Assembly: GCF_012935715.1 (NCBI RefSeq)
Contig: NZ_CP052860.1
Coordinates: 2,604,001-2,668,000, forward strand
Source: Pseudomonas sp. ADAK13
Lineage (GTDB): Bacteria > Pseudomonadota > Gammaproteobacteria > Pseudomonadales > Pseudomonadaceae
Reading direction: 5' to 3'
DNA length: 64,000 nucleotides
Shown one piece after another: positions 1 through 64,000 of this stretch (position 1 is the first letter of the stretch; each line of letters begins with the position of its first letter). The notes below the pieces were generated by a model. The model was not told the DNA's origin, made no database searches, and was given only the letters and a program-made list of their open reading frames with translations. The translations under genes were made by a program, and so were the position numbers.

Positions 1-276
1 CTGGGCTTGCCGCCGACGATCCAGGTCAACTCGATTCATTCCCAGGGCATCGATCGCCTGGCGCCGGGTTTTCAGGTCGAGGCCACCGCCCCGGATGGCT
101 TGATCGAAGGCTTTTCGATCCCCGCGGGCAAGGCTTTTGCTTTAGGAGTGCAATGGCACCCCGAATGGCAGGTAAGCTCTAACCCGCACTACCTCGCAAT
201 CTTCCAGGCATTTGGCAATGCCTGTCGAAAGCGGGTGATGCAACGCGACGCGGATGCTGCGTCAACTTACGCCTGA
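1..276 (+). CDS. spuA: Gamma-glutamyl-polyamine hydrolase, class I glutamine amidotransferase type (3' part)
   Basis: Only the last 91 codons are present; the reading frame is open from base 1 and ends with TGA at 274-276. The fragment has the HPEW motif (bases 157-168), which supplies the His and Glu of the class I amidotransferase triad; the nucleophilic Cys would lie upstream of the window. PuuD/SpuA enzymes hydrolyse gamma-glutamyl-GABA or related gamma-glutamylated polyamine products in the cytoplasm. A glutamine-synthetase-like gene starts 39 bases downstream on the same strand, followed by the aminotransferase and transport genes in the spuA-H order, which supports the assignment. Confidence 0.85.
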   Translation: MGLPPTIQVNSIHSQGIDRLAPGFQVEATAPDGLIEGFSIPAGKAFALGVQWHPEWQVSSNPHYLAIFQAFGNACRKRVMQRDADAASTYA

Positions 277-315
277 CCTTTAATGGATGTCAGGAAACAC
301 AGCCCAGAGGCATTT

Positions 316-1674
316 ATGAGTAACAACCTCGACCAGCTCACCGATTGGTTGAAAGACCACAAGATCACAGAAGTCGAATGCATGATTGGCGACCTCACCG
401 GCATCACCCGGGGCAAGATCTCGCCGACCAACAAGTTCATCGCCGAAAAAGGCATGCGCCTGCCCGAAAGCGTTCTGTTGCAGACCGTGACCGGCGACTA
501 TGTCGAAGACGACATCTATTACGAATTGCTCGACCCGGCCGACATCGACATGATCTGCCGCCCGGACGAGAACGCGGTGTACCTGGTGCCCTGGGCCATC
601 GAGCCTACCGCTCAGGTGATCCACGACACCTACGACAAGCAAGGCAACCCGATCGAGCTGTCGCCGCGCAACGTGCTCAAGAAAGTCCTCAAGCTCTACG
701 CCGACAAAGGCTGGCAGCCCATCGTGGCGCCGGAGATGGAGTTCTACCTGACCAAGCGCTGCGAAGACCCGGACTTCCCGCTGCAACCGCCGATTGGCCG
801 TTCCGGTCGCCCGGAAACCGGTCGCCAGTCCTTCTCTATAGAAGCGGCCAACGAATTCGACCCGTTGTTCGAAGACGTCTACGACTGGTGCGAGCTGCAG
901 GAACTGGACCTCGACACGCTGATCCACGAAGACGGCACGGCGCAGATGGAGATCAACTTCCGTCACGGCGACGCACTGTCCCTGGCCGACCAGATCCTGG
1001 TGTTCAAGCGCACCATGCGCGAAGCGGCGCTCAAGCACAACGTGGCGGCCACCTTTATGGCCAAGCCCATGACCGGCGAGCCCGGCAGCGCGATGCACCT
1101 GCACCAGAGCATCATCGACATCGCCACCGGCAAGAACGTGTTCTCCAATGAAGACGGGACTAAAAGTGAGCTGTTCCTGCACCACATCGGTGGCCTGCAG
1201 AAATTCATCCCCGAGCTGTTGCCGCTGTTCGCGCCTAACGTCAACTCGTTCCGCCGCTTCCTGCCCGACACCTCGGCGCCGGTCAACGTGGAATGGGGCG
1301 AAGAAAACCGCACCGTTGGCCTGCGGGTACCGGACGCCGGCCCACAAAACCGCCGGGTGGAAAACCGCCTGCCGGGCGCCGACGCCAACCCGTACCTGGC
1401 GATTGCCGCCAGCTTGCTGTGTGGCTACATCGGCATGGTCGAAGGCATCAGCCCAAGCGCGCCGGTGGTTGGCCGGGGTTACGAGCGCCGCAACCTGCGC
1501 CTGCCGCTGACCATCGAAGACGCCCTGGAACGCATGGAAAACAGCAAGACCATCGAGAAATACCTGGGTCACAAATTCATCACAGGCTACGTCGCGGTCA
1601 AGCGGGCCGAGCATGAAAACTTCAAGCGCGTGATCAGTTCGTGGGAGCGGGAATTCCTGCTCTTCGCCGTCTGA
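316..1674 (+). CDS. spuB: Gamma-glutamylpolyamine synthetase (glutamine synthetase family)
   Basis: The 452-residue product is a cytoplasmic glutamine-synthetase-fold ligase. In the SpuB/PuuA group these enzymes attach glutamate to putrescine or other polyamines using ATP, the first step of the gamma-glutamylation route. Visible hallmarks are the catalytic-domain blocks APEMEFYL, the MHLHQS block, NSFRRF and the RVENR/GADANPYLA stretch. I chose the ATG at 316 because AGAGG lies 6 bases upstream and the length then matches the 452 residues I recall for P. aeruginosa SpuB. An in-frame ATG at 283 would add 11 residues but lacks a convincing ribosome site. It sits between spuA and spuC, so polyamine rather than ammonia is the likely acceptor. 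Confidence 0.9.
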   Translation: MSNNLDQLTDWLKDHKITEVECMIGDLTGITRGKISPTNKFIAEKGMRLPESVLLQTVTGDYVEDDIYYELLDPADIDMICRPDENAVYLVPWAIEPTAQVIHDTYDKQGNPIELSPRNVLKKVLKLYADKGWQPIVAPEMEFYLTKRCEDPDFPLQPPIGRSGRPETGRQSFSIEAANEFDPLFEDVYDWCELQELDLDTLIHEDGTAQMEINFRHGDALSLADQILVFKRTMREAALKHNVAATFMAKPMTGEPGSAMHLHQSIIDIATGKNVFSNEDGTKSELFLHHIGGLQKFIPELLPLFAPNVNSFRRFLPDTSAPVNVEWGEENRTVGLRVPDAGPQNRRVENRLPGADANPYLAIAASLLCGYIGMVEGISPSAPVVGRGYERRNLRLPLTIEDALERMENSKTIEKYLGHKFITGYVAVKRAEHENFKRVISSWEREFLLFAV

Positions 1675-1732
1675 TGCGCCGGGCGCGCCCTTTAAACGGC
1701 GCGTCCTCACCTGAAACATCTAGGAGATTGGT

Positions 1733-3097
1733 ATGTCCAGCAACAACCCGCAAACCCGTGAATGGCAAGCCTTGAGCAGCGATCACCACCTGGCGCCGTT
1801 CAGCGACTTCAAGCAATTGAAAGAGAAAGGCCCACGGATCATCACCAAAGCCCACGGCGTCTACCTGTGGGACAGCGAAGGCAACAAGATTCTCGACGGC
1901 ATGGCCGGCCTGTGGTGCGTGGCGATCGGTTACGGTCGTGATGAACTGGCTGATGCGGCCGCCAAGCAGATGAAAGAGTTGCCTTACTACAACCTGTTCT
2001 TCCAGACCGCCCACCCGCCGGTGCTGGAACTGGCCAAAGCCATCTCCGATATCGCCCCGCAAGGCATGAACCACGTGTTCTTCACCGGTTCCGGCTCCGA
2101 AGGCAACGACACCATGCTGCGTATGGTCCGCCACTACTGGGCGATCAAAGGCCAGCCGAACAAGAAAACCATCATCAGCCGCAAGAATGGCTACCACGGC
2201 TCCACCGTGGCCGGCGCCAGCCTGGGCGGCATGACCTATATGCATGAGCAGGGCGACTTGCCGATCCCGGGCATCGTCCACATCGCCCAGCCTTACTGGT
2301 TCGGCGAAGGCGGCGACATGAGCCCGGAAGAGTTCGGCGTGTGGGCCGCGAACCAGCTGGAAGAGAAGATTCTGGAGCTGGGCGTGGACAACGTCGGTGC
2401 CTTTATTGCCGAGCCGATCCAGGGTGCCGGTGGCGTGATCGTGCCGCCAGACAGCTACTGGCCGCGCATCAAGGAAATCCTCGCCAAGTACGACATCCTG
2501 TTCGTGGCCGACGAAGTGATCTGCGGCTTTGGCCGCACCGGTGAGTGGTTCGGTAGCGACTTCTTCGGCCTCAAGCCCGACATGATGACCATCGCCAAGG
2601 GCCTGACCTCGGGCTACATCCCGATGGGCGGCCTGATCGTGCGCGACGAAGTGGTCGCGGTGCTGAACGAAGGCGGTGATTTCAACCACGGGTTCACCTA
2701 TTCCGGTCACCCGGTGGCGGCAGCGGTCGCCCTGGAAAACATCCGCATCATGCGCGATGAACAAATTGTTAAGCGCGTTCATGACGAAACGGCACCCTAT
2801 TTGCAAAAGCGTCTGAGGGAACTGGCTGATCACCCGTTGGTGGGTGAAGTTCGCGGTGTGGGCATGCTTGGTGCGATTGAGCTGGTTCAGGACAAGGCAA
2901 CGCGCAAGCGTTACGAAGGCAAGGGCGTTGGCATGATCTGCCGCACGTTCTGCTTCGAGAATGGCCTGATCATGCGCGCCGTGGGCGACACCATGATCAT
3001 TTCGCCGCCGTTGGTGATCAGCAAGGCCGAGATAGACGAGTTGGTGACCAAGGCGCGGCACTGCCTGGACCTGACTTTGGCGGCACTGCAGGGCTAA
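1733..3097 (+). CDS. spuC: Polyamine (putrescine):pyruvate aminotransferase
   Basis: This 454-residue class III PLP-dependent aminotransferase transfers an amino group from putrescine or a related polyamine to pyruvate. The PLP lysine is K289 in the block IAKGLTSGY, preceded by VADEVICGFGRTG, which carries the Asp that contacts the PLP nitrogen. The ATG at 1733 follows TAGGAGATTGGT, a good ribosome site. Spacing to spuB is 58 bases. In P. aeruginosa spuC is needed for putrescine and cadaverine use. A GC-rich hairpin at 3114-3134 follows the stop codon, so expression may drop before the binding-protein gene. Confidence 0.92.
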   Translation: MSSNNPQTREWQALSSDHHLAPFSDFKQLKEKGPRIITKAHGVYLWDSEGNKILDGMAGLWCVAIGYGRDELADAAAKQMKELPYYNLFFQTAHPPVLELAKAISDIAPQGMNHVFFTGSGSEGNDTMLRMVRHYWAIKGQPNKKTIISRKNGYHGSTVAGASLGGMTYMHEQGDLPIPGIVHIAQPYWFGEGGDMSPEEFGVWAANQLEEKILELGVDNVGAFIAEPIQGAGGVIVPPDSYWPRIKEILAKYDILFVADEVICGFGRTGEWFGSDFFGLKPDMMTIAKGLTSGYIPMGGLIVRDEVVAVLNEGGDFNHGFTYSGHPVAAAVALENIRIMRDEQIVKRVHDETAPYLQKRLRELADHPLVGEVRGVGMLGAIELVQDKATRKRYEGKGVGMICRTFCFENGLIMRAVGDTMIISPPLVISKAEIDELVTKARHCLDLTLAALQG

Positions 3098-3113
3098 ATG
3101 CTAGGCTCAGAAC

Positions 3114-3134
3114 GCAGCGCCTGCTGGGCGCTGC
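3114..3134 (+). terminator. GC-rich hairpin after spuC
   Basis: Perfect 8-bp stem GCAGCGCC/GGCGCTGC with a 5-base loop, 16 bases after the spuC stop. No strong T-tract follows, so it may be an attenuator or RNA-stability element rather than a full terminator. The 192-base gap before spuD could also hold a separate spuD promoter. Confidence 0.45.
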
Positions 3135-3289
3135 TTCCGGGATGTTAGAAAAGTGGGGCATTGGTTGAAAGCCGGCCCTTGAACTTGCCAGACTGTCGCC
3201 CTGTTTTGTTGCCCTTAGACGGGCTGCGAAACACGTTGTACTTAAAGAACGAACGTGGCCCAAAAAAGAAAAAATTGGAGCATGACCGA

Positions 3290-4399
3290 ATGAAGGCATT
3301 AGGTTTGAAGAACGCTGGCAAGACCCTCCTGGCCTTGTCCCTGATGGGGGCCATGGCAGGCGCGGCGCACGCCGACGATAAAGTGCTGCACGTTTATAAC
3401 TGGTCCGACTACATCGCACCGGACACCATCGCGAACTTTGAAAAAGAGTCCGGGATCAAGGTGGTCTATGACGTGTTCGACTCCAACGAAACCCTGGAAG
3501 CCAAGTTGCTGGCAGGCAAGTCCGGTTACGACATTGTCGTGCCGTCGAACAACTTCCTCGCCAAGCAGATCAAGGCCGGTGTTTACCAGGAGCTGGACAA
3601 GTCCAAGTTGTCGAACTACGACAACCTGAACAAGTCGCTGCTTAAGGCCGTGTCCGTCAGTGACCCGGACAACAAGCACGCCTTCCCGTACATGTGGGGC
3701 TCGATCGGCATCGGCTACAACCCCGAGAAGGTCAAGGCCGCACTGGGCATCGACAAGATCGACTCGTGGGACGTTATCCTCAAGCCGGAAAACCTCGCCA
3801 AGCTCAAAGGCTGCGGTGTGAGCTTCCTCGATTCGCCAACCGAAATGCTGCCAGTGGCACTGCATTACCTGGGCCTGCCGACCGACACCCAGAAGAAAGA
3901 AGACCTCAAGCAAGCCGAGGCCCTGTTCCTCAAGCTGCGTCCTTCGATCGGTTACTTCCATTCGTCCAAGTACATCTCCGACCTGGCCAACGGCAACATC
4001 TGCGTCGCCGTGGGTTACTCGGGTGACGTGCAACAGGCCAAGTCCCGCGCGGCTGAAGCCGGTGGCAAGGTCAAGGTTGCCTACGACATTCCGAAAGAAG
4101 GTGCCGGCAGTTTCTACGACATGGTCGCCATCCCTAAAGATGCCGAAAACGTCGACGCTGCCTACAAGTTCATGAACTACCTGCTCAAGCCGGAAGTCAT
4201 GGCGGGCATTACCAACAGCGTGCGCTTCCCGAACGGTAACGAGAAAGCCACCGCATTGGTCGACAAAGACATCACCAGCGACCCAGGCATTTATCCGCCA
4301 GCGGACGTGCAAGCCAAGCTGTATGCCATTGCTGACTTGCCGGCTGCTACTCAGCGGGAAATGACCCGCAGCTGGACCAAGATCAAATCGGGCAAGTAA
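3290..4399 (+). CDS. spuD: Periplasmic putrescine-binding protein of polyamine ABC transporter
   Basis: The 369-residue PotD/PotF-family binding protein delivers polyamine to the SpuFGH importer. It begins with a Sec signal peptide (about residues 1-26, ending AGAAHA) followed by [15 protein letters not shown], the usual start of the PotF fold. The ATG at 3290 was chosen because GGAG lies 9 bases upstream and it begins directly with the basic n-region; upstream in-frame codons would ruin the signal peptide. It is paralogous to the next gene, with many identical blocks (for example [12 protein letters not shown] and [18 protein letters not shown]). By position it corresponds to SpuD, the putrescine-preferring protein of P. 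aeruginosa; the preference is inferred from gene order. Confidence 0.9.
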
Positions 4400-4416
4400 G
4401 CCGCTTTGATAGCTGT

Positions 4417-4454
4417 TTTGCTAACTGCCGCGATGCGCGCGGTGGTTAGCGAAA
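4417..4454 (+). promoter_or_regulatory. Intercistronic hairpin between spuD and spuE
   Basis: The arms TTTGCTAAC and GTTAGCGAAA plus an inner CCGCG/CGCGG stem give a long hairpin with one bulge and a 5-base loop. No T-run follows. Such structures between binding-protein genes and downstream genes commonly protect the upstream mRNA or reduce readthrough; that role is inferred here. Confidence 0.5.
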
Positions 4455-4550
4455 CAATTAAATGACAGAAAGTTTTGCCGGATCGGTTTATCGAGGGTAA
4501 GTTGCGCGCCGGTTTTGTTGCCGGGCAACAACTTCGGGCCCAACTATTAA

Positions 4551-5657
<1,107 letters not shown>

Positions 5658-5724
5658 GGCTCAAACTATCCAAGGCTGGCCCATTTTGGGCACGCTGCAC
5701 TCTTTTTTTCTGGGAGTTTCGTAA

Positions 5725-6867
5725 ATGGCAGTTGCCTCCGGCGCCTATAAGAAAGCCCTCGAGGGCGACCAGTCACCTAAAAAGGTGCTGGTCAAAATCG
5801 ACCGGGTCACGAAGAAGTTCGACGAGACGATTGCCGTGGACGATGTGTCCCTGGAAATCAAGAAAGGCGAGATCTTCGCCTTGCTCGGCGGATCGGGTTC
5901 GGGCAAATCCACTTTGCTGCGCATGCTCGCAGGCTTCGAGCGCCCAACGGAAGGACGCATTTACCTCGACGGTGTGGACATCACCGACATGCCGCCGTAC
6001 GAGCGGCCGATCAACATGATGTTCCAGTCCTACGCCTTGTTCCCCCACATGACCGTGGCCCAGAACATAGCGTTTGGCCTGCAACAGGACAAGATCCCCA
6101 AGGCCGAGGTCGACGCCCGCGTGGCCGAGATGCTCAAGCTGGTGCAGATGAGCCAGTACGCCAAGCGCAAGCCGCACCAGCTGTCTGGCGGCCAGCGTCA
6201 GCGGGTGGCCCTGGCGCGTTCCCTGGCCAAGCGTCCGAAATTGCTGCTGCTCGATGAGCCGATGGGCGCACTGGACAAGAAGCTGCGTTCGCAGATGCAA
6301 CTGGAGCTGGTGGAGATCATCGAGCGCGTGGGCGTGACCTGCGTGATGGTGACCCACGACCAGGAAGAGGCCATGACCATGGCCGAGCGCATCGCGATCA
6401 TGCACCTGGGCTGGATCGCCCAGATCGGCAGCCCGATCGACATCTATGAAACGCCTACCAGCCGCCTGGTGTGCGAGTTCATCGGCAACGTCAACATCTT
6501 CGACACCCAGGTGGTGGACGACGCCGAAGGCCACGCGGTACTCAAGTGCCCGGACCTGGACCGCGACATCTACGTCGGCTACGGCATCGCCACTTCGGTG
6601 GAAGACAAGTCGGTGACCTACGCCATCCGCCCTGAAAAGCTGCTGGTGACCACCGAAATGCCGACCTGCGAACACAACTGGTCCAGCGGCAAGGTGCACG
6701 ACATCGCCTACCTCGGCGGCCACTCGGTGTTCTACGTCGAATTGCCGAGCGGCAAGCTGGTGCAATCCTTCGTGGCCAACGCCGAGCGCCGTGGCCAGCG
6801 TCCTACCTGGGGTGACCAGGTGTACGTGTGGTGGGAAGACGACAGCGGCGTGGTACTTCGCTCATGA
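5725..6867 (+). CDS. spuF: Polyamine ABC transporter ATP-binding protein
   Basis: The 380-residue PotA/PotG-type ATPase energises polyamine import at the inner-membrane face. Walker A is GGSGSGKST with the Lys at position 61, the signature is LSGGQRQRVAL, and Walker B LLLLDEP is followed by the MVTHDQEEA switch. The C-terminal third (about residues 290-375) is a TOBE-type regulatory domain. GGGAG lies upstream of the ATG at 5725. The stop overlaps the spuG start (ATGA at 6864-6867), indicating translational coupling. Confidence 0.93.
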   Translation: MAVASGAYKKALEGDQSPKKVLVKIDRVTKKFDETIAVDDVSLEIKKGEIFALLGGSGSGKSTLLRMLAGFERPTEGRIYLDGVDITDMPPYERPINMMFQSYALFPHMTVAQNIAFGLQQDKIPKAEVDARVAEMLKLVQMSQYAKRKPHQLSGGQRQRVALARSLAKRPKLLLLDEPMGALDKKLRSQMQLELVEIIERVGVTCVMVTHDQEEAMTMAERIAIMHLGWIAQIGSPIDIYETPTSRLVCEFIGNVNIFDTQVVDDAEGHAVLKCPDLDRDIYVGYGIATSVEDKSVTYAIRPEKLLVTTEMPTCEHNWSSGKVHDIAYLGGHSVFYVELPSGKLVQSFVANAERRGQRPTWGDQVYVWWEDDSGVVLRS

Positions 6868-7784
6868 ACATGAAGAAGTTCAAACGCCAGCTGCAACGAA
6901 TAACGCCCGGTGGCCGGCACGTGGTCATCGGGATCCCTTTCCTCTGGTTGTTCCTGTTCTTCATGCTGCCGTTCTTCATCGTCTTGAAGATCAGCTTTGC
7001 CGAAGCCGACGTGGCGATCCCGCCGTACACGGAGATCTACACCTTCGTTGAACAGAAACTGCAGTTGGTGCTGAACCTGGCCAACTACGGGATGCTCGGC
7101 GATGACGAGTTGTACATCGCGGCGTACCTGGGCTCGCTGAAGATGGCGTTTTTCAGCACCATCCTCTGTCTGTTGATCGGCTACCCGATGGCCTACGCCA
7201 TTGCCAGCGCGCGCAAGGAAATCCAGACCGTGCTGGTGCTGCTGATCATGATGCCGACCTGGACCGCGATCCTGATCCGGGTGTATGCGTGGATGGGCAT
7301 CCTCAGCAATAACGGTTTGCTCAACGGCTTTTTGATGTCCATCGGGCTGATCAACGAACCGCTGCAGATCCTCAACACCAACATCGCGGTGTATATCGGC
7401 GTGGTCTATTCGTACCTGCCGTTCATGATCCTGCCGCTGTACGCCAACCTGGTGAAGCACGACCAGAGCCTGCTGGAAGCCGCCTCGGACCTGGGCTCGA
7501 GCACCTTCAACAGCTTCTGGAAAATCACCGTCCCGCTGTCCAAGAACGGCATCATCGCCGGTTGCATGCTGGTGTTTATCCCGGTGGTGGGCGAGTTCGT
7601 GATCCCGGAACTGCTGGGCGGCCCGGAAACCCTGATGATCGGTAAAGTGTTGTGGCAAGAATTCTTCAACAACCGTGACTGGCCGGTGGCGTCTGCCCTG
7701 GCGGTGGTGATGCTGGCGATCCTGATCGTGCCGATCATCCTGTTCAACCGCAGCCAAGCCAAAGAGATGGAGGGCAAGATATGA
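6864..7784 (+). CDS. spuG: Polyamine ABC transporter permease (PotB/PotH type)
   Basis: This 306-residue inner-membrane permease has about six transmembrane segments, beginning near residues 20-40 (IPFLWLFLFFMLPFFIVLKI). The EAA loop that contacts the ATPase is recognisable around EAASDLGSSTFNSFWKITVP. The ATG at 6864 overlaps the spuF stop by 4 bases; an upstream in-frame start inside spuF is unlikely. The 3' end overlaps spuH by 4 bases, so spuFGH form one coupled unit. Substrate selectivity comes from the SpuD/SpuE binding proteins. Confidence 0.93.
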   Translation: MNMKKFKRQLQRITPGGRHVVIGIPFLWLFLFFMLPFFIVLKISFAEADVAIPPYTEIYTFVEQKLQLVLNLANYGMLGDDELYIAAYLGSLKMAFFSTILCLLIGYPMAYAIASARKEIQTVLVLLIMMPTWTAILIRVYAWMGILSNNGLLNGFLMSIGLINEPLQILNTNIAVYIGVVYSYLPFMILPLYANLVKHDQSLLEAASDLGSSTFNSFWKITVPLSKNGIIAGCMLVFIPVVGEFVIPELLGGPETLMIGKVLWQEFFNNRDWPVASALAVVMLAILIVPIILFNRSQAKEMEGKI

Positions 7785-8668
7785 AGCGCGTCAGTTTCTC
7801 AAGCTTCATGCTGGTGGCGGGGTTGCTGTTCATCTACCTGCCGATGCTGATCCTGGTGATCTACTCGTTCAACGAATCCAAACTGGTGACGGTGTGGGGC
7901 GGTTGGTCGGTGAAGTGGTACGTCGGCCTGTTGGACAACACCCAGTTGATGGGCTCGGTGGGTCGCTCGCTGGAAATTGCCTGCTACACGGCGATTGCGG
8001 CAGTGGCACTCGGTACGCTCGCGGCCTTCGTGCTGACGCGTATCAGCCAGTTCAAGGGCCGCACGCTGTTTGGCGGCCTGGTAACGGCGCCGCTGGTAAT
8101 GCCGGAGGTGATCACCGGTCTGTCGCTGTTGCTGCTGTTCGTGGCCATGGCGCAGATGATCGGCTGGCCCCAGGAACGTGGCCTGGTGACCATCTGGATC
8201 GCCCACACCACGTTCTGTTCGGCGTATGTGGCGGTGGTGGTGTCGGCGCGCTTGCGTGAGCTGGACCTGTCGATTGAAGAGGCCGCCATGGATCTGGGGG
8301 CGCGGCCGTGGAAGGTGTTCTTCCTGATCACCATCCCGATGATCGCGCCGTCGCTGGCGGCGGGCGGCATGATGTCGTTCGCGTTGTCCCTGGATGACCT
8401 GGTGTTGGCCAGCTTCGTGTCGGGGCCGGGTTCGACCACGTTGCCGATGGAAGTGTTCTCGGCGGTGCGCCTGGGGGTTAAACCCGAGATCAACGCCGTG
8501 GCCAGCTTGATTCTGTTGGCGGTGTCGATCGTGACCTTCCTGGTGTGGTTCTTCAGCCGCCGTGCCGAAGAGCACCGCAAGAAAGCCATCCAGCAGGCGA
8601 TTGAAGAAGCGGCTGCGGATGGTTGGGAGAAACCGGCGGACTCGCGTCGCGCACCGGCACCGGTCTAA
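7781..8668 (+). CDS. spuH: Polyamine ABC transporter permease (PotC/PotI type)
   Basis: The 295-residue second permease forms the heterodimeric channel with SpuG. It has about six hydrophobic segments and the EAA loop EEAAMDLGARPWKVFFLITIP. Its C-terminus is a charged, Ala-rich cytoplasmic tail from about residue 260. The ATG overlaps the stop of spuG (ATGA). This is the last spu gene; a perfect REPIN hairpin begins 22 bases after its stop and probably marks the 3' end of the transcript. Confidence 0.93.
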   Translation: MKRVSFSSFMLVAGLLFIYLPMLILVIYSFNESKLVTVWGGWSVKWYVGLLDNTQLMGSVGRSLEIACYTAIAAVALGTLAAFVLTRISQFKGRTLFGGLVTAPLVMPEVITGLSLLLLFVAMAQMIGWPQERGLVTIWIAHTTFCSAYVAVVVSARLRELDLSIEEAAMDLGARPWKVFFLITIPMIAPSLAAGGMMSFALSLDDLVLASFVSGPGSTTLPMEVFSAVRLGVKPEINAVASLILLAVSIVTFLVWFFSRRAEEHRKKAIQQAIEEAAADGWEKPADSRRAPAPV

Positions 8669-8690
8669 CTGACGGAACCGGCTTAAAAAA

Positions 8691-8780
8691 TGTGGGAGCT
8701 GGCTTGCCTGCGATGGCGGTGTATCAGTCAACAAATTAGTCGACTGTCACACCGCCATCGCAGGCAAGCCAGCTCCCACA
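8691..8780. repeat. REPIN (inverted REP pair), perfect 32-bp arms
   Basis: Two REP sequences face each other: the arm at 8691-8722 (TGTGGGAGCTGGCTTGCCTG and on) is the exact reverse complement of 8749-8780, with a 26-base loop. It lies between the convergent ends of spuH and the HD-domain gene. It is the most symmetrical copy in the window. Confidence 0.93.
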
Positions 8781-8810
8781 GTAGTTTTGGGGTGTTTATA
8801 AGATTGTGTT

Positions 8811-9452
8811 TCAGGCCACCCAAGGCGACTTGCGAATCACCTCGACAAAGTTCATCGGCTTGAACCCAGGCTCCTGATCCACCAGTACATCGGTCTTCAC
8901 GTTGCCAAACGTGGTCTGCGGACGATGGCGCAAGCCGTCGGCAAACGCGCAGATGATGCATTCCTTGAACCCTTCACCCCGTGGGTGCGCATGCACTACG
9001 GCTTCGCGCTGCACGCTGCTGAACGCCGCGTACTCCATCCCCAGCACGTCCATTTCCACGCCGGCCGTCACCAGCGCCACGGTCGGACGCAGATGCTTGG
9101 GCACGCCCGGCGTAGTGTGCAGGGCAATCGACAGCCATACCTGCTCGATGTCGTCATCGCTCAGCCCGTACGGCTTGAGGAAATCCGCCGCTGCGTTGGC
9201 GCCGTCCACTTCAAAACGTTCGTCGTCACTGCGGTGGCCTTCCACCAGGCCCAGGTCGTGGAACATGGCGCCGACGTACAGCAGCTCCGGGTTATACGCC
9301 AACTGCTGGCGCTCACCGCTCAGGGCGCCGAACAGAAACACCCGGCGGGAGTGGTGGTACAGCAGGTCGGATTCGATGTCGCGGATGTATTCGGTGGTGG
9401 CCTTGGCCAGGGCGCTGTCCGGGATCTTGATGCCGGCGATGGTGGTGCTCAT
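8811..9452 (-). CDS. HD-domain protein, cyanamide-hydratase-like family
   Basis: The 213-residue protein has an HD fold: HHSRRVF (about residues 37-43), then MFHDLGL with the HD pair near residue 70, and a downstream histidine near ALHTTPG. The arrangement resembles proteins annotated as cyanamide hydratase-like HD phosphohydrolases, which are metal-dependent hydrolases; the substrate is unknown. The ATG (complement of 9450-9452) follows TTGAGGAGA, a strong ribosome site, so I reject the upstream in-frame codon at 9467. It is transcribed divergently from a GlxA-type regulator, which may control it. Confidence 0.75.
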   Translation of the reverse strand: MSTTIAGIKIPDSALAKATTEYIRDIESDLLYHHSRRVFLFGALSGERQQLAYNPELLYVGAMFHDLGLVEGHRSDDERFEVDGANAAADFLKPYGLSDDDIEQVWLSIALHTTPGVPKHLRPTVALVTAGVEMDVLGMEYAAFSSVQREAVVHAHPRGEGFKECIICAFADGLRHRPQTTFGNVKTDVLVDQEPGFKPMNFVEVIRKSPWVA

Positions 9453-9590
9453 GGTCGTTCTCCTCAAGAAAGCGCCGGGTTGGCGCCGATGAGTCCAGTC
9501 TGGTCGCGCGCCCGCGGGGGGGCTACCGTGGCGAGGGCGCGATCCCGGCCAATGTGCCGCGATATCGCGCCAAGGCTATGCGCGATCAAC

Positions 9591-9677
9591 TGTAGGAGCT
9601 GGCTTGCCTGCGATAGCATCACCTCGGTATACCTGCTACACCGAGGTGTCTGCATCGCCGGCAAGCCAGCTCCTACA
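9591..9677. repeat. REPIN in a divergent promoter region
   Basis: Arms TGTAGGAGCTGGCTTGCCTG and its near complement ending in AGCTCCTACA, with an inner stem CACCTCGGT/ACCGAGGTG. Unusually for this window it sits between divergent genes, only about 40 bases before the regulator start. Confidence 0.9.
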
Positions 9678-9717
9678 AGGGTTGTGTTTATTCAGTTAGA
9701 AAAAGGTGTTCCTGCTC

Positions 9718-10683
9718 ATGGGCAAAACCGTTGCCATCCTGATCTTCCCCGGCGTTCAGTCACTGGACGTGACCGGGCCCCTGGATGTGTTCTGCGAGGC
9801 CAACCGTTTTCTGCCGCCCGGGGAGCATTACCAGCTGGACGTGATTGGCCTGGGCCACGGCAACATGGCGTGCTCCAACGGCTTGTCGTTGCAGGCTCAC
9901 CGGCATTTCAGCGAGGCCCTCGAGCCCTACGATTTGCTGTTGATGGCCGGCGGGCCGCAGTTGCCCTTCGAGGATTTCGGCCCGGCCTTCAATCAATGGC
10001 TGCGTGACGCCAGTGCGCGAGCCAAACGCTTCGGTTCCATCTGCAACGGTGCCTTCCTGCTCGCCCGCGCCGGTTTGCTGGACGGGCGCACCGTCACCAC
10101 TCACTGGGGCGACGCCGCCGGTCTGGCCGGTTTGTGCCCGTCGGCCCAGGTGGAAGCCGACCGTCTCTACGTGCAGGACGGCAACCTCTACACCTCCGCC
10201 GGGGTGACGGCGGGCATCGACCTGTCGCTGTACCTGCTGGCCCAGGATCACGGCCCGGAAGTGGCCCTCAGCGTGGCCAAGCGTCTGGTGGTATTCACCC
10301 AGCGTTCGGGTGGGCAGTCGCAGTTCAGCCCGTTTCTTACGCCCCACGCCGAAGCCACCTCGGCGGTGGCATTGGTGCAGCTGTATGTATTGGCGAACCT
10401 GACGGGGGACCTGACCATCGCCGATCTGGCCAAGGCGGCGAACATGAGCGCGCGCAACTTCTCCCGGGTATTTGCCCGGGAAGCGCAGATCACCCCGGCG
10501 GAGTTCGTCGAGCGGGCGCGGGTGGACGCGGCGCGGGTGATGCTGGAAAGCACCCACGCGCCGCTCAAGACCGTGGCGTATCAATGCGGCTTTCGCGATG
10601 CCCAGCACATGCGCAGTGTGTTCAATCGCCGGCTGGGCGTGACGCCGCAACAATTCCGGCTTAACTTTGCGGCGCCGGTGTGA
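9718..10683 (+). CDS. GlxA-family transcriptional regulator (DJ-1/PfpI plus AraC HTH)
   Basis: The 321-residue regulator has an N-terminal DJ-1/PfpI domain (about residues 1-185) with the nucleophile-elbow-like FGSICNGAF, then a C-terminal AraC/XylS double helix-turn-helix (about 220-315, including IADLAKAANMSARNFSRVF and the YQCGFRD repeat). Members such as GbdR, CdhR and ArgR control amine and amino-acid catabolism, binding a small ligand in the first domain. The ATG at 9718 is taken; an in-frame GTG at 9706 overlaps the AAAAAGG ribosome site and is less likely. It is divergent from the HD-domain gene and its 3' end overlaps the convergent AhpD-like gene by 23 bases. Confidence 0.88.
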   Translation: MGKTVAILIFPGVQSLDVTGPLDVFCEANRFLPPGEHYQLDVIGLGHGNMACSNGLSLQAHRHFSEALEPYDLLLMAGGPQLPFEDFGPAFNQWLRDASARAKRFGSICNGAFLLARAGLLDGRTVTTHWGDAAGLAGLCPSAQVEADRLYVQDGNLYTSAGVTAGIDLSLYLLAQDHGPEVALSVAKRLVVFTQRSGGQSQFSPFLTPHAEATSAVALVQLYVLANLTGDLTIADLAKAANMSARNFSRVFAREAQITPAEFVERARVDAARVMLESTHAPLKTVAYQCGFRDAQHMRSVFNRRLGVTPQQFRLNFAAPV

Positions 10684-11014
10684 GCGTGTCGTAGGCTTCC
10701 AGGGCGCGCAGCGAGTAGATGTACGCCGCGCCGGCATTCAGCGAGATTGCCGTGGCCAGGGTCGCGGCCACTTCTTCGCGGGTGGCGCCGGCCTTGATCG
10801 CCGCGTCGGCATGCACGCCGATGCAACCGTCGCAGCGGGTGGTGATGGCCACGGCGATGGAAATCAGCTCACGGGTCTTGGCATCGAGGACGTTGTTTTC
10901 CTCGGCAGCTTCCCCCAGCGCCATGTAGGCTTTGACCATCTTCGGGTTGCTCTTGCCCAGTGCGCCAAAGGCTTTCTTCACGGTAGGCAGCAAGTCGGAC
11001 CAGTTATTGAACAT
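10661..11014 (-). CDS. Carboxymuconolactone decarboxylase / AhpD-like family protein
   Basis: The 117-residue all-helical protein carries the AhpD-type redox motif C61-D-G-C64 followed by H68 (RCDGCIGVHAD). Such proteins act as alkylhydroperoxidase-like disulfide reductases or as small decarboxylases; with the CxxC motif intact, a peroxidase-type role is more likely. The ATG (complement of 11012-11014) precedes MFNNWSDLLP. It is divergent from an AraC regulator across 100 bases and converges with the GlxA gene, sharing 23 bases at the 3' ends. Confidence 0.85.
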   Translation of the reverse strand: MFNNWSDLLPTVKKAFGALGKSNPKMVKAYMALGEAAEENNVLDAKTRELISIAVAITTRCDGCIGVHADAAIKAGATREEVAATLATAISLNAGAAYIYSLRALEAYDTLTPAPQS

Positions 11015-11114
11015 TGCGTTAACTCCTCAGCGGGTTTGGGTGTGAAACCAGTCTGCGCGGTTCAGGTTTGGCGCTTTTGTTCGATCCACTCACCTTTTTG
11101 ACCGATGCTCGCAA

Positions 11115-12017
11115 ATGAACTCCATCGACACCCTGATCGCCTTGGCCAACCTGCGGGGCAGCCTGGACCTGCGTTGCCAGTTCCAGGGCGCCTGGGCCAT
11201 GGACCACGAGCCCGAGCCGCTGGGCGTGGCGCCGTATCACATTGTGCTGGCGGGCACCTGCCGCGCCGAATTGTCCGGCGGCCAGCAGGTGACACTGGAG
11301 GAAGGCGACATCCTGTTGATGCCCGGCGGCGCGACGCACCTGGTGCGCAGCCAGGGCGCGCGGGTGAAGCCGGTGGCGCAGACCGTGATCGAGGGCGGCC
11401 TGCTGCCGATCCATCGCCTGGGGAGCGATCAGCCGGACGTGGACATGCTCTGCGGCAGCTTTCGCTACAACCGCCAGTCGTTGTTGTTCAGTGCGTTGCC
11501 GGACTACCTGGTGGTGTCCAGCCGGCAGTGGCAGGCCGATGGGCAGTTGGCGGCACTGATCGCCTTGCTGCGCAGCGAGGCGGACGGTCAGCAGTTGGGC
11601 GCGCGGTTTTTTATCGATGCGCTGTCATCGGCGTTGTTCACCCTGATTTTGCGGGCCTGGCTCACGCAGCAAGCGCCGGCGGCGGGCACCTTTGCCTTGC
11701 TGGCCGACAAGCGCCTGGGCAAGGCCTGGCAGGCGATGCTGGCCGAGCCTGGCCATGAGTGGACCATCGACAGCCTGGCCAGCGCCGCGTCGATGTCCCG
11801 GGCGACGTTCATGCGGGCGTTTGTCAAAGTGGCGGGTGTGTCGCCGTGGGTGTTGTTGACGCAGTTGCGCATGGAGTTGGCGTTCAACCTGCTGCATCAA
11901 TCGCGGCTGAGCCTGACGGATATTGCCGCCCAGGCGGGGTATCAATCCCAGGCGGCGTTCAGCAAGAAATTCAAGGAAACCTACGGTGAGGCGCCGGGGC
12001 GCATGCGCGCCCGGTAG
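11115..12017 (+). CDS. AraC-family regulator with cupin-type sensor domain
   Basis: The 300-residue protein has an N-terminal AraC-binding cupin domain (about residues 10-185; blocks LEEGDILLMPGGATH and LCGSFRYNR) and a C-terminal AraC double HTH (about 205-298; MSRATFMRAFVKVAG and DIAAQAGYQSQAAFSKKFKETYGEAPGRMR). The layout fits the AraC_binding_6 group, often divergent from a CMD-family or oxidoreductase target gene. That is the arrangement here, so it probably regulates the AhpD-like gene at 10661-11014 through the shared 100-base spacer. Confidence 0.88.
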   Translation: MNSIDTLIALANLRGSLDLRCQFQGAWAMDHEPEPLGVAPYHIVLAGTCRAELSGGQQVTLEEGDILLMPGGATHLVRSQGARVKPVAQTVIEGGLLPIHRLGSDQPDVDMLCGSFRYNRQSLLFSALPDYLVVSSRQWQADGQLAALIALLRSEADGQQLGARFFIDALSSALFTLILRAWLTQQAPAAGTFALLADKRLGKAWQAMLAEPGHEWTIDSLASAASMSRATFMRAFVKVAGVSPWVLLTQLRMELAFNLLHQSRLSLTDIAAQAGYQSQAAFSKKFKETYGEAPGRMRAR

Positions 12018-12038
12018 ACGCAACAACACAGGTCGAAA

Positions 12039-12126
12039 TGTGGGAGCCGGGCTTGCCCGCGATGGCATCACCTCGGTTTAACTGAGACACCGAGGCGTCT
12101 GTATCGCAGGCAAGCCAGCTCCCACA
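12039..12126. repeat. REPIN
   Basis: Arms TGTGGGAGCCGGGCTTGCCC and the complement of TGTGGGAGCTGGCTTGCCTG. The two arms belong to different REP sub-variants, so the stem has mismatches. It lies between convergent gene ends, just 20 bases before the acylase stop. Confidence 0.9.
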
Positions 12127-12145
12127 CAGTCCGTATTTCAACCAC

Positions 12146-14500
12146 CTACCTGGCCGGCAACAGCTTCAACGTACTGCGAGTATTCGCCGTCACTTCCTCA
12201 TCATTGAAATGCGCCTGCTCATACCCGCCTTCGATGTACGTTTCCGCCTGGTCGGCGTAGTGCTTGTCGAACGGCACGCCACTCTGCCCGACCGGGTTGA
12301 TGGTCAGCGCATGCGCAGCATCGGCGAAGTCGATCAGGCGCCGGGTCGATGGGCCGTAGGTCACTGGCCATGGCGCCGGGCCGATCTGGGCGGATTGGTT
12401 GTTGGGCACTTCATGGGTGCCGGGGGCGGCAAACGGGCCGACGTTGACGATCTTGTCCAACGGCTTCTGCGAGCCCAGCGGATGGCCGTGGGTCAGGGTG
12501 TGGGCCTTGCCCCATTGCCATTGCGCCGGGTCATCGCCGAAGGTCGCCTTGAGGTGTTGCAGGCTGTTGTCCCAGGCGAGCTTGACGGTGTCGGCGCGGT
12601 GGCCGTCCCACCATGGCGAGTCCGGCGACGCGGCCAGGCGCGGCAAGGCGGCGTCCACGACGCGGGTGGTGAGCAATGTCTTGAACATCGCGTCGCCCAG
12701 TTTCGGGCGGAACGCCGCATCGGTAAGGTTGAACAGGAACTGGTTGAACAGCGTGGCACTGGTGGAGTCCAGCGGGTAATCGCCTTTCCAGGTTGCCAAT
12801 TGCTCCACCAGTTTCAACTGCGCCGGGTCCTTGACCACTTCACGCAGCACCGGCAGCAGCGGCGCCAGCAGCCGTGGGCCGTAGGCGGTGGTGGTGCCGA
12901 GCTGCAAGGCCTGGCTGTTGTTCACGTCCCATTTCACGCTGTTGTCGCTCAGTTGGGCGTTCAACTGCTGGCCACGGTCGGCGAGGTTGTAATACCCGGG
13001 GATGGGCATGCCGGTAGGCGACGCCGGCTGGGCGTTGGCGGACACCACATAACCCCGAGTCGGGTTTTCTTCCTGGGGGTTGGCGCTGAACGGGTAGAAC
13101 CCGAGCTTGTCCGCCTGGGCGGTGCTGCCGTCGAGGATAAAGCCCGGGTTGACCCCGGCCGGGCGGATCGGCAATTGCGCCGCCGCCCACCAGCCGATAT
13201 CCCCCTTGGCATTGGCCCACACGATGTTCAAGCCGGGGGCCTGGACCTTGGCGGCTGCGGCCCGGGCCTTGGCCAGCGTGTCGGCACGGTTGAGCTGGTA
13301 GAAGCCTTCGAGGATCGGGTTCTCGGTATCCAGGAACGCCCACCACATGGCGATCGGCGTCTTGCCGGCATTCTCGCCGAGTACGTCATTGATGATCGGG
13401 CCGTGGGGCGAGCTGCGCAGGGTCAAGGTCACCGGGTCCTGGCCCTTGACCGCGATCTGCTGCTCGCTGCTGGTCATGTCCACCCATTTATCGTGGTACC
13501 AGACCTGGTTGGGATTGTCCGGGTTGACCTTCTCGGCGATCAGGTCGAGGTCATCGTTCTGGAACATGGTCAGGCTCCAGCCGAAATCCTTGTTGTGGCC
13601 CAGGAACGCCACCGGCACCAGCGCGTTGTGATACCCGTAAAGCTCGAAGCCAGGTGCCGACAGCTGCGCCTCGTACCACACCGACGGCACCGAGAAGCGG
13701 ATGTGCGGGTCGCCCGCCAGCAATGGCTTGCCACTCTTGGTGCGGCTGCCGCTGATGGCCCAGGCGTTACTGCCTTCGAACTGCGGCAGGCCGTTGTCGG
13801 CTAGGGCCTGCTCGCTCAATTGGGCGATGGCGCCGAGGTCTTTCCAGTCACCGGCGGCCAGGTTCAGCGCGCCCTTGGGCTGCCAGTCGAGGTCGAAGAC
13901 CTTCAGGTAATCGTTGCCCAGTTGATCGCGTACGTACGTCAGCAAGGGTTCGGTGCGAAAGGCGGCGGCAAAGCTGTAGGCCAGGTAGCCGGCGACGCTG
14001 ATGGTGTCTTCGGCGGTAAACGGGCGCTTGGGGATGCCCAGTACGTCGAACTCCATCGGCCTGGCGTAGCTGTCCTGATACTGGTTGACGCCGTCCAGGT
14101 AGGCTTGCAGAGCCTTCCAGGAGGCCGACTCATGGTCCATGTGCTCCACGTAGCTCAGGGCGCGTTCGCGAATGCGCAGGCTGCGGAACAGTTTGTCGGT
14201 CTCCAGCAGCTTGGGGCCCAGCACTTCGGCCAGTTCGCCACGGGACAGGCGCCGCATGATCTCCATCTGGAACAGCCGGTCCTGGGCGTGCACATAGCCG
14301 AGGGCGCGGTACAGGTCGGTCTCGTTCTCGGCGCGGATATGCGGCACGCCACGGTCGTCGTAACGCACGGTGACCGAGCCTTGCAGGTGGGCCAGCTCCA
14401 CCGTGCCCTGGCGGGTCGGCTGCTTGCTGTACACGTACCAGCCGGCACCCACCATAAGGGCGACGAGCAGGATGGCCAGCGCGGTCAGGATGCGTTTCAT
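12146..14500 (-). CDS. hacB: Penicillin-acylase-family Ntn hydrolase, HacB-like acyl-homoserine lactone acylase
   Basis: The 784-residue precursor has an N-terminal membrane anchor or signal (residues 4-24), an alpha-chain region, and the autoprocessing site EG243-S244NAW, where Ser244 would become the N-terminal nucleophile of the beta chain. Further family blocks are AGDPH and LGHNKDFGWSLTMFQNDD. Ntn hydrolases of this group cleave amide bonds of acyl-homoserine lactones or beta-lactams in the periplasm. In P. aeruginosa the gene directly after spuH is PA0305 (HacB), which degrades long-chain AHLs; similar length and position support that name. Substrate is inferred, not shown by the sequence. 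Confidence 0.78.
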   Translation of the reverse strand: MKRILTALAILLVALMVGAGWYVYSKQPTRQGTVELAHLQGSVTVRYDDRGVPHIRAENETDLYRALGYVHAQDRLFQMEIMRRLSRGELAEVLGPKLLETDKLFRSLRIRERALSYVEHMDHESASWKALQAYLDGVNQYQDSYARPMEFDVLGIPKRPFTAEDTISVAGYLAYSFAAAFRTEPLLTYVRDQLGNDYLKVFDLDWQPKGALNLAAGDWKDLGAIAQLSEQALADNGLPQFEGSNAWAISGSRTKSGKPLLAGDPHIRFSVPSVWYEAQLSAPGFELYGYHNALVPVAFLGHNKDFGWSLTMFQNDDLDLIAEKVNPDNPNQVWYHDKWVDMTSSEQQIAVKGQDPVTLTLRSSPHGPIINDVLGENAGKTPIAMWWAFLDTENPILEGFYQLNRADTLAKARAAAAKVQAPGLNIVWANAKGDIGWWAAAQLPIRPAGVNPGFILDGSTAQADKLGFYPFSANPQEENPTRGYVVSANAQPASPTGMPIPGYYNLADRGQQLNAQLSDNSVKWDVNNSQALQLGTTTAYGPRLLAPLLPVLREVVKDPAQLKLVEQLATWKGDYPLDSTSATLFNQFLFNLTDAAFRPKLGDAMFKTLLTTRVVDAALPRLAASPDSPWWDGHRADTVKLAWDNSLQHLKATFGDDPAQWQWGKAHTLTHGHPLGSQKPLDKIVNVGPFAAPGTHEVPNNQSAQIGPAPWPVTYGPSTRRLIDFADAAHALTINPVGQSGVPFDKHYADQAETYIEGGYEQAHFNDEEVTANTRSTLKLLPAR

Positions 14501-14726
14501 GGGGTGTCCCTTATGAGTGATCCGGGCAGTTTAGTGGGTTTGGCGAGCGGTGAGGAAGAAGCTGTTGGCTTCGTGTTCCCTGAACCTCACCTGCATGAAG
14601 TGGGGGTTCTGAAGTTCGACGCGGATGGGCGGGTTATTATGTTTACTCTGTTACATGAAACCAGCGGCGCCGTGATCAACCAGGCCATCCGGGCGCGCCT
14701 TTGCTATCACTTTCGGAATGCAATTT

Positions 14727-15812
14727 ATGACAGATCCCAGCCGTGCACAGGTGCCTTATGCCTGCTGCATGGAAACGCCATCGCTGATCAGCAGCTTTTT
14801 GCGATACCCGCCGGTTGGCTTCAACGCCCAGCTGTCAGCACAGGGACTGCCGTACTTTTTCACCCGGTTTGACCTGCAAACCACCGCCGACGACGAGTTG
14901 CGTGCCCGCCTGCGCGGTTGGCCGGGGTACCGTTTGTGGCAGTCTTGGCTGCAGGTCGACAGCTGCTTTGTCGGCACCACGGTCAGCGAATATTCGCCGT
15001 TCCCGCAGGACGTGCCGCCCCAGGACATGGCGCAATGGCTGCAACAGGCGTTGGCGCCACAACGCGCACTCACCATCGTCAAAGATGTGCCGCTGGATTC
15101 TCCGCTGCTCAGCGTCGAGGACAATCGCTACGCACAGGCGCTGATCGAGGCCTGCACCCAGCGCGGGTTCATCAGTGTCGAGGGCCAGGCGCTGGCCTAT
15201 GTGCCCATCGACTTCACCTCGGTTGACGAGTATCTGTCGCGGTTGTCCCACAGCCGCCGGCGCAATATCCGCCGCAAGTTGCGCAGCCGCGAGGCGTTGC
15301 GCATCGAGATCCTGGGCACTGGCGACGCGCGGTTCAGCGATGAGCAATGGCAGCAGGAACTGTATCGGCTCTACAAGGCAGTGTACGAACAGAGCGAAAT
15401 CCATTTCGATTTGCTCACGCCTGAATTCTTCATCCAGTTGCTGACCGATGCCGACAGCGGTGGGCATGTGTTCTGCTATTGGGATGGGGATGAGCTGGTG
15501 GGCTATAACCTGTGCTACCAGCAAGACGGCAAGTTGCTCGACAAGTACATCGGCCTGAATTACCCGCTGGCGCTGGAGCACAACCTGTACTTCGTCAGCT
15601 GGTTTGTGAACCTGGAGTACGCGCTGGAAAAGGGCCTGGAGTTTTATGTGGCGGGCTGGACCGACCCACAGGTCAAGTCCAGCCTCGGCGCCAGGTTCAC
15701 CTTCACCCGCCATTTGGTCTGGGTGCGCAACCCGCTGTTGCGCAAGGTGTTGAACCGTTTCCGACACCATTTTGAAAGCGACATGCAGTGGCAGCAGGAG
15801 CAAACCGCATGA
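14727..15812 (+). CDS. GNAT/FemAB-like acyltransferase
   Basis: This 361-residue protein resembles the Acetyltransf_6 or peptidoglycan-bridge type of GNAT enzymes. The core has the basic RLSHSRRRNIRRKLR helix (about residues 170-185), FCYWDGDELVGYNLCYQ and YFVSWFVNLEYALEKGLEFYVAGWTD, which form the acyl-CoA or aminoacyl-transfer fold. The start is uncertain: ATG 14718 and ATG 14727 are both in frame, and GGA at 14715-14717 is better spaced for the latter. The stop overlaps the next start (ATGA), so it is coupled to the arginase-fold gene. Substrate unknown. Confidence 0.72.
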   Translation: MTDPSRAQVPYACCMETPSLISSFLRYPPVGFNAQLSAQGLPYFFTRFDLQTTADDELRARLRGWPGYRLWQSWLQVDSCFVGTTVSEYSPFPQDVPPQDMAQWLQQALAPQRALTIVKDVPLDSPLLSVEDNRYAQALIEACTQRGFISVEGQALAYVPIDFTSVDEYLSRLSHSRRRNIRRKLRSREALRIEILGTGDARFSDEQWQQELYRLYKAVYEQSEIHFDLLTPEFFIQLLTDADSGGHVFCYWDGDELVGYNLCYQQDGKLLDKYIGLNYPLALEHNLYFVSWFVNLEYALEKGLEFYVAGWTDPQVKSSLGARFTFTRHLVWVRNPLLRKVLNRFRHHFESDMQWQQEQTA

Positions 15813-16690
15813 GTCAGGCCCGCCCCGCATTGATCCTCGATTTTGATGGCGCCGTGAATAACATTCCCGGCGCCCTTACCCTGCCGCTGCAAGCCTGGCA
15901 GGAGAAGATCCGTTTCGGCTGCCGCTGGGCGCAGTTCAAGGAGCTGGAGCGCGCCCTGCACGCGCAGATGCCCAGCGACTACGGCTGTGTGTTTACCGGC
16001 AGCGGTGACTATCACCACCTCAGCCAGTTGCTGTTGAACCGCCTGCCCACCCAGCAAAAAATCCAGCTGATCATTTGCGACAACCACCCGGACAACATGC
16101 GCTATCCGTTTGGTATCCATTGTGGGTCCTGGGTTTACTGGGCCAGCCGCCTGCCGCAGGTCGAGCATGTTCACGTGCTGGGCATTGGCTCGCCGGACAT
16201 TTCCCTCAAGCACGCCTGGGAGAATCACTGGTCACCGCTGGTGAAACGCAAGCTGACCTACTGGAACACCAACGTCGATACCCGCTGGTTGAACTGGATC
16301 GGCGCAGGCCGCAGCAATCGGGCCTTCAGCAATGCCGACGAGTTGATGAGCGCGTTCCTGGCGCAGCTCGACCGTTCGCTGCCGGTGTATCTCTCCATCG
16401 ATAAAGACGTGCTGAGCCCGGAGGTGGTGAATACCAACTGGGACCAGGGCGAGTTTCTGGAGAAGCATTTGAATGCGCTGATCGATGCATGCCATGGCAG
16501 CATTATTGGCGCCGACATTACCGGCGACGTGTCGGCCTACCACTACCAGAGCAAGTTCAAGCGTTGGCTGAGTGCGTCGGATGGCCAGGAAGAGTTGCCG
16601 GAGAACCAGGTGGTCATCTGGCAACAGCAGCAGAATGAGTTGAATGCGCGCTTGTTGACCCGTATCGATCAGAGCTGGGTCAGCGCTTAA
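15809..16690 (+). CDS. Arginase/ureohydrolase-fold protein of unknown substrate
   Basis: The 293-residue protein is not close to classical arginase or agmatinase, but its metal-ligand pattern is complete: GSGDYHH (D67, H69/H70) for the first histidine motif, D91-N-H93-P-D95 matching DAHxD, and S-I-D198-K-D200 matching the SxDxD motif. IIGADITGD (233-240) resembles the late Glu/Gly block. I infer a dimetal ureohydrolase or deacetylase-like hydrolase. It overlaps the acyltransferase gene by 4 bases and its 3' end overlaps the convergent aminotransferase by 11 bases. The pairing with an acyltransferase suggests action on an acylated or guanidino amine, but no substrate can be named. Confidence 0.68.
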   Translation: MSQARPALILDFDGAVNNIPGALTLPLQAWQEKIRFGCRWAQFKELERALHAQMPSDYGCVFTGSGDYHHLSQLLLNRLPTQQKIQLIICDNHPDNMRYPFGIHCGSWVYWASRLPQVEHVHVLGIGSPDISLKHAWENHWSPLVKRKLTYWNTNVDTRWLNWIGAGRSNRAFSNADELMSAFLAQLDRSLPVYLSIDKDVLSPEVVNTNWDQGEFLEKHLNALIDACHGSIIGADITGDVSAYHYQSKFKRWLSASDGQEELPENQVVIWQQQQNELNARLLTRIDQSWVSA

Positions 16691-17906
16691 GAATCCGCCG
16701 TAGATGGTCCAGCACCTGCTCAAACAGCTCATCGGTCAGCCAGTGGCTGTTGCTGATCGAGAGCGTCTGGGCGGCGAAGCTTTGCGCGCAGGGGATAGCG
16801 GCGCCTGGCTGTAGCAGTGAAGTGAGTGCCGGGTAGCCCGGCAATACGTGGATAAACAGGCGGGTGACGCCCAGGCCTGCCGTCCACAGCTGCGCCATGG
16901 CGGTATCGCGGGTTTGTGCGCTGGGCATCACCACCATCAGGAACGGCCAGGTGCCTTGCTGGCTTGGGCCGTCGGTCAACACCGACACGCCGGGCAAGCA
17001 GTTGAGCTGCGCCACGCGGCGCAAGGCGCGCAGGCGGCCTTGCTGCAAATGCTCGGGCAAACGTGCCAGCGCGGCGGCGCCGACCTTCTGGCGATAGCCG
17101 CCCAGCCGGTGCAACGGAATATCGTTGACGGAAAAATCGTCGCCCACCGCCGCCACTTCATCGCCCCGCGCCAACGCCGCCCGCAGTGGCTTGCCATACA
17201 CGTACTTCAGGCCGCGCGGCTGATACGCCACGGCATAGCCCCACAGTTCGGCGCTGCGTTGCAGCTCCCAGCGCAGGCTGAAGGGCAAGTCCTGGCGGCA
17301 TTGCCGGTGCAACGCCTGGTGTAATTCCGGATTGCGGCTGAACAGTACACCGCCTTCCGCCGTGGTCAGGCCTTTGCCCAGTGCCATGCTGAAAAAGCCG
17401 ATGTCACCTTTTAGCCCGACGCTTTTACCGTCATCCAGCGCACCCATGGCTTGGGCCGCGTCTTCGATCACCGCCACGCCGAACGGCGCGGCAATGCGAT
17501 TGGCGGCATCCACATCCGCCACGCGCCCGGCCAGGTGAGTGACGACGATCGCCAGGGTGTTTTCGTTGCACAACTGCGCCAACTGTTGTTCGTCGAGGTC
17601 GATGCTACCCGGCTTTAAATCGCACGGCACCACGCGCAAAGGCGGGCAGTGATGGGCCGCCAGGGCCACCAGCGGGCAGGTATAGGCCGGCACGATCAGT
17701 TCGGTGCGCCCGGGCATGCGCTGCTGCAGCACGCGCAGCGCCATGATCAGGGCGGCGGTGCCGGAGCAGGGCAGGGCCGGCGGCGGAATATCGAGTTGGT
17801 GGGCCAGGTCGCGGGCCAGGTCACCTGAAGTGCTGAATAGATCCTGCCAGCGCAGGGGAAGCCCCGCCGTCGGCGGGATCTCCCGTTGGCCGGCCACGCG
17901 GGTCAT
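16680..17906 (-). CDS. DegT/DnrJ/EryC1/StrS-family aminotransferase
   Basis: The 408-residue PLP enzyme has the DegT hallmarks PAYTCPLVALA, THLAGRVADVD, IEDAAQ (D149 contacts the PLP nitrogen) and FFSMALGKGLTTAEGG, with K178 as the Schiff-base lysine. Family members aminate keto-sugars (ArnB type) or related substrates; no sugar-nucleotide genes are adjacent. It is the last gene of a minus-strand operon with two small EmrE/EamA-like membrane proteins (overlap of 4 bases at 17903-17906). The protein begins at MTRVAGQREI; the hydrophilic N-terminus up to about residue 20 could be trimmed. Substrate unknown. Confidence 0.82.
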   Translation of the reverse strand: MTRVAGQREIPPTAGLPLRWQDLFSTSGDLARDLAHQLDIPPPALPCSGTAALIMALRVLQQRMPGRTELIVPAYTCPLVALAAHHCPPLRVVPCDLKPGSIDLDEQQLAQLCNENTLAIVVTHLAGRVADVDAANRIAAPFGVAVIEDAAQAMGALDDGKSVGLKGDIGFFSMALGKGLTTAEGGVLFSRNPELHQALHRQCRQDLPFSLRWELQRSAELWGYAVAYQPRGLKYVYGKPLRAALARGDEVAAVGDDFSVNDIPLHRLGGYRQKVGAAALARLPEHLQQGRLRALRRVAQLNCLPGVSVLTDGPSQQGTWPFLMVVMPSAQTRDTAMAQLWTAGLGVTRLFIHVLPGYPALTSLLQPGAAIPCAQSFAAQTLSISNSHWLTDELFEQVLDHLRRILKR

Positions 17907-18316
17907 GACGCCAGCGTCTGCGAGGGTTCGGCCTCGACGGTCTTGCTCTCTTTGTCTTCACTGCGCGCCAGGCACAGGATGCCCGCAATGATCAGCGCGC
18001 CACCGACGATTTTCGGCAGGGTCAACGTGTCGTTGAACAGCCAGACAGAGATCAGCGTCACGCTGATCAGCTCAAGGTGTGAGGCCGCAAACGCCGGGCC
18101 GACTGGCGCGTATTTCAATAACGTCATCCAGGTGAAAAATGCGCCGATGTAGCCCACAAATGCGCCGTAGATCCATGGCGCACCGAACACGCGGATCAAC
18201 CAGGCGGCGTCCATCGTCAGTGGCTCGGCATGAATCGAGGCGAATTTGAAACTGACCTGCGCCAACGTATCGAAAATGATCAGCGACAGAAAACCCAGGA
18301 TATAAAACCGTTTCAT
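17903..18316 (-). CDS. Small EamA/SMR-type membrane transporter subunit
   Basis: The 137-residue protein has four predicted transmembrane helices (about 4-22, 42-66, 75-95, 101-118) and a charged, Ser/Glu-rich C-terminal tail of some 18 residues. The block VGPAFAASHLELISVTLIS resembles the pore helix of small multidrug-resistance/ArnE-ArnF proteins. Its gene overlaps the partner SMR gene by one base and the aminotransferase by four, so the pair probably forms a heterodimer made with the enzyme. Either flipping of a lipid-linked amino sugar (ArnEF-like) or amine export (MdtJI-like) would fit. Confidence 0.75.
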   Translation of the reverse strand: MKRFYILGFLSLIIFDTLAQVSFKFASIHAEPLTMDAAWLIRVFGAPWIYGAFVGYIGAFFTWMTLLKYAPVGPAFAASHLELISVTLISVWLFNDTLTLPKIVGGALIIAGILCLARSEDKESKTVEAEPSQTLAS

Positions 18317-18672
18317 TACTCAAACCCCACGACGGTCACGCCACAGGCGATCAGCAGGATGCCGATCAACCGCCACTTGCTCAGGCTTTCCTTGAACAGG
18401 AAACGGCCCGCAATCATGATCACCACAATATTGATGGAGCCCAGCATCACGCCCACCGACAGCGGTACCAGCGTCAGGAAGGCCAGCCACAGCACGAATT
18501 CGAATACATAGCAGATGATGCCAAGCCAGATCCACGGGCGCTTGAGCATATGGCGCCAGTGGGCCATGCCGTCATGCTCGGCGCTGGCGGAGGCTGCGGC
18601 TTTGAACGCCAACTGGCCGGACGTATCAACGATAACGTTGAGGATCCAGAGGATGATGGTTAATTGGCTCAT
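18316..18672 (-). CDS. Small EamA/SMR-type membrane transporter subunit (first of pair)
   Basis: The 118-residue protein has four hydrophobic helices (about 4-24, 45-66, 70-90, 97-116) and the block VPLSVGVMLGSINIVVIMIAGRFLFKE typical of EmrE/ArnE-like proteins. It begins the minus-strand operon; the ATG is the complement of 18670-18672. Its end touches the start of the second SMR gene. Heterodimeric SMR pairs are known for polyamine export (MdtIJ) and amino-arabinose lipid flipping (ArnEF); the sequence alone does not choose between these. Confidence 0.75.
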   Translation of the reverse strand: MSQLTIILWILNVIVDTSGQLAFKAAASASAEHDGMAHWRHMLKRPWIWLGIICYVFEFVLWLAFLTLVPLSVGVMLGSINIVVIMIAGRFLFKESLSKWRLIGILLIACGVTVVGFE

Positions 18673-18781
18673 GTGTTCCCGTGTCGTCTGCTGGTACGGC
18701 TAGTCGCTTACGATACAGGAGCATGCCGATACAGTTGCTCGAGTTTGCCGAACGAACAGCGTCTGTTCAGCTTGCGCCCGG

Positions 18782-19366
18782 TCAGGGTGGAGAGGTTTCC
18801 CCGTTCCACTCGCAATAGCAGCCTACCGCCAGGGTGTGGGTCGCATTGACCTCGCGCCCGCCTTCGAGGGCTTGCAGGATGGGTTCGATAAAGCTGTTGC
18901 TCGAATTACACGTCAGCCCTTCGCTGTACGGCCCGAAATACGCGAGCTTGCCGCTGCGGTCCCAGATGCCCACGGCGGGGCTGGCAGGCAGGTGTTGGGC
19001 GCCGGGCACGGCCTTGAGGGGCTTCATCGCGCCGAGGGTGGCGGGCAGTTGGCCGTGGCTGCCGGCTTTTTGCAGGGAGTAGAACTCCACGCCCTGGGGC
19101 GCGTACTGCTCGATCAGCTCGCCGAGGTGCTGCTGGTTGCCGACGTTGCACGGGCAGGCCGGGTCCCAGAAGTGCACCAGGCGGATGGGGCCGGGGCCGG
19201 CAAGCTCGGCGGGCAGGCTCAGGCTGTCACCGGAAAACACCGCCGTATGCTCACTGAACGCCCGCAGGTAGCGCCCCTGGAACCAGTCATACGCCGCCCA
19301 TAACACGCCGGCGCAAATAATCACGATCAGGCTGGCGAAGAGGGTGGTGCGGTAGGGCTGTCGCAT
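18782..19366 (-). CDS. Membrane-anchored thioredoxin-like protein (DUF6436)
   Basis: The 194-residue protein has one N-terminal transmembrane helix (about residues 9-27) and a periplasmic thioredoxin-like domain with HFWDPAC71-P-C73, a CxC rather than CxxC motif. Further cysteines occur at LTCNSS and VGCYC. It could act in periplasmic thiol handling. The ATG at 19366 lies 9 bases from GAGGA, whereas the upstream in-frame TTG directly abuts that sequence, so the ATG is chosen. It is divergent from the lysophospholipase-like gene. Confidence 0.78.
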   Translation of the reverse strand: MRQPYRTTLFASLIVIICAGVLWAAYDWFQGRYLRAFSEHTAVFSGDSLSLPAELAGPGPIRLVHFWDPACPCNVGNQQHLGELIEQYAPQGVEFYSLQKAGSHGQLPATLGAMKPLKAVPGAQHLPASPAVGIWDRSGKLAYFGPYSEGLTCNSSNSFIEPILQALEGGREVNATHTLAVGCYCEWNGETSPP

Positions 19367-19411
19367 CTGGATCAATCCTCGGAGGACGCGTAGCTTGCCA
19401 TGCTTGCCCTG

Positions 19412-19444
19412 ACAGATGAATATCGCGGCTCGATATTCATCTGT
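19412..19444. promoter_or_regulatory. Perfect 14-bp inverted repeat in divergent promoter
   Basis: ACAGATGAATATCG and CGATATTCATCTGT flank a 5-base spacer CGGCT. It lies between the divergent DUF6436 and hydrolase genes, where a dimeric repressor or a strong hairpin could act. It does not match the REP repeats found elsewhere in the window. Confidence 0.6.
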
Positions 19445-19457
19445 TCAACGCGTTGAA
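19444..19457. promoter_or_regulatory. 14-bp palindrome TTCAACGCGTTGAA
   Basis: A perfect palindrome that abuts the preceding inverted repeat and ends 20 bases before the hydrolase start. Its position near the start codon suggests an operator for that gene; the regulator is unknown. Confidence 0.55.
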
Positions 19458-19477
19458 GCCACAGTCTGGAAGTTCTT

Positions 19478-20419
19478 ATGCCCGTTACGTTTGACCCTGA
19501 TCATCTACGCGAAAGCTTGCAGCCCCTGGTGGACGCGCAGCCGCTTTCTGCCGAGGCCCGGGTCTACCAGCGCTTCTACGGCCTCGACCTGGCGGCCCGC
19601 AAGGTGCCGGCAACAAGCCGCCTGGGGCGCTTTGCGGTGGACGGGTTCGAGGTGGTCTGCCAGGTCTGGTGGCCGCCCGTTCCGGTGGCGACGATGTTCC
19701 TGTTCCATGGCTTCTACGACCATATGGGCCTGTACCGCAACGCCGTGGATTGGGCGCTGGACCAGGGCTTTGTGGTGATCGCCTGCGACTTGCCGGGCCA
19801 TGGCCTGTCCAGCGGCGAGCGGGCCAGCATCGATGACTTTGCGGTGTACCAGGACGTGGTGCAGGCGCTGTTTGAACAGGCCAGGGCCCTGCAATTGCCG
19901 CAGCCGTGGCATTTGTTCGGGCAAAGCACCGGCGGCGCTATCGTGGTGGATCACCTGCTGAATCACGGCGCCGACAGCCCGGCCCAGGGCAACACCTTCC
20001 TGCTGTCACCCTTGGTGCGGCCTCGCGCCTGGGGTTGGTCGCAGCTCAGTTATTACCTGCTCCGGCCGTTCGTCAAAGGTATCGCCCGGCGCTTCAGCGA
20101 TAACACCAACGACCCGCAGTTCAAGCCGTTCCTGGAGGCCGACCCGCTGCAGCCCCGGCAACTGCCGACCGCCTGGGTGGGCGCCCTGGCGCGTTGGATC
20201 AAGCGCATCGAAGCGGCGCCACGCAGTACGCGACGGCCGTTGATCGTGCAGGGCGAGGAAGACATGACGGTGGACTGGCAGCACAACCTGAAGGTGTTGC
20301 GCAGCAAATTCGACCAGCCGGAAGTATTGATGCTGCCGCGCGGCAGGCATCATTTGGCGAATGAGATTCCAGAGATTCGGCAGCAATACTTCAGGTTTCT
20401 CACCGACCACCTGAAATAA
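19478..20419 (+). CDS. Alpha/beta hydrolase, lysophospholipase/monoacylglycerol-lipase type
   Basis: This 313-residue protein has the alpha/beta-hydrolase core: oxyanion region FLFHGFYDHMG (about 75-84), CDLPGHGLSSGER and the nucleophile elbow GQS150TGG. The acidic residue is probably in VQGEEDMTVDW and the histidine in GRHHLANE. It belongs to the Hydrolase_4 (PldB-like) group, acting on lysophospholipids or monoacylglycerols. No signal peptide is visible, so it is cytoplasmic or peripheral. GGAAG precedes the ATG. Two palindromes lie directly upstream. Confidence 0.85.
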   Translation: MPVTFDPDHLRESLQPLVDAQPLSAEARVYQRFYGLDLAARKVPATSRLGRFAVDGFEVVCQVWWPPVPVATMFLFHGFYDHMGLYRNAVDWALDQGFVVIACDLPGHGLSSGERASIDDFAVYQDVVQALFEQARALQLPQPWHLFGQSTGGAIVVDHLLNHGADSPAQGNTFLLSPLVRPRAWGWSQLSYYLLRPFVKGIARRFSDNTNDPQFKPFLEADPLQPRQLPTAWVGALARWIKRIEAAPRSTRRPLIVQGEEDMTVDWQHNLKVLRSKFDQPEVLMLPRGRHHLANEIPEIRQQYFRFLTDHLK

Positions 20420-20429
20420 CGCTGTTCGC

Positions 20430-20518
20430 TGTGGGAGCTGGCTTGCCTGCGATAGCGGTGTATCAGGCCACACTTTCATTACTGACCCACCGCTATCGCA
20501 GGCAAGCCAGCTCCCACA
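20430..20518. repeat. REPIN
   Basis: Arms TGTGGGAGCTGGCTTGCCTG (20430 onward) and its complement ending at 20518; the stem continues into GATAGCGGTG/CACCGCTATC. It lies between convergent gene ends and stops 5 bases before the DUF2059 gene. Confidence 0.92.
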
Positions 20519-20522
20519 TCGT

Positions 20523-21275
20523 TTACGGTGCCAGGCTTGAGGTGCTTTGGCCGACGGCCAGCCCGGCCCGAATCGCCGCCAGAGCCGCCTTGTAGTAAGC
20601 CTTGCCATCCGGCGACTCCGCGAACGTCGCGAACTCTTCCAGCTCCGGGTCGGACAAATCCCGGTAGACGTACAGCAGCGTGTTGTTCAGGTCATTGCCA
20701 ATCTGCTGCATCAGCCGCTCGCGCTGACCGTTCAACATGCCTTGGGCCTGACCGCCGCCCAACAGGCCGGGAATCATCTGGCTCAAACTGTCGGCGGCCA
20801 CACCGGCGATCGCCAGGCTGACCTCAGCCCCGGCTTCCCGCGCGGGCAGGGCCTGGGCCAGGTGGCCGATGATCAGGCTGCGGGTGGCGTCGGCTTCCAT
20901 ATGCGGCAAGCCCTGGGCATTCTTCGCCAGTTGATCGCGACGGGTCGCCAGCAGCTCGGCGGCGACAATCTTGCGGCCAAGGGGCGACTGGAAAAAGGCC
21001 AGGGCCGGCTTTGGGTCTGCCAGGTTCTTGCGCAGTTGTGCCTCGGCCCGCTGGTCTACCGACTGGGGCGCAAAGCGTTTATTGCTGTTATCCACCAGCG
21101 CCTGATACACGGCGGGCGGCAAGCTGTTGCGGTAGCGTTGCTGGGCGGCACTGAGGGCGTCATTAAAATGCGCGCGCTGGTCTGCCCAGCCGGCGACCTT
21201 GTACAACTGGTCATGGCCGTCTGCCCAAGCGGGCAAAACGCAGAACATCAGCAGGGAAAAAAACAAACGACGCAT
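20523..21275 (-). CDS. Secreted DUF2059-domain protein
   Basis: The 250-residue protein has a signal peptide (MRRLFFSLLMFCVLPAWA, cleavage near residue 18). The C-terminal part contains YRDLSDPELEEFATFAESPDGKAYYKA (about 207-233), the characteristic DUF2059 block; the first half repeats similar helices. Function is unknown in the family, and a periplasmic location is likely. The stop lies a few bases from a REPIN. The ATG follows the complement of AGGAGTCCC, a good ribosome site. Confidence 0.8.
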   Translation of the reverse strand: MRRLFFSLLMFCVLPAWADGHDQLYKVAGWADQRAHFNDALSAAQQRYRNSLPPAVYQALVDNSNKRFAPQSVDQRAEAQLRKNLADPKPALAFFQSPLGRKIVAAELLATRRDQLAKNAQGLPHMEADATRSLIIGHLAQALPAREAGAEVSLAIAGVAADSLSQMIPGLLGGGQAQGMLNGQRERLMQQIGNDLNNTLLYVYRDLSDPELEEFATFAESPDGKAYYKAALAAIRAGLAVGQSTSSLAP

Positions 21276-21397
21276 AGGGACTCCTGTCAGTCGGCCACTA
21301 TTGTCCGTGTCGGGCGTAGGATTTGTCGAGAAATCCTATCGGTCATCTGACTAAAGTGTATTCAGACGCTCGGCGGCTCTGTCGGATTCACAGGCGT

Positions 21398-22039
21398 ATG
21401 GATACTATGCGCGCCATGCCCATACCCTCCGATCACCCGCTGCTGTTACGCATTGTCGATGACCTGGCCGCACAAGGCTGGTCGCAGCAGAATATCTTCC
21501 TGCCCGAGGCTCTGACCCTCGAACTCGCGGCTGAGTGCCATAAACGCGCCGCTGAAGGTGAATTGGCACCGGCAGCCGTCGGACGCGGGCCGTCCCAGGA
21601 GATTCGCGAGGGCATTCGGGGTGACCATATCCAGTGGCTGGAGCCGGGCGAAGTGGTGGCCTGCGACAACTACCTGGAGTTGATGGACAGCCTGCGGGTG
21701 GCGATGAACCGGGGTCTGTTCCTGGGCCTGGAAGACTTCGAAAGCCACTTCGCGATGTACCCGCCGGGGGCGTTTTACCTCAGGCATGTGGACCGCTTTC
21801 GCGACGACGACCGGCGCATGGTGTCGGCGGTGATCTACTTGAACAACGCCTGGCTACCGGAGCACGGTGGCCAGTTGCGCATGTACCTCAAGGGCGACGT
21901 CGAATACGATGTGGTGCCCACCGGCGGTTGCCTGGTGGTGTTCCTGTCGGGGGAAATCCCCCATGAAGTCCTGCCCGCCACCCGCGAACGCCTGTCCCTC
22001 ACCGGCTGGTTTCGCCGGCGGGGTAACGAGCCGTTCTGA
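21398..22039 (+). CDS. Fe(II)/2-oxoglutarate-dependent oxygenase
   Basis: The 213-residue protein has the jelly-roll iron-binding triad H130-x-D132...H189 (blocks YLRHVDRF and GEIPHEVLP) and R198 for 2-oxoglutarate (ATRERLSLTGWF). Arrangement and size match prolyl-4-hydroxylase-like bacterial 2OG oxygenases. The start is uncertain: ATGs at 21398, 21407 and 21416 are in frame, and a further start at 21323 would add a basic, unlikely leader. The stop overlaps the DUF523 gene by one base, so the two are translationally coupled. Substrate unknown. Confidence 0.8.
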   Translation: MDTMRAMPIPSDHPLLLRIVDDLAAQGWSQQNIFLPEALTLELAAECHKRAAEGELAPAAVGRGPSQEIREGIRGDHIQWLEPGEVVACDNYLELMDSLRVAMNRGLFLGLEDFESHFAMYPPGAFYLRHVDRFRDDDRRMVSAVIYLNNAWLPEHGGQLRMYLKGDVEYDVVPTGGCLVVFLSGEIPHEVLPATRERLSLTGWFRRRGNEPF

Positions 22040-22536
22040 TGATGCAAAAGATTCTGGTCAGCCGCTGCCTGCTGGGGCACCGGGTACGCTACGACGGAGG
22101 GGCCAGCGGGCCTTTCGACCAATTGGCCGCGTGGCAGGCCGAAGGGCGAGTGGTTGCCGTGTGCCCGGAAGTGGCGGGTGGCTTGCCGACGCCGCGCCCG
22201 TCTGCCGAGATTCCGGGCGGGCAGGGGGTTGATGTCTGGGAGGGTCGCGCCCAGGTGCTGACGGCCCTGGGCGAAGACTTCAGCGAAGCCTTTCTCGAGG
22301 GTGCCCGCCAGGCGCTGGCGTTGGTGCAACGCCACGACATCCGTATCGCCGTGCTCAAGGCCAACAGCCCGTCCTGCGGCAACCTGCTGACCTATGACGG
22401 CACGTTTACCGGCGTGAAGGTGACCGGCGAAGGCGTGACGGCGGCGCTGCTCAAGCGCCATGGGGTGCTGGTGTTCAGTGAGCTGGAGTTGCCTGAAGCG
22501 GCGGCGGCCCTGGCAAAACTCTCAAGCCCGACATAG
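22039..22536 (+). CDS. DUF523-domain protein
   Basis: The 165-residue protein has the DUF523 blocks ILVSRCLLGHRVRYDGG, VAVCPEVAGGLPTPRPSAEI and AVLKANSPSCGN, with conserved Cys residues at about 10, 42 and 116. The family is uncharacterised; the invariant cysteines suggest thiol chemistry or metal binding. The start overlaps the oxygenase stop (TGATG); ATG 22042 would differ by one residue. The pairing with an iron-dependent oxygenase is of interest. Confidence 0.82.
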   Translation: MMQKILVSRCLLGHRVRYDGGASGPFDQLAAWQAEGRVVAVCPEVAGGLPTPRPSAEIPGGQGVDVWEGRAQVLTALGEDFSEAFLEGARQALALVQRHDIRIAVLKANSPSCGNLLTYDGTFTGVKVTGEGVTAALLKRHGVLVFSELELPEAAAALAKLSSPT

Positions 22537-22543
22537 ATCAAAA

Positions 22544-22632
22544 TGTGGGAGCTGGCTTGCCTGCGATAGCAGTGTATCAGCCTACATTTTTGGTGCTGAC
22601 CCACCGCTATCACAGGCAAGCCAGCTCCTACA
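22544..22632. repeat. REPIN
   Basis: Arms TGTGGGAGCTGGCTTGCCTG and the complement ending AGCTCCTACA, with the inner stem GATAGCAGTG/CACCGCTATC imperfect. It lies between the convergent DUF523 and solute-binding-protein genes. Confidence 0.9.
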
Positions 22633-22645
22633 CTGACCGAGTCGT

Positions 22646-23425
22646 TTATTCGGCCTTGGCCACTGGCTTGCTCGCATCCATCCCGAACCATTTCTCCGAC
22701 AGCGCCGTCAGCCGGCCATCGGCCTTCACCCGTTGCAGGGCCTTGTCCAGGCTGGCCTTGAACGCCGGGTTACCTTTCTGGAACGGAATCGCCAGGCTCA
22801 ACGTCGGGCCCACATCTGCGCCTCCCTTCACCGGTAACTCGCTGTCGCGAATCGCGTAGGGAATCAGCAACCGGTCACTGATGGCCGCGTCGATCTGTTG
22901 GTCGGCGACGTCCTTGATCGGCTGTTTGGCATCGGCATAACTGCGCAAATCAACGCCTTCGGCAGTGCGCGCCTGCTCGACAAACTGACTGCCCTGGGCC
23001 ACGCCCAATGCCTTGCCCTTGAGCGCTGCAAAGCTGCCCAGCGGGCGTTGTTCCTGCTTGCGCACGATCAGCTGTGCGCTGGAGTAGCTGTAGGGCTCGC
23101 TGAAGTCGAAACGATCCGCCAGTTCAGGAGTCATAGCGATATGGTTGATTGCCACGTCGTACTTGGCGCTTTCCACGCCGGGCAGCAAGTCGGCGGCATC
23201 GACGGTGATAAAGGAGGGGCGTACGTCCATTTCCTTGGCCAGTAATTCACCCAGCTCCACTTCAAAGCCGGTGAGTTTGTCGCCTTCCTTGAAGTTGAAT
23301 GGCGGGGTATTGGCTTCCAGGGCGATGCGCAGTTCCCCACGGTCAAACACATCGTCGATCAGTTCGGCATGGGCCAAGGGGCTCATAAGGGGCAGTAAAA
23401 GTAACAGGCCAGGCAGGAAACGCAT
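22646..23425 (-). CDS. Periplasmic amino-acid-type solute-binding protein (SBP_bac_3)
   Basis: The 259-residue protein has a signal peptide (about residues 1-20, ending LAHA) and the family-3 binding fold: GELRIALEANTPPFNF, KLTGFEVELGELLAKEM, YDVAINHIAMTPERAD-like block and GKALGVAQGSQ. It would bind a polar amino acid or a cystine-like ligand in the periplasm. No ABC permease or ATPase gene is adjacent, so it either works with a transporter encoded elsewhere or serves as a sensor. The ATG is the complement of 23423-23425, preceded by AGGAGAG. Confidence 0.85.
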   Translation of the reverse strand: MRFLPGLLLLLPLMSPLAHAELIDDVFDRGELRIALEANTPPFNFKEGDKLTGFEVELGELLAKEMDVRPSFITVDAADLLPGVESAKYDVAINHIAMTPELADRFDFSEPYSYSSAQLIVRKQEQRPLGSFAALKGKALGVAQGSQFVEQARTAEGVDLRSYADAKQPIKDVADQQIDAAISDRLLIPYAIRDSELPVKGGADVGPTLSLAIPFQKGNPAFKASLDKALQRVKADGRLTALSEKWFGMDASKPVAKAE

Positions 23426-23559
23426 GGTCTCTCCTAAAGAATTCGAATGAGCGAGGCGTTGTTCAAGCTCGCTTTGCTATGGTGTTGAGTGCCTTGGACA
23501 GCAATTTGTCGCGAAGTTGTCATAACCCTACAGATTTCCCGGAAAAACTGGAGAAGTGA

Positions 23560-24000
23560 ATGAAAGCTCTTTTGTCTCGTGCAACCCTGGCCAGCCTGCT
23601 ATTGGGCGCTTCGATGCTGGCAACCGCCGCCGATGGCATCCCGCGTAGCGCGCCGCCTGAAGGTGCCAAGGTGTTTATCGTGTCGCCGAAAGATGGCGCC
23701 ACCGTCGATAAGACCTTCACCGTGAAATTCGGCATGGAAGGCCTGAAACTGGCACCGGCCACCAGCCAGGACCCGGGCACCGGCCACCACCACCTGCTGA
23801 TCGACCAGAAAGAATTGCCTGACGCCAGCGTGCCGATCCCGGCCACCGACACCGTGATCCACTACGGCAAGGCCCAGACCGAAACCGAGCTGACCCTCAC
23901 CCCGGGCAAACACACCCTGCAACTGGTCGCCGGCGACAAACTGCACATGCAGTTCAACCCGACTGTAGCCTCGAAAGTCATCACGGTTAACGTCAAGTAA
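23560..24000 (+). CDS. Secreted DUF4399-domain protein
   Basis: This 146-residue protein has a signal peptide (about residues 1-23, ending LATAA) and one DUF4399 domain with the histidine cluster TGHHHLLID and KLHMQFNP. The fold is Ig-like and the family is often called ATPase or rod-shape-determining-protein-like without evidence. The histidines could bind metal; that is inference. A strong bidirectional terminator follows at 24014-24046. Confidence 0.82.
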   Translation: MKALLSRATLASLLLGASMLATAADGIPRSAPPEGAKVFIVSPKDGATVDKTFTVKFGMEGLKLAPATSQDPGTGHHHLLIDQKELPDASVPIPATDTVIHYGKAQTETELTLTPGKHTLQLVAGDKLHMQFNPTVASKVITVNVK

Positions 24001-24013
24001 GATTTGTTCAGAC

Positions 24014-24046
24014 AAAAAAAGGGAGACCCGAGGGTCTCCCTTTTTT
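24014..24046. terminator. Bidirectional Rho-independent terminator
   Basis: A 9-bp stem GGGAGACCC/GGGTCTCCC with a 2-base loop, preceded by seven A and followed by six T. It serves both the DUF4399 gene and the convergent serA gene. Confidence 0.93.
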
Positions 24047-24061
24047 GTGCGCGTTTAACGA

Positions 24062-25291
24062 TTAGAACAACACGCGGCTACGGATAGTGCCGTTGATGTG
24101 TTGCAGCTTCTCTTGCGCCAGGTCCGAGTACTCGGCGTCTACGTCGATTACTACGTAGCCGACTTTCTCGTTGGTCTGCAGGAACTGACCGGAAATGTTG
24201 ATGCCGTTTTCCGCGAAGACCTTGTTGATCTCCATCATCACGCCAGGGATGTTCTGGTGGATGTGCAGCAGACGGTGCTTGCCAGGGTGAGCCGGCAGCG
24301 CTACTTCCGGGAAGTTGACCGAGGACACCGACGTACCGTTGTCGCTGTACTTGACCAGTTTCTCCGACACTTCCAGGCCGATGTTGGCTTGGGCTTCAGC
24401 GGTGGAACCGCCGATGTGTGGGGTCAGGATCACGTTGTCCAGGCCACGCAGCGGGCTTTCGAAGATGTCGTCGTTAGAGCGCGGCTCTACCGGGAACACG
24501 TCGATGGCGGCGCCGATCAGGTGCTTGTCCTTGATCGCGTCGGCCAGGGCGTCCAGCTCGACCACGGTGCCGCGTGCGGCGTTGATCAGGATCCCGCCCT
24601 TCTTGATGGCGCGGATTTCCTTCTCGCCGATCATCCACTGGGTCTCAGCGGTTTCCGGTACGTGCAGGGTCACGATGTCGGACATACCCAGCAGCTCGGT
24701 CAGGCTCGACACCTGAGTGGCGTTGCCCAGCGGCAGCTTGGTCAGGGTGTCGTAGAAGAACACCTGCATGCCCAGGCCTTCGGCCAATACCGACAGTTGA
24801 GTGCCGATCGAGCCGTAACCGACGATACCCAGCTTCTTGCCGCGGATTTCGAAGGAGTTGGCTGCGCTCTTGATCCAGCCGCCACGGTGGCAGGAAGCGT
24901 TCTTCTCGGGAATGCCGCGCAACAGCAGGATCGCCTCGGCCAATACCAGTTCGGCTACGGAACGGGTGTTGGAGTACGGTGCGTTGAACACCGCGATGCC
25001 GCGCTCGCGCGCTGCGTTGAGGTCGACCTGGTTGGTGCCGATGCAGAAACAGCCGACAGCCACCAACTTCTTGGCGTGATCGAAGATCTCTTCGGTCAGC
25101 TGAGTACGGGAGCGAATGCCGATAAAGTGCGCGTCGGCGATCTTTTCCTTTAACTGGGCTTCCGGCAGAGAACTGGTGATGTACTCAATGCTGGAGTACC
25201 CAGCGGCTTTCAGAACGTCGACAGCCGATGGGTGGACGCCTTCCAGAAGAAGGAACTTGATCTTGCTCTTATCGAGAGAAGTCTTGCTCAT
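24062..25291 (-). CDS. serA: D-3-phosphoglycerate dehydrogenase
   Basis: The 409-residue enzyme catalyses the first step of serine synthesis, oxidising 3-phosphoglycerate with NAD. It has the Rossmann motif KLGIVGYGSIGTQLS (about 152-166), the substrate-side NAARGTVVE, the catalytic LTPHIGGSTAEAQ histidine and a C-terminal ACT domain (about 340-409). Length matches the short E. coli-type SerA. It is divergent from the D-2-hydroxyglutarate dehydrogenase gene; SerA can reduce 2-oxoglutarate to D-2-hydroxyglutarate, and that neighbour reoxidises the product, so the gene pair makes metabolic sense. Confidence 0.96.
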   Translation of the reverse strand: MSKTSLDKSKIKFLLLEGVHPSAVDVLKAAGYSSIEYITSSLPEAQLKEKIADAHFIGIRSRTQLTEEIFDHAKKLVAVGCFCIGTNQVDLNAARERGIAVFNAPYSNTRSVAELVLAEAILLLRGIPEKNASCHRGGWIKSAANSFEIRGKKLGIVGYGSIGTQLSVLAEGLGMQVFFYDTLTKLPLGNATQVSSLTELLGMSDIVTLHVPETAETQWMIGEKEIRAIKKGGILINAARGTVVELDALADAIKDKHLIGAAIDVFPVEPRSNDDIFESPLRGLDNVILTPHIGGSTAEAQANIGLEVSEKLVKYSDNGTSVSSVNFPEVALPAHPGKHRLLHIHQNIPGVMMEINKVFAENGINISGQFLQTNEKVGYVVIDVDAEYSDLAQEKLQHINGTIRSRVLF

Positions 25292-25406
25292 CTGCGTAAA
25301 CCTGTATCCCGGAGAAAAATGGCAGGGAATCGAGCAGCGCGAGCTGACCCGGACGGCAGGAAAGCCGTCACCGCAGAACGCCCTTGGGCACTATCCTGCG
25401 GGGGCG

Positions 25407-25420
25407 GTATGCTAGCATAC
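25407..25420. promoter_or_regulatory. 14-bp palindrome between serA and D2HGDH genes
   Basis: GTATGCTAGCATAC is perfectly symmetrical and sits in the 204-base divergent promoter region, 76 bases before the dehydrogenase start. It could be an operator for either gene; no regulator gene is adjacent. Confidence 0.5.
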
Positions 25421-25495
25421 GTGCCCCGCTAAACACCCATTCCTGCGACGTGAAGCGTTCTCAGGATGACCATGAATTGTTCGAGAGTTCTGTCG

Positions 25496-26890
25496 ATGAC
25501 CCATCCTGCCCTGATTGATGAGCTGAAGACCCTGGTTGAGCCTGGCAAGGTCCTGACCGATGCTGACTCCCTTGAGGCTTACGGCAAGGACTGGACCAAG
25601 CATTTCGCGCCGGCCCCGGTCGCCATCGTCTTCCCGAAGACCACCGAACAGGTGCAGGCCATCGTCCGTTGGGCCAATGAACACAAGGTGGCGCTGGTGC
25701 CGTCCGGTGGCCGCACCGGCCTGTCGGCCGCTGCCGTTGCAGCGAATGGCGAAGTGGTTGTGTCCTTCGACTATATGAACCAGATCCTCGACGTGAACCT
25801 CACCGACCGCACCGCCGTGTGCCAGCCGGGCGTGGTCACCAAGCAATTGCAGAACGTCGCCGAAGAAAAAGGCCTGTACTACCCGGTGGACTTCGCCTCG
25901 TCCGGTTCCAGCCAGATTGGCGGCAATATCGGCACCAATGCCGGCGGGATCAAGGTTATTCGCTACGGCATGACCCGTAACTGGGTAGCCGGCATGAAGG
26001 TCGTCACCGGCAAGGGCGACCTGCTGGAGCTGAACAAAGACCTGATCAAGAACGCCACCGGCTACGATATGCGCCAGCTGTTCATTGGCGCTGAAGGCAC
26101 CCTGGGCTTTGTGGTCGAAGCGACCATGCGCCTGGACCGTGCGCCGAAAAACCTCACTGCCATGGTGCTGGGCACCACCGATTTCGACTCGATCATGCCG
26201 GTGCTGCACGCCTTCCAGAGCAAGCTGGACCTGACGGCCTTCGAGTTCTTCTCCGACAAGGCCCTGGCCAAAGTCCTCGGCCGTGGCGATGTGCCGGCGC
26301 CGTTCGAGTCCGACTGCCCGTTCTACGCGCTGCTGGAATTTGAAGCGACCACGGAAGAGGTGGCCAATCAGGCCTTGGAAACCTTCGAGCACTGCGTCGA
26401 GCAGGGCTGGGTGCTGGACGGCGTGATGAGCCAGAGCGAAACCCAACTGCACAACCTGTGGAAGCTGCGCGAGTACATCTCCGAGACCATTTCCCACTGG
26501 ACCCCGTACAAGAACGACATTTCGGTAACTGTGTCGAAAGTGCCGGCATTCCTGAAGGAAATCGACGCGATCGTCGGCGAACACTACCCGGACTTCGAAA
26601 TTGTCTGGTTCGGCCACATCGGTGACGGCAACCTGCACTTGAACATCCTCAAGCCGGAAAACCTGAGCAAGGACGAATTCTTCGCCAAGTGCGCCACCGT
26701 CAACAAGTGGGTGTTCGAGACGGTGCAGAAGTACAACGGCTCGATCTCCGCCGAACACGGCGTGGGCATGACCAAGCGCGATTACCTGACCTACAGCCGT
26801 TCGCCGGTTGAAATTGAATACATGAAGGCAGTGAAAGCGGTGTTCGACCCTAACGGGATCATGAACCCGGGCAAGATTTTCGCTGTTTAA
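25496..26890 (+). CDS. d2hgdh: D-2-hydroxyglutarate dehydrogenase (FAD-linked)
   Basis: The 464-residue flavoprotein oxidises D-2-hydroxyglutarate to 2-oxoglutarate. It has the PCMH FAD domain (PSGGRTGLSAAAV near 78-90; SSGSSQIGGNIGTNAGG) and a C-terminal FAD-oxidase domain with GH374IGDGNLH381 and SAE420H421GVG. These are exactly the positions I recall for the Zn ligands and catalytic His of the characterised P. aeruginosa PA0317 enzyme. That numbering requires the ATG at 25496, not the in-frame ATG at 25466. It is divergent from serA, whose side product it recycles, and is followed 22 bases later by an FAH-family gene. Confidence 0.93.
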   Translation: MTHPALIDELKTLVEPGKVLTDADSLEAYGKDWTKHFAPAPVAIVFPKTTEQVQAIVRWANEHKVALVPSGGRTGLSAAAVAANGEVVVSFDYMNQILDVNLTDRTAVCQPGVVTKQLQNVAEEKGLYYPVDFASSGSSQIGGNIGTNAGGIKVIRYGMTRNWVAGMKVVTGKGDLLELNKDLIKNATGYDMRQLFIGAEGTLGFVVEATMRLDRAPKNLTAMVLGTTDFDSIMPVLHAFQSKLDLTAFEFFSDKALAKVLGRGDVPAPFESDCPFYALLEFEATTEEVANQALETFEHCVEQGWVLDGVMSQSETQLHNLWKLREYISETISHWTPYKNDISVTVSKVPAFLKEIDAIVGEHYPDFEIVWFGHIGDGNLHLNILKPENLSKDEFFAKCATVNKWVFETVQKYNGSISAEHGVGMTKRDYLTYSRSPVEIEYMKAVKAVFDPNGIMNPGKIFAV

Positions 26891-26912
26891 CAGTCCCTGA
26901 AGGAGTCGGTCC

Positions 26913-27578
26913 ATGAGCTACCAGCACAAGTATGTCGACGGCACCAATATTCACTTTCCCCTGGGGAAAGTGGTGTGCATCGGGCGTAACTACGCCGAAC
27001 ACGCCAAGGAACTGGATAACCCGGTACCGACCGAGCCGCTGCTGTTTATCAAGCCAGGCAGCTGCGTGGTGGCGCTGGAAGGCGGTTTCGCCATCCCTAC
27101 CGAGCGCGGTTCGGTGCACTACGAAGCGGAAATCGCGGTGTTGATCGGCAAGCCGTTGTCGACCAAGCCCAGCCGTGAGGAAGTGCTGGACGCCATCTCC
27201 GGTTTTGCCCCGGCCCTGGACCTGACCCTGCGGGACAAACAGGCCGAGCTGAAAGCCAAGGGCCTGCCGTGGGAAATCGCCAAGTCGTTTGATGGCGCGG
27301 CGGTGATTGCCCCGTTCGTCGTCGGCAGCACCTTCCCGGACGTGACCGACATCGGCATTCGCCTGACCATCAATGGCGAAGTGCGCCAGGACGGCAACAG
27401 CGCGATCATGCTCAACCCGATCATCCCGATGATCCAGTACATGGCCGGCTGCTTCTCGCTGCAGGCCGGGGATGTGATCCTCACCGGTACACCGGCAGGC
27501 GTGGGCCCGCTGAATGTGGGGGATGAGCTGGTGCTGGAATTGCCGGGTGTGAGCCGCTTCGAAAGCAGCGTGCGCTAA
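26913..27578 (+). CDS. Fumarylacetoacetate hydrolase family protein (YcgM-like)
   Basis: The 221-residue protein has the FAH fold: CIGRNYAEHAKEL, KPGSCVV and the metal-binding HYEAEIAVLIGK (about 69-80), then LTGTPAGVGPL near the C-terminus. Such YcgM/FAHD1-type enzymes hydrolyse acylpyruvates or decarboxylate oxaloacetate. AAGGAG precedes the ATG. It follows the D-2-hydroxyglutarate dehydrogenase gene closely and probably shares its transcript; a REPIN follows its stop. Confidence 0.88.
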   Translation: MSYQHKYVDGTNIHFPLGKVVCIGRNYAEHAKELDNPVPTEPLLFIKPGSCVVALEGGFAIPTERGSVHYEAEIAVLIGKPLSTKPSREEVLDAISGFAPALDLTLRDKQAELKAKGLPWEIAKSFDGAAVIAPFVVGSTFPDVTDIGIRLTINGEVRQDGNSAIMLNPIIPMIQYMAGCFSLQAGDVILTGTPAGVGPLNVGDELVLELPGVSRFESSVR

Positions 27579-27587
27579 ACATGCCTT

Positions 27588-27673
27588 TGTAGGAGCCGGC
27601 TTGCCGGCGATGGCATCGACTCGGTGTACCTGTTGCACTGCAGTGATCCTATCGCCGGCAAGCCGGCTCCTAC
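27588..27673. repeat. REPIN (variant with GCCGG core)
   Basis: Arms TGTAGGAGCCGGCTTGCCGG and its complement ending GGCTCCTAC. This is the sub-variant with a GCCGGC core rather than CTGGCTTGCC. It lies between two same-strand genes. Confidence 0.9.
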
Positions 27674-27788
27674 GGGTGTTATCTGTTTTTGCATTTTTTT
27701 CACACCCCATCCGGATAATCCTCAGCCTCCTGCGCGCGGACTCTCTGATCCTGTGCTATCCCCTAAAGCTGACTTTCTGGAAAGCGTA

Positions 27789-28718
27789 ATGGCCGTGCCT
27801 CTCCCATCCGTAAAACCTACGCTGCGTTCCCGCCTCGCCATGCGCTGGTATTCCTGGTTGTTCCTGGCGGGCGCGATCATCTATGGCGTGGCCTGGGCGA
27901 TGCACTGGGACGATCGCGGCTTGTTGTGGGTGGCGGAGCGCTTCGAGACCCCGACCGAGCGCCTGGAAAGCGTCTGGCTCCCGGACTATCACGCGGTGAT
28001 CGACGCCAAGCTGTTACCCGGCATGGAGAAAGACGAAGCCTCGGACCTGACCTATAACCCGCAGACCAAAACCCTGTTTTCGGTGATGGGCAAGAACCCG
28101 TTCCTGGTTGAATTGACCCTGCAAGGCGACGTGCTGCGCAAGATGCCGCTCAACGGCTGGAACAACCCGGAAGGCGTGACCATGATGGAAAACGGCCTGA
28201 TGGCCGTGGTCGATGAGCGCCAGCACAGCCTGACCATTATCAAGGTCGACCCCCAGACTCAGCAGTTGAACAAAGCCGACTTCCCGTCCTATGACCTCGG
28301 CCCGTCGAAAGACCAGAACAAAGCCTTCGAGGCGATCACCTGGGACAAGCGCAACCAACAGCTGATTCTCGGCGAAGAGCGGCCACCGGCGCTGTTCACC
28401 TGGAAAAGCGACGGCAGCCAGACGCTCACCGGCGACAAGCAAAAGCTCGCCAACAGTGAGTTGGACATGCGCAACCTCTCGGCGCTGACGGTCGACCCGC
28501 GTACCGGCCATCTGCTGGCGCTGTCGGCCGATTCCCACCTGCTGCTGGAGTTGGACGAGAAGGGCGAGCAAGTCAGCTTCATGACCTTGCTCGGCGGCTT
28601 CAATGGCTTGAAGAACACCATTCCGCGTGCCGAAGGCGTGACGATGGACGAGAACGGCACGCTGTACATCGTCAGCGAGCCGAATCTGTTCTATCGCTTC
28701 GAGAAGCAGGCACAGTAG
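27789..28718 (+). CDS. Membrane-anchored YjiK/SdiA-regulated-domain protein, copy 1
   Basis: The 309-residue protein has one N-terminal transmembrane helix (about 19-37) and a periplasmic beta-propeller-like SdiA-regulated domain. Visible propeller strand repeats include DLTYNPQTKTLFSVMGKNP, EGVTMMENGLMAVVDERQ, LSALTVDPRTGHLLALSADS and EGVTMDENGTLYIVSEPNLFYRF. Function in the family is unknown. The ATG at 27789 follows GGAAAGCG; an upstream start at 27624 would run through a REPIN and is rejected. A paralogue follows 118 bases later. Confidence 0.83.
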   Translation: MAVPLPSVKPTLRSRLAMRWYSWLFLAGAIIYGVAWAMHWDDRGLLWVAERFETPTERLESVWLPDYHAVIDAKLLPGMEKDEASDLTYNPQTKTLFSVMGKNPFLVELTLQGDVLRKMPLNGWNNPEGVTMMENGLMAVVDERQHSLTIIKVDPQTQQLNKADFPSYDLGPSKDQNKAFEAITWDKRNQQLILGEERPPALFTWKSDGSQTLTGDKQKLANSELDMRNLSALTVDPRTGHLLALSADSHLLLELDEKGEQVSFMTLLGGFNGLKNTIPRAEGVTMDENGTLYIVSEPNLFYRFEKQAQ

Positions 28719-28836
28719 TTCGATTACGTCAGATTTTTCTCTATCTGCGGCATTCGCCAGACACCCGGGGCGTTTAAGTTTAAATTCAGGCGACCGTGAT
28801 ATTCATTCGCCAGTTTTCACTTTGAGCCCCGCCCTG

Positions 28837-29742
28837 ATGCGTCGACTTGCCCGTCCCAAACCTGCTTTTTTCATTCTGATCCTGATCGCCCTGGTGGCTG
28901 TCGGCGTGGTCGCTCAGCAACTGCGCCTGTTCGAGCGTGCCTGGTTTAACTGGCAGTCGTGGCGGCATCCCGCCGGTGAGCACTCCATTGGCCTGGGGGA
29001 TTATCAGGTGAGCCTGGAAGCACAGGTGATCGACGGCCTCAACGATGATGTCTCGGCCCTAACTTTTGATCCGGTGCGCAACAGCCTGTTTACCGTCACC
29101 AACAAAAACGCCGAGCTGGTCGAGCTGTCCCTGGACGGCAAAATCCTGCGGCGTATTGCGCTGGTAGGCTTTGGCGATGCCGAGGCCGTGGAGTACATCA
29201 GCGACAACACCTACGTCATCAGCGACGAGCGCCAACAGCGGCTGATCAAGGTCCACGTGGATGACGACACCCGGTTCCTCGACGCCGCCGACGCCGAGCA
29301 GATGACCCTCGGCGTGCACCTGGGCGGCAACAAGGGTTTCGAAGGCCTGGCCTATGACTCGGTGGGCAAGCGCCTGTTTGTGGCTAAGGAACGCGACCCG
29401 ATGCTGATCTACGAGGTCCACGGCTTTCCCCATTTCAAACCGGAAAAAACCTACTCGGTGCACGTGATCAACAACCCCAAGCGTGATGCCGGGTTGTTTG
29501 TGCGCGACCTGTCGAGCCTGCAATACGATGAGCGCAGCGGCCATCTGCTGGCGCTGTCGGATGAGTCATTCCTGGTGCTGGAACTGGATATCGACGGTCG
29601 TCCCCTGAGCAGTCTGTCGCTGCTCAAGGGGCGCCATGGCCTGAAGCAGCGCGTGCCTCAGGCCGAAGGGATTGCCATGGACAACGACGGCACGTTGTAC
29701 ATGGTCAGTGAGCCCAACTTGTTCTATGTGTTCAAGAAATGA
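28837..29742 (+). CDS. Membrane-anchored YjiK/SdiA-regulated-domain protein, copy 2
   Basis: The 301-residue paralogue of the preceding gene has a transmembrane helix at about 8-28, then the same propeller pattern (ALTFDPVRNSLFTVTNKN, DAEAVEYISDNTYVISDERQ, LSSLQYDERSGHLLALSDES and EGIAMDNDGTLYMVSEPNLFYVF). The two proteins share the layout and terminal block but differ in most positions, so the duplication is old. The start is uncertain: ATG 28837 is preferred over in-frame TTG 28822, and neither has a strong ribosome site. Periplasmic calcium or ligand binding is possible; the role is unknown. Confidence 0.82.
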   Translation: MRRLARPKPAFFILILIALVAVGVVAQQLRLFERAWFNWQSWRHPAGEHSIGLGDYQVSLEAQVIDGLNDDVSALTFDPVRNSLFTVTNKNAELVELSLDGKILRRIALVGFGDAEAVEYISDNTYVISDERQQRLIKVHVDDDTRFLDAADAEQMTLGVHLGGNKGFEGLAYDSVGKRLFVAKERDPMLIYEVHGFPHFKPEKTYSVHVINNPKRDAGLFVRDLSSLQYDERSGHLLALSDESFLVLELDIDGRPLSSLSLLKGRHGLKQRVPQAEGIAMDNDGTLYMVSEPNLFYVFKK

Positions 29743-29771
29743 ACCCGATCCCAGCCATGGCGAGGATCGAA

Positions 29772-29858
29772 TGTGGGAGCTGGCTTGCCTGCGATGCAGG
29801 CGACGCGGTCTTTCAGTAGTACCGGGGCGATGCCATCGCAGGCAAGCCAGCTCCCACA
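29772..29858. repeat. REPIN
   Basis: Arms TGTGGGAGCTGGCTTGCCTG and its complement ending at 29858, here with the outer stem only; the loop region has little internal pairing. It lies between the convergent YjiK copy 2 and rpiA ends. Confidence 0.9.
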
Positions 29859-29875
29859 CTGGGCCTGTGGTGCTT

Positions 29876-30547
29876 TTATGCCTTGAGGGTTTTCACGCCT
29901 TCCGCGGTACCCAGCAGCAATACGTCAGCCGGACGGGCCGCAAACAAACCGTTGGTGACGACGCCGACGATCGCGTTGATCTGGCGCTCCAGTTCCACCG
30001 GGTTGGTGATCTGCATGTTGAACACGTCGATGATGATGTTGCCGTTGTCGGTCAGCACGCCTTCGCGGTACACCGGGTCGCCGCCCAGCTTCACCAGCTC
30101 GCGGGCCACGTGGCTGCGGGCCATCGGGATGACTTCCACGGGCAGTGGGAACGCGCCGAGTACCGGCACCAGCTTGCTGGCGTCGGCGATGCAGATGAAG
30201 GTCTTGGCCACGGCCGCGACGATCTTCTCGCGGGTCAGGGCTGCGCCGCCGCCCTTGATCAGGTTCAGGTGGGCGTCGCTTTCATCGGCGCCGTCGACGT
30301 AGAACTCCAGGTCGCTGACGGTGTTCAGCTCATACACCGGAATACCGTGGCCCTTGAGCCGTGCAGCCGTGGCTTCGGAGCTGGCGACCGCGCCGTCGAA
30401 CGCGCCCTTGTGCAGGGCCAGCGCATCGATAAAGCAATTGGCGGTGGAACCGGTGCCGACACCGACGATGCTTTTATCGTCGAGTTTAGGAAGGATTAAA
30501 TCGACGGCGGCCTGGGCCACTGCCTGTTTGAGTTGATCCTGGGTCAT
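29876..30547 (-). CDS. rpiA: Ribose-5-phosphate isomerase A
   Basis: The 223-residue enzyme interconverts ribose-5-phosphate and ribulose-5-phosphate in the pentose phosphate pathway. Conserved blocks are [13 protein letters not shown] (phosphate binding), DGADESD with catalytic Asp, and [14 protein letters not shown]. The ATG (complement of 30545-30547) gives the usual length; an upstream in-frame start at 30715 would add a low-complexity leader overlapping ilvA. It is divergent from ilvA, the same arrangement as in P. aeruginosa PA0330/PA0331. Confidence 0.96.
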
Positions 30548-30683
30548 GCGGGCTCCGGAACGGGCGGGGAGTAAAGAGGGGCGCGAGTATAACCCAACAA
30601 AACCTCGGTTTTCGTGTGGTCGCCCGGCCAAACGCTGGGTTAGACTCCTTGGCCCTGCCCAACCCGCCCAGTGATGCTTTCCG

Positions 30684-32198
<1,515 letters not shown>

Positions 32199-32238
32199 GC
32201 GACTACGCTGACTGGGCGGCCTTCAAGGAATCGAGAAC

Positions 32239-32652
32239 ATGGAAACGCTGACCACCCTTAAAGTTATCCACATCGCGGCCACGGTGTTGCTGCTGCTCAG
32301 CGGCCTCGCCCTGGCGGTGCTGGCCTGGCGCAAACGCAGCGCAGGGCCTGCCTATACCGTGCAGCGGCCGTGGGTGTTTGTGTGGCTGTTGATGGGCATT
32401 TGCGTGGTGAGCATGCCGTTCACCGGCTGGTGGCTGGTGCACTTGATCGGCTGGCCGCTGGGGCAAACGTGGATTCTGGGCTCCAGCGTGATCTACACCG
32501 TGGCGGCACTGAGCTGGTTCTGGCTGGTGGCGCGGCTTAATCGACTGCGGTTGGGCGGGGCGGGGAGTGTGAACTTCACCGTGGCGCTGGCGGTGGTGAG
32601 CCTGGTGGGGTTTGTGGCGATTGCCGGGTTGATGGGCGCCAAGCCGGTTTAA
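32239..32652 (+). CDS. Integral membrane protein, DUF2269 family
   Basis: The 137-residue protein has four transmembrane helices (about 7-29, 44-65, 79-100, 111-132). The block LKVIHIAATVLLL with a membrane-embedded His and the later WWLVHLIG fit the DUF2269 family, possibly heme- or quinone-related membrane proteins; that idea is inference. It follows ilvA by 40 bases, in the place occupied by a similar gene in P. aeruginosa. Confidence 0.8.
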   Translation: METLTTLKVIHIAATVLLLLSGLALAVLAWRKRSAGPAYTVQRPWVFVWLLMGICVVSMPFTGWWLVHLIGWPLGQTWILGSSVIYTVAALSWFWLVARLNRLRLGGAGSVNFTVALAVVSLVGFVAIAGLMGAKPV

Positions 32653-32667
32653 GGGCTGGCAAAACAC

Positions 32668-32715
32668 TTGTGGTGAGCGGGCTTGCCTCGCGCGGGGCAG
32701 GCCCGCTCACCACAA
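32668..32715. terminator. Bidirectional hairpin terminator, REP-like
   Basis: A perfect 15-bp stem TTGTGGTGAGCGGGC/GCCCGCTCACCACAA encloses an 18-base loop with a secondary GCCT..GGGC fold, and is followed by A-rich sequence. It resembles a different REP class (GTGAGCGGGCTTGCC) but is single. It separates the convergent DUF2269 and HAD phosphatase genes. Confidence 0.7.
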
Positions 32716-32736
32716 AAAACCGATCAATGCAGGTTA

Positions 32737-33393
32737 TCAGCCGCGCAGGGTGATCACCGGCCAGCCACGCTTTTCGGCTTCAGCGCGCAGATTCGGATCC
32801 GGATCCACCGCCACCGCATGCGTCACCTGCTCCAGCAGCGGCAGGTCATTCATCGAATCGCTATAGAAGTAGCTGTCCTCCAGGTTGTACCCGGTCTCTT
32901 CCAGCCAACGATTCAAGCGCGTCACCTTGCCCTCGCGAAAGCACGGGATATCTGTACTGCGCCCGGTGTAACGGCCATCCTGCATCTCGCATTCCGTGGC
33001 AATCAGGGTTTCAACCCCCAACCGCTCGGCAATCGGTGCGGTCACAAAGCGGTTGGTCGCGGTGATGATCACCAGCTTGTCGCCCGCCGCCCGGTGCTTG
33101 GCCAGCAATTCAACCGCCTGGGGCAGCAGGATCGGCTCGATGCAGTCGCGCATGTAGTCGCGGTGCCATTCATCCAGCTGGGCCATTTCGGTGCGGCCGA
33201 GGATTTCCAGGCAGAAGTTCAGGTACTCGGCGTTATCCAGCTTGCCGGCCAGGTAATCCTGGTAGAACTCATCGTTGCGGGCCTTGTAGGCCACCGCGTC
33301 GAGAATCCCGCGTTCACAGAGGTAATCGCCCCAGGCGTGATCGCTGTCACCCCCCAAAAGCGTGTTGTCCAAGTCGAATAAAGCCAGGCGCAT
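32737..33393 (-). CDS. HAD-IB phosphatase (SerB/histidinol-phosphatase type)
   Basis: The 218-residue HAD enzyme has motif I FDLDNTLL (nucleophile D7, acid/base D9), motif [11 protein letters not shown] (T near 111), K in REGKVTRLN and motif [16 protein letters not shown]. Cytoplasmic, with an alpha-helical cap. The orthologue in P. aeruginosa (PA0335), also next to rppH, has been reported as a histidinol-phosphate phosphatase as I recall; SerB-like activity is the alternative. It is divergent from rppH across 143 bases. Confidence 0.88.
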
Positions 33394-33536
33394 TGCAGTT
33401 ACTCGCTGAAAAGTCTGTAAAAAGGCGTCCAGAATACGGTCTTTTCACAAGAGTGCACATAAGGTAAGCAGCCTCGTTGCCGCTGTATCAATCTTTGTGG
33501 AACAATGCGGTGACATGCGTTTGCGAGGTTGTTGCC

Positions 33537-34016
33537 GTGATCGACCCCGATGGTTTCCGTCCTAATGTCGGGATTATTCTTACGAATGATGCCGGACAGG
33601 TGCTATGGGCTCGCCGTATCAACCAAGATGCCTGGCAGTTTCCTCAAGGCGGAATCAACCCCGACGAAACCCCTGAAGACGCCTTGTACCGTGAGTTGAA
33701 CGAAGAAGTAGGCCTGGAACGCGAAGATGTACAAATTCTGGCCTGCACCCGAGGCTGGTTGCGCTATCGTTTGCCGCAACGTCTGGTCCGCACCCACAGC
33801 CAACCGCTGTGCATCGGCCAGAAACAGAAATGGTTTCTCCTGCGCCTGATCTCCAACGAGCAGCGGGTGCGGATGGATTTGACCGGTAAACCGGAGTTCG
33901 ATGGCTGGCGCTGGGTCAGTTATTGGTATCCGTTGGGCCAGGTGGTGACATTCAAGCGCGAGGTTTATCGTCGCGCTCTTAAAGAGCTTGCCCCGCGCCT
34001 TTTAGCGCGCGACTGA
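33537..34016 (+). CDS. rppH: RNA pyrophosphohydrolase (Nudix)
   Basis: The 159-residue Nudix hydrolase removes pyrophosphate from 5' ends of mRNA, starting decay. The Nudix box [24 protein letters not shown] is complete (about residues 38-61), and the N-terminus [16 protein letters not shown] is typical. The start is GTG at 33537, with GAGG 8 bases upstream; longer in-frame starts give a nonconserved leader. It is followed 22 bases later by ptsP, the conserved rppH-ptsP pair of Pseudomonas and enterics. Confidence 0.95.
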
Positions 34017-34038
34017 CGACGGAGTTCGACCCCGAGCC

Positions 34039-36318
34039 ATGCTCAATACGCTGCGCAAGATCGTCCAGGAAGTTAACTCCGCCAAGGATCTCAAGGCGGC
34101 GTTGGGGATTATTGTGTTGCGCGTCAAGGAAGCCATGGGCAGCCAGGTCTGCTCGGTTTACCTGCTGGACCCCGAGACCAACCGTTTTGTCCTGATGGCC
34201 ACCGAGGGCTTGAACAAGCGCTCCATCGGCAAGGTCAGCATGGCGCCCAATGAAGGTCTGGTGGGCCTGGTGGGGACGCGTGAAGAACCCCTGAACCTCG
34301 AAAACGCGGCCGATCACCCGCGTTATCGCTACTTTGCCGAAACCGGCGAAGAGCGTTACGCCTCGTTCCTCGGTGCGCCGATCATTCACCACCGCCGCGT
34401 TGTCGGCGTGTTGGTCATCCAGCAAAAAGAACGCCGCCAGTTCGACGAAGGTGAAGAAGCCTTCCTCGTGACCATGAGCGCGCAGCTCGCCGGGGTTATC
34501 GCCCACGCCGAGGCCACCGGTTCGATTCGCGGCCTGGGGCGCCAGGGCAAAGGCATCCAGGAAGCCAAGTTCGTCGGCGTGCCGGGTTCGCCGGGTGCTG
34601 CCGTCGGTACTGCCGTGGTCATGCTGCCGCCGGCCGACCTGGACGTGGTGCCGGACAAGACCGTCACCGACATCGACGCTGAAATCATCCTGTTCAAGAC
34701 CGCCCTCGAAGGCGTGCGCAATGACATGCGCACCCTGTCGACCAAGCTGGCCACCCAGTTGCGGCCTGAAGAGCGGGCGCTGTTCGACGTGTACCTGATG
34801 ATGCTCGACGACGCGTCCCTGGGCAGCGAAGTCAAGGACGTGATCAAGACCGGCCAGTGGGCCCAGGGCGCGCTGCGCCAGGTGGTCACCGATCACGTCA
34901 ACCGTTTCGAATTGATGGACGACGCCTACCTGCGCGAACGCGCCTCCGACGTGAAAGACCTCGGTCGCCGTCTGCTGGCCTACCTGCAGGAAGAGCGCTC
35001 GACCACCCTGGTGTACCCCGACAACACCATCCTGATCAGTGAAGAGCTGACCGCCACCATGCTCGGCGAAGTGCCCGAAGGCAAACTGGTGGGCCTGGTC
35101 TCGGTATTGGGTTCGGGCAACTCCCACGTCGCGATCCTGGCCCGGGCCATGGGCATTCCGACGGTGATGGGCCTGGTGGACCTGCCGTATTCCAAGGTCG
35201 ACGGCATCGAAATGATCGTCGACGGCTACCACGGCGAGGTCTACACCAACCCCAGCGAAGTGCTGCGCAAGCAATACGCCGAAGTGGTGGAAGAAGAACG
35301 CCAGCTGTCCCAGGGCCTCGACGCCCTGCGGGAATTGCCGTGCGTGACCCTCGACGGCCACCGTGTACCGCTGCTGGTCAACACCGGCCTGCTGGCGGAC
35401 GTGGCCCGTGCGCAACAGCGTGGCGCCGAAGGGGTAGGCCTTTACCGCACCGAAGTGCCGTTCATGATCAATCAGCGTTTTCCGAGTGAGAAGGAGCAGC
35501 TGGCGATTTATCGCGAGCAACTGTCCGCCTTCCATCCGTTACCGGTGACCATGCGCAGCCTGGACATTGGCGGCGACAAGTCACTGTCGTATTTCCCGAT
35601 CAAGGAAGACAACCCCTTCCTTGGCTGGCGCGGTATTCGCGTTACCCTCGACCACCCTGAAATCTTTCTCGTCCAGACCCGCGCCATGCTCAAGGCCAGC
35701 GAAGGCCTGAACAACCTGCGCATTTTGCTGCCGATGATCTCCGGCACCCACGAGCTGGAAGAAGCCCTGCACCTGATCCACCGGGCCTGGGGCGAAGTGC
35801 GCGACGAAGGCGCCGACGTGCCGATGCCGCCGATTGGCGTGATGATCGAGATTCCGGCGGCGGTGTACCAGGCCAAGGAGCTGGCGCGGCAGGTGGACTT
35901 CCTGTCGGTGGGCTCCAACGACCTGACCCAATACCTGTTGGCCGTGGACCGCAACAACCCGCGGGTGGCCGATCTGTACGACTACCTGCACCCGGCGGTG
36001 CTGCAAGCCCTGCAGAACGTGGTGCGTGACGCCCATGCCGAAGGCAAGCAAGTGAGCATCTGCGGCGAGATGGCCGGTGACCCGGCGGCGGCGGTGCTGT
36101 TGATGGCGATGGGCTTTGACAGCCTGTCGATGAACGCCACCAACTTGCCGAAGGTGAAATGGATGCTGCGCCAGATCAATCTGAGCCGGGCCAAGGAACT
36201 GCTGGCGGAGTTGATGACCATCGACAACCCGCAAGTTATCCACAGCTCGCTGCAATTGGCGCTGAAGAACCTTGGGTTGGCGCGGATGATCAATCCGGCG
36301 TCTGCAAAAAGCCTCTAA
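34039..36318 (+). CDS. ptsP: Phosphoenolpyruvate-protein phosphotransferase EI-Ntr
   Basis: The 759-residue enzyme is the first component of the nitrogen phosphotransfer system. It has an N-terminal GAF domain (about 15-165, senses glutamine/2-oxoglutarate), the phosphohistidine domain with GSGNSH363VAILARAMG, and the PEP-binding TIM barrel (VGSNDLTQYLLAVDRNNPRVADLY; CGEMAGDP). EI-Ntr passes phosphate to NPr and EIIA-Ntr and links nitrogen status to virulence or potassium traits. It follows rppH. A tail-to-tail REP pair begins 15 bases after the stop. Confidence 0.95.
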   Translation: MLNTLRKIVQEVNSAKDLKAALGIIVLRVKEAMGSQVCSVYLLDPETNRFVLMATEGLNKRSIGKVSMAPNEGLVGLVGTREEPLNLENAADHPRYRYFAETGEERYASFLGAPIIHHRRVVGVLVIQQKERRQFDEGEEAFLVTMSAQLAGVIAHAEATGSIRGLGRQGKGIQEAKFVGVPGSPGAAVGTAVVMLPPADLDVVPDKTVTDIDAEIILFKTALEGVRNDMRTLSTKLATQLRPEERALFDVYLMMLDDASLGSEVKDVIKTGQWAQGALRQVVTDHVNRFELMDDAYLRERASDVKDLGRRLLAYLQEERSTTLVYPDNTILISEELTATMLGEVPEGKLVGLVSVLGSGNSHVAILARAMGIPTVMGLVDLPYSKVDGIEMIVDGYHGEVYTNPSEVLRKQYAEVVEEERQLSQGLDALRELPCVTLDGHRVPLLVNTGLLADVARAQQRGAEGVGLYRTEVPFMINQRFPSEKEQLAIYREQLSAFHPLPVTMRSLDIGGDKSLSYFPIKEDNPFLGWRGIRVTLDHPEIFLVQTRAMLKASEGLNNLRILLPMISGTHELEEALHLIHRAWGEVRDEGADVPMPPIGVMIEIPAAVYQAKELARQVDFLSVGSNDLTQYLLAVDRNNPRVADLYDYLHPAVLQALQNVVRDAHAEGKQVSICGEMAGDPAAAVLLMAMGFDSLSMNATNLPKVKWMLRQINLSRAKELLAELMTIDNPQVIHSSLQLALKNLGLARMINPASAKSL

Positions 36319-36332
36319 ACCGAGGCGCCTTC

Positions 36333-36403
36333 ATCGCAGGCAAGCCAGCTCCCACATTTGGAATGCATTTCCCTGTGGGAGCCGGGCTTGCCCGCGATGA
36401 GGC
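36333..36403. repeat. REP pair, tail-to-tail orientation
   Basis: The first arm reads TCGCAGGCAAGCCAGCTCCC and the second TGTGGGAGCCGGGCTTGCCC, so the pair faces outward relative to the copy at 8691-8780. The two arms are of different sub-variants. It lies between convergent ptsP and the NRDE gene. Confidence 0.88.
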
Positions 36404-36417
36404 CAGTCCAGTCACAG

Positions 36418-37164
36418 CTAAAGCTTCAGTTCCACCTCGCCCAGCCTGCCACCATGGGGCCCAAAACTGCGCTCCACGATATGCCGTGTCCCGTCGGCAC
36501 TCACAATCAGCGCCGTACTCGCCCGCGTCCCGTAACTGGGACTGGCAATAAACACACTCGACAGCAAACTCTCCGTCGCCAAGCCCACGCCGGTGTCCGG
36601 CAGGTCTGCAAACGGCGCCGTCTGCGGGTCGCTCAAAATCCCCAGCAAGGCTTCAGGCTGCGGATCTTCCAATGAGGCCTGCAACGCCGCTGTGGCCTTC
36701 AACAACTTCGGCCACGGCGTATCCAGCCCTGCATTGGATAACCCATAAACCCCCGCCCCCAATTGAGTCGGCGCTGATTCCTTGGCGTTGTAATGCCACA
36801 GTTCATCCCGCGTCCCGACCAACAGGTTAAACCCCGCATATTCAATTGATCGGCCGTTAACGTCGGCCAAATAGTCGTCAATCGGCAGCGAACCGCTGAG
36901 AAACCGCGCCACCAGCTCACCCCGAGACTTTCGCGCCGGCGGCTGGTGCGGATCCCGAATATTGGTCAGCGCCGCAAAGCGCCCATCGGCCCCAACTCCC
37001 AGCCAGGTCCCGCCCGCTTCCTGGTCCCTGCCTGCGTAAACATGGGGCGCATCCAGCCACTGGGCCAACGGCAGGCTGGGCCGGGCATAAAACTCATCAC
37101 GGTTGGCCGCGACGATCAGCGGTTGGGCGTGGCCCGGCCGCCAGGCGAAAACAATCAGGCACAT
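36418..37164 (-). CDS. NRDE (TANGO2-like) family protein
   Basis: The 248-residue protein begins MCLIVFAW and carries the NRDE signature AANRDEFYARPS (about 18-29), AGGTWLGVGADGRFAALTN and a penultimate-Cys arrangement typical of TANGO2-like proteins, possibly Ntn-type or heme-handling. Bacterial members are uncharacterised; HtpA-like heme trafficking has been proposed for relatives. The ATG at 37164 is chosen because the Met-Cys start is conserved; the upstream in-frame start adds 12 residues. It is divergent from the TauE gene. Confidence 0.85.
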   Translation of the reverse strand: MCLIVFAWRPGHAQPLIVAANRDEFYARPSLPLAQWLDAPHVYAGRDQEAGGTWLGVGADGRFAALTNIRDPHQPPARKSRGELVARFLSGSLPIDDYLADVNGRSIEYAGFNLLVGTRDELWHYNAKESAPTQLGAGVYGLSNAGLDTPWPKLLKATAALQASLEDPQPEALLGILSDPQTAPFADLPDTGVGLATESLLSSVFIASPSYGTRASTALIVSADGTRHIVERSFGPHGGRLGEVELKL

Positions 37165-37253
37165 AAGGCGATCCCTTTGTGTTTTGCCCACTCTACCCAT
37201 AGAACCCTGTGCTTTGCATCCGTTAACATGCCGGTCTGTTTTCGGGGGCTCCC

Positions 37254-38036
37254 ATGGAATTTCTCCTGTATTTGCTGCTGGGTTCCTGTGCGGGCATGCT
37301 CGCCGGGCTGTTTGGCGTGGGCGGCGGGATCATTATTGTGCCGGTGCTGGTGTTCAGTTTCACCTTGCAGGGCTTCGATCCCTCGGTGCTGACCCATCTC
37401 GCTGTGGGCACGTCGCTGGCGTCTATTATCTTCACGTCGGTGAATGCGGTGCGCGAGCATCACCGGCGGGGTGCCGTGCGCTGGCCGATCTTTGTGTGGA
37501 TGGCCGTGGGCATCCTGCTGGGCGCGGGCCTTGGTGCGCTGACCGCCGAGGCGATTTCCGGGCCGCACTTGCAGAAGATCATCGGTGTATTCGCCCTGGT
37601 GATCGCCGTGCAGATGACCCTGGAGCTCAAGCCCAAGGCCAGCCGCCAGGTACCGGGCAAGCTTGGCCTGACCCTGGCGGGCGGCGTGATTGGCTGGTCT
37701 TCGGCGATTTTCGGCACCGGCGGCGGTTCGTTGACCGTGCCGTTCCTGACCTGGCGCAGTGTGCCGATGCAGCAGGCGGTGGCCACTTCATCGGCCTGCG
37801 GCTTGCCGATTGCCCTGGCCAGTGCGTTAAGTTTCATGATTTTGGGCTGGCATGATCCGCTGCTGCCCGATCATAGTCTCGGCTTTGTGTACTTGCCGGC
37901 GCTGCTGGGCATTGCCCTGACCAGCATGGTGGCCGCCCGTTTCGGCGCGCGCCTGGCGCACCGGTTGTCGCCGCGCTTGCTCAAGCGGCTGTTCGCCGGG
38001 CTGCTGTTTTGTGTGGGGCTGAATTTTTTGCTGTAA
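37254..38036 (+). CDS. TauE/SafE-family anion permease
   Basis: The 260-residue membrane protein has about eight helices. The N-terminal GSCAGMLAGLFGVGGGIIIVP and the internal repeat GGVIGWSSAIFGTGGGSLTVP are the paired glycine-rich motifs of this family, which exports sulfite or sulfonates or takes up sulfur anions. The gene order (rppH, ptsP, NRDE, TauE, lgt, thyA) follows the P. aeruginosa PA0336-PA0342 block. Lgt starts 66 bases later on the same strand. Confidence 0.88.
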   Translation: MEFLLYLLLGSCAGMLAGLFGVGGGIIIVPVLVFSFTLQGFDPSVLTHLAVGTSLASIIFTSVNAVREHHRRGAVRWPIFVWMAVGILLGAGLGALTAEAISGPHLQKIIGVFALVIAVQMTLELKPKASRQVPGKLGLTLAGGVIGWSSAIFGTGGGSLTVPFLTWRSVPMQQAVATSSACGLPIALASALSFMILGWHDPLLPDHSLGFVYLPALLGIALTSMVAARFGARLAHRLSPRLLKRLFAGLLFCVGLNFLL

Positions 38037-38102
38037 CGCAGACTTAATCGCGCACCGGCATGGTCCGATGCGCCAAGACTATTGATTTAACGAGGAGTCG
38101 CA

Positions 38103-38915
38103 ATGCTGCCTTACCCGCAGATCAACCCGGTGGCCGTGGCCATCGGTCCGCTGCAAATCCACTGGTACGGGTTGATGTACCTGATCGGCATTGGCGGTGC
38201 CTGGTTGCTGGCTTCCCGGCGCCTGAACCGTTTCGACCCGACCTGGACCAAGGAGAAACTCTCCGACATGGTGTTCTGGATGTCGATGGGGGTAATCGTC
38301 GGCGGACGCCTGGGGTATGTGCTGTTCTACGACCTGCCAGCCTACATCGCCAATCCGACTTTGATCTTCGAGGTGTGGAAGGGCGGCATGGCGTTCCACG
38401 GCGGGTTTGTGGGCGTGATGATCGCGGCGTGGTGGTTTGGCCGGCGTAACGGCAAGTCGTTCTTCCAGCTGATGGACTTCGTCGCCCCGTTTGTGCCGAT
38501 TGGCCTGGGTGCCGGGCGCATTGGTAACTTCATCAACGCCGAATTGTGGGGCAAGCCGAGCGATGTGCCGTGGGCCATGGTGTTCCCGCCGTTCAGCGAC
38601 CCGGCGCAATTGCCGCGCCACCCGTCGCAGCTGTACCAGTTCGCCCTGGAAGGTGTGGCGCTGTTCCTGATCCTTTATATCTTCTCGCGCAAGCCACGCC
38701 CAACCATGGCCGTGTCGGGCATGTTCGCGTTGTTCTACGGGATCTTCCGCTTTATCGTCGAGTTTGTGCGCGTGCCGGATGCGCAGCTGGGCTACCTGGC
38801 GTGGGGCTGGGTGACCATGGGTCAGATTCTCAGCCTGCCGATGATCATCGCCGGCCTGGGCCTGCTGTGGTGGGCTTACAATCGCCCGCAAGGCATCAAG
38901 AACACCGCGCTTTAA
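38103..38915 (+). CDS. lgt: Phosphatidylglycerol:prolipoprotein diacylglyceryl transferase
   Basis: The 270-residue inner-membrane enzyme transfers diacylglycerol to the lipobox cysteine of prolipoproteins. Seven transmembrane segments are visible. Key motifs are [13 protein letters not shown] (catalytic His region), [26 protein letters not shown] (the Lgt signature) and [20 protein letters not shown] precedes the ATG. It is followed by thyA after a short hairpin, an association that is widely conserved. Confidence 0.95.
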
Positions 38916-38923
38916 ATTCGAAC

Positions 38924-38945
38924 GCCGGGGCCCGAGGGTCCCGGC
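38924..38945 (+). promoter_or_regulatory. Hairpin between lgt and thyA
   Basis: Stem GCCGGGGCCC/GGGTCCCGGC (one G-T pair) with a 2-base loop, lacking a T-tract. It may partly attenuate readthrough from lgt into thyA. Confidence 0.4.
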
Positions 38946-38966
38946 TTCAACGATACAGGTATACAC

Positions 38967-39800
38967 ATGAAGCAATATCTCGAACTACTGAACGATGTCG
39001 TGACCAATGGCCTGACCAAGGGCGATCGCACCGGCACCGGCACCAAGGCCGTGTTTGCCCGTCAGTTTCGGCATAGCTTGGCCGACGGCTTCCCGCTGCT
39101 GACCACCAAGAAGCTTCACTTCAAAAGCATCGCCAACGAATTGATCTGGATGTTGAGCGGCAACACCAACATCAAGTGGCTGAACGAAAACGGCGTGCGG
39201 ATCTGGGACGAATGGGCCACCGAAGACGGCGACCTGGGCCCGGTGTACGGCGAGCAGTGGACCGCCTGGCCGACCAAGGATGGCGGCAAGATCAACCAGA
39301 TCGACTACATGGTCGAGACGTTGAAGACCAACCCCAACAGCCGCCGCATCCTGTTCCACGGCTGGAACGTCGAGTACCTGCCGGACGAGACCAAAAGCCC
39401 GCAGCAAAACGCCCGCGACGGCAAGCAGGCCCTGCCGCCTTGCCATTTGCTGTACCAGGCCTTCGTGCATGACGGTCATCTGTCGATGCAGCTGTACATC
39501 CGCAGCTCCGACGTATTCCTCGGCCTGCCGTACAACACCGCTGCCCTGGCCTTGCTGACCCATATGCTGGCCCAGCAATGCGACCTGATCCCTCACGAGA
39601 TCATCGTCACCACGGGCGATACCCACGCCTACAGCAACCATATGGAACAGATCCAGACCCAGCTGGCGCGCACGCCGAAGAAACTGCCGGAGCTGGTGAT
39701 CAAGCGTAAACCCGAGTCGATCTACGATTACAAATTCGAAGACTTTGAAATCGTGGGCTATGACGCCGACCCAAGCATCAAGGCCGATGTAGCCATCTGA
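38967..39800 (+). CDS. thyA: Thymidylate synthase
   Basis: The 277-residue enzyme methylates dUMP to dTMP using methylene-tetrahydrofolate. It has the catalytic LPPC159HLLYQ block, [23 protein letters not shown] and the C-terminal closure KADVAI. It is about 13 residues longer than the 264-residue E. coli enzyme because of an insertion (about residues 140-152, [14 protein letters not shown]) just before the catalytic Cys. The usual partner enzyme, dihydrofolate reductase, is encoded at 52316-52828. Confidence 0.95.
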
Positions 39801-39804
39801 TCAA

Positions 39805-39893
39805 TGTGGGAGGGGGCTTGCTCCCGAAAGCGGTGTGTCAGTCGCCGGAAATATGACTGATCTACCGCCTTCGCGAGCAAGCCCGCTCCCACA
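39805..39893. repeat. REPIN, different REP class
   Basis: Arms TGTGGGAGGGGGCTTGCTCC and the complement of TGTGGGAGCGGGCTTGCTCG, with CGAAAGCGGTG/CACCGCTTTCG-like inner pairing. The core GGGCTTGCTC differs from the GGCTTGCCTG class used by the other copies, so it may be mobilised by another RAYT. Confidence 0.88.
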
Positions 39894-39911
39894 TTTGTTG
39901 TGTGTACACAT

Positions 39912-40361
39912 TCAATGCCCGTGGCTTCTGCCCACATGCGAGGGCTCCGCCTCGCTGGCCGCGACACTTCCGCTGACTTCCAGCCGCTGCAAAATCCCGC
40001 ACTGATCCAGGTCCGGCCCGCCGCCACAGCGTTGGCGCAGGTCGAGCAACTGTTCCTGCAGCGCCAGCAGCCCGTCGATCCGCGCCTTGACGTGGTGGAT
40101 GTGCTCGTCGATCAACGCATTCACGCTTTCGCACTGGTCCTGGGGGCTGTCCCGCAAGCCCAGCAGGCTGCGAATTTCCTCAAGGGTCATGTCCAGGCTG
40201 CGGCAGTTACGGATAAACACCAGCCGCTCGGTGTGCGCCTGGGTGTACAAGCGGTAGTTACCGTCACTGCGCGCAGGCGGCGGCAGCAGGCCTTCCTTCT
40301 CGTAATAACGGATGGTTTCCACCTGGCAATCCGTCAATTTTGCCAATTCGCCGATCTTCAT
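39912..40361 (-). CDS. cadR: Cd(II)/Pb(II)-responsive MerR-family regulator
   Basis: The 149-residue regulator has an N-terminal MerR HTH (MKIGELAKLTDCQVETIRYYEKEGLL), a dimer helix (about 80-110) and C77, C112 and C121 as metal ligands. The C112...C121 loop (RCGGGPDLDQC) is of the CadR/PbrR type, and the His-rich tail ends SHGH, as in P. putida CadR. It represses and activates the divergent cadA promoter by twisting the over-long spacer DNA. The upstream 20-residue extension in frame is not part of the gene, since MKIGELAK is the conserved start. Confidence 0.93.
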   Translation of the reverse strand: MKIGELAKLTDCQVETIRYYEKEGLLPPPARSDGNYRLYTQAHTERLVFIRNCRSLDMTLEEIRSLLGLRDSPQDQCESVNALIDEHIHHVKARIDGLLALQEQLLDLRQRCGGGPDLDQCGILQRLEVSGSVAASEAEPSHVGRSHGH

Positions 40362-40384
40362 CGCAGCAATCTCCAAAAGGGTGC

Positions 40385-40415
40385 TTGACCCTATAGTGGC
40401 TACAGGGTCTTTACT
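40385..40415 (+). promoter_or_regulatory. cadA promoter with CadR operator
   Basis: -35 TTGACC (40385-40390) and a plausible -10 TTTACT (40410-40415) are separated by 19 bases, the long spacer typical of MerR-controlled promoters. Between them lies the dyad ACCCTATAG-tgg-CTACAGGGT (40388-40408), nearly perfect. This matches known CadR/PbrR-type operators. Confidence 0.88.
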
Positions 40416-40446
40416 TGGCAACAGGCACCTTTACGGACGCGACAGA

Positions 40447-42729
40447 ATGAGCGATTCCATCCACACCCCGCACAAGCACGACCACGACCACGACCATGAT
40501 CATGACCACGCGCACGATCACGGCCCGAAGCTCAAGCCTGTGCAGAAGCACGACCATGGCAGCCATGGCGATTCCTGCTGCTCCAGCAAGGCCGCGCCTG
40601 CGCTGGTGAAGTTGACCGAAGCCCCGACAGCGGGCTCGCGGCTGAGCACCTTCCGCATCGAAGCCATGGACTGCCCCACCGAGCAAACGCTGATCCAGAA
40701 CAAACTGGGCAAGCTCGCCGGCGTGCAGCAGCTGGAATTCAACCTGATCAACCGCATCCTGGGCGTAACTCACGACCTGCCGAGCACTGCGCCGATCGTC
40801 GAGGCCATCAAATCCCTGGGCATGCAGGCCGATCCCATCGAAGAAGGCGTAGCGCCGGCCGAGCCGCCCGCGAAGAAACACTGGTGGCCGCTGGCGCTGT
40901 CCGGCGTCGGTGCCTTGGGCGCCGAAGTGCTGCACTTCACCAACGCCGCCCCGACGTGGGTGATTGCCCTGGTCGCATTGATCTCTATCTTCAGCGGCGG
41001 CCTCACCACCTATAAAAAGGGCTGGATCGCCCTGAAAAACCTCAACCTGAACATCAACGCCCTGATGAGCATCGCCGTGACCGGCGCGATCCTGATCGGC
41101 CAGTGGCCAGAAGCCGCGATGGTGATGTTCCTGTTCACCGTGGCCGAACTGATCGAAGCCAAGTCCCTCGACCGCGCCCGCAACGCCATCAGCGGCTTGA
41201 TGCAGATGACGCCGGAGCAGGCCACGGTGCGTCAGGCTGACGGCAGTTGGGTTGAACAAGACGTCAAAGTCATCGAACTGGGCGCCATTGTGCGGGTTCG
41301 TCCTGGCGAGCGCATTGGCCTGGACGGTGAAGTCACCTCCGGCCAGTCCACCATTGACCAGGCGCCGATTACCGGTGAAAGCCTGCCGATTGAAAAGACC
41401 GTGGGCGATAAAGTCTTCGCGGGCACCATCAACCAGGCCGGTTCCCTGGAGTACACAGTCACCGCCGCCGCCAACAATTCCACCCTGTCGCGGATCATCC
41501 ACGCGGTGGAACAGGCCCAGGGCGCCCGCGCGCCAACCCAGCGTTTTGTCGACACCTTCGCCAAGGTCTACACCCCGGCAGTGTTCATCTTTGCCTTGGG
41601 CGTGGCCCTGATTCCGCCACTGTTCATGGGCGGCGTGTGGTTTGAATGGGTCTACCGCGCACTGGTATTGCTGGTGGTCGCGTGCCCGTGTGCGCTGGTG
41701 ATTTCCACACCGGTGACCATCGTCAGCGGGCTGGCTGCCGCGGCGCGCAAAGGCATCCTGATCAAGGGCGGCGTGTACCTGGAGGGCGGTTACAAGCTCG
41801 ACTACCTGGCCCTCGACAAGACCGGCACCATCACCCACGGCAAACCGGTGCAAACCGATTACCTGGCGCTGTTCCCGAACATGGAAGACAGCGCGCCGGC
41901 TTTGGCCGCGAGCCTGGCCGGGCGTTCCGATCACCCGGTGTCCCTGGCGATCGCCAACGCGGCTGTGGATAAAAACCTCACCGTGCACACTGTGGATAAC
42001 TTCGAGGCCCTGACCGGTCGCGGTGTGAAGGGCGAAATCAACGGCGAAGTCTATTACCTGGGCAACCACCGCCTGGTGGAAGAGCTGAACCTGTGTTCGC
42101 CGGCCCTGGAGAAGAGGCTCTTCGCTCTGGAAAAACAAGGCAAGTCCGTGGTCCTGTTGCTGGACAAGTCCGGCCCGCTGGCGTTGTTCGCCGTGGCCGA
42201 CACCGTGAAGGACACCAGCCGCGAAGCCATCCAGCAACTGCATGACCTGGGCATCAAGACCCTGATGCTCACCGGCGACAACACCCACACCGCCAAGGCG
42301 ATTGCCGATCAGGTCGGCATCGACCAGGCCCAGGGCGACCTGTTGCCCACCGACAAGCTGCAAGCCATCGAAGCGCTCTACGCCAAGGGCCACCGGGTCG
42401 GCATGGTCGGCGACGGCATCAACGACGCCCCGGCGCTGGCCCGTTCGGAGATCGGTTTTGCCATGGCCGCCGCCGGTACCGACACCGCCATCGAGACCGC
42501 CGACGTCGCGCTGATGGACGATGACCTGCGCAAGATTCCGGCATTCATTCGGCTGTCGCGGCAAACGTCGAGTATCCTCAAGCAGAACATCGCCCTGGCC
42601 CTGGTGATCAAGGCGATCTTCCTGGCGGTGACCTTCCTCGGAATGGCCACCATGTGGATGGCGGTGTTCGCCGACATGGGCGTGAGCCTGCTGGTGGTGT
42701 TCAATGGTCTGCGCCTGTTGCGCAAATAG
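40447..42729 (+). CDS. cadA: Cd/Zn/Pb-exporting P-type ATPase
   Basis: The 760-residue P1B-type ATPase pumps Cd2+, Zn2+ or Pb2+ out of the cytoplasm. The N-terminus is strikingly His/Asp-rich (residues 7-40, repeated HD pairs, then CCSS), followed by an HMA domain with M74DCPTE79. The membrane domain has the C413-P-C415 metal site, the phosphorylation motif D457KTGT and GDGINDAPALA. The ATG at 40447 is taken because the upstream in-frame stretch lies within the cadR-cadA promoter. It is transcribed divergently from cadR through a MerR-type operator, so expression rises with metal. Confidence 0.94.
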   Translation: MSDSIHTPHKHDHDHDHDHDHAHDHGPKLKPVQKHDHGSHGDSCCSSKAAPALVKLTEAPTAGSRLSTFRIEAMDCPTEQTLIQNKLGKLAGVQQLEFNLINRILGVTHDLPSTAPIVEAIKSLGMQADPIEEGVAPAEPPAKKHWWPLALSGVGALGAEVLHFTNAAPTWVIALVALISIFSGGLTTYKKGWIALKNLNLNINALMSIAVTGAILIGQWPEAAMVMFLFTVAELIEAKSLDRARNAISGLMQMTPEQATVRQADGSWVEQDVKVIELGAIVRVRPGERIGLDGEVTSGQSTIDQAPITGESLPIEKTVGDKVFAGTINQAGSLEYTVTAAANNSTLSRIIHAVEQAQGARAPTQRFVDTFAKVYTPAVFIFALGVALIPPLFMGGVWFEWVYRALVLLVVACPCALVISTPVTIVSGLAAAARKGILIKGGVYLEGGYKLDYLALDKTGTITHGKPVQTDYLALFPNMEDSAPALAASLAGRSDHPVSLAIANAAVDKNLTVHTVDNFEALTGRGVKGEINGEVYYLGNHRLVEELNLCSPALEKRLFALEKQGKSVVLLLDKSGPLALFAVADTVKDTSREAIQQLHDLGIKTLMLTGDNTHTAKAIADQVGIDQAQGDLLPTDKLQAIEALYAKGHRVGMVGDGINDAPALARSEIGFAMAAAGTDTAIETADVALMDDDLRKIPAFIRLSRQTSSILKQNIALALVIKAIFLAVTFLGMATMWMAVFADMGVSLLVVFNGLRLLRK

Positions 42730-42745
42730 TCGATGAGAGGGTGGT

Positions 42746-43609
42746 GTGCTGAGTGCCGAGCTGAAGGCGTTTTACATGGTCGCCCGCCTGGGCAGCATTA
42801 CCCAGGCGGCGAAAAAGCTCGGGCTGAGCCAGCCCACGGTGACCACCCAGATTCGTCACCTGGAAAGCCAGTACTCGGTGGAGTTGTTCTACCGCGGCGG
42901 GCGACGCTTGACGGTCAGCGACGAAGGCGCGCGGCTGTTGCCGATGGTCAAGGCGCTGTTGCAGCAGGAAGCGGATATCGAGTTTTTCCTGCGCAACAGT
43001 GGCCAGGTGCAGGGCGCGTTGAGGATTGCCGCGACGGCGCCGTATTACATCCTCGACCTGGTCAAAACCTTCCGCGAGCGGCTGCCACAGGTTGAGGTCT
43101 CGGTGGAAATCGGCAACTCCCAGCAAGTGCTGGAAGCGCTGGATGATTACCGCGTTGACGTTGCCGCCTCATCCCAGTTGCTTGAAGACCCGCGCCTGAT
43201 TCGCCGGGTGTTGGGCATGGACCCGCTGGTGCTGGCGGTGCACCGCAACCATCCGCTGGCGGTGCTCGACCATGTACCGCTGACCGCGCTGGCCGGGCAC
43301 ACCCTGCTGATGCGCGAACCGGGCTCCACCACCCGCCGATTGACCGAAGAAATGTTGCAGGGCGCCGGCGTGAGTTACGGGCCGCTGCTGGAGATCGGCA
43401 GCCGGGAATCGATTCGTGAGGCGGTGCTGCGCAATATCGGCATCAGCATCATCGCCCGCCAGGAAGTGCCCCACGACCCGCAATTGCGGGTGCTGACCAT
43501 CGAGAATGCCCCGCAGATTCCCGAGTACCTCTACTGCCTGAAAGAGCGAAAGGGCGCGCGGTTGCCAGCGGCTTTTCTGGGGTTGGCGCAGGAAATGTCC
43601 CCGATCTGA
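42746..43609 (+). CDS. LysR-family regulator of the phosphonate cluster (inferred)
   Basis: The 287-residue LysR regulator has a winged HTH at residues 1-60 (ITQAAKKLGLSQPTVTTQIRHLE) and the two-lobed effector domain (about 90-285). The GTG at 42746 follows GAGAGGG; it lies 16 bases after cadA. The downstream ABC transporter and phosphonate genes share its strand, so I infer that it controls them, responding to 2-aminoethylphosphonate or a related compound. A REP pair and 130 bases separate it from the first transporter gene. Confidence 0.85.
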   Translation: MLSAELKAFYMVARLGSITQAAKKLGLSQPTVTTQIRHLESQYSVELFYRGGRRLTVSDEGARLLPMVKALLQQEADIEFFLRNSGQVQGALRIAATAPYYILDLVKTFRERLPQVEVSVEIGNSQQVLEALDDYRVDVAASSQLLEDPRLIRRVLGMDPLVLAVHRNHPLAVLDHVPLTALAGHTLLMREPGSTTRRLTEEMLQGAGVSYGPLLEIGSRESIREAVLRNIGISIIARQEVPHDPQLRVLTIENAPQIPEYLYCLKERKGARLPAAFLGLAQEMSPI

Positions 43610-43610
43610 A

Positions 43611-43706
43611 GGCGCCATCGCAGGCAAGCCAGCTCCCACAGTTGGAATGCATTTCTCTGGCCCAACTCGATCAACTGTGGGAGCCGGGCTTGCCCGCGAT
43701 GGCGCC
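43611..43706. repeat. REP pair, tail-to-tail orientation
   Basis: First arm GGCGCCATCGCAGGCAAGCC..., second arm TGTGGGAGCCGGGCTTGCCC...GATGGCGCC; the outer ends GGCGCCATCG/CGATGGCGCC pair exactly, while the cores are different sub-variants. It overlaps neither gene. Confidence 0.88.
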
Positions 43707-43810
43707 AGTCCAGGCAAAACCTTCCTCAAGCCCTACCCAAATCCACCAATACCACTATCGCCACGTTTTGCCTTTCTGCCACATGAGGGACGCATTGCCT
43801 CCCTAGGATG

Positions 43811-43832
43811 ACCTTCATCAGTTTGATGAGGT
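43811..43832 (+). promoter_or_regulatory. Hairpin covering the ribosome site of the phosphonate ATPase gene
   Basis: ACCTTCATCA and TTGATGAGGT can pair (one bulge, 3-base loop). The Shine-Dalgarno GAGG (43828-43831) lies in the right arm, 7 bases before the ATG at 43839. It could limit translation unless opened; alternatively the dyad is a LysR-type operator element. Confidence 0.4.
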
Positions 43833-43838
43833 GCCTCC

Positions 43839-44903
43839 ATGAACACAGCCATGACCAACCCCGGCGCGCCAATGAAAGTGCGCGGTGTGCAGAAACGCTT
43901 CGGCGCCTTTACCGCGCTGGATAACGTGTCTTTGGACGTCGCCGCCGGCGAACTGGTGTGCCTGCTGGGCCCGTCGGGCTGCGGCAAGACCACCTTGCTG
44001 CGCTGCATTGCGGGCCTGGAACGCCAGGACAGCGGCGAGTTGTACCTCGGCGAACGCGACGTTTCCCTGCTGGCACCGCAGGCGCGGGACTACGGCATTC
44101 TGTTCCAGTCCTACGCGCTGTTTCCCAATCTCACTGTCGAAGCGAACATCGGCTACGGCCTCACCGGCAGTGGTCGCGATGAAGTGCGCAAGCGCGTCGG
44201 GCAGATGCTGGAACTGGTCGGCCTGGTGGGCAGCGAAAAGAAATACCCCGGCCAACTCTCCGGCGGCCAGCAACAACGTGTAGCCCTGGCCCGCGCCCTG
44301 GCACCGGCGCCGTCCTTGCTGCTGCTGGACGAACCCATGTCGGCCCTCGACGCCCGGGTGCGCGAGCATCTGTGCACCGAGCTGCGCCAACTGCAACGCC
44401 GCCTGGGTATTACCACGTTGATGGTCACCCACAACCAGGACGAGGCCATGTTGATGGCCGACCGCATCGCCGTGATGAACAACGGCAAGGTCGAGCAATA
44501 CGCCACGCCCCAGGAAATCTACGACCGCCCGGCCACACCGTTTGTGGCCGAGTTCGTCGGCCAGGGCAACTGGCTGCCGTTCAGCCGCAACAGCGCCAGC
44601 CACGCTCAGGTCGGCGGGATGAATATGCGTCTGGCAGACAACGCAGGCGTTGCCAAATCGGGTCGTCTGTTCTGCCGCCCGGAAGCCATCAGCGTCAACC
44701 CGCCGGTGCATGAAGAAAACCTGTTCCCGGCCAAGGTCCGCGAGATCACCTTCCTCGGCAACCGCTGCCGCATGAGCTTCGAACTGGACCAACTGCCCGG
44801 CCATCCGCTGCTGGCCGAACTGGCGCCGGAAGCCATGCCGCGCCTCGGCGCCCAGGACATCTGGGTCGCGCTGCCCCCGCGCAGCCTGCAGGTGTTTGCC
44901 TGA
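43839..44903 (+). CDS. 2-aminoethylphosphonate-type ABC transporter, ATP-binding protein
   Basis: The 354-residue ATPase has Walker A LGPSGCGKTT (about 44-53), signature LSGGQQQRVAL, Walker B LLLLDEP and the VTHNQDEA switch; a TOBE domain fills about 275-350. It resembles PhnT-like ATPases linked to 2-aminoethylphosphonate import (TIGR03258 type), an assignment that depends on the phosphonate genes downstream. The stop is immediately followed by the permease start (ATG 44905). Confidence 0.88.
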   Translation: MNTAMTNPGAPMKVRGVQKRFGAFTALDNVSLDVAAGELVCLLGPSGCGKTTLLRCIAGLERQDSGELYLGERDVSLLAPQARDYGILFQSYALFPNLTVEANIGYGLTGSGRDEVRKRVGQMLELVGLVGSEKKYPGQLSGGQQQRVALARALAPAPSLLLLDEPMSALDARVREHLCTELRQLQRRLGITTLMVTHNQDEAMLMADRIAVMNNGKVEQYATPQEIYDRPATPFVAEFVGQGNWLPFSRNSASHAQVGGMNMRLADNAGVAKSGRLFCRPEAISVNPPVHEENLFPAKVREITFLGNRCRMSFELDQLPGHPLLAELAPEAMPRLGAQDIWVALPPRSLQVFA

Positions 44904-44904
44904 G

Positions 44905-46629
44905 ATGGCCCGCGATATGACTCTGCCGATACCCGATAACGTGGCTCGACAGATTTCCCGTGCCGAACTCGGCGACCGTATTTTTGTTGTTGGCGGCAAG
45001 CTGCTCTGGCTGTGCCTGTTGGGCGTGGCGGTACTGATGCCGCTGCTGGCGATCTTCTGGCGCGGTTTCAGCAGTGAAGCCGGGCAGGGCGGTGGCCTGG
45101 TGGCGGCGTGGGAGTTGGTCACCAGCGATAACTTCCACTGGTTGCTGGGTAACAGCCTGAAGGTTTCCGTCAGCGTGGCGGCCATCGTCGTACCGCTGGC
45201 TTACCTGTTTGCCTACGCCCTGCAACGCACGTTGATTCCCGGCAAGGCGATCTGGCGCGGCATGTCGTTGCTGCCGTTGATGGCGCCGTCGATGCTGCCA
45301 GGGATTGCGCTGGTCTACCTGTTCGGTAACCAGGGCATGCTGCGCGGGCTGCTGTCGGACAACATCTATGGCTTCTGGGGCATCGTGCTCGGTGAAGTGA
45401 TCTACACCTTTCCCCATGCCTTGATGATTTTGTTGTCGGCGCTTTCCCTGGCGGATGCGCGATTGTTCGATGCGGCATCGAGCATGGGCGCCAGCCCGTC
45501 CCGGGCGTTTCGCAGCATCACCTGGCCCGCGACGCGCCAGGCAGTCTTTGCCGCGTTTTGCCTGGTGTTCACCCTGACCATCACCGACTTTGGCGTGCCT
45601 GTGGTAGTGGGCGGCGACTACCAAGTGCTGGCACTGGAAGCCTACAAGGCGGTGGTCGGCCAGCAGCAATTTGGTCGTGGAGCCTTGATTGGTATGGTCC
45701 TGCTGCTGCCGGCGCTGTTCAGCTTCGGCGTCGACGCCTGGCTGCGCCGTCGTCATGGCGACTCCATGAGCGGCCGCGCCCAGGTGTTCCAGCCGGCGCC
45801 GTCGAAGCTGCGGGATGGCTGCTACCTGGCCATCGTCCTGCTGATCTGCGCGAGCCTGCTGCTGGTGTTCGGCATGGCGGTCTACTCATCGCTGGTGAAG
45901 TTCTGGCCCTACAACCTGTCGCTGTCGCTGGCCCACTACCAGTTCGAGGACACGGCCGGCGGCGGCTGGCTGGCCTATCGCAACAGCATCACCATGGCCC
46001 TGTGCACTGCATCGATCGGCAGCGTGCTGATCTTCACCGGCGCCTACCTGATGGAAAAAACCAAGGGCCAGAAGGGCCTGAACCTGGCGCTGCGCATGCT
46101 CAGCTTCGTGCCGATGGCGGTGCCGGGGTTGGTGCTGGGCCTGGGCTACGTGTTCTTTTTCAACCTCAACGGCAACCCGCTGCATGTGTTCTACGGCACC
46201 ATGACCCTGTTGGTGGTGTGCACCATTGCTCACTATTTGACCACCGCACAAATGACCGCAACCACGGCCCTGCGCCAGATGGACGCCGAGTTCGAAGCCG
46301 CCGCGCTGTCGCTGAAGGCGCCGCTGTACCGCCATTACCTGCGCGTCACCGTGCCGATCTGCCTGCCGGCGCTGCTGGACATCGTGCGCTACCTGTTCGT
46401 GTCGGCTATGACCACCGTCTCCGCCGCGATCTTCCTCTACAGCCCCGACACCATCCTCGCCGCCGTCGCCGTGTTGAACATGGACGACGCCGGCAACGTG
46501 GGCGGTGCGGCGGCCATGTCGACCCTGATTCTGTTCACCTCGGCGGGCGTGTCCTTGCTGCTGGCGTGGGCCTCACGCGGCTTGTTGCGCCGCTCCCAGG
46601 CCTGGCGCCAAACCGCGCCCGGCCAATAA
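44905..46629 (+). CDS. 2-aminoethylphosphonate-type ABC transporter permease (fused)
   Basis: The 574-residue inner-membrane protein is a fusion of two permease units, each with about six helices and an EAA loop (DAASSMGASPSRAFRSITWP at about 190-210; EFEAAALSLKAPLYRHYLRVTVP at about 450-475). This corresponds to PhnU plus PhnV in one chain, as in the TIGR03262 family. The ATG 44905 lies 2 bases after the ATPase stop; an upstream TTG start is not needed. It is followed 23 bases later by the binding protein. Confidence 0.88.
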   Translation: MARDMTLPIPDNVARQISRAELGDRIFVVGGKLLWLCLLGVAVLMPLLAIFWRGFSSEAGQGGGLVAAWELVTSDNFHWLLGNSLKVSVSVAAIVVPLAYLFAYALQRTLIPGKAIWRGMSLLPLMAPSMLPGIALVYLFGNQGMLRGLLSDNIYGFWGIVLGEVIYTFPHALMILLSALSLADARLFDAASSMGASPSRAFRSITWPATRQAVFAAFCLVFTLTITDFGVPVVVGGDYQVLALEAYKAVVGQQQFGRGALIGMVLLLPALFSFGVDAWLRRRHGDSMSGRAQVFQPAPSKLRDGCYLAIVLLICASLLLVFGMAVYSSLVKFWPYNLSLSLAHYQFEDTAGGGWLAYRNSITMALCTASIGSVLIFTGAYLMEKTKGQKGLNLALRMLSFVPMAVPGLVLGLGYVFFFNLNGNPLHVFYGTMTLLVVCTIAHYLTTAQMTATTALRQMDAEFEAAALSLKAPLYRHYLRVTVPICLPALLDIVRYLFVSAMTTVSAAIFLYSPDTILAAVAVLNMDDAGNVGGAAAMSTLILFTSAGVSLLLAWASRGLLRRSQAWRQTAPGQ

Positions 46630-46652
46630 TTTACCCATAAAGGAACTGCACC

Positions 46653-47678
46653 ATGTTCAAGCCCCTGGCGTTAGCCGCTGCTGTGCTCACTGCGTTCAGC
46701 CTGAATGCCTTTGCCGCCAAGACCGAGTTGACCGTGTACACGGCCCTCGAAGCCGAGCAACTGAAGACCTACAAACAGGCCTTCGAAAAGGCTAACCCGG
46801 ACATCGATATCAAATGGGTACGCGATTCCACCGGCATCATCACCGCCAAGCTGCTGGCCGAGAAAGCCCGCCCGCAGGCTGACGTGGTGTGGGGCCTGGC
46901 GGCTTCCAGCCTGGCGATTCTCGACCAGCAGGGCATGCTGCAAAACTACGCACCCAAGGACTTGGGCAAGATCGGCGCGAACTACCGTGACGCCGCCAAT
47001 CCACCGGCCTGGGTGGGTATGGACGTGTGGGCGGCGACCATCTGCTTCAACACCGTCGAAGCCGAAAAGCAGGGCCTGAGCAAGCCGGTGAGCTGGCAAG
47101 ACCTGACCAAGCCCGAGTACAAAGGCAAGATCGTGATGCCCAACCCGGCCTCGTCGGGCACCGGTTTCCTCGACGTCAGCGCCTGGCTGCAGACCTTCGG
47201 CGAGAAGCAGGGCTGGCAGTACATGGACGACCTGCACCAGAACATCGGCCAGTACGTTCACTCCGGTTCCAAGCCGTGCAAGCTGGCGGCATCGGGTGAA
47301 TTCCCGATCGGCATTTCCTTCGAATACCCGGCCGTGCAGTTGAAACGCCAGGGCGCACCGCTGGACATCATCCTGCCGAAAGAAGGCCTGGGCTGGGACA
47401 TCGAAGCCACCGCCGTAATCAAAGGCACCGCCCACGCGGACGCGGCACAGAAACTCGCCGACTTCTCCGCAAGCCCGGCGGCGATGGAGTTGTACAAAGA
47501 AAACTTCGCGGTACTGGCCCAGCCGGGTATTGCCAAGCCGCAGACCGAATTGCCGGCGGATTACGAGCAGCGGTTGATCAAGAACGACTTCGCCTGGGCC
47601 TCGAAAAACCGCGACAGCATCCTGACCGAATGGCGCAAGCGCTATGACGGCAAGTCGGAAAAGGTTGCCGGCCAGTAA
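46653..47678 (+). CDS. Periplasmic binding protein for 2-aminoethylphosphonate-type ABC transporter
   Basis: The 341-residue protein has a signal peptide (about 1-22, ending NAFAA) and the Fe3+/phosphonate-type periplasmic binding fold: LTVYTALEAEQLKTYKQAFEK, KLLAEKARPQADVVWG, and NPASSGTGFLD. It fits the TIGR03261 PhnS-like family. AAAGGAAC precedes the ATG. It is the last transporter gene; a REPIN separates it from the catabolic genes but the strand stays the same. Confidence 0.88.
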   Translation: MFKPLALAAAVLTAFSLNAFAAKTELTVYTALEAEQLKTYKQAFEKANPDIDIKWVRDSTGIITAKLLAEKARPQADVVWGLAASSLAILDQQGMLQNYAPKDLGKIGANYRDAANPPAWVGMDVWAATICFNTVEAEKQGLSKPVSWQDLTKPEYKGKIVMPNPASSGTGFLDVSAWLQTFGEKQGWQYMDDLHQNIGQYVHSGSKPCKLAASGEFPIGISFEYPAVQLKRQGAPLDIILPKEGLGWDIEATAVIKGTAHADAAQKLADFSASPAAMELYKENFAVLAQPGIAKPQTELPADYEQRLIKNDFAWASKNRDSILTEWRKRYDGKSEKVAGQ

Positions 47679-47697
47679 GCATTTCATTGGGGCTGAC

Positions 47698-47781
47698 GGC
47701 CTCATCGCGGGCAAGCCCGGCTCCCACATTTTGGATTGTGAATACCTTCCAATGTGGGAGCTGGCTTGCCTGCGATAGCGG
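47698..47781. repeat. REP pair inside the phosphonate gene set
   Basis: First arm GGCCTCATCGCGGGCAAGCC..., second arm TGTGGGAGCTGGCTTGCCTG (47753 onward), in tail-to-tail orientation and with different sub-variants. It lies between two genes of one apparent operon, 23 bases before the oxidoreductase start, so it may set separate mRNA levels for import and catabolism. Confidence 0.88.
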
Positions 47782-47804
47782 TCTCAAATTCAGGACATCA
47801 CTTC

Positions 47805-48929
47805 ATGACACAACTGCTGATCATCGGCGCCGGCATCCTCGGCCTGTCCCACGCCTACGCGGCCGCCAAACGCGGCCTCAAGGTCAAGGTCTTCGAGCGG
47901 AGCGCCACGCCACTGGGTGCTTCGGTGCGCAACTTCGGCCAAGCCCTGGTCACCGGTCAGCCGCCCGGTCCGATGCTCGACCTGGCGCGGGAAAGCCACG
48001 ATATCTGGGGCCAATGGGCACAACTGGCGGGTATTCAGCTCAAGCGCAACGGCTCCTACCTGTTCGCCCGCACCGAAGCCGAAGAGCACCTGCTTGAAGC
48101 CTTCTGCGCCGGGCGTGCCCAGGAGCACGGTTATCGTGTCGAGTTGCTGCAAGGCGCCGCCCTGGGCGACCTGTACGGTGGCCAGTTCAAACATCACCGC
48201 GCCGCCCTCCATGGCCTGGACGATCAACAACTGTATTCCCGCGAAGCCCTCCCGGCGCTGATCAACTACCTGAGCCGCGAACTCAACGTGGAGTTTCACT
48301 TCTCCACCCTGGTGCGCGACATCGAGCCCGGCCAGGTGCACACCACTGCCGGTTCCTTTCGCGGCGAGCAGATCATTGTCTGCTCCGGCCACGACTACCA
48401 GACGTTGCTGGCCGAGCAGATCGCCGAACTCAACCCGCAAATCTGCCGCCTGCAAATGCTGCGCGCCCGGCCACAGGTGGAGTTGAACCTGCAACACGCC
48501 CTGCTGACCGGGCTCAGTTGCGTGCACTACGGTGCCTTCGCCGACTTGCCGGAAGCCGCGCCGGTGCAGGCCGAGATCCTGCGGGACGTCCCGCACCTGC
48601 ATGAAAACGGCATCCACCTGCTGATCAGCCCGACGCCTTATGGTGAGCTGATCATCGGTGATTCCCACCATTACGGCAGCGATGCTTCACCGTTCAACGC
48701 CGAACAGGTGGACAACTGGATGATCGAACTGGCCGAACACACCCTGGGCTGCAAGATCCAGGTCGTGGAGCGCTGGCAGGGCGTCTATGGTTCCCGTGGG
48801 CCGGGGCCGTTTTCGTTCCTGCGGGCGGCGCCGGGGGTGAGTGCGGCGTTGATGCACACCGGTGTGGGCATGAGCGTCGGGCCGGCGATGGCCGAGCGCA
48901 ATATCACAGAGCTCTGGGGGAATGCGTGA
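47805..48929 (+). CDS. FAD-dependent oxidoreductase of phosphonate cluster (TIGR03364-like)
   Basis: The 374-residue flavoprotein has the DAO-type dinucleotide motif IIGAGILGLSHAYAAAKRG (about 5-24), the ERSATPLGASVRNFGQ block and a C-terminal SRGPGPFSF/HTGVGMS block. Such FAD enzymes near phosphonate genes have been reported to oxidise N-methyl-2-aminoethylphosphonate or 2-aminoethylphosphonate to phosphonoacetaldehyde. AGGA lies 9 bases before the ATG at 47805; an in-frame start at 47754 lies within the REPIN. Its stop overlaps the HD oxygenase start (TGATG). Confidence 0.82.
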   Translation: MTQLLIIGAGILGLSHAYAAAKRGLKVKVFERSATPLGASVRNFGQALVTGQPPGPMLDLARESHDIWGQWAQLAGIQLKRNGSYLFARTEAEEHLLEAFCAGRAQEHGYRVELLQGAALGDLYGGQFKHHRAALHGLDDQQLYSREALPALINYLSRELNVEFHFSTLVRDIEPGQVHTTAGSFRGEQIIVCSGHDYQTLLAEQIAELNPQICRLQMLRARPQVELNLQHALLTGLSCVHYGAFADLPEAAPVQAEILRDVPHLHENGIHLLISPTPYGELIIGDSHHYGSDASPFNAEQVDNWMIELAEHTLGCKIQVVERWQGVYGSRGPGPFSFLRAAPGVSAALMHTGVGMSVGPAMAERNITELWGNA

Positions 48930-49483
48930 TGAACGCTGAACAGGCAATCACCGAAGTCTTTGGCTTATACGAACAACATGGCACCGCCGACTACATCGGT
49001 GAACCGGTGTCGCAGATCGAGCACATGTCCCAGGCCGCGCAGTTGGCCATGGCTGAAGGCTTCGATGATGAGGTGGTGTTGGCGGCGTTCTTCCACGATA
49101 TCGGGCACATCTGCGGTCAAGGTGGCGAGAACATGGGGGGGTATGGCGTGGTCAGCCATGAACGGCTGGGCGCCGACTTTCTGCGCCGGGCGGGCTTCAG
49201 CGAGCGCATGGCCAAACTCGTGGAGTACCACGTGCAGGCCAAGCGTTACCTGACCTTCAGCCAGCCGGACTACTACGCGCGCCTGAGCGAAGCCAGCCGT
49301 CGCACCCTGGGCTACCAGGGCGGTGTGATGACGGCCGAAGAAGCCCGGGCGTTTGAGCAGGACCCGCTGTGCGCCGTGAGTTTGCGCATGCGTCACTGGG
49401 ATGAACAGGCCAAGGAAATGCACGTGCCGGTGCTGGACCTTGAAGTGTTGAAGTCCAAGGCCCGGCAGCTGTTGGCGGCTTAA
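48929..49483 (+). CDS. phnZ: PhnZ-like HD-domain phosphonate oxygenase
   Basis: The 184-residue HD protein has all residues I recall for the mixed-valent diiron oxygenase PhnZ, at constant offsets: Y22 and E25 (YIGE), H32, H56-D57, H77, H101, D158 for iron, and K105, S123, R155 for substrate. PhnZ cleaves the C-P bond of 2-amino-1-hydroxyethylphosphonate to glycine and phosphate. No PhnY hydroxylase is adjacent; instead an FAD oxidoreductase is coupled by a TGATG overlap. The ATG at 48929 (GGGGG 8 bases upstream) is chosen over the preceding GTG. Its stop shares bases with the convergent GTPase gene. Confidence 0.85.
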   Translation: MNAEQAITEVFGLYEQHGTADYIGEPVSQIEHMSQAAQLAMAEGFDDEVVLAAFFHDIGHICGQGGENMGGYGVVSHERLGADFLRRAGFSERMAKLVEYHVQAKRYLTFSQPDYYARLSEASRRTLGYQGGVMTAEEARAFEQDPLCAVSLRMRHWDEQAKEMHVPVLDLEVLKSKARQLLAA

Positions 49484-50853
49484 GTCTCGTCGAGGCGCTG
49501 GGCCAGGGCTTCGATCTGTTCCTGGCGCTCAGCCTGGCTCAATTTGGGATGAGGGTTGAGGGACGACCATTGCGGATGGGCACGGGCCTTGTTCAGGGCT
49601 TCCGGTAGTTTGCCTTCACGCCAGGTCTTGTCTTGAGGCGTGTCGACCTTGATGCTGTGGATTGCCGCATGGCCTCGCAGGTTCAGGGCCTTGAGCAGTT
49701 GCCGCTGGCGCAGGGCCAACAGGCGCAGCACGCTGTCGTCAACGGTCAGCTCGCGCTGGCCCTTGATCTTGCCCAGCAGGCGGCTGCCGTAACTGCGGGC
49801 GGTTTGCAGGGCGCCACCGGCGATGGCTCCGGCGAGGGCGGCGGCGCCGAGGGTCAGGCCGCCCACGAGTAAGTCCACGCCTGCACCGGCTGCGGCGCCG
49901 GCCGCGATGCCGCCACCGACCCGCACGCCCAGTTGCTTGAGGGTTTCGGGGTTGAACAGGTCATCGCCCCAACGGCCGTCCAGCAGCGGCAAGTCGCTGG
50001 CGGCGGCATCTTGCGGGCGGAAGCCGAACAGCTTGAGCAAGGCTTCCACGCAACGCTGTTCGCGCTGGCGCACGGCTTTGCGCAGTTCACTGATGGCGTG
50101 TTGTTCCACGTCGGCTTCGCTGACCACGCTGCGGCGGCAGGCGGCGCAGTCGATCAGCAGTTCGGCAATCAGCCGCGCCGCGCTTTGCTGGCGTGCCTGG
50201 CGCTGGGCTTCCTGGTCGAGGATCAGCCGCTCCAGTTGCCCACGGGCGTTTTCCAGCAGCAGAGCGAGGCTCTCATACAGGCGGCGCTCGCCGTCTTCCG
50301 GTGGCGCGACGCTGTCGAAACGCACCAGTGCGTGCAGGCCGAGGCGGGCCAAGGCTTCGCGCCAGTCTGGCTCGCGGTGGTCGGCGCTGCTGACAAAATT
50401 GAGCACCGGCAGTAGCGGTTTCCCGCAACTGGCCAGCACTTGCAGCTCATCGCGGTACTTGGCCAGCACCGGCTCCCGGGCATCAATCACATACAGCCCG
50501 GCGTCGGACGCCAGCAGTTGGCGCAGCACCTTGGCTTCCTGTTCGAAACGCTGCCGGGCTTCACTGCCCTCCAGGAAACGCGCGAGTCGTGCCGGGCCGT
50601 CGAGGCGTTCGCCGGGGCGATCCAGGCGTTCGAGGTAGTCGAGCAGGGCGATGGCGTCTTCCAGGCCGGGCGTGTCGTACAGCTCCAGCAACGCTTCGCC
50701 GTCCACCGACAGGCGTGCGCCCTCGACATGCCGGGTGGTGCTGGGCCGATGGGAGACTTCACCAAAGTCGACGTCTCGCGTCAGGGTGCGCAGCAACGAG
50801 GTCTTGCCGACGTTGGTGTGGCCGACCACCGCAAGTTTCAGGGGCTTAGTCAT
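49480..50853 (-). CDS. GTPase with DUF3482 domain
   Basis: The 457-residue protein has a TRAFAC G domain: Walker A GHTNVGKTS (K17), the DTPGLED switch region and NFVSSAD-type specificity loop. The C-terminal half (about 200-440) is DUF3482, helical with the glycine-rich VGGGIAAGAAAGAGVDLLVGGLTLGAAALAGAIAGG amphipathic stretch, possibly membrane-inserting. It follows the DUF2868 gene with an 8-base overlap, a conserved pairing. The ATG at 50853 gives the N-terminus TKPLKLAVVGH; the longer in-frame start is not conserved. Function unknown; dynamin-like membrane action is a guess. Confidence 0.82.
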   Translation of the reverse strand: MTKPLKLAVVGHTNVGKTSLLRTLTRDVDFGEVSHRPSTTRHVEGARLSVDGEALLELYDTPGLEDAIALLDYLERLDRPGERLDGPARLARFLEGSEARQRFEQEAKVLRQLLASDAGLYVIDAREPVLAKYRDELQVLASCGKPLLPVLNFVSSADHREPDWREALARLGLHALVRFDSVAPPEDGERRLYESLALLLENARGQLERLILDQEAQRQARQQSAARLIAELLIDCAACRRSVVSEADVEQHAISELRKAVRQREQRCVEALLKLFGFRPQDAAASDLPLLDGRWGDDLFNPETLKQLGVRVGGGIAAGAAAGAGVDLLVGGLTLGAAALAGAIAGGALQTARSYGSRLLGKIKGQRELTVDDSVLRLLALRQRQLLKALNLRGHAAIHSIKVDTPQDKTWREGKLPEALNKARAHPQWSSLNPHPKLSQAERQEQIEALAQRLDET

Positions 50854-52225
50854 GACCGGTCTCCAGCCAAGTGAGCGGCGCGCAATCGGCGAATGGAATC
50901 TCCAGCTGTTGCAGTGCTGTGTGCCAATCACCCAGGCGTTCTGCGTCCAGGGCTTGGCCGGCCGGCGCTTGCAGCAGCCAGACCCGGGTAGCCGTGGCGC
51001 TGCGGGCCAGTTCGGCGATCAGCGCGAGGCTGCCGCGATCCGGCGAGCGGCGTGGGTCGCAGGCGATGGCCAGGCGTGCGGGCGGGAAGCGAGTGAGCTG
51101 TTCCAGCAGCTTGTTGCGGGATTCGCGGCTGTCAAGGATGCCCGCGTCCTTGACGCTGGTCGGGAGCTTCGGCGGCCACGGGCGTTGGTCGTCGAGTTCG
51201 ATGGCCACCAACAGGGCGCCATCGCTTTCCAGTTCACTGACGCCGCCGGTCACGTGGTGCAACTGTTCGGGCGCCGCATCGTTGACCCCAAGCCGTTCGC
51301 TGCTGGGCATCAGCCGTTCACGCAGTTGGCTGTAACCGGGCAGGTTAAGGTCGAGGCTCAAGCCTGCGCGCCCGCGTTTCCAGCGCCACAGGCACAGCAG
51401 CGCGAGGATCAGCCGCGGCAGGATACCGTACACCAGCAGCACGCCCACCAGCCAGGCGGCCCAGGCCTGGCGGGCGCTTTCGATATTCAGGGCGACATCG
51501 CCGCTGGCGCGGATCATCTCGACAGTGGGTACGTTGAAGCCCAGCAAGGCGGGCAGGGCGCCGAGGGTTTGGGTGACGGCGACAAAGGTGTCGGCCTGCA
51601 GAATGGTGGTTTCCCAGACGAAGCCGTAGCGCCGGGTGGCCAGCAGCGTCAGCAGGATCACCATGGCGCTGAGCAGGGCCAGCAACCACAGGCTGTTGAC
51701 CAGCACACCCACCGCCCAGCGATTAAGCTTGCGCCGTTGCAGCAACAGCAGCAGGGCCGGCGCCAGTTGCGCGGCCTTGGCGTCGCGGGCAAGTTTTTCG
51801 CTGAGCCATAACCACAGGCGACCAAGGCTGGCGCTGTGTTCACCGGCAAACAGCAGGCCCAGGGCCCAGCTCAACAGCAGGATCAGGTTCAAACCCAGCA
51901 GGCTGCCCAGGGCCCAGAACACATTCACCGGCACGAGGCCGTTGCCCAGCGCGGCAAAGGCCAGCCCGGCGCCGCTGAGAATGGCGACCACTGCCAGCAG
52001 GATCAGCGCCAGGCGCGCGCCTTGCAGCCAGCGGAGCAGGGCAGCGGTGAGGCCATCGCGCTCGGCCAGCCACAGCGCACGGTTTTGGATGCGCGTGGGC
52101 AAGTCACCGCCGGTGCTGCGGGCCAGACGATTGGCTTCCTGGTCTTCCAGCGCGCCCGCGTGTTCCTCCCGCAGGCGCACGGTTTCGGTCAGCCAGAGTC
52201 TTTGCAGGGGGTTCAGAGCTGTCAC
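50846..52225 (-). CDS. DUF2868-family membrane protein, partner of GTPase
   Basis: The 459-residue protein has clustered transmembrane segments (about 70-92, 97-122, 172-195 and 245-268) between a helical N-terminal region (LWLTETVRLREEHAG) and a cytoplasmic C-terminal domain. DUF2868 proteins are nearly always encoded with a DUF3482 GTPase, and here the genes overlap by 8 bases. The pair probably forms a membrane GTPase complex. It is divergent from folA. Function unknown. Confidence 0.82.
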   Translation of the reverse strand: MTALNPLQRLWLTETVRLREEHAGALEDQEANRLARSTGGDLPTRIQNRALWLAERDGLTAALLRWLQGARLALILLAVVAILSGAGLAFAALGNGLVPVNVFWALGSLLGLNLILLLSWALGLLFAGEHSASLGRLWLWLSEKLARDAKAAQLAPALLLLLQRRKLNRWAVGVLVNSLWLLALLSAMVILLTLLATRRYGFVWETTILQADTFVAVTQTLGALPALLGFNVPTVEMIRASGDVALNIESARQAWAAWLVGVLLVYGILPRLILALLCLWRWKRGRAGLSLDLNLPGYSQLRERLMPSSERLGVNDAAPEQLHHVTGGVSELESDGALLVAIELDDQRPWPPKLPTSVKDAGILDSRESRNKLLEQLTRFPPARLAIACDPRRSPDRGSLALIAELARSATATRVWLLQAPAGQALDAERLGDWHTALQQLEIPFADCAPLTWLETGHD

Positions 52226-52315
52226 GCGTCGTCCTGTTGAGCCAGTGAGCCTGGAGCATAACCGCTGAAACGCCGGTTGGGGTATGCCGCGCGCGGCTCT
52301 GGTATTCTCGTCGCC

Positions 52316-52828
52316 ATGAAAAAAACTCTCCCTTTAAGCCTGATCGCAGCCCTCGGTGAAAACCGTGTGATCGGCGTCGACAACAGCATGCCCTGGCATT
52401 TGCCGGGGGATTTCAAATATTTCAAGGCCACCACCTTGGGCAAGCCGATCATCATGGGGCGCAAGACCTGGGATTCCCTGGGTCGACCGTTGCCGGGCCG
52501 ATTGAACATTGTGGTCAGCCGTCAGACCGATCTGGCGCTGGAAGGTGCGGAAGTTTTTCCGTCCCTCGATGCGGCAGTAGAGCGGGCTGAGGAATGGGCC
52601 AAGGCGCAGGGCGTGGATGAGCTGATGCTGATCGGCGGCGCGCAGTTGTATGCGCAGGGGCTTGCGCAGGCGGATCGCCTGTATTTGACGCGCGTGGCGT
52701 TGAGCCCGGAAGGCGATGCGTGGTTTCCCGAGTTTGATTTGAACCAGTGGAAGCTGGTGTCGAACGTCGAGAATGCGGCTGAGGGTGACAAGCCGGCGTA
52801 CAACTTTGAGGTTTGGGAAAAAGCCTAA
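52316..52828 (+). CDS. folA: Dihydrofolate reductase
   Basis: The 170-residue enzyme reduces dihydrofolate with NADPH. It has LIAALGENRVIGVDNSMPWHLPGD (active-site Asp and Met20-loop), MGRKTWDSLGRPLPGR (NADPH site) and LMLIGGAQLY. The ATG at 52316 precedes MKKTLPLS; the upstream in-frame start would add 13 residues. It completes the thymidylate cycle with thyA at 38967. A tail-to-tail REP pair begins directly after its stop. Confidence 0.96.
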   Translation: MKKTLPLSLIAALGENRVIGVDNSMPWHLPGDFKYFKATTLGKPIIMGRKTWDSLGRPLPGRLNIVVSRQTDLALEGAEVFPSLDAAVERAEEWAKAQGVDELMLIGGAQLYAQGLAQADRLYLTRVALSPEGDAWFPEFDLNQWKLVSNVENAAEGDKPAYNFEVWEKA

Positions 52829-52831
52829 AAG

Positions 52832-52919
52832 CATCGCCGGCAAGCCGGCTCCTACAGTTAACCGGGTTGTTTTAAAGAACACGGTCCAAATGTAGGAGCC
52901 GGCTTGCCGGCGATAGCGG
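52832..52919. repeat. REP pair, GCCGG-core, tail-to-tail
   Basis: Arms ATCGCCGGCAAGCCGGCTCC... and TGTAGGAGCCGGCTTGCCGG..., the same sub-variant as the 27588-27673 copy but with opposite orientation. It lies between the folA and transporter 3' ends. Confidence 0.88.
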
Positions 52920-52923
52920 TCTG

Positions 52924-54315
52924 TCAGGCCTGCGCCAACTCCGCATGCTCATCCGCATTCAACAGCTCTTTATCCGTCTGCTGCATGATCTGGCTGGTAA
53001 TCGCCCCCGCCGTCATCGAACCGTTCACGTTCAACGCCGTACGACCCATGTCGATCAGCGGCTCAACCGAAATCAGCAACGCCACCAGTGACACCGGCAA
53101 GCCCATCGCCGGCAGCACGATCAGCGCGGCAAACGTCGCACCTCCGCCCACACCCGCCACGCCGGCAGAACTCAAGGTCACAATCGCCACCAGCGTCGCG
53201 ATCCACAGCGGATCCAGCGGGTTGATGCCCACCGTCGGCGCAACCATCACCGCCAGCATCGCCGGGTAAAGCCCTGCGCAACCGTTCTGGCCAATCGTCG
53301 CGCCAAACGAGGCGGCAAAACCGGCGATGGATTGCGGAATCCCCAAACGACGGGTCTGCGCTTCAATGCTCAGCGGGATGCTCGCGGCGCTGGAGCGGCT
53401 GGTGAAGGCAAACGTCAGCACCGGCCAGACCTTGCGGAAAAACCGCAGCGGGTTGATCCCGGCCAGGGACAGCAGCAGGCCATGCACCACAAACATCAGC
53501 CCGAGGGCCAGGTACGAGACCACTACAAAACTGCCGAGCTTGATGATGTCTTGCAGGTTGGAGCTGGCGACCACTTTGGTCATCAGCGCCAACACGCCGT
53601 ACGGGGTCAGCTTCATCACCAGGCGCACCAGGCGCATTACCCAGGCTTGCAGGGTGTCGATGGCGTTGAGGACCTTCTGGCCTTTTTCCACGTCATCCTT
53701 GAGCAGTTGCAGCGCGGCGACCCCGAGGAATGCAGCAAAGATCACCACACTGATAATCGACGTCGGCTTGGCCCGGGCCAGGTCGGCGAACGGGTTCTGC
53801 GGGATGAACGACAGCAGCAGTTGCGGGATATTCAGGTCGGCGACCTTGCCCGCGTAATCACTCTGGATCACTTGCAGGCGCGCCATTTCCTGAGTGCCGG
53901 CCACCAGGCCTTCGGCGGTGAGGCCGAACAGGTTGGTCAGGCCGATACCGATCAGCGCCGCGATCGCTGTGGTGAACAGCAGCGTGCCGATGGTCAGGAA
54001 GCTGATCTTGCCCAGGGACGAGGCGTTATGCAGGCGAGCCACGGCGCTGAGGATCGAGGCGAACACCAGCGGGATCACGATCATTTGCAGCAACTGCACG
54101 TAACCGTTGCCGACCAGGTCGAACCAGCCGATCGAGGCCTTGAGTACCGGGTTGCCAGCACCGTAAATCGCGTGCAGCACCACACCGAAGATCACACCGA
54201 GTACCAACGCAAATAAGACCTTCTTGGCGAGGCTCCAGTGGGTTCGGCGGGTTTGTGCCAGGCCCAGCAACAGGGCCACGAACACCAGTAAGTTGAGAAT
54301 CAGGGGCAGATTCAT
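52924..54315 (-). CDS. L-cystine/dicarboxylate-type sodium symporter (TcyP/YdjN-like)
   Basis: The 463-residue inner-membrane carrier of the dicarboxylate/amino acid:cation symporter family has about eight helices and the re-entrant serine-rich loop [16 protein letters not shown], plus [20 protein letters not shown] and the later [12 protein letters not shown] substrate/ion block. TcyP and YdjN import L-cystine; homology and length support that role. The ATG is the complement of 54313-54315. It is divergent from pchP across 241 bases. Confidence 0.85.
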
Positions 54316-54556
54316 TGAAGCTCCGTTGAGAAGACAGCCAATCGCGTGAGCCTGCGATTGCGAACCGGCAAGCCTAACAGCTTGAAATATATTGATTTAA
54401 TAACGTTATCGCATGTCGACTGTCGTTTTTGGAATAAGCGAGTGACGCCCAGACGTATGGCGTTGGCGCGATCACGACGAAAGCGGTCGCGCTCGGGCGA
54501 TAACTGTCACACAGATTTGTTAGCGTCGATGTCTTTCACTCAGGGAGAAAACGCAC

Positions 54557-55615
54557 ATGAAGCTAGCGCCGAAACTGTTTGCCGCCGCGCTGTGCCTGGG
54601 CCTTGCGAGCCAGGCCTTTGCCGCCACCGAGTTGAAACATTGGCCGGCGGCTGCCGCCAAGCAACTGGACACGATGATTGCCGCCAATGCCAACAAGGGC
54701 AACTTCGCGGTGTTCGACATGGACAACACCAGTTACCGCTACGACCTTGAAGAATCGTTGCTGCCGTACCTGGAAAACAAGGGCCTGATCACCCGCGACA
54801 CCATGGACCCTTCCCTGAAGCTGATCCCGTTCAAAGATACCGCCGACCACAAGGAAAGCCTGTTCAGCTACTACTACCGCCTGTGCGAAGTCGACGACAT
54901 GGTGTGCTACCCATGGGTCGCGCAGATTTTCTCCGGCTTCACCCTCAAGGAACTCAAGGGCTACGTCGACGAGATGATGGCGTCGGGCAAGCCGGTGCCG
55001 GTCACCTACTACGAAGGTGACGTGGTCAAGAACATGGAAGTGCAGCCGCCGAAAGTCTTTACCGGCCAGGCTGAACTGTTCAACAAGCTGATGGAAAACG
55101 GCATTGAGGTCTACGTGATGACCGCCGCGTCCGAGGAACTGGTACGCATGGTCGCGGCCGATCCGAAGTACGGCTACAACGTCAAACCCGAGAATGTCAT
55201 CGGCGTGACCACCCTGCTGAAAGACCGCAAGACCGGCGAGCTGACCACCGCACGCAAACAGATTGCCGCCGGCAAGTATGACGAGAAGGCCAACCTCGGC
55301 CTGGAACTGACCCCGTACCTGTGGACCCCGGCGACCTGGATGGCCGGCAAGCACGCGGCGATCCTGACCTATATCGACGAGTGGAAAAAACCGGTGATCG
55401 TCGGTGGCGATACGCCAAGCAGCGACGGCTACATGCTGTTCCATGACGTGGACGTGGCCAAGGGCGGCATTCACCTGTGGGTCAACCGCAAGGACAAATA
55501 CATGACCCAGCTTAACGGCATGATGGCCAAGCACGCTGCGGCCCAGGCCAAGGAAGGGTTGCCGGTGACCGCGGATAAAAACTGGGTGATCGTCAAGCCG
55601 GACGAAATTCAGTAA
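54557..55615 (+). CDS. pchP: Phosphorylcholine phosphatase
   Basis: The 352-residue HAD enzyme has a signal peptide (about 1-23, ending AFAA) and hydrolyses phosphorylcholine in the periplasm. HAD motifs fit the characterised P. aeruginosa PchP, whose mature numbering I recall: D54MD56NT (mature D31, D33), T189AA (mature 166), K265 (242) and GD285TPS288SD290 (262, 265, 267). Thus D265 is replaced by Ser here. TCAGGGAGA precedes the ATG. In pseudomonads PchP is induced by choline and betaine. Confidence 0.92.
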   Translation: MKLAPKLFAAALCLGLASQAFAATELKHWPAAAAKQLDTMIAANANKGNFAVFDMDNTSYRYDLEESLLPYLENKGLITRDTMDPSLKLIPFKDTADHKESLFSYYYRLCEVDDMVCYPWVAQIFSGFTLKELKGYVDEMMASGKPVPVTYYEGDVVKNMEVQPPKVFTGQAELFNKLMENGIEVYVMTAASEELVRMVAADPKYGYNVKPENVIGVTTLLKDRKTGELTTARKQIAAGKYDEKANLGLELTPYLWTPATWMAGKHAAILTYIDEWKKPVIVGGDTPSSDGYMLFHDVDVAKGGIHLWVNRKDKYMTQLNGMMAKHAAAQAKEGLPVTADKNWVIVKPDEIQ

Positions 55616-55626
55616 TACCGAGGCGT

Positions 55627-55718
55627 GGCCATCGCAGGCAAGCCCGGCTCCCACATCGACCGAGTTCGCTCAGGCAACTCGGTCGATGTGGGAGCCGGGC
55701 TTGCCCGCGATGAGGCCA
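55627..55718. repeat. REP pair with extended central palindrome
   Basis: Outer arms GGCCATCGCAGGCAAGCCCG and its near complement ending GATGAGGCC. The centre TCCCACATCGACCGAGTT is the exact reverse complement of AACTCGGTCGATGTGGGA, so the whole element folds as one long hairpin of about 90 bases. It lies after pchP and before the FecI-type gene. Confidence 0.88.
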
Positions 55719-55752
55719 TCAGCAGCACAGCAAAACCCCAGCAAAAATAGAT

Positions 55753-55775
55753 ATCAATTGCGAACCAATCTCATC
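55753..55775 (+). promoter_or_regulatory. Possible Fur box upstream of ECF sigma gene
   Basis: ATTGCGAACCAATCTCATC resembles the Pseudomonas Fur-box pattern (GCGAATnATTCTCATT-like) and lies about 53 bases before the GTG start of the FecI-type sigma factor. The match is partial and would need a score or binding test. Confidence 0.4.
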
Positions 55776-55827
55776 CTCTGCTAGCGTGCGCACTTCCTGA
55801 ACATCCCGTTCTTCTCAAGGTAGTGCT

Positions 55828-56361
55828 GTGCTCTCCTGGAATTCTCAGATCGCGCGCCTGTTTGCGGAGCAGAAGAAGGCCCTCGAAGCCTTTGTCACCC
55901 GCCGTACCGGCAGCGCCCAGGTGGCCGCCGACCTGACCCAGGAATCGTTCCTGCGCCTGGCCCGGCTGGACTCCGGCGAGAAGATCGACAACCTCCCGGC
56001 GTTCCTCTTCACCATCGCCAGCAACCTGGTGCGCGACCATCAGCGCCAGGCCATCCGCCGTGAGCGCCTGGATGCCGGCGAGCCCAGTGAAGAACTGCCC
56101 TGCAGCAGCCCAGGTGCCGACGAGCAATTGGCCGCCTATCAACAGGAGCAACTGATGCAGGATGCGATCCTGGCGCTGCCCGAAGCGACTCGGCAGATCT
56201 TCCTGCTCTATCATGTCGACGAACTTTCCTACCGCGAGATTGGCGAACGTCTGTCGATCACCCCGCGCAGTGTGGAATACCAATTGCGTCGGGCCTTGAT
56301 CGAATGCCGTGCCTTTATCAAGGCGCGACTGGCCTGTGATGAACAAGGACGCCGGTCATGA
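55828..56361 (+). CDS. FecI-type ECF sigma factor
   Basis: The 177-residue protein has sigma region 2 (about 18-85; ADLTQESFLRLARL and the NLVRDHQRQ turn) and region 4 (about 115-170; ILALPEATRQIFLLYHVDELSYREIGERLSITPRSVEYQLRRAL). It is an iron-starvation-type sigma that would direct transcription of the TonB receptor at 57438. The GTG start at 55828 has AAGG 7 bases upstream. The stop overlaps the FecR-type anti-sigma gene by 4 bases (ATGA). Confidence 0.92.
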   Translation: MLSWNSQIARLFAEQKKALEAFVTRRTGSAQVAADLTQESFLRLARLDSGEKIDNLPAFLFTIASNLVRDHQRQAIRRERLDAGEPSEELPCSSPGADEQLAAYQQEQLMQDAILALPEATRQIFLLYHVDELSYREIGERLSITPRSVEYQLRRALIECRAFIKARLACDEQGRRS

Positions 56362-57305
56362 TCGCCGCACCCACTGCCGACGAGTTGTTTGCCGAAGCGT
56401 CCGGCTGGTATTTCCGGCTCCAGGCCGACGACGTTACGGCGGCCGAAATCGAGGCCTTTTCCGCGTGGCTGGGGCAGGGCGCCGCCCAGGATGATGCGTG
56501 GCAGGAAGTCCAGGCGATGCTGGGCGGCCTGCGCGAACCGGCGCGGCTGATTCGCCGGGCCGAGCAAGCCGCCTGGCGCAAGCCGGTACGGCGTTGGGCA
56601 TATGCTGCCGCGATGCTTTTGGCGGTCGGCCTGACGTTGCAAAACACGCCATGGCTGGATCGCCTGCGGGCCGACTATTCCACTGGTACTGGTGAATCGC
56701 GCACGGTCGAACTGGCGGACGGCTCGCAACTGCAGCTCAACACGGACAGCGCTGTGCAGGTCCGCATGAGTGCCGGTGAGCGTCAGATTCGTCTGCTGCG
56801 AGGCGAAGGTTTTTTCAGCGTGACCAAGGATCCCTCACGGCCCTTCGTGGTGCAGTCCGGCGATGGCTGGGTGAAGGTGGTGGGTACGCAATTCAGTGTT
56901 GCCCGCCGTGAGGCGCAGACTCAGGTGCTGGTCGCCCAAGGCAAGGTTCAGGTCAGTTCCGGCGTGGGTGAGCCGGTGTACCTGGAGCCGGGTCGTGCGG
57001 TGGAATATCAGGATCAACGCCTGACCGTAGTCCACCCATTCGACCCTGCCAGCGGTTTTGCCTGGCGCCAGCGACAACTGGTGTTTCGCCAGCAGCCACT
57101 GTCTGACGTGGTTGCCGAATTGAATCGCTACTGGCCCGGCAAGACGCTGGTGCTCGGCGACGCGTTGCGTGATCGCGTGGTGTCCGGCGTGTTCGAGATC
57201 GACAAGCCGGACGCCGTCATCAAGGCGCTGGAATACACGCTTAACCTGCGCGCCGAGCATTACACCCCGTATTTATTGGTGTTGCGCGAAGGCAAGGCGT
57301 CCTAG
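56358..57305 (+). CDS. FecR-type membrane anti-sigma factor
   Basis: The 315-residue protein has a cytoplasmic sigma-binding domain (residues 1-78), one transmembrane segment at about 80-95 (AYAAAMLLAVGLTL) and a periplasmic FecR domain (about 105-200, TGTGESRTVELADGSQLQLNTDS). The C-terminal part contains an STN-like region (LRAEHYTPYLLVL) that contacts the receptor's signalling domain. It overlaps the sigma gene by 4 bases. In this system, receptor occupancy relieves the anti-sigma action. Confidence 0.92.
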   Translation: MIAAPTADELFAEASGWYFRLQADDVTAAEIEAFSAWLGQGAAQDDAWQEVQAMLGGLREPARLIRRAEQAAWRKPVRRWAYAAAMLLAVGLTLQNTPWLDRLRADYSTGTGESRTVELADGSQLQLNTDSAVQVRMSAGERQIRLLRGEGFFSVTKDPSRPFVVQSGDGWVKVVGTQFSVARREAQTQVLVAQGKVQVSSGVGEPVYLEPGRAVEYQDQRLTVVHPFDPASGFAWRQRQLVFRQQPLSDVVAELNRYWPGKTLVLGDALRDRVVSGVFEIDKPDAVIKALEYTLNLRAEHYTPYLLVLREGKAS

Positions 57306-57324
57306 CCGAATCTTTTTCAAAAAA

Positions 57325-57355
57325 CTTTCAGGGTTTCTCCCCAAGCCGTCGTCCT
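57325..57355 (+). promoter_or_regulatory. Possible ECF-dependent promoter of TonB receptor gene
   Basis: The 132-base gap holds TTTCAGGGTTT (57326-57336) and, about 10-15 bases on, CGTCGTC (57347-57353), which resembles -35/-10 elements of FecI-type ECF promoters. It lies 80 bases before the receptor start. Motif identification is by eye only. Confidence 0.35.
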
Positions 57356-57437
57356 TGATCACTGAGGCGTAAATAATAAGCACTCTCAAATAGTGCGGCG
57401 CCCGTTCACTGACTTTTTGCACCGGGGAGCACCATCC

Positions 57438-59885
57438 ATGGCACACCGATTTGCCGCACGGCCCTTGCTGACGCTGGCTATTTCCTTGGCTTGCGGCACT
57501 GCGCCGTTGTACCTGCAGGCCGCCGAGACCACGCAGGCCCAGACCTACCGCTTCGATATCCAGGAGCAAAGCCTGGACGGCGCGTTGGCGGCGTTTTCGG
57601 CGGTGACGCGGCTTCAGGTGTTGGTGCCCAGCGAGTTGACGCAGGGGCTGCTGTCGCCCGGGGTGAGTGGCAATCTGGGGCAACGGGATGCCCTGGCGAG
57701 GTTGCTTGCGGGGACGGGGTTGAGTGCGGCATTTATCAACGCAGATACCGTGACCCTGGAAAAGCGTGTGTCATCAGGCACAGCCCTTGAGGTGGGTGCC
57801 ACCACCATCAGCGCCGAGCACCTTGGCGCTACAACCGAAGGCACCGGCTCCTACACCACCGGCGCGGTGACCCTCGGCAAGGGCGAACAGAAGATCAAGG
57901 ACATCCCGCAATCGGTCAGCGTCATGACCCGCAAGCAGATGGATGACCAGAACACCACCAAGCTCTCCGAAGTGGTCAAGCGCACCCCGGGCCTGACAGC
58001 GACCAAATCTCCCGGCCCCGGCATGTTCATCTTCTCCCGAGGCTTCGAGGTGGGCACCCTGCAATACGACGGTGTGGGCATCCCGCGTAACACCTACGCG
58101 CTGGGCAGCTACCTCACTGAAAACATGGCGATCTACGACCGGGTAGAGACCCTGCGCGGCCCGGCTGCCTTACTACAGGGCGCCAACAGCCCCGGCGGCA
58201 CCATGAACCTGGTGCGCAAGCGCGGGCAGGCGGCGCCGACGGTTACCATCAGCGCCAAGGCAGGCTCCTGGGATCACTACGGCACACAGGTTGACGCCGG
58301 TGGCCCGCTGAATGCCGAGGGCACCTTGCGCGGCCGGTTTGTGGCGGATTACGACACCACCAATTCCTTCGTCGACTACGCGGGCAGCTGGAACCAGACG
58401 GTCTATGCCGCCGTCGACTATGACTTCACCCCTGACACCACCGTCGGCGTGGGCATCAGCAACCAGAAAGGCCACGCCCGCCCGAACTTCATGTCGCTGC
58501 CACGCTATGCCAATGGCAGCGACATCGGCTTGCCACGCTCGACGTTTGTGGGGGCCAACTGGAACCGCAACGTCAATAACCAGACCCAGGTGTTTGCCGA
58601 TATCGAGCATCGCTTCAACGATGACTGGAAAGTGAAGGCCGCCCTCGTGGCCATGGATGAACACAACGACGCGACCTACCAGGCGACGTGGGACACCATC
58701 CCCAACCCCGGTGACAGCGGCACCGTGCGTTACGTGGACTGGGTCACTGACTTCAACACCAAGAGTCGCGGTGTGGACGTGTATGTCGACGGCAAGTTCG
58801 AAGGCCTGGGTTTGCGCCAGGAGATGGTACTGGGCGCCAACTATTCCAAACTCACCACGGATGATTTCTGGGCGCGCGCGGCAACCCCGGGTGCGGACAT
58901 CTTCAACATCGACCACAACCGGCCGCAGCGCGACAGGAACCAGTTGTTCCAGGCCGGGAACGCGACAAAGAGCTGGTATGACATTCGCCAGAAGGGGATC
59001 TATGGCACCTGGCGCGTCCAAGTACTGGACCCGCTGACGTTGATCCTCGGTGCGCGCACCAGTTGGTATGACTATTCCTACAAGGACGAGAGCGGTGCCA
59101 AAGGTGTGTACGGTGACCCGACCAGCAGCACCACGCAAAGCAATGGCCACGTCACGCCCTACGCCGGCCTAGTTTATGCGCTCAACGACCAATGGTCGGC
59201 CTATGCCAGCTATACCGACGCCTTTGAGCCCCAAACCAACCTGACCACTTCATTGACTGTGCTCAAGCCCATTGAGGGCCAGAACTACGAACTGGGCCTG
59301 AAGGGCGAACTGGCTGACGGCCGGCTCAATACGTCATTCGCTATCTTCCGCTATGACCAGGAAAATCGTGCGGCTCAAGACCTGCAAGGCGGCAAAGCCT
59401 GTGGCGGCTGGTACTGCTCGCTCGCGTCCGGCAAGGTCCGCAGCCAGGGCTTTGAAGCGACCTTGAGCGGTGAAGTGTTGCCTGGCCTGCAACTGGTCTC
59501 CAGCTACACCTACAACACCACCAAGTTCCTCAAGGACGACACCTACGAAGGCAAGATCTTCAGCACCTGGACCCCTAAACACCTGCTCAAGGTGTGGGGC
59601 GATTACCAGTTGCCGGGCGATTGGGAGAAAGTCAGCGTCGGCGCCGGCGTCACCGCGCAAAGCAGCACCGTCGCCTATGACCGCACGTTCAGCGTGCCGG
59701 GCAACGCGCTGTGGGATTCGCGGGTGGCCTACAAGATCAACCAGGAGTTCACCGTGGCGGCGAACCTGAACAATATGTTCGACAAGAAGTACTACATCCC
59801 TGCGTACAACGCGAACTGGGGCAGCAACTACTATGGCGATCCGCGCAACGTGATGTTCACCATGACCTACACGCCGCAATTCTGA
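57438..59885 (+). CDS. TonB-dependent siderophore receptor with signalling domain
   Basis: The 815-residue outer-membrane receptor has a signal peptide (about 1-29), an STN signalling domain (about 35-105, IQEQSLDGALAAFSAVTRLQVLVPSELTQGLLSPG), a plug (about 145-250, IPQSVSVMTRKQMDDQ, VETLRGPAALLQGANSPGGTMNLV) and a barrel ending in the aromatic strand MFTMTYTPQF. It imports a ferric siderophore and signals to the FecR-type protein. The layout resembles FpvA/FiuA/FoxA-class receptors, but the ligand cannot be told from sequence alone. The ATG at 57438 follows GGGGAG. Confidence 0.92.
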   Translation: MAHRFAARPLLTLAISLACGTAPLYLQAAETTQAQTYRFDIQEQSLDGALAAFSAVTRLQVLVPSELTQGLLSPGVSGNLGQRDALARLLAGTGLSAAFINADTVTLEKRVSSGTALEVGATTISAEHLGATTEGTGSYTTGAVTLGKGEQKIKDIPQSVSVMTRKQMDDQNTTKLSEVVKRTPGLTATKSPGPGMFIFSRGFEVGTLQYDGVGIPRNTYALGSYLTENMAIYDRVETLRGPAALLQGANSPGGTMNLVRKRGQAAPTVTISAKAGSWDHYGTQVDAGGPLNAEGTLRGRFVADYDTTNSFVDYAGSWNQTVYAAVDYDFTPDTTVGVGISNQKGHARPNFMSLPRYANGSDIGLPRSTFVGANWNRNVNNQTQVFADIEHRFNDDWKVKAALVAMDEHNDATYQATWDTIPNPGDSGTVRYVDWVTDFNTKSRGVDVYVDGKFEGLGLRQEMVLGANYSKLTTDDFWARAATPGADIFNIDHNRPQRDRNQLFQAGNATKSWYDIRQKGIYGTWRVQVLDPLTLILGARTSWYDYSYKDESGAKGVYGDPTSSTTQSNGHVTPYAGLVYALNDQWSAYASYTDAFEPQTNLTTSLTVLKPIEGQNYELGLKGELADGRLNTSFAIFRYDQENRAAQDLQGGKACGGWYCSLASGKVRSQGFEATLSGEVLPGLQLVSSYTYNTTKFLKDDTYEGKIFSTWTPKHLLKVWGDYQLPGDWEKVSVGAGVTAQSSTVAYDRTFSVPGNALWDSRVAYKINQEFTVAANLNNMFDKKYYIPAYNANWGSNYYGDPRNVMFTMTYTPQF

Positions 59886-59897
59886 TTCGAGCAGGCA

Positions 59898-59929
59898 AAA
59901 AAATGCCCCGCACGTGCGGGGCATTTTTA
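59898..59929. terminator. Bidirectional terminator after TonB receptor gene
   Basis: The perfect stem AATGCCCCGCAC/GTGCGGGGCATT is flanked by A- and T-runs. It serves both the receptor gene and the convergent ilvD gene. Confidence 0.93.
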
Positions 59930-59939
59930 TGGGCGAGGC

Positions 59940-61781
59940 TTACAGGCCGTCCAGCATCGCCTTGTTACGCACAGCACCCTTGTCGGCGCTGGTGGCCAGC
60001 AGGGCGTAAGCCTTCAGCGCGGTGGTGACTTTGCGCGGACGCTTTTCCACCGGCTTCCAGCCTTTCTTGTCCTGCTCAACCCGGCGGGCCGCCAGTTCTT
60101 CATCGCTGATCAACAGGTTGATCGAACGGTTCGGAATGTCGATCAGCACTTTGTCACCATCCTGCACCAGGCCGATGGCACCGCCCGCAGCGGCTTCCGG
60201 CGAAGCGTGGCCGATGGACAGGCCCGAAGTACCGCCCGAGAAACGGCCATCGGTGAGCAAGGCGCAGGCTTTGCCCAGGCCTTTGGATTTCAGGTACGAC
60301 GTCGGGTAGAGCATCTCTTGCATGCCCGGGCCGCCTTTCGGACCTTCGTAGCGGATGATGACGATGTCGCCTTCTTTCACTTCGTCCGCGAGGATGCCGC
60401 GTACCGAGCTGTCCTGGCTTTCGTAGATCTTGGCGCGGCCTTCGAACACGTGGATCGACTCGTCGACGCCGGCAGTTTTCACCACGCAGCCATCGAGGGC
60501 GATGTTGCCGTACAGCACGGCCAGGCCGCCCTCCTGGGAGTAGGCGTGCTCGACGCTGCGGATGCAGCCGTTTTCACGGTCGTCGTCGAGGGTGTCCCAA
60601 CGGGTCGACTGGCTGAACGCGGTCTGCGTCGGGATGCCGGCAGGGCCTGCCTTGAAGAAGGTATGCACGGCTTCGTCGTCAGTCTGGGTGATGTCCCACT
60701 TGGCGATGCCTTCGGCGATGGATTTGCTGTGCACGGTCGGCAGGTCGGTGTGCAACAGGCCGCCACGGGCCAGCGAGCCAAGGATCGAGAAGATCCCGCC
60801 GGCGCGGTGCACGTCTTCCATGTGGTACTTCTGGATGTTCGGCGCGACTTTGCACAGTTGCGGCACGTGACGGGACAGACGGTCGATGTCCCGCAGGTCG
60901 AAGTCGATCTCGGCTTCCTGTGCGGCGGCCAGCAAGTGCAGGATGGTGTTGGTGGAACCGCCCATGGCGATGTCCAGGGTCATGGCGTTCTCGAACGCCT
61001 TGAAGTTGGCGATGTTGCGCGGCAGCACCGACTCATCGTTCTCGGTGTAGTAACGCTTGCACAGCTCGACGATGGTACGGCCGGCCTGCAGGAACAGTTG
61101 CTCGCGGTCGCTGTGGGTGGCCAGTGTCGAGCCGTTGCCCGGCAAGGCGAGCCCTAAGGCTTCCACCAGGCAGTTCATCGAGTTGGCGGTGAACATGCCG
61201 GAGCACGAACCGCAGGTCGGGCAGGCGCTGCGCTCGTATTCCGCGACCTTCTCGTCAGAAGCGCTGGAATCGGCGGCGATGACCATGGCGTCGACCAGGT
61301 CGAGGCCGTGGGAGGCGAGCTTGGTCTTGCCGGCTTCCATCGGGCCACCGGAGACGAAGATCACCGGGATGTTCAGGCGCAGGGCGGCCATCAGCATGCC
61401 GGGGGTGATCTTGTCGCAGTTGGAAATGCACACAATGGCGTCGGCGCAGTGGGCGTTGATCATGTATTCCACGGAGTCGGCGATGATCTCGCGGCTCGGC
61501 AGGGAATACAGCATGCCGTCATGGCCCATGGCGATGCCGTCGTCCACGGCGATGGTGTTGAATTCCTTGGCGACACCGCCGGCGCGTTCGATCTCGCGGG
61601 CGACCAGTTGGCCCAGGTCCTTGAGGTGGACGTGGCCGGGTACGAACTGGGTGAACGAGTTGGCAATCGCGATGATCGGCTTCTTGAAGTCGTCATCTTT
61701 CATCCCCGTGGCGCGCCACAGAGCGCGGGCGCCGGCCATGTTGCGGCCGTGGGTGGATGTTTTCGAGCGGTAATCTGGCAT
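59940..61781 (-). CDS. ilvD: Dihydroxy-acid dehydratase
   Basis: The 613-residue iron-sulfur enzyme dehydrates dihydroxy-isovalerate and -methylvalerate in valine and isoleucine synthesis. It has [35 protein letters not shown] (cluster Cys), [13 protein letters not shown] and the C-terminal [39 protein letters not shown] is the usual N-terminus. It is terminated by the shared hairpin at 59898-59929. The preceding 260 bases up to the MFS gene hold no gene. Confidence 0.97.
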
Positions 61782-62041
61782 GGAACACTCCGGGCGGCTA
61801 ATCAGGTGCTAAAGGGGAAGTGAGCTTCTATTGACGTCTGGAACACTCAGAAAATGGCCGTGTGTCCGGAAGTTGCCTCAAACGCTGCGGGATCGCCGTG
61901 CGCATTGGCCTTGAGCTCATAAACCCGCCGGGGGATGACTGGCGATGAATAGGTCCGATTCTACACCGCTGGCGGCCGGAGGGAATGGCCGCGAGCGTGT
62001 AGATAGCGCTTACGAGACGTGTGGGTGTGCAAGTTTCACGG

Positions 62042-63235
62042 TCAGCGACCGACTCGGGCGTTCGTCACCACACCCCAGACGCTGAACACGATGAAGCCGA
62101 TGGCGATGGTCATCAGCAGGTTGCTTCCCGCTTGGGCGAGCGCGGCGCTGCTGATGGCGGCGGTGATGAACATGATGCTGTTGCCGGCCGAGGCGGCGGT
62201 GCCGGCGCTGCTGGAGAACAGCAACATCGCCGCAGAAATCGCGGCTGGGCGGACCAGAGTCACGGCAAGGGCGCTGATCAGCATCGGGATGAGCAGGCTG
62301 ATGGTGGTCATGGCTTCATAGCGGATGATCAGCACCAGCAGCACGCCGGCGACGCCGAGCAGGACCAGGCCAATGTTGATTTGCCGCGTGAGGGCGATAT
62401 GTTTTTGCAAGGCGCTCGCCGCAACGCCACCCAGCAGATAGGCGATGCCATACACCATCAGTACCACCGCGTACTGGTATTCGGACAGCTTCAACTCATC
62501 CATGAATATCAGCGGCGTTACGCTGATCAAGGCGAAGTAACAGGCGAACACCAACGCGGCGATCCACCAATAGCGGATGAAGTCCCGATTCCCGGCGATG
62601 GATTTCAGCGTGGCGATGATCGAGACGGGCGCTCTTTCAGGGCTGGCTGCCTTGGACGGCAATATCAGCCAGGCGTGGATAAACATGCCCAGCGCCATTA
62701 CCGCAAACCCGTAGAAGCTGCCCTGCCAATCGAATGTGGTTTGCAGCCACGAACCCAAGAGCGGCGACAGCGCAACAAATGATCCGCTCAAGGTCATGTA
62801 ATAGATACGGATGCGGGCGCGGTCCTGTTCTTCGAACAGGTCTTCCACCAGCGCATGGCCGAGTACAAAAAAGCCACAACCAATGGCTTGGACGGCGCGA
62901 AACAGCAGGAAGCTCGGGTAGCTGGTTGCGAGTGCGCAGCCGATCGAGCCGAGGGTGGAAACAACGATGCATCCCAGCAGTACTTCCTTGCGTCCGAATT
63001 TGTCTGAAAGCGGGCCGGCGATCAGTTGGGAAATCGCAAATACCAGAGTGAACAAACTGATGGATAAGGCGACCTCGGCGGTTGAGGTGTCGAACTTCAC
63101 GGCCAGGGCAGGAAAGGAGGGCAGCAGGATATTGATCGGGAAAAAGCTGATCAGGGAGATGCAGGTGATGAGGACGAAGCGCGAGAATTGTTGGCGTTTT
63201 ACATCGCCGTTGGGCTGGGCGTAGGACTCAGACAT
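62042..63235 (-). CDS. MFS drug-efflux transporter, Bcr/CflA type
   Basis: The 397-residue inner-membrane protein has twelve predicted helices and the MFS loop-2 motif GPLSDKFGRKEVLLG (about 76-90). The start block MSESYAQPNG is followed by FVLITCISLISFFPINILLPSFPALA, typical of Bcr/CflA proteins. Such carriers export drugs or small metabolites with protons. It stands alone on the minus strand, divergent from nothing nearby; substrate unknown. A REPIN lies upstream at 63329-63416. Confidence 0.85.
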   Translation of the reverse strand: MSESYAQPNGDVKRQQFSRFVLITCISLISFFPINILLPSFPALAVKFDTSTAEVALSISLFTLVFAISQLIAGPLSDKFGRKEVLLGCIVVSTLGSIGCALATSYPSFLLFRAVQAIGCGFFVLGHALVEDLFEEQDRARIRIYYMTLSGSFVALSPLLGSWLQTTFDWQGSFYGFAVMALGMFIHAWLILPSKAASPERAPVSIIATLKSIAGNRDFIRYWWIAALVFACYFALISVTPLIFMDELKLSEYQYAVVLMVYGIAYLLGGVAASALQKHIALTRQINIGLVLLGVAGVLLVLIIRYEAMTTISLLIPMLISALAVTLVRPAAISAAMLLFSSSAGTAASAGNSIMFITAAISSAALAQAGSNLLMTIAIGFIVFSVWGVVTNARVGR

Positions 63236-63328
63236 TGTTGTTGTTTTCCGGAGTTAAACCAGAAACCGATACTAGTCTGCGAAAAATGGAATTCAATCAA
63301 AACCGTTGCGGGAAGCTATATGGACTTG

Positions 63329-63416
63329 TGTGGGAGCCGGGCTTGCCCGCGATGCAAGCACCTCGGTATGTCAAATACCTTGCGGTGATGCTATCGCAGG
63401 CAAGCCAGCTCCCACA
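63329..63416. repeat. REPIN
   Basis: Arms TGTGGGAGCCGGGCTTGCCC and the complement of TGTGGGAGCTGGCTTGCCTG. It lies in the 199-base gap upstream of the MFS gene and 18 bases after the rlmI stop, so it follows rlmI and precedes a promoter. Confidence 0.9.
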
Positions 63417-63434
63417 TTTGGTCCGCGATGTTAC

Positions 63435-64000
63435 TTAGCTATTCGGCAACAACCGGCAAGTAATGCTCTTGATATACCGCGTCTCGGCAATCGCCGGGTG
63501 CACCGGGTGATCCGGGCCCTGGCCGCCGCGTTCCAGCATCTGGATATTGCGGTCCAGGTGACGGGCGCTGGTCAGCAGGATGTTTTGCAGGTCATCTTCC
63601 GGCAAGTGCATGGAGCACGAAGCGCTGACCAGGATGCCGTCCTTGCTGAGCAGGCGCATGGCTTGCTCGTTCAGGCGGCGGTAGGCGCCTTCGCCGTTCT
63701 TCATATCTTTCTTGCGCTTGATGAAGGCCGGTGGGTCGGCCACGATCACGTCGAAACGCTCTTCGCTGGCTTTCAGCTCTTTGAGGGCCTCGAACACGTC
63801 GCCTTCGATGCAGGTCATCTTCTCGGCAACACCGTTCAGTGCCGCGTTGCGCTCAACACCGTCGAGGGCGAAGGCGGAGGCGTCGACGCAGAACACTTCA
63901 CTGGCGCCGAAGGCCGCGGCTTGCACGCCCCAGCCGCCGATGTAGCTGTACAGGTCGAGTACGCGCTTGCCTTTGGCATACGGGGCCAGGCGGGCGCGGT
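63435..64000 (-). CDS. rlmI: 23S rRNA (cytosine-C5) methyltransferase RlmI (3' part)
   Basis: The 3' 188 or so codons of a class I SAM-dependent methyltransferase are present; the 5' end lies beyond base 64000. Visible are LDLYSYIGGWGVQAA (SAM loop), CVDASAFALDGVERN, the catalytic-type IVADPPAFIKRKKD and SCSMHLPE with the second Cys. RlmI/YccW methylates C1962 of 23S rRNA. The stop is at 63435-63437. Identification rests on these blocks. Confidence 0.85.
   Translation of the reverse strand, partial: RARLAPYAKGKRVLDLYSYIGGWGVQAAAFGASEVFCVDASAFALDGVERNAALNGVAEKMTCIEGDVFEALKELKASEERFDVIVADPPAFIKRKKDMKNGEGAYRRLNEQAMRLLSKDGILVSASCSMHLPEDDLQNILLTSARHLDRNIQMLERGGQGPDHPVHPAIAETRYIKSITCRLLPNS

Follow-up and report, generated by a model that had tools for sequence, protein, structure and literature searches.

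How a PhnZ-type oxygenase could obtain its substrate with no hydroxylase gene beside it is the question raised by a locus in the soil-type Pseudomonas sp. ADAK13, in which the initial annotation saw a PhnZ-like C-P oxygenase coupled to an FAD oxidoreductase. The window, meaning the whole stretch of 64,000 nucleotides that was analyzed, comes from a genome assembled as a single contig of 7.3 Mb. The nearest named loci all belong to Pseudomonas, the best being that of P. yamanorum IPO3780, with an HD protein 98% identical to that of the window, and the genome can probably be placed near the fluorescens group. Six of six genes (LysR, PhnT2, PhnU2, PhnS2, FAD and HD) score above the curated cut-off of phosphonate-related NCBIfam models, and they are arranged as follows:

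42746..43609, + strand: LysR regulator of the aminoethylphosphonate-catabolism type (TIGR03339, 422.9 bits, cut-off 341.1), syntenic in relatives
43735..43838, + strand: probable promoter/operator region of the importer operon, a putative role; partly conserved among Pseudomonas loci in an alignment of 80 upstream stretches
43839..44903, + strand: PhnT2/AepV-type ABC ATPase (TIGR03265, 515.5 bits, cut-off 457.7)
44896..46629, + strand: PhnU2/AepW-type permease (TIGR03262, 745.6 bits, cut-off 593.25)
46653..47678, + strand: PhnS2/AepX-type 2-aminoethylphosphonate (AEP) binding protein (TIGR03261, 539.4 bits, cut-off 392.75)
47805..48929, + strand: HpnW/PbfD-family FAD amine oxidoreductase (TIGR03364, 452.5 bits, cut-off 285.1)
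48929..49483, + strand: orphan HD-domain oxygenase from the PhnZ side of its family by residues and tree (TIGR03276, 229.4 bits, cut-off 214.6), presumably di-iron as PhnZ is

The importer genes PhnT2, PhnU2 and PhnS2 span 43839-47678, and a convergent GTPase-like gene lies 3′ of the HD gene. Both the FAD and the HD reading frames are open as first described, and the coupling between them was borne out: the FAD gene stops with TGA at 48927-48929 and the HD gene starts with ATG at 48929 and stops at 49481-49483, giving a TGATG stop/start overlap, and a GTG at 48926 is also found upstream of this ATG. The window further contains 21 copies of a REP-like motif (0 expected in shuffles), many of them as inverted pairs, located at 43618-43640 in the LysR/importer gap, at 47753-47775 in the gap between the binding-protein and FAD genes, and in 19 further places. 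Since two of these copies sit between genes of the operon, they may influence transcript levels within it.

The assignment of the HD protein as PhnZ-like is upheld by the TIGR03276 model, by its residues, and by its position in a family tree; the general HD model PF01966 was dropped as a screen because it is too unspecific, with 11 matches in the genome. Compared with PhnZ of the PhnY*-PhnZ system (HF130_AEPn_1; PDB 4MLM/4N71), the window HD aligns at E 4.9e-45 with 78 of 162 aligned residues identical (48%), a stronger match than that to TmpB (6npa, E 1.3e-30). All the iron and substrate residues claimed for it align with their PhnZ counterparts in the 4mlm alignment: counted from the ATG, Y22, E25, H32, H56, D57 and H77 correspond to PhnZ Y24, E27, H34, H58, D59 and H80, and H101, K105, S123, R155 and D158 to PhnZ H104, K108, S126, R158 and D161. 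PhnZ H62 and Q133 are also kept, and the letter is identical at 15 of 15 PhnZ positions examined. Across 110 aligned relatives, 11 of these 15 positions are invariant, E27, H62 and S126 have one exception each, and Q31 is replaced by methionine in seven. The di-iron motif H...HD...H...H...D (H33, H57-D58, H78, H102 and D159 in GTG numbering) is identical in 110/110 relatives, and the YxxE substrate latch (PhnZ Y24/E27; Y23 and E26 in GTG numbering) keeps its tyrosine in 110/110 and its glutamate in 109/110. The roles of the PhnZ residues follow PMC8177086 in part and are otherwise general background.

The tree has 49 rows, with 16 named loci out of 80 represented, and several long branches meet in it according to a warning from the tool. 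A split supported at 100/99 puts the window HD and its orthologues in Pseudomonas on one side with PhnZ, as it does a protein from a Hymenobacter plasmid. This PhnZ side also takes in two gammaproteobacterial HDs that adjoin PhyH genes, and PhnZ joins these two rows at only 88/51. The other side holds TmpB along with HDs linked to TmpA and those from Comamonas and Asticcacaulis. TmpB and the window HD have the HD oxygenase superfamily, the iron motif and the YxxE loop in common; in contrast to TmpB, the window HD reaches only 128.6 bits with the TmpB model, under the cut-off of 300, and no TmpA over its cut-off was found among the five TauD proteins scanned. By analogy with PhnZ, the window HD would cleave (R)-1-hydroxy-2-aminoethylphosphonate ((R)-HAEP) to glycine and phosphate. 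Unlike PhnZ, it has no PhnY* adjoining it or detected in the genome, and it stands behind an AEP importer together with HpnW.

Outside Pseudomonas, the nearest HD found is the one on the Hymenobacter sp. NBH84 plasmid (locus L149, 12986-13582; Bacteroidota), which is 61% identical, lies near genes for a Na/Pi symporter and phosphatases and ~9 kb from a TIGR03364 gene, and is a possible case of horizontal transfer. TIGR03276 HD genes on a Nostoc plasmid (L155:7989-8549) and a Variovorax plasmid (L157:7989-8537) form part of C-P lyase operons, either internally or at the end, the Variovorax locus including phnCDE, and no hydroxylase is annotated in either stretch.

The absence of a PhnY* partner, which the initial annotation noted for the locus itself, holds genome-wide as far as tested, as does that of TmpA. 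One alternative is that a hydroxylase encoded elsewhere, an unrecognized PhyH or TauD, supplies the α-hydroxyphosphonate in trans, the whole forming a dispersed PhnY*Z-like pathway. The genome does hold a single PhyH, at 6.62 Mb and 3.97 Mb from the HD gene along the contig, and six TauD matches. The PhyH was rejected as PhnY* on its low identity to PhnZ-linked PhyH and on its family scores: it shares 25% identity with a PhnZ-linked PhyH, as against 77% (454 bits) between two such proteins, and its best NCBIfam match, ectoine hydroxylase, reaches 69.7 of 336.5 bits, far under the cut-off. From their translations alone, the ORFs flanking it look like an amino-acid ABC transporter. Five of the six TauD proteins were scanned, all but the one in a 3447-residue frame: two are taurine dioxygenases over the cut-off, two fall below that cut-off, and one is over the cut-off as a gamma-butyrobetaine dioxygenase. 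This last protein (G000:C1:2796953 in our coordinates) has the best TmpA score of the five, 317.7 against a cut-off of 400, and was rejected as TmpA; two HD-linked TauD proteins used as controls gave 596.4 and 582.1.

Relatives bear on the same alternative from both sides. In a draw of 369 genomes across the class, eight other genomes have a full-length HD match (174-210 bits, all under the curated cut-off), and in seven of these eight gammaproteobacteria a TauD (5) or a PhyH (2) adjoins the HD gene; in the eighth, the one neighboring ORF scanned had no Pfam match. These neighbors show that the test detects a hydroxylase where one exists. Within Pseudomonas, we surveyed 119 genomes of this one genus, which are related, so the tests are not independent. 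HD was counted in 72 of them (68 over the curated cut-off and 4 at 188-200 bits, including the divergent HDs of genomes G041 and G042). A PhyH match is lacking in 28 of these 72, and HD and PhyH are not associated (both in 44 genomes, HD only in 28, PhyH only in 33, neither in 14; Fisher p 0.33). Only one of the PhyH places compared is less than 50 kb from an HD gene, in G068 (18.9 kb, 27.9 bits), and the best match of a PhnZ-linked PhyH anywhere in the 119 genomes is 29% identical at 35.8 bits. Of 119 Pseudomonas species sampled, 72 thus keep an HD oxygenase (shown to be divergent in two) with no PhnY* found, and we consider supply by a hydroxylase in trans unlikely.

The initial annotation had also seen no PhnW or PhnX, which is correct within the window and fails genome-wide. 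Adjacent phnW (565.5 bits) and phnX (331.2 bits) genes are present at G000:C1:7101737-7103638 (~7.10 Mb on the same chromosome), beside two TIGR03339 LysR genes (399.7 and 350.1 bits). A second phnX at G000:C1:3341709-3342461 (L119:8659-9486; 321.2 bits) adjoins a LysR gene that scores 249.5 for TIGR03339, below the 341.1 cut-off, and no phnW or HpnW was recognized in the 17 kb around it. The genome therefore carries both genes of the PhnWX hydrolytic pathway, which removes the main premise of that annotation, and a C-P lyase PhnJ (495.7 bits) is found at 244643. Of the prospect that a distant phnWX is co-regulated with this cluster, the gene pair and its neighboring LysR genes were found, but co-regulation gained no support. 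A 9-mer common to the PhnT2 and phnW upstream regions, considered as a shared operator, occurs in only 9 of 80 PhnT2 upstream stretches, and among five phnW-side stretches (two of them cut on the wrong strand) only in that of this genome, so it was judged to be chance.

A phosphonatase in the genome gives the FAD enzyme a possible outlet. PbfD enzymes, as PMC10590968 describes them, oxidize N-methyl-AEP, and AEP with varying efficiency, to phosphonoacetaldehyde, and a PbfD1 in that paper carries the TIGR03364 annotation. By analogy, the window HpnW, which belongs to the same family, is tied to phnX and sits in an importer context, would oxidize N-methyl-AEP/AEP to phosphonoacetaldehyde. It is only weakly similar to solved sarcosine and glycine oxidases. 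With the HpnW of a phnWX cluster in Acinetobacter, PbfD1-like by its context, it shares only 28% identity; it is thus not close to that type and its substrate could differ.

Across the 119 genomes, HD is present in 72, HpnW in 67, PhnW in 75, and PhnX, which is common, in 81. HpnW never occurs without PhnX (0/67), and it occurs without PhnW in 6/67 and without HD in 4/67. Conversely, HD is found with HpnW absent genome-wide in 9/72 and without PhnX in 3/72, namely in G037, G042 and G068, of which G042 has a divergent HD that does not group on the PhnZ side. Fisher tests give extreme p values (9.6e-20 for HpnW-PhnX, 1.7e-16 for HD-PhnX, and 8.1e-19 for HD-HpnW), but as the genomes are related, our argument rests on the exclusions instead.

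The explanation we propose, with a probability of roughly two in three (0.68), is an aminophosphonate scavenging operon with two parallel branches that share one importer. The PhnS2T2U2 (AepXVW-type) importer would bring in AEP and close analogues. HpnW would oxidatively deaminate N-methyl-AEP and/or AEP to phosphonoacetaldehyde, which PhnX, acting in trans from the same chromosome, would hydrolyze to acetaldehyde and phosphate. The HD protein would be an orphaned PhnZ converting imported (R)-HAEP, or its N-methyl form, to glycine, or sarcosine, and phosphate, its substrate being a compound that PhnW and PhnX process poorly; it would need no PhnY* because the hydroxyl group arrives with the nutrient. 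The observations here are of which genes are present, their homology and residues, their co-occurrence and their order, and substrates, products and induction are inferred. It is phosphonoacetaldehyde being the substrate of PhnX, the dependence of HpnW on PhnX, and the literature on (R)-HAEP that together suggest a salvage role for HD and, for HpnW, a role in supplying PhnX. On that compound, PMC8154272 states that (R)-HAEP is natural, inefficiently processed by PhnWX, and of poorly known abundance; it counts phnZ homologues in 15 of 1,186 phnWX and 24 of 75 phnWAY clusters, none of them together with pbfA, and takes this distribution as a sign of separate processing for R-HAEP. In marine genomes, phnZ is often present together with phnA or phnX, as noted in PMC9381506.

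Operon maps, made by tblastn for the numbered genomes, reveal that the operon is modular. The window order (LysR-T2-U2-S2-HpnW-HD) with the full set plus the GTPase is found in 71 of 80 named loci, HpnW and HD occur together in 74/80, and in 3/80 the HpnW-HD pair lacks LysR, the GTPase or more within the stretch. In at least five genomes (among 40 PhnX places compared), phnX itself is in the operon: G013, G027 and G028 have LysR-T2-U2-phnX-S2-HpnW-HD, with phnX between the permease and binding-protein genes, and G041 and G043 have LysR-T2-U2-phnX-S2-HpnW with no HD in the operon. The importer stands with HpnW and without HD in G007, G105 and G106, and with HD and without HpnW in G002, G025, G057, G088, G110 and six of the 80 named loci, the latter judged on the flanks covered; tblastn at E 1e-10 detected no piece of HpnW in these HpnW-lacking loci. 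HD is under purifying selection where HpnW is missing: dN/dS is 0.113-0.181 in eight pairs with HpnW absent from both members, compared with 0.045-0.136 when the window is paired with four loci that carry HpnW. The pair window-L105 gave 0.120, dS was saturated for window-L108, and L100-L101, two phnX-containing operons, gave 0.41. On the HD tree, the presence of HpnW changes seven times by parsimony, of which well-supported branches force only two. The divergent HDs of G041 (L112:5891-7065) and G042 (L106:6782-8013) are 33-36% identical to the window HD and score 225-232 bits with TIGR03276; they abut a gene for a PhnX-related, 'inactivated' HAD hydrolase of PcrP/PA2803 type, and no importer genes were found beside them.

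A serial pathway is the next alternative, in which HpnW oxidizes (N-methyl-)HAEP to (1-hydroxy-2-oxoethyl)phosphonate and HD releases glyoxylate and phosphate from this, or the order is reversed, with N-methyl-HAEP cleaved by HD and the resulting sarcosine then oxidized by HpnW. The two genes are strongly associated, adjacent in 62 of 67 HpnW cases, joined here by the stop/start overlap, and both present in most named loci; this adjacency and association count against the parallel reading, and a serial pathway would explain them too. Their linkage also recurs on Comamonas and Asticcacaulis plasmids with HDs from the other side of the tree, HpnW is weakly similar to sarcosine and glycine oxidases, and PMC11203657 names HpnW as a possible source of substrate for PhnHD. 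However, HpnW tracks PhnX (67/67) more closely than HD (63/67), each is found without the other, HD lacking HpnW is under purifying selection, and the Comamonas and Asticcacaulis loci have phnX next to HpnW and a divergent HD. The suggestion of the initial annotation that the FAD enzyme feeds a different substrate to HD is therefore unsupported, as the chemistry published for the FAD family in PMC10590968 is also phosphonoacetaldehyde-forming, and the odd FAD-HD coupling it proposed falls away when the search is widened to the full genome and to related ones. We rate the serial pathway as distinctly improbable. It would be a slightly longer shot still that the two enzymes form a true two-step, hydroxylase-free cleavage of N-methylated or plain HAEP, put together in separate events with HDs from either side of the tree, whether the flavoenzyme deaminates and the di-iron enzyme cleaves an α-hydroxy-aldehyde, or in reverse through sarcosine.

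Least probable of all is that HD mainly destroys HAEP slipping in via the AEP importer before it inhibits growth or enters PhnW, for which the inhibition of E. coli growth by racemic HAEP and the inefficient processing of R-HAEP by PhnWX (cited in PMC8154272) and the tie of HD to the importer in most loci can be adduced, but HD lacks importer genes within the stretches covered in G037, G068 and G102, and sequence cannot tell protection from nutrition. These three HDs also count against the reading of an importer-supplied HD.

Arrangements related to this operon have been published, and the find is fairly ordinary. The Achromobacter cluster LysR-PhnHD-hpnWphnSXUT has a LysR, importer, HpnW and TIGR03276 HD as in the window, according to PMC11203657; there, phnX is inside the cluster, whereas here it is elsewhere and HD directly follows HpnW. 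Achromobacter PhnHD is given there as 30% identical to PhnZ; it is not in our tree, but HDs from Comamonas and Asticcacaulis loci with a similar gene arrangement are, and these do not group on the PhnZ side. The discussion of that paper already noted pseudomonads that have TIGR03276 along with PhnW and PhnX and lack PhnY*. AepXVW of Pseudomonas putida BIRD-1 is an AEP ABC importer with a phosphonate LysR, as here, likened from its description in PMC8316502, and its equivalence to PhnS2/T2/U2 is our own reading; the same source reports that AEP operons of pseudomonads are often fragmented over the genome.

What is new is the comparative evidence on HpnW and the position of the window HD in the family tree, on the same side as PhnZ. 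In 2024, PMC11203657 left open whether HpnW serves the phosphonatase or the HD oxygenase, and no paper that settles this was found in the open-licence literature; the genus-wide pattern favors the phosphonatase. That same pattern of presence and absence would make the HD enzyme a stand-alone salvage enzyme, and if this is true, (R)-HAEP or a close analogue would reach pseudomonads often enough to maintain a dedicated oxygenase.
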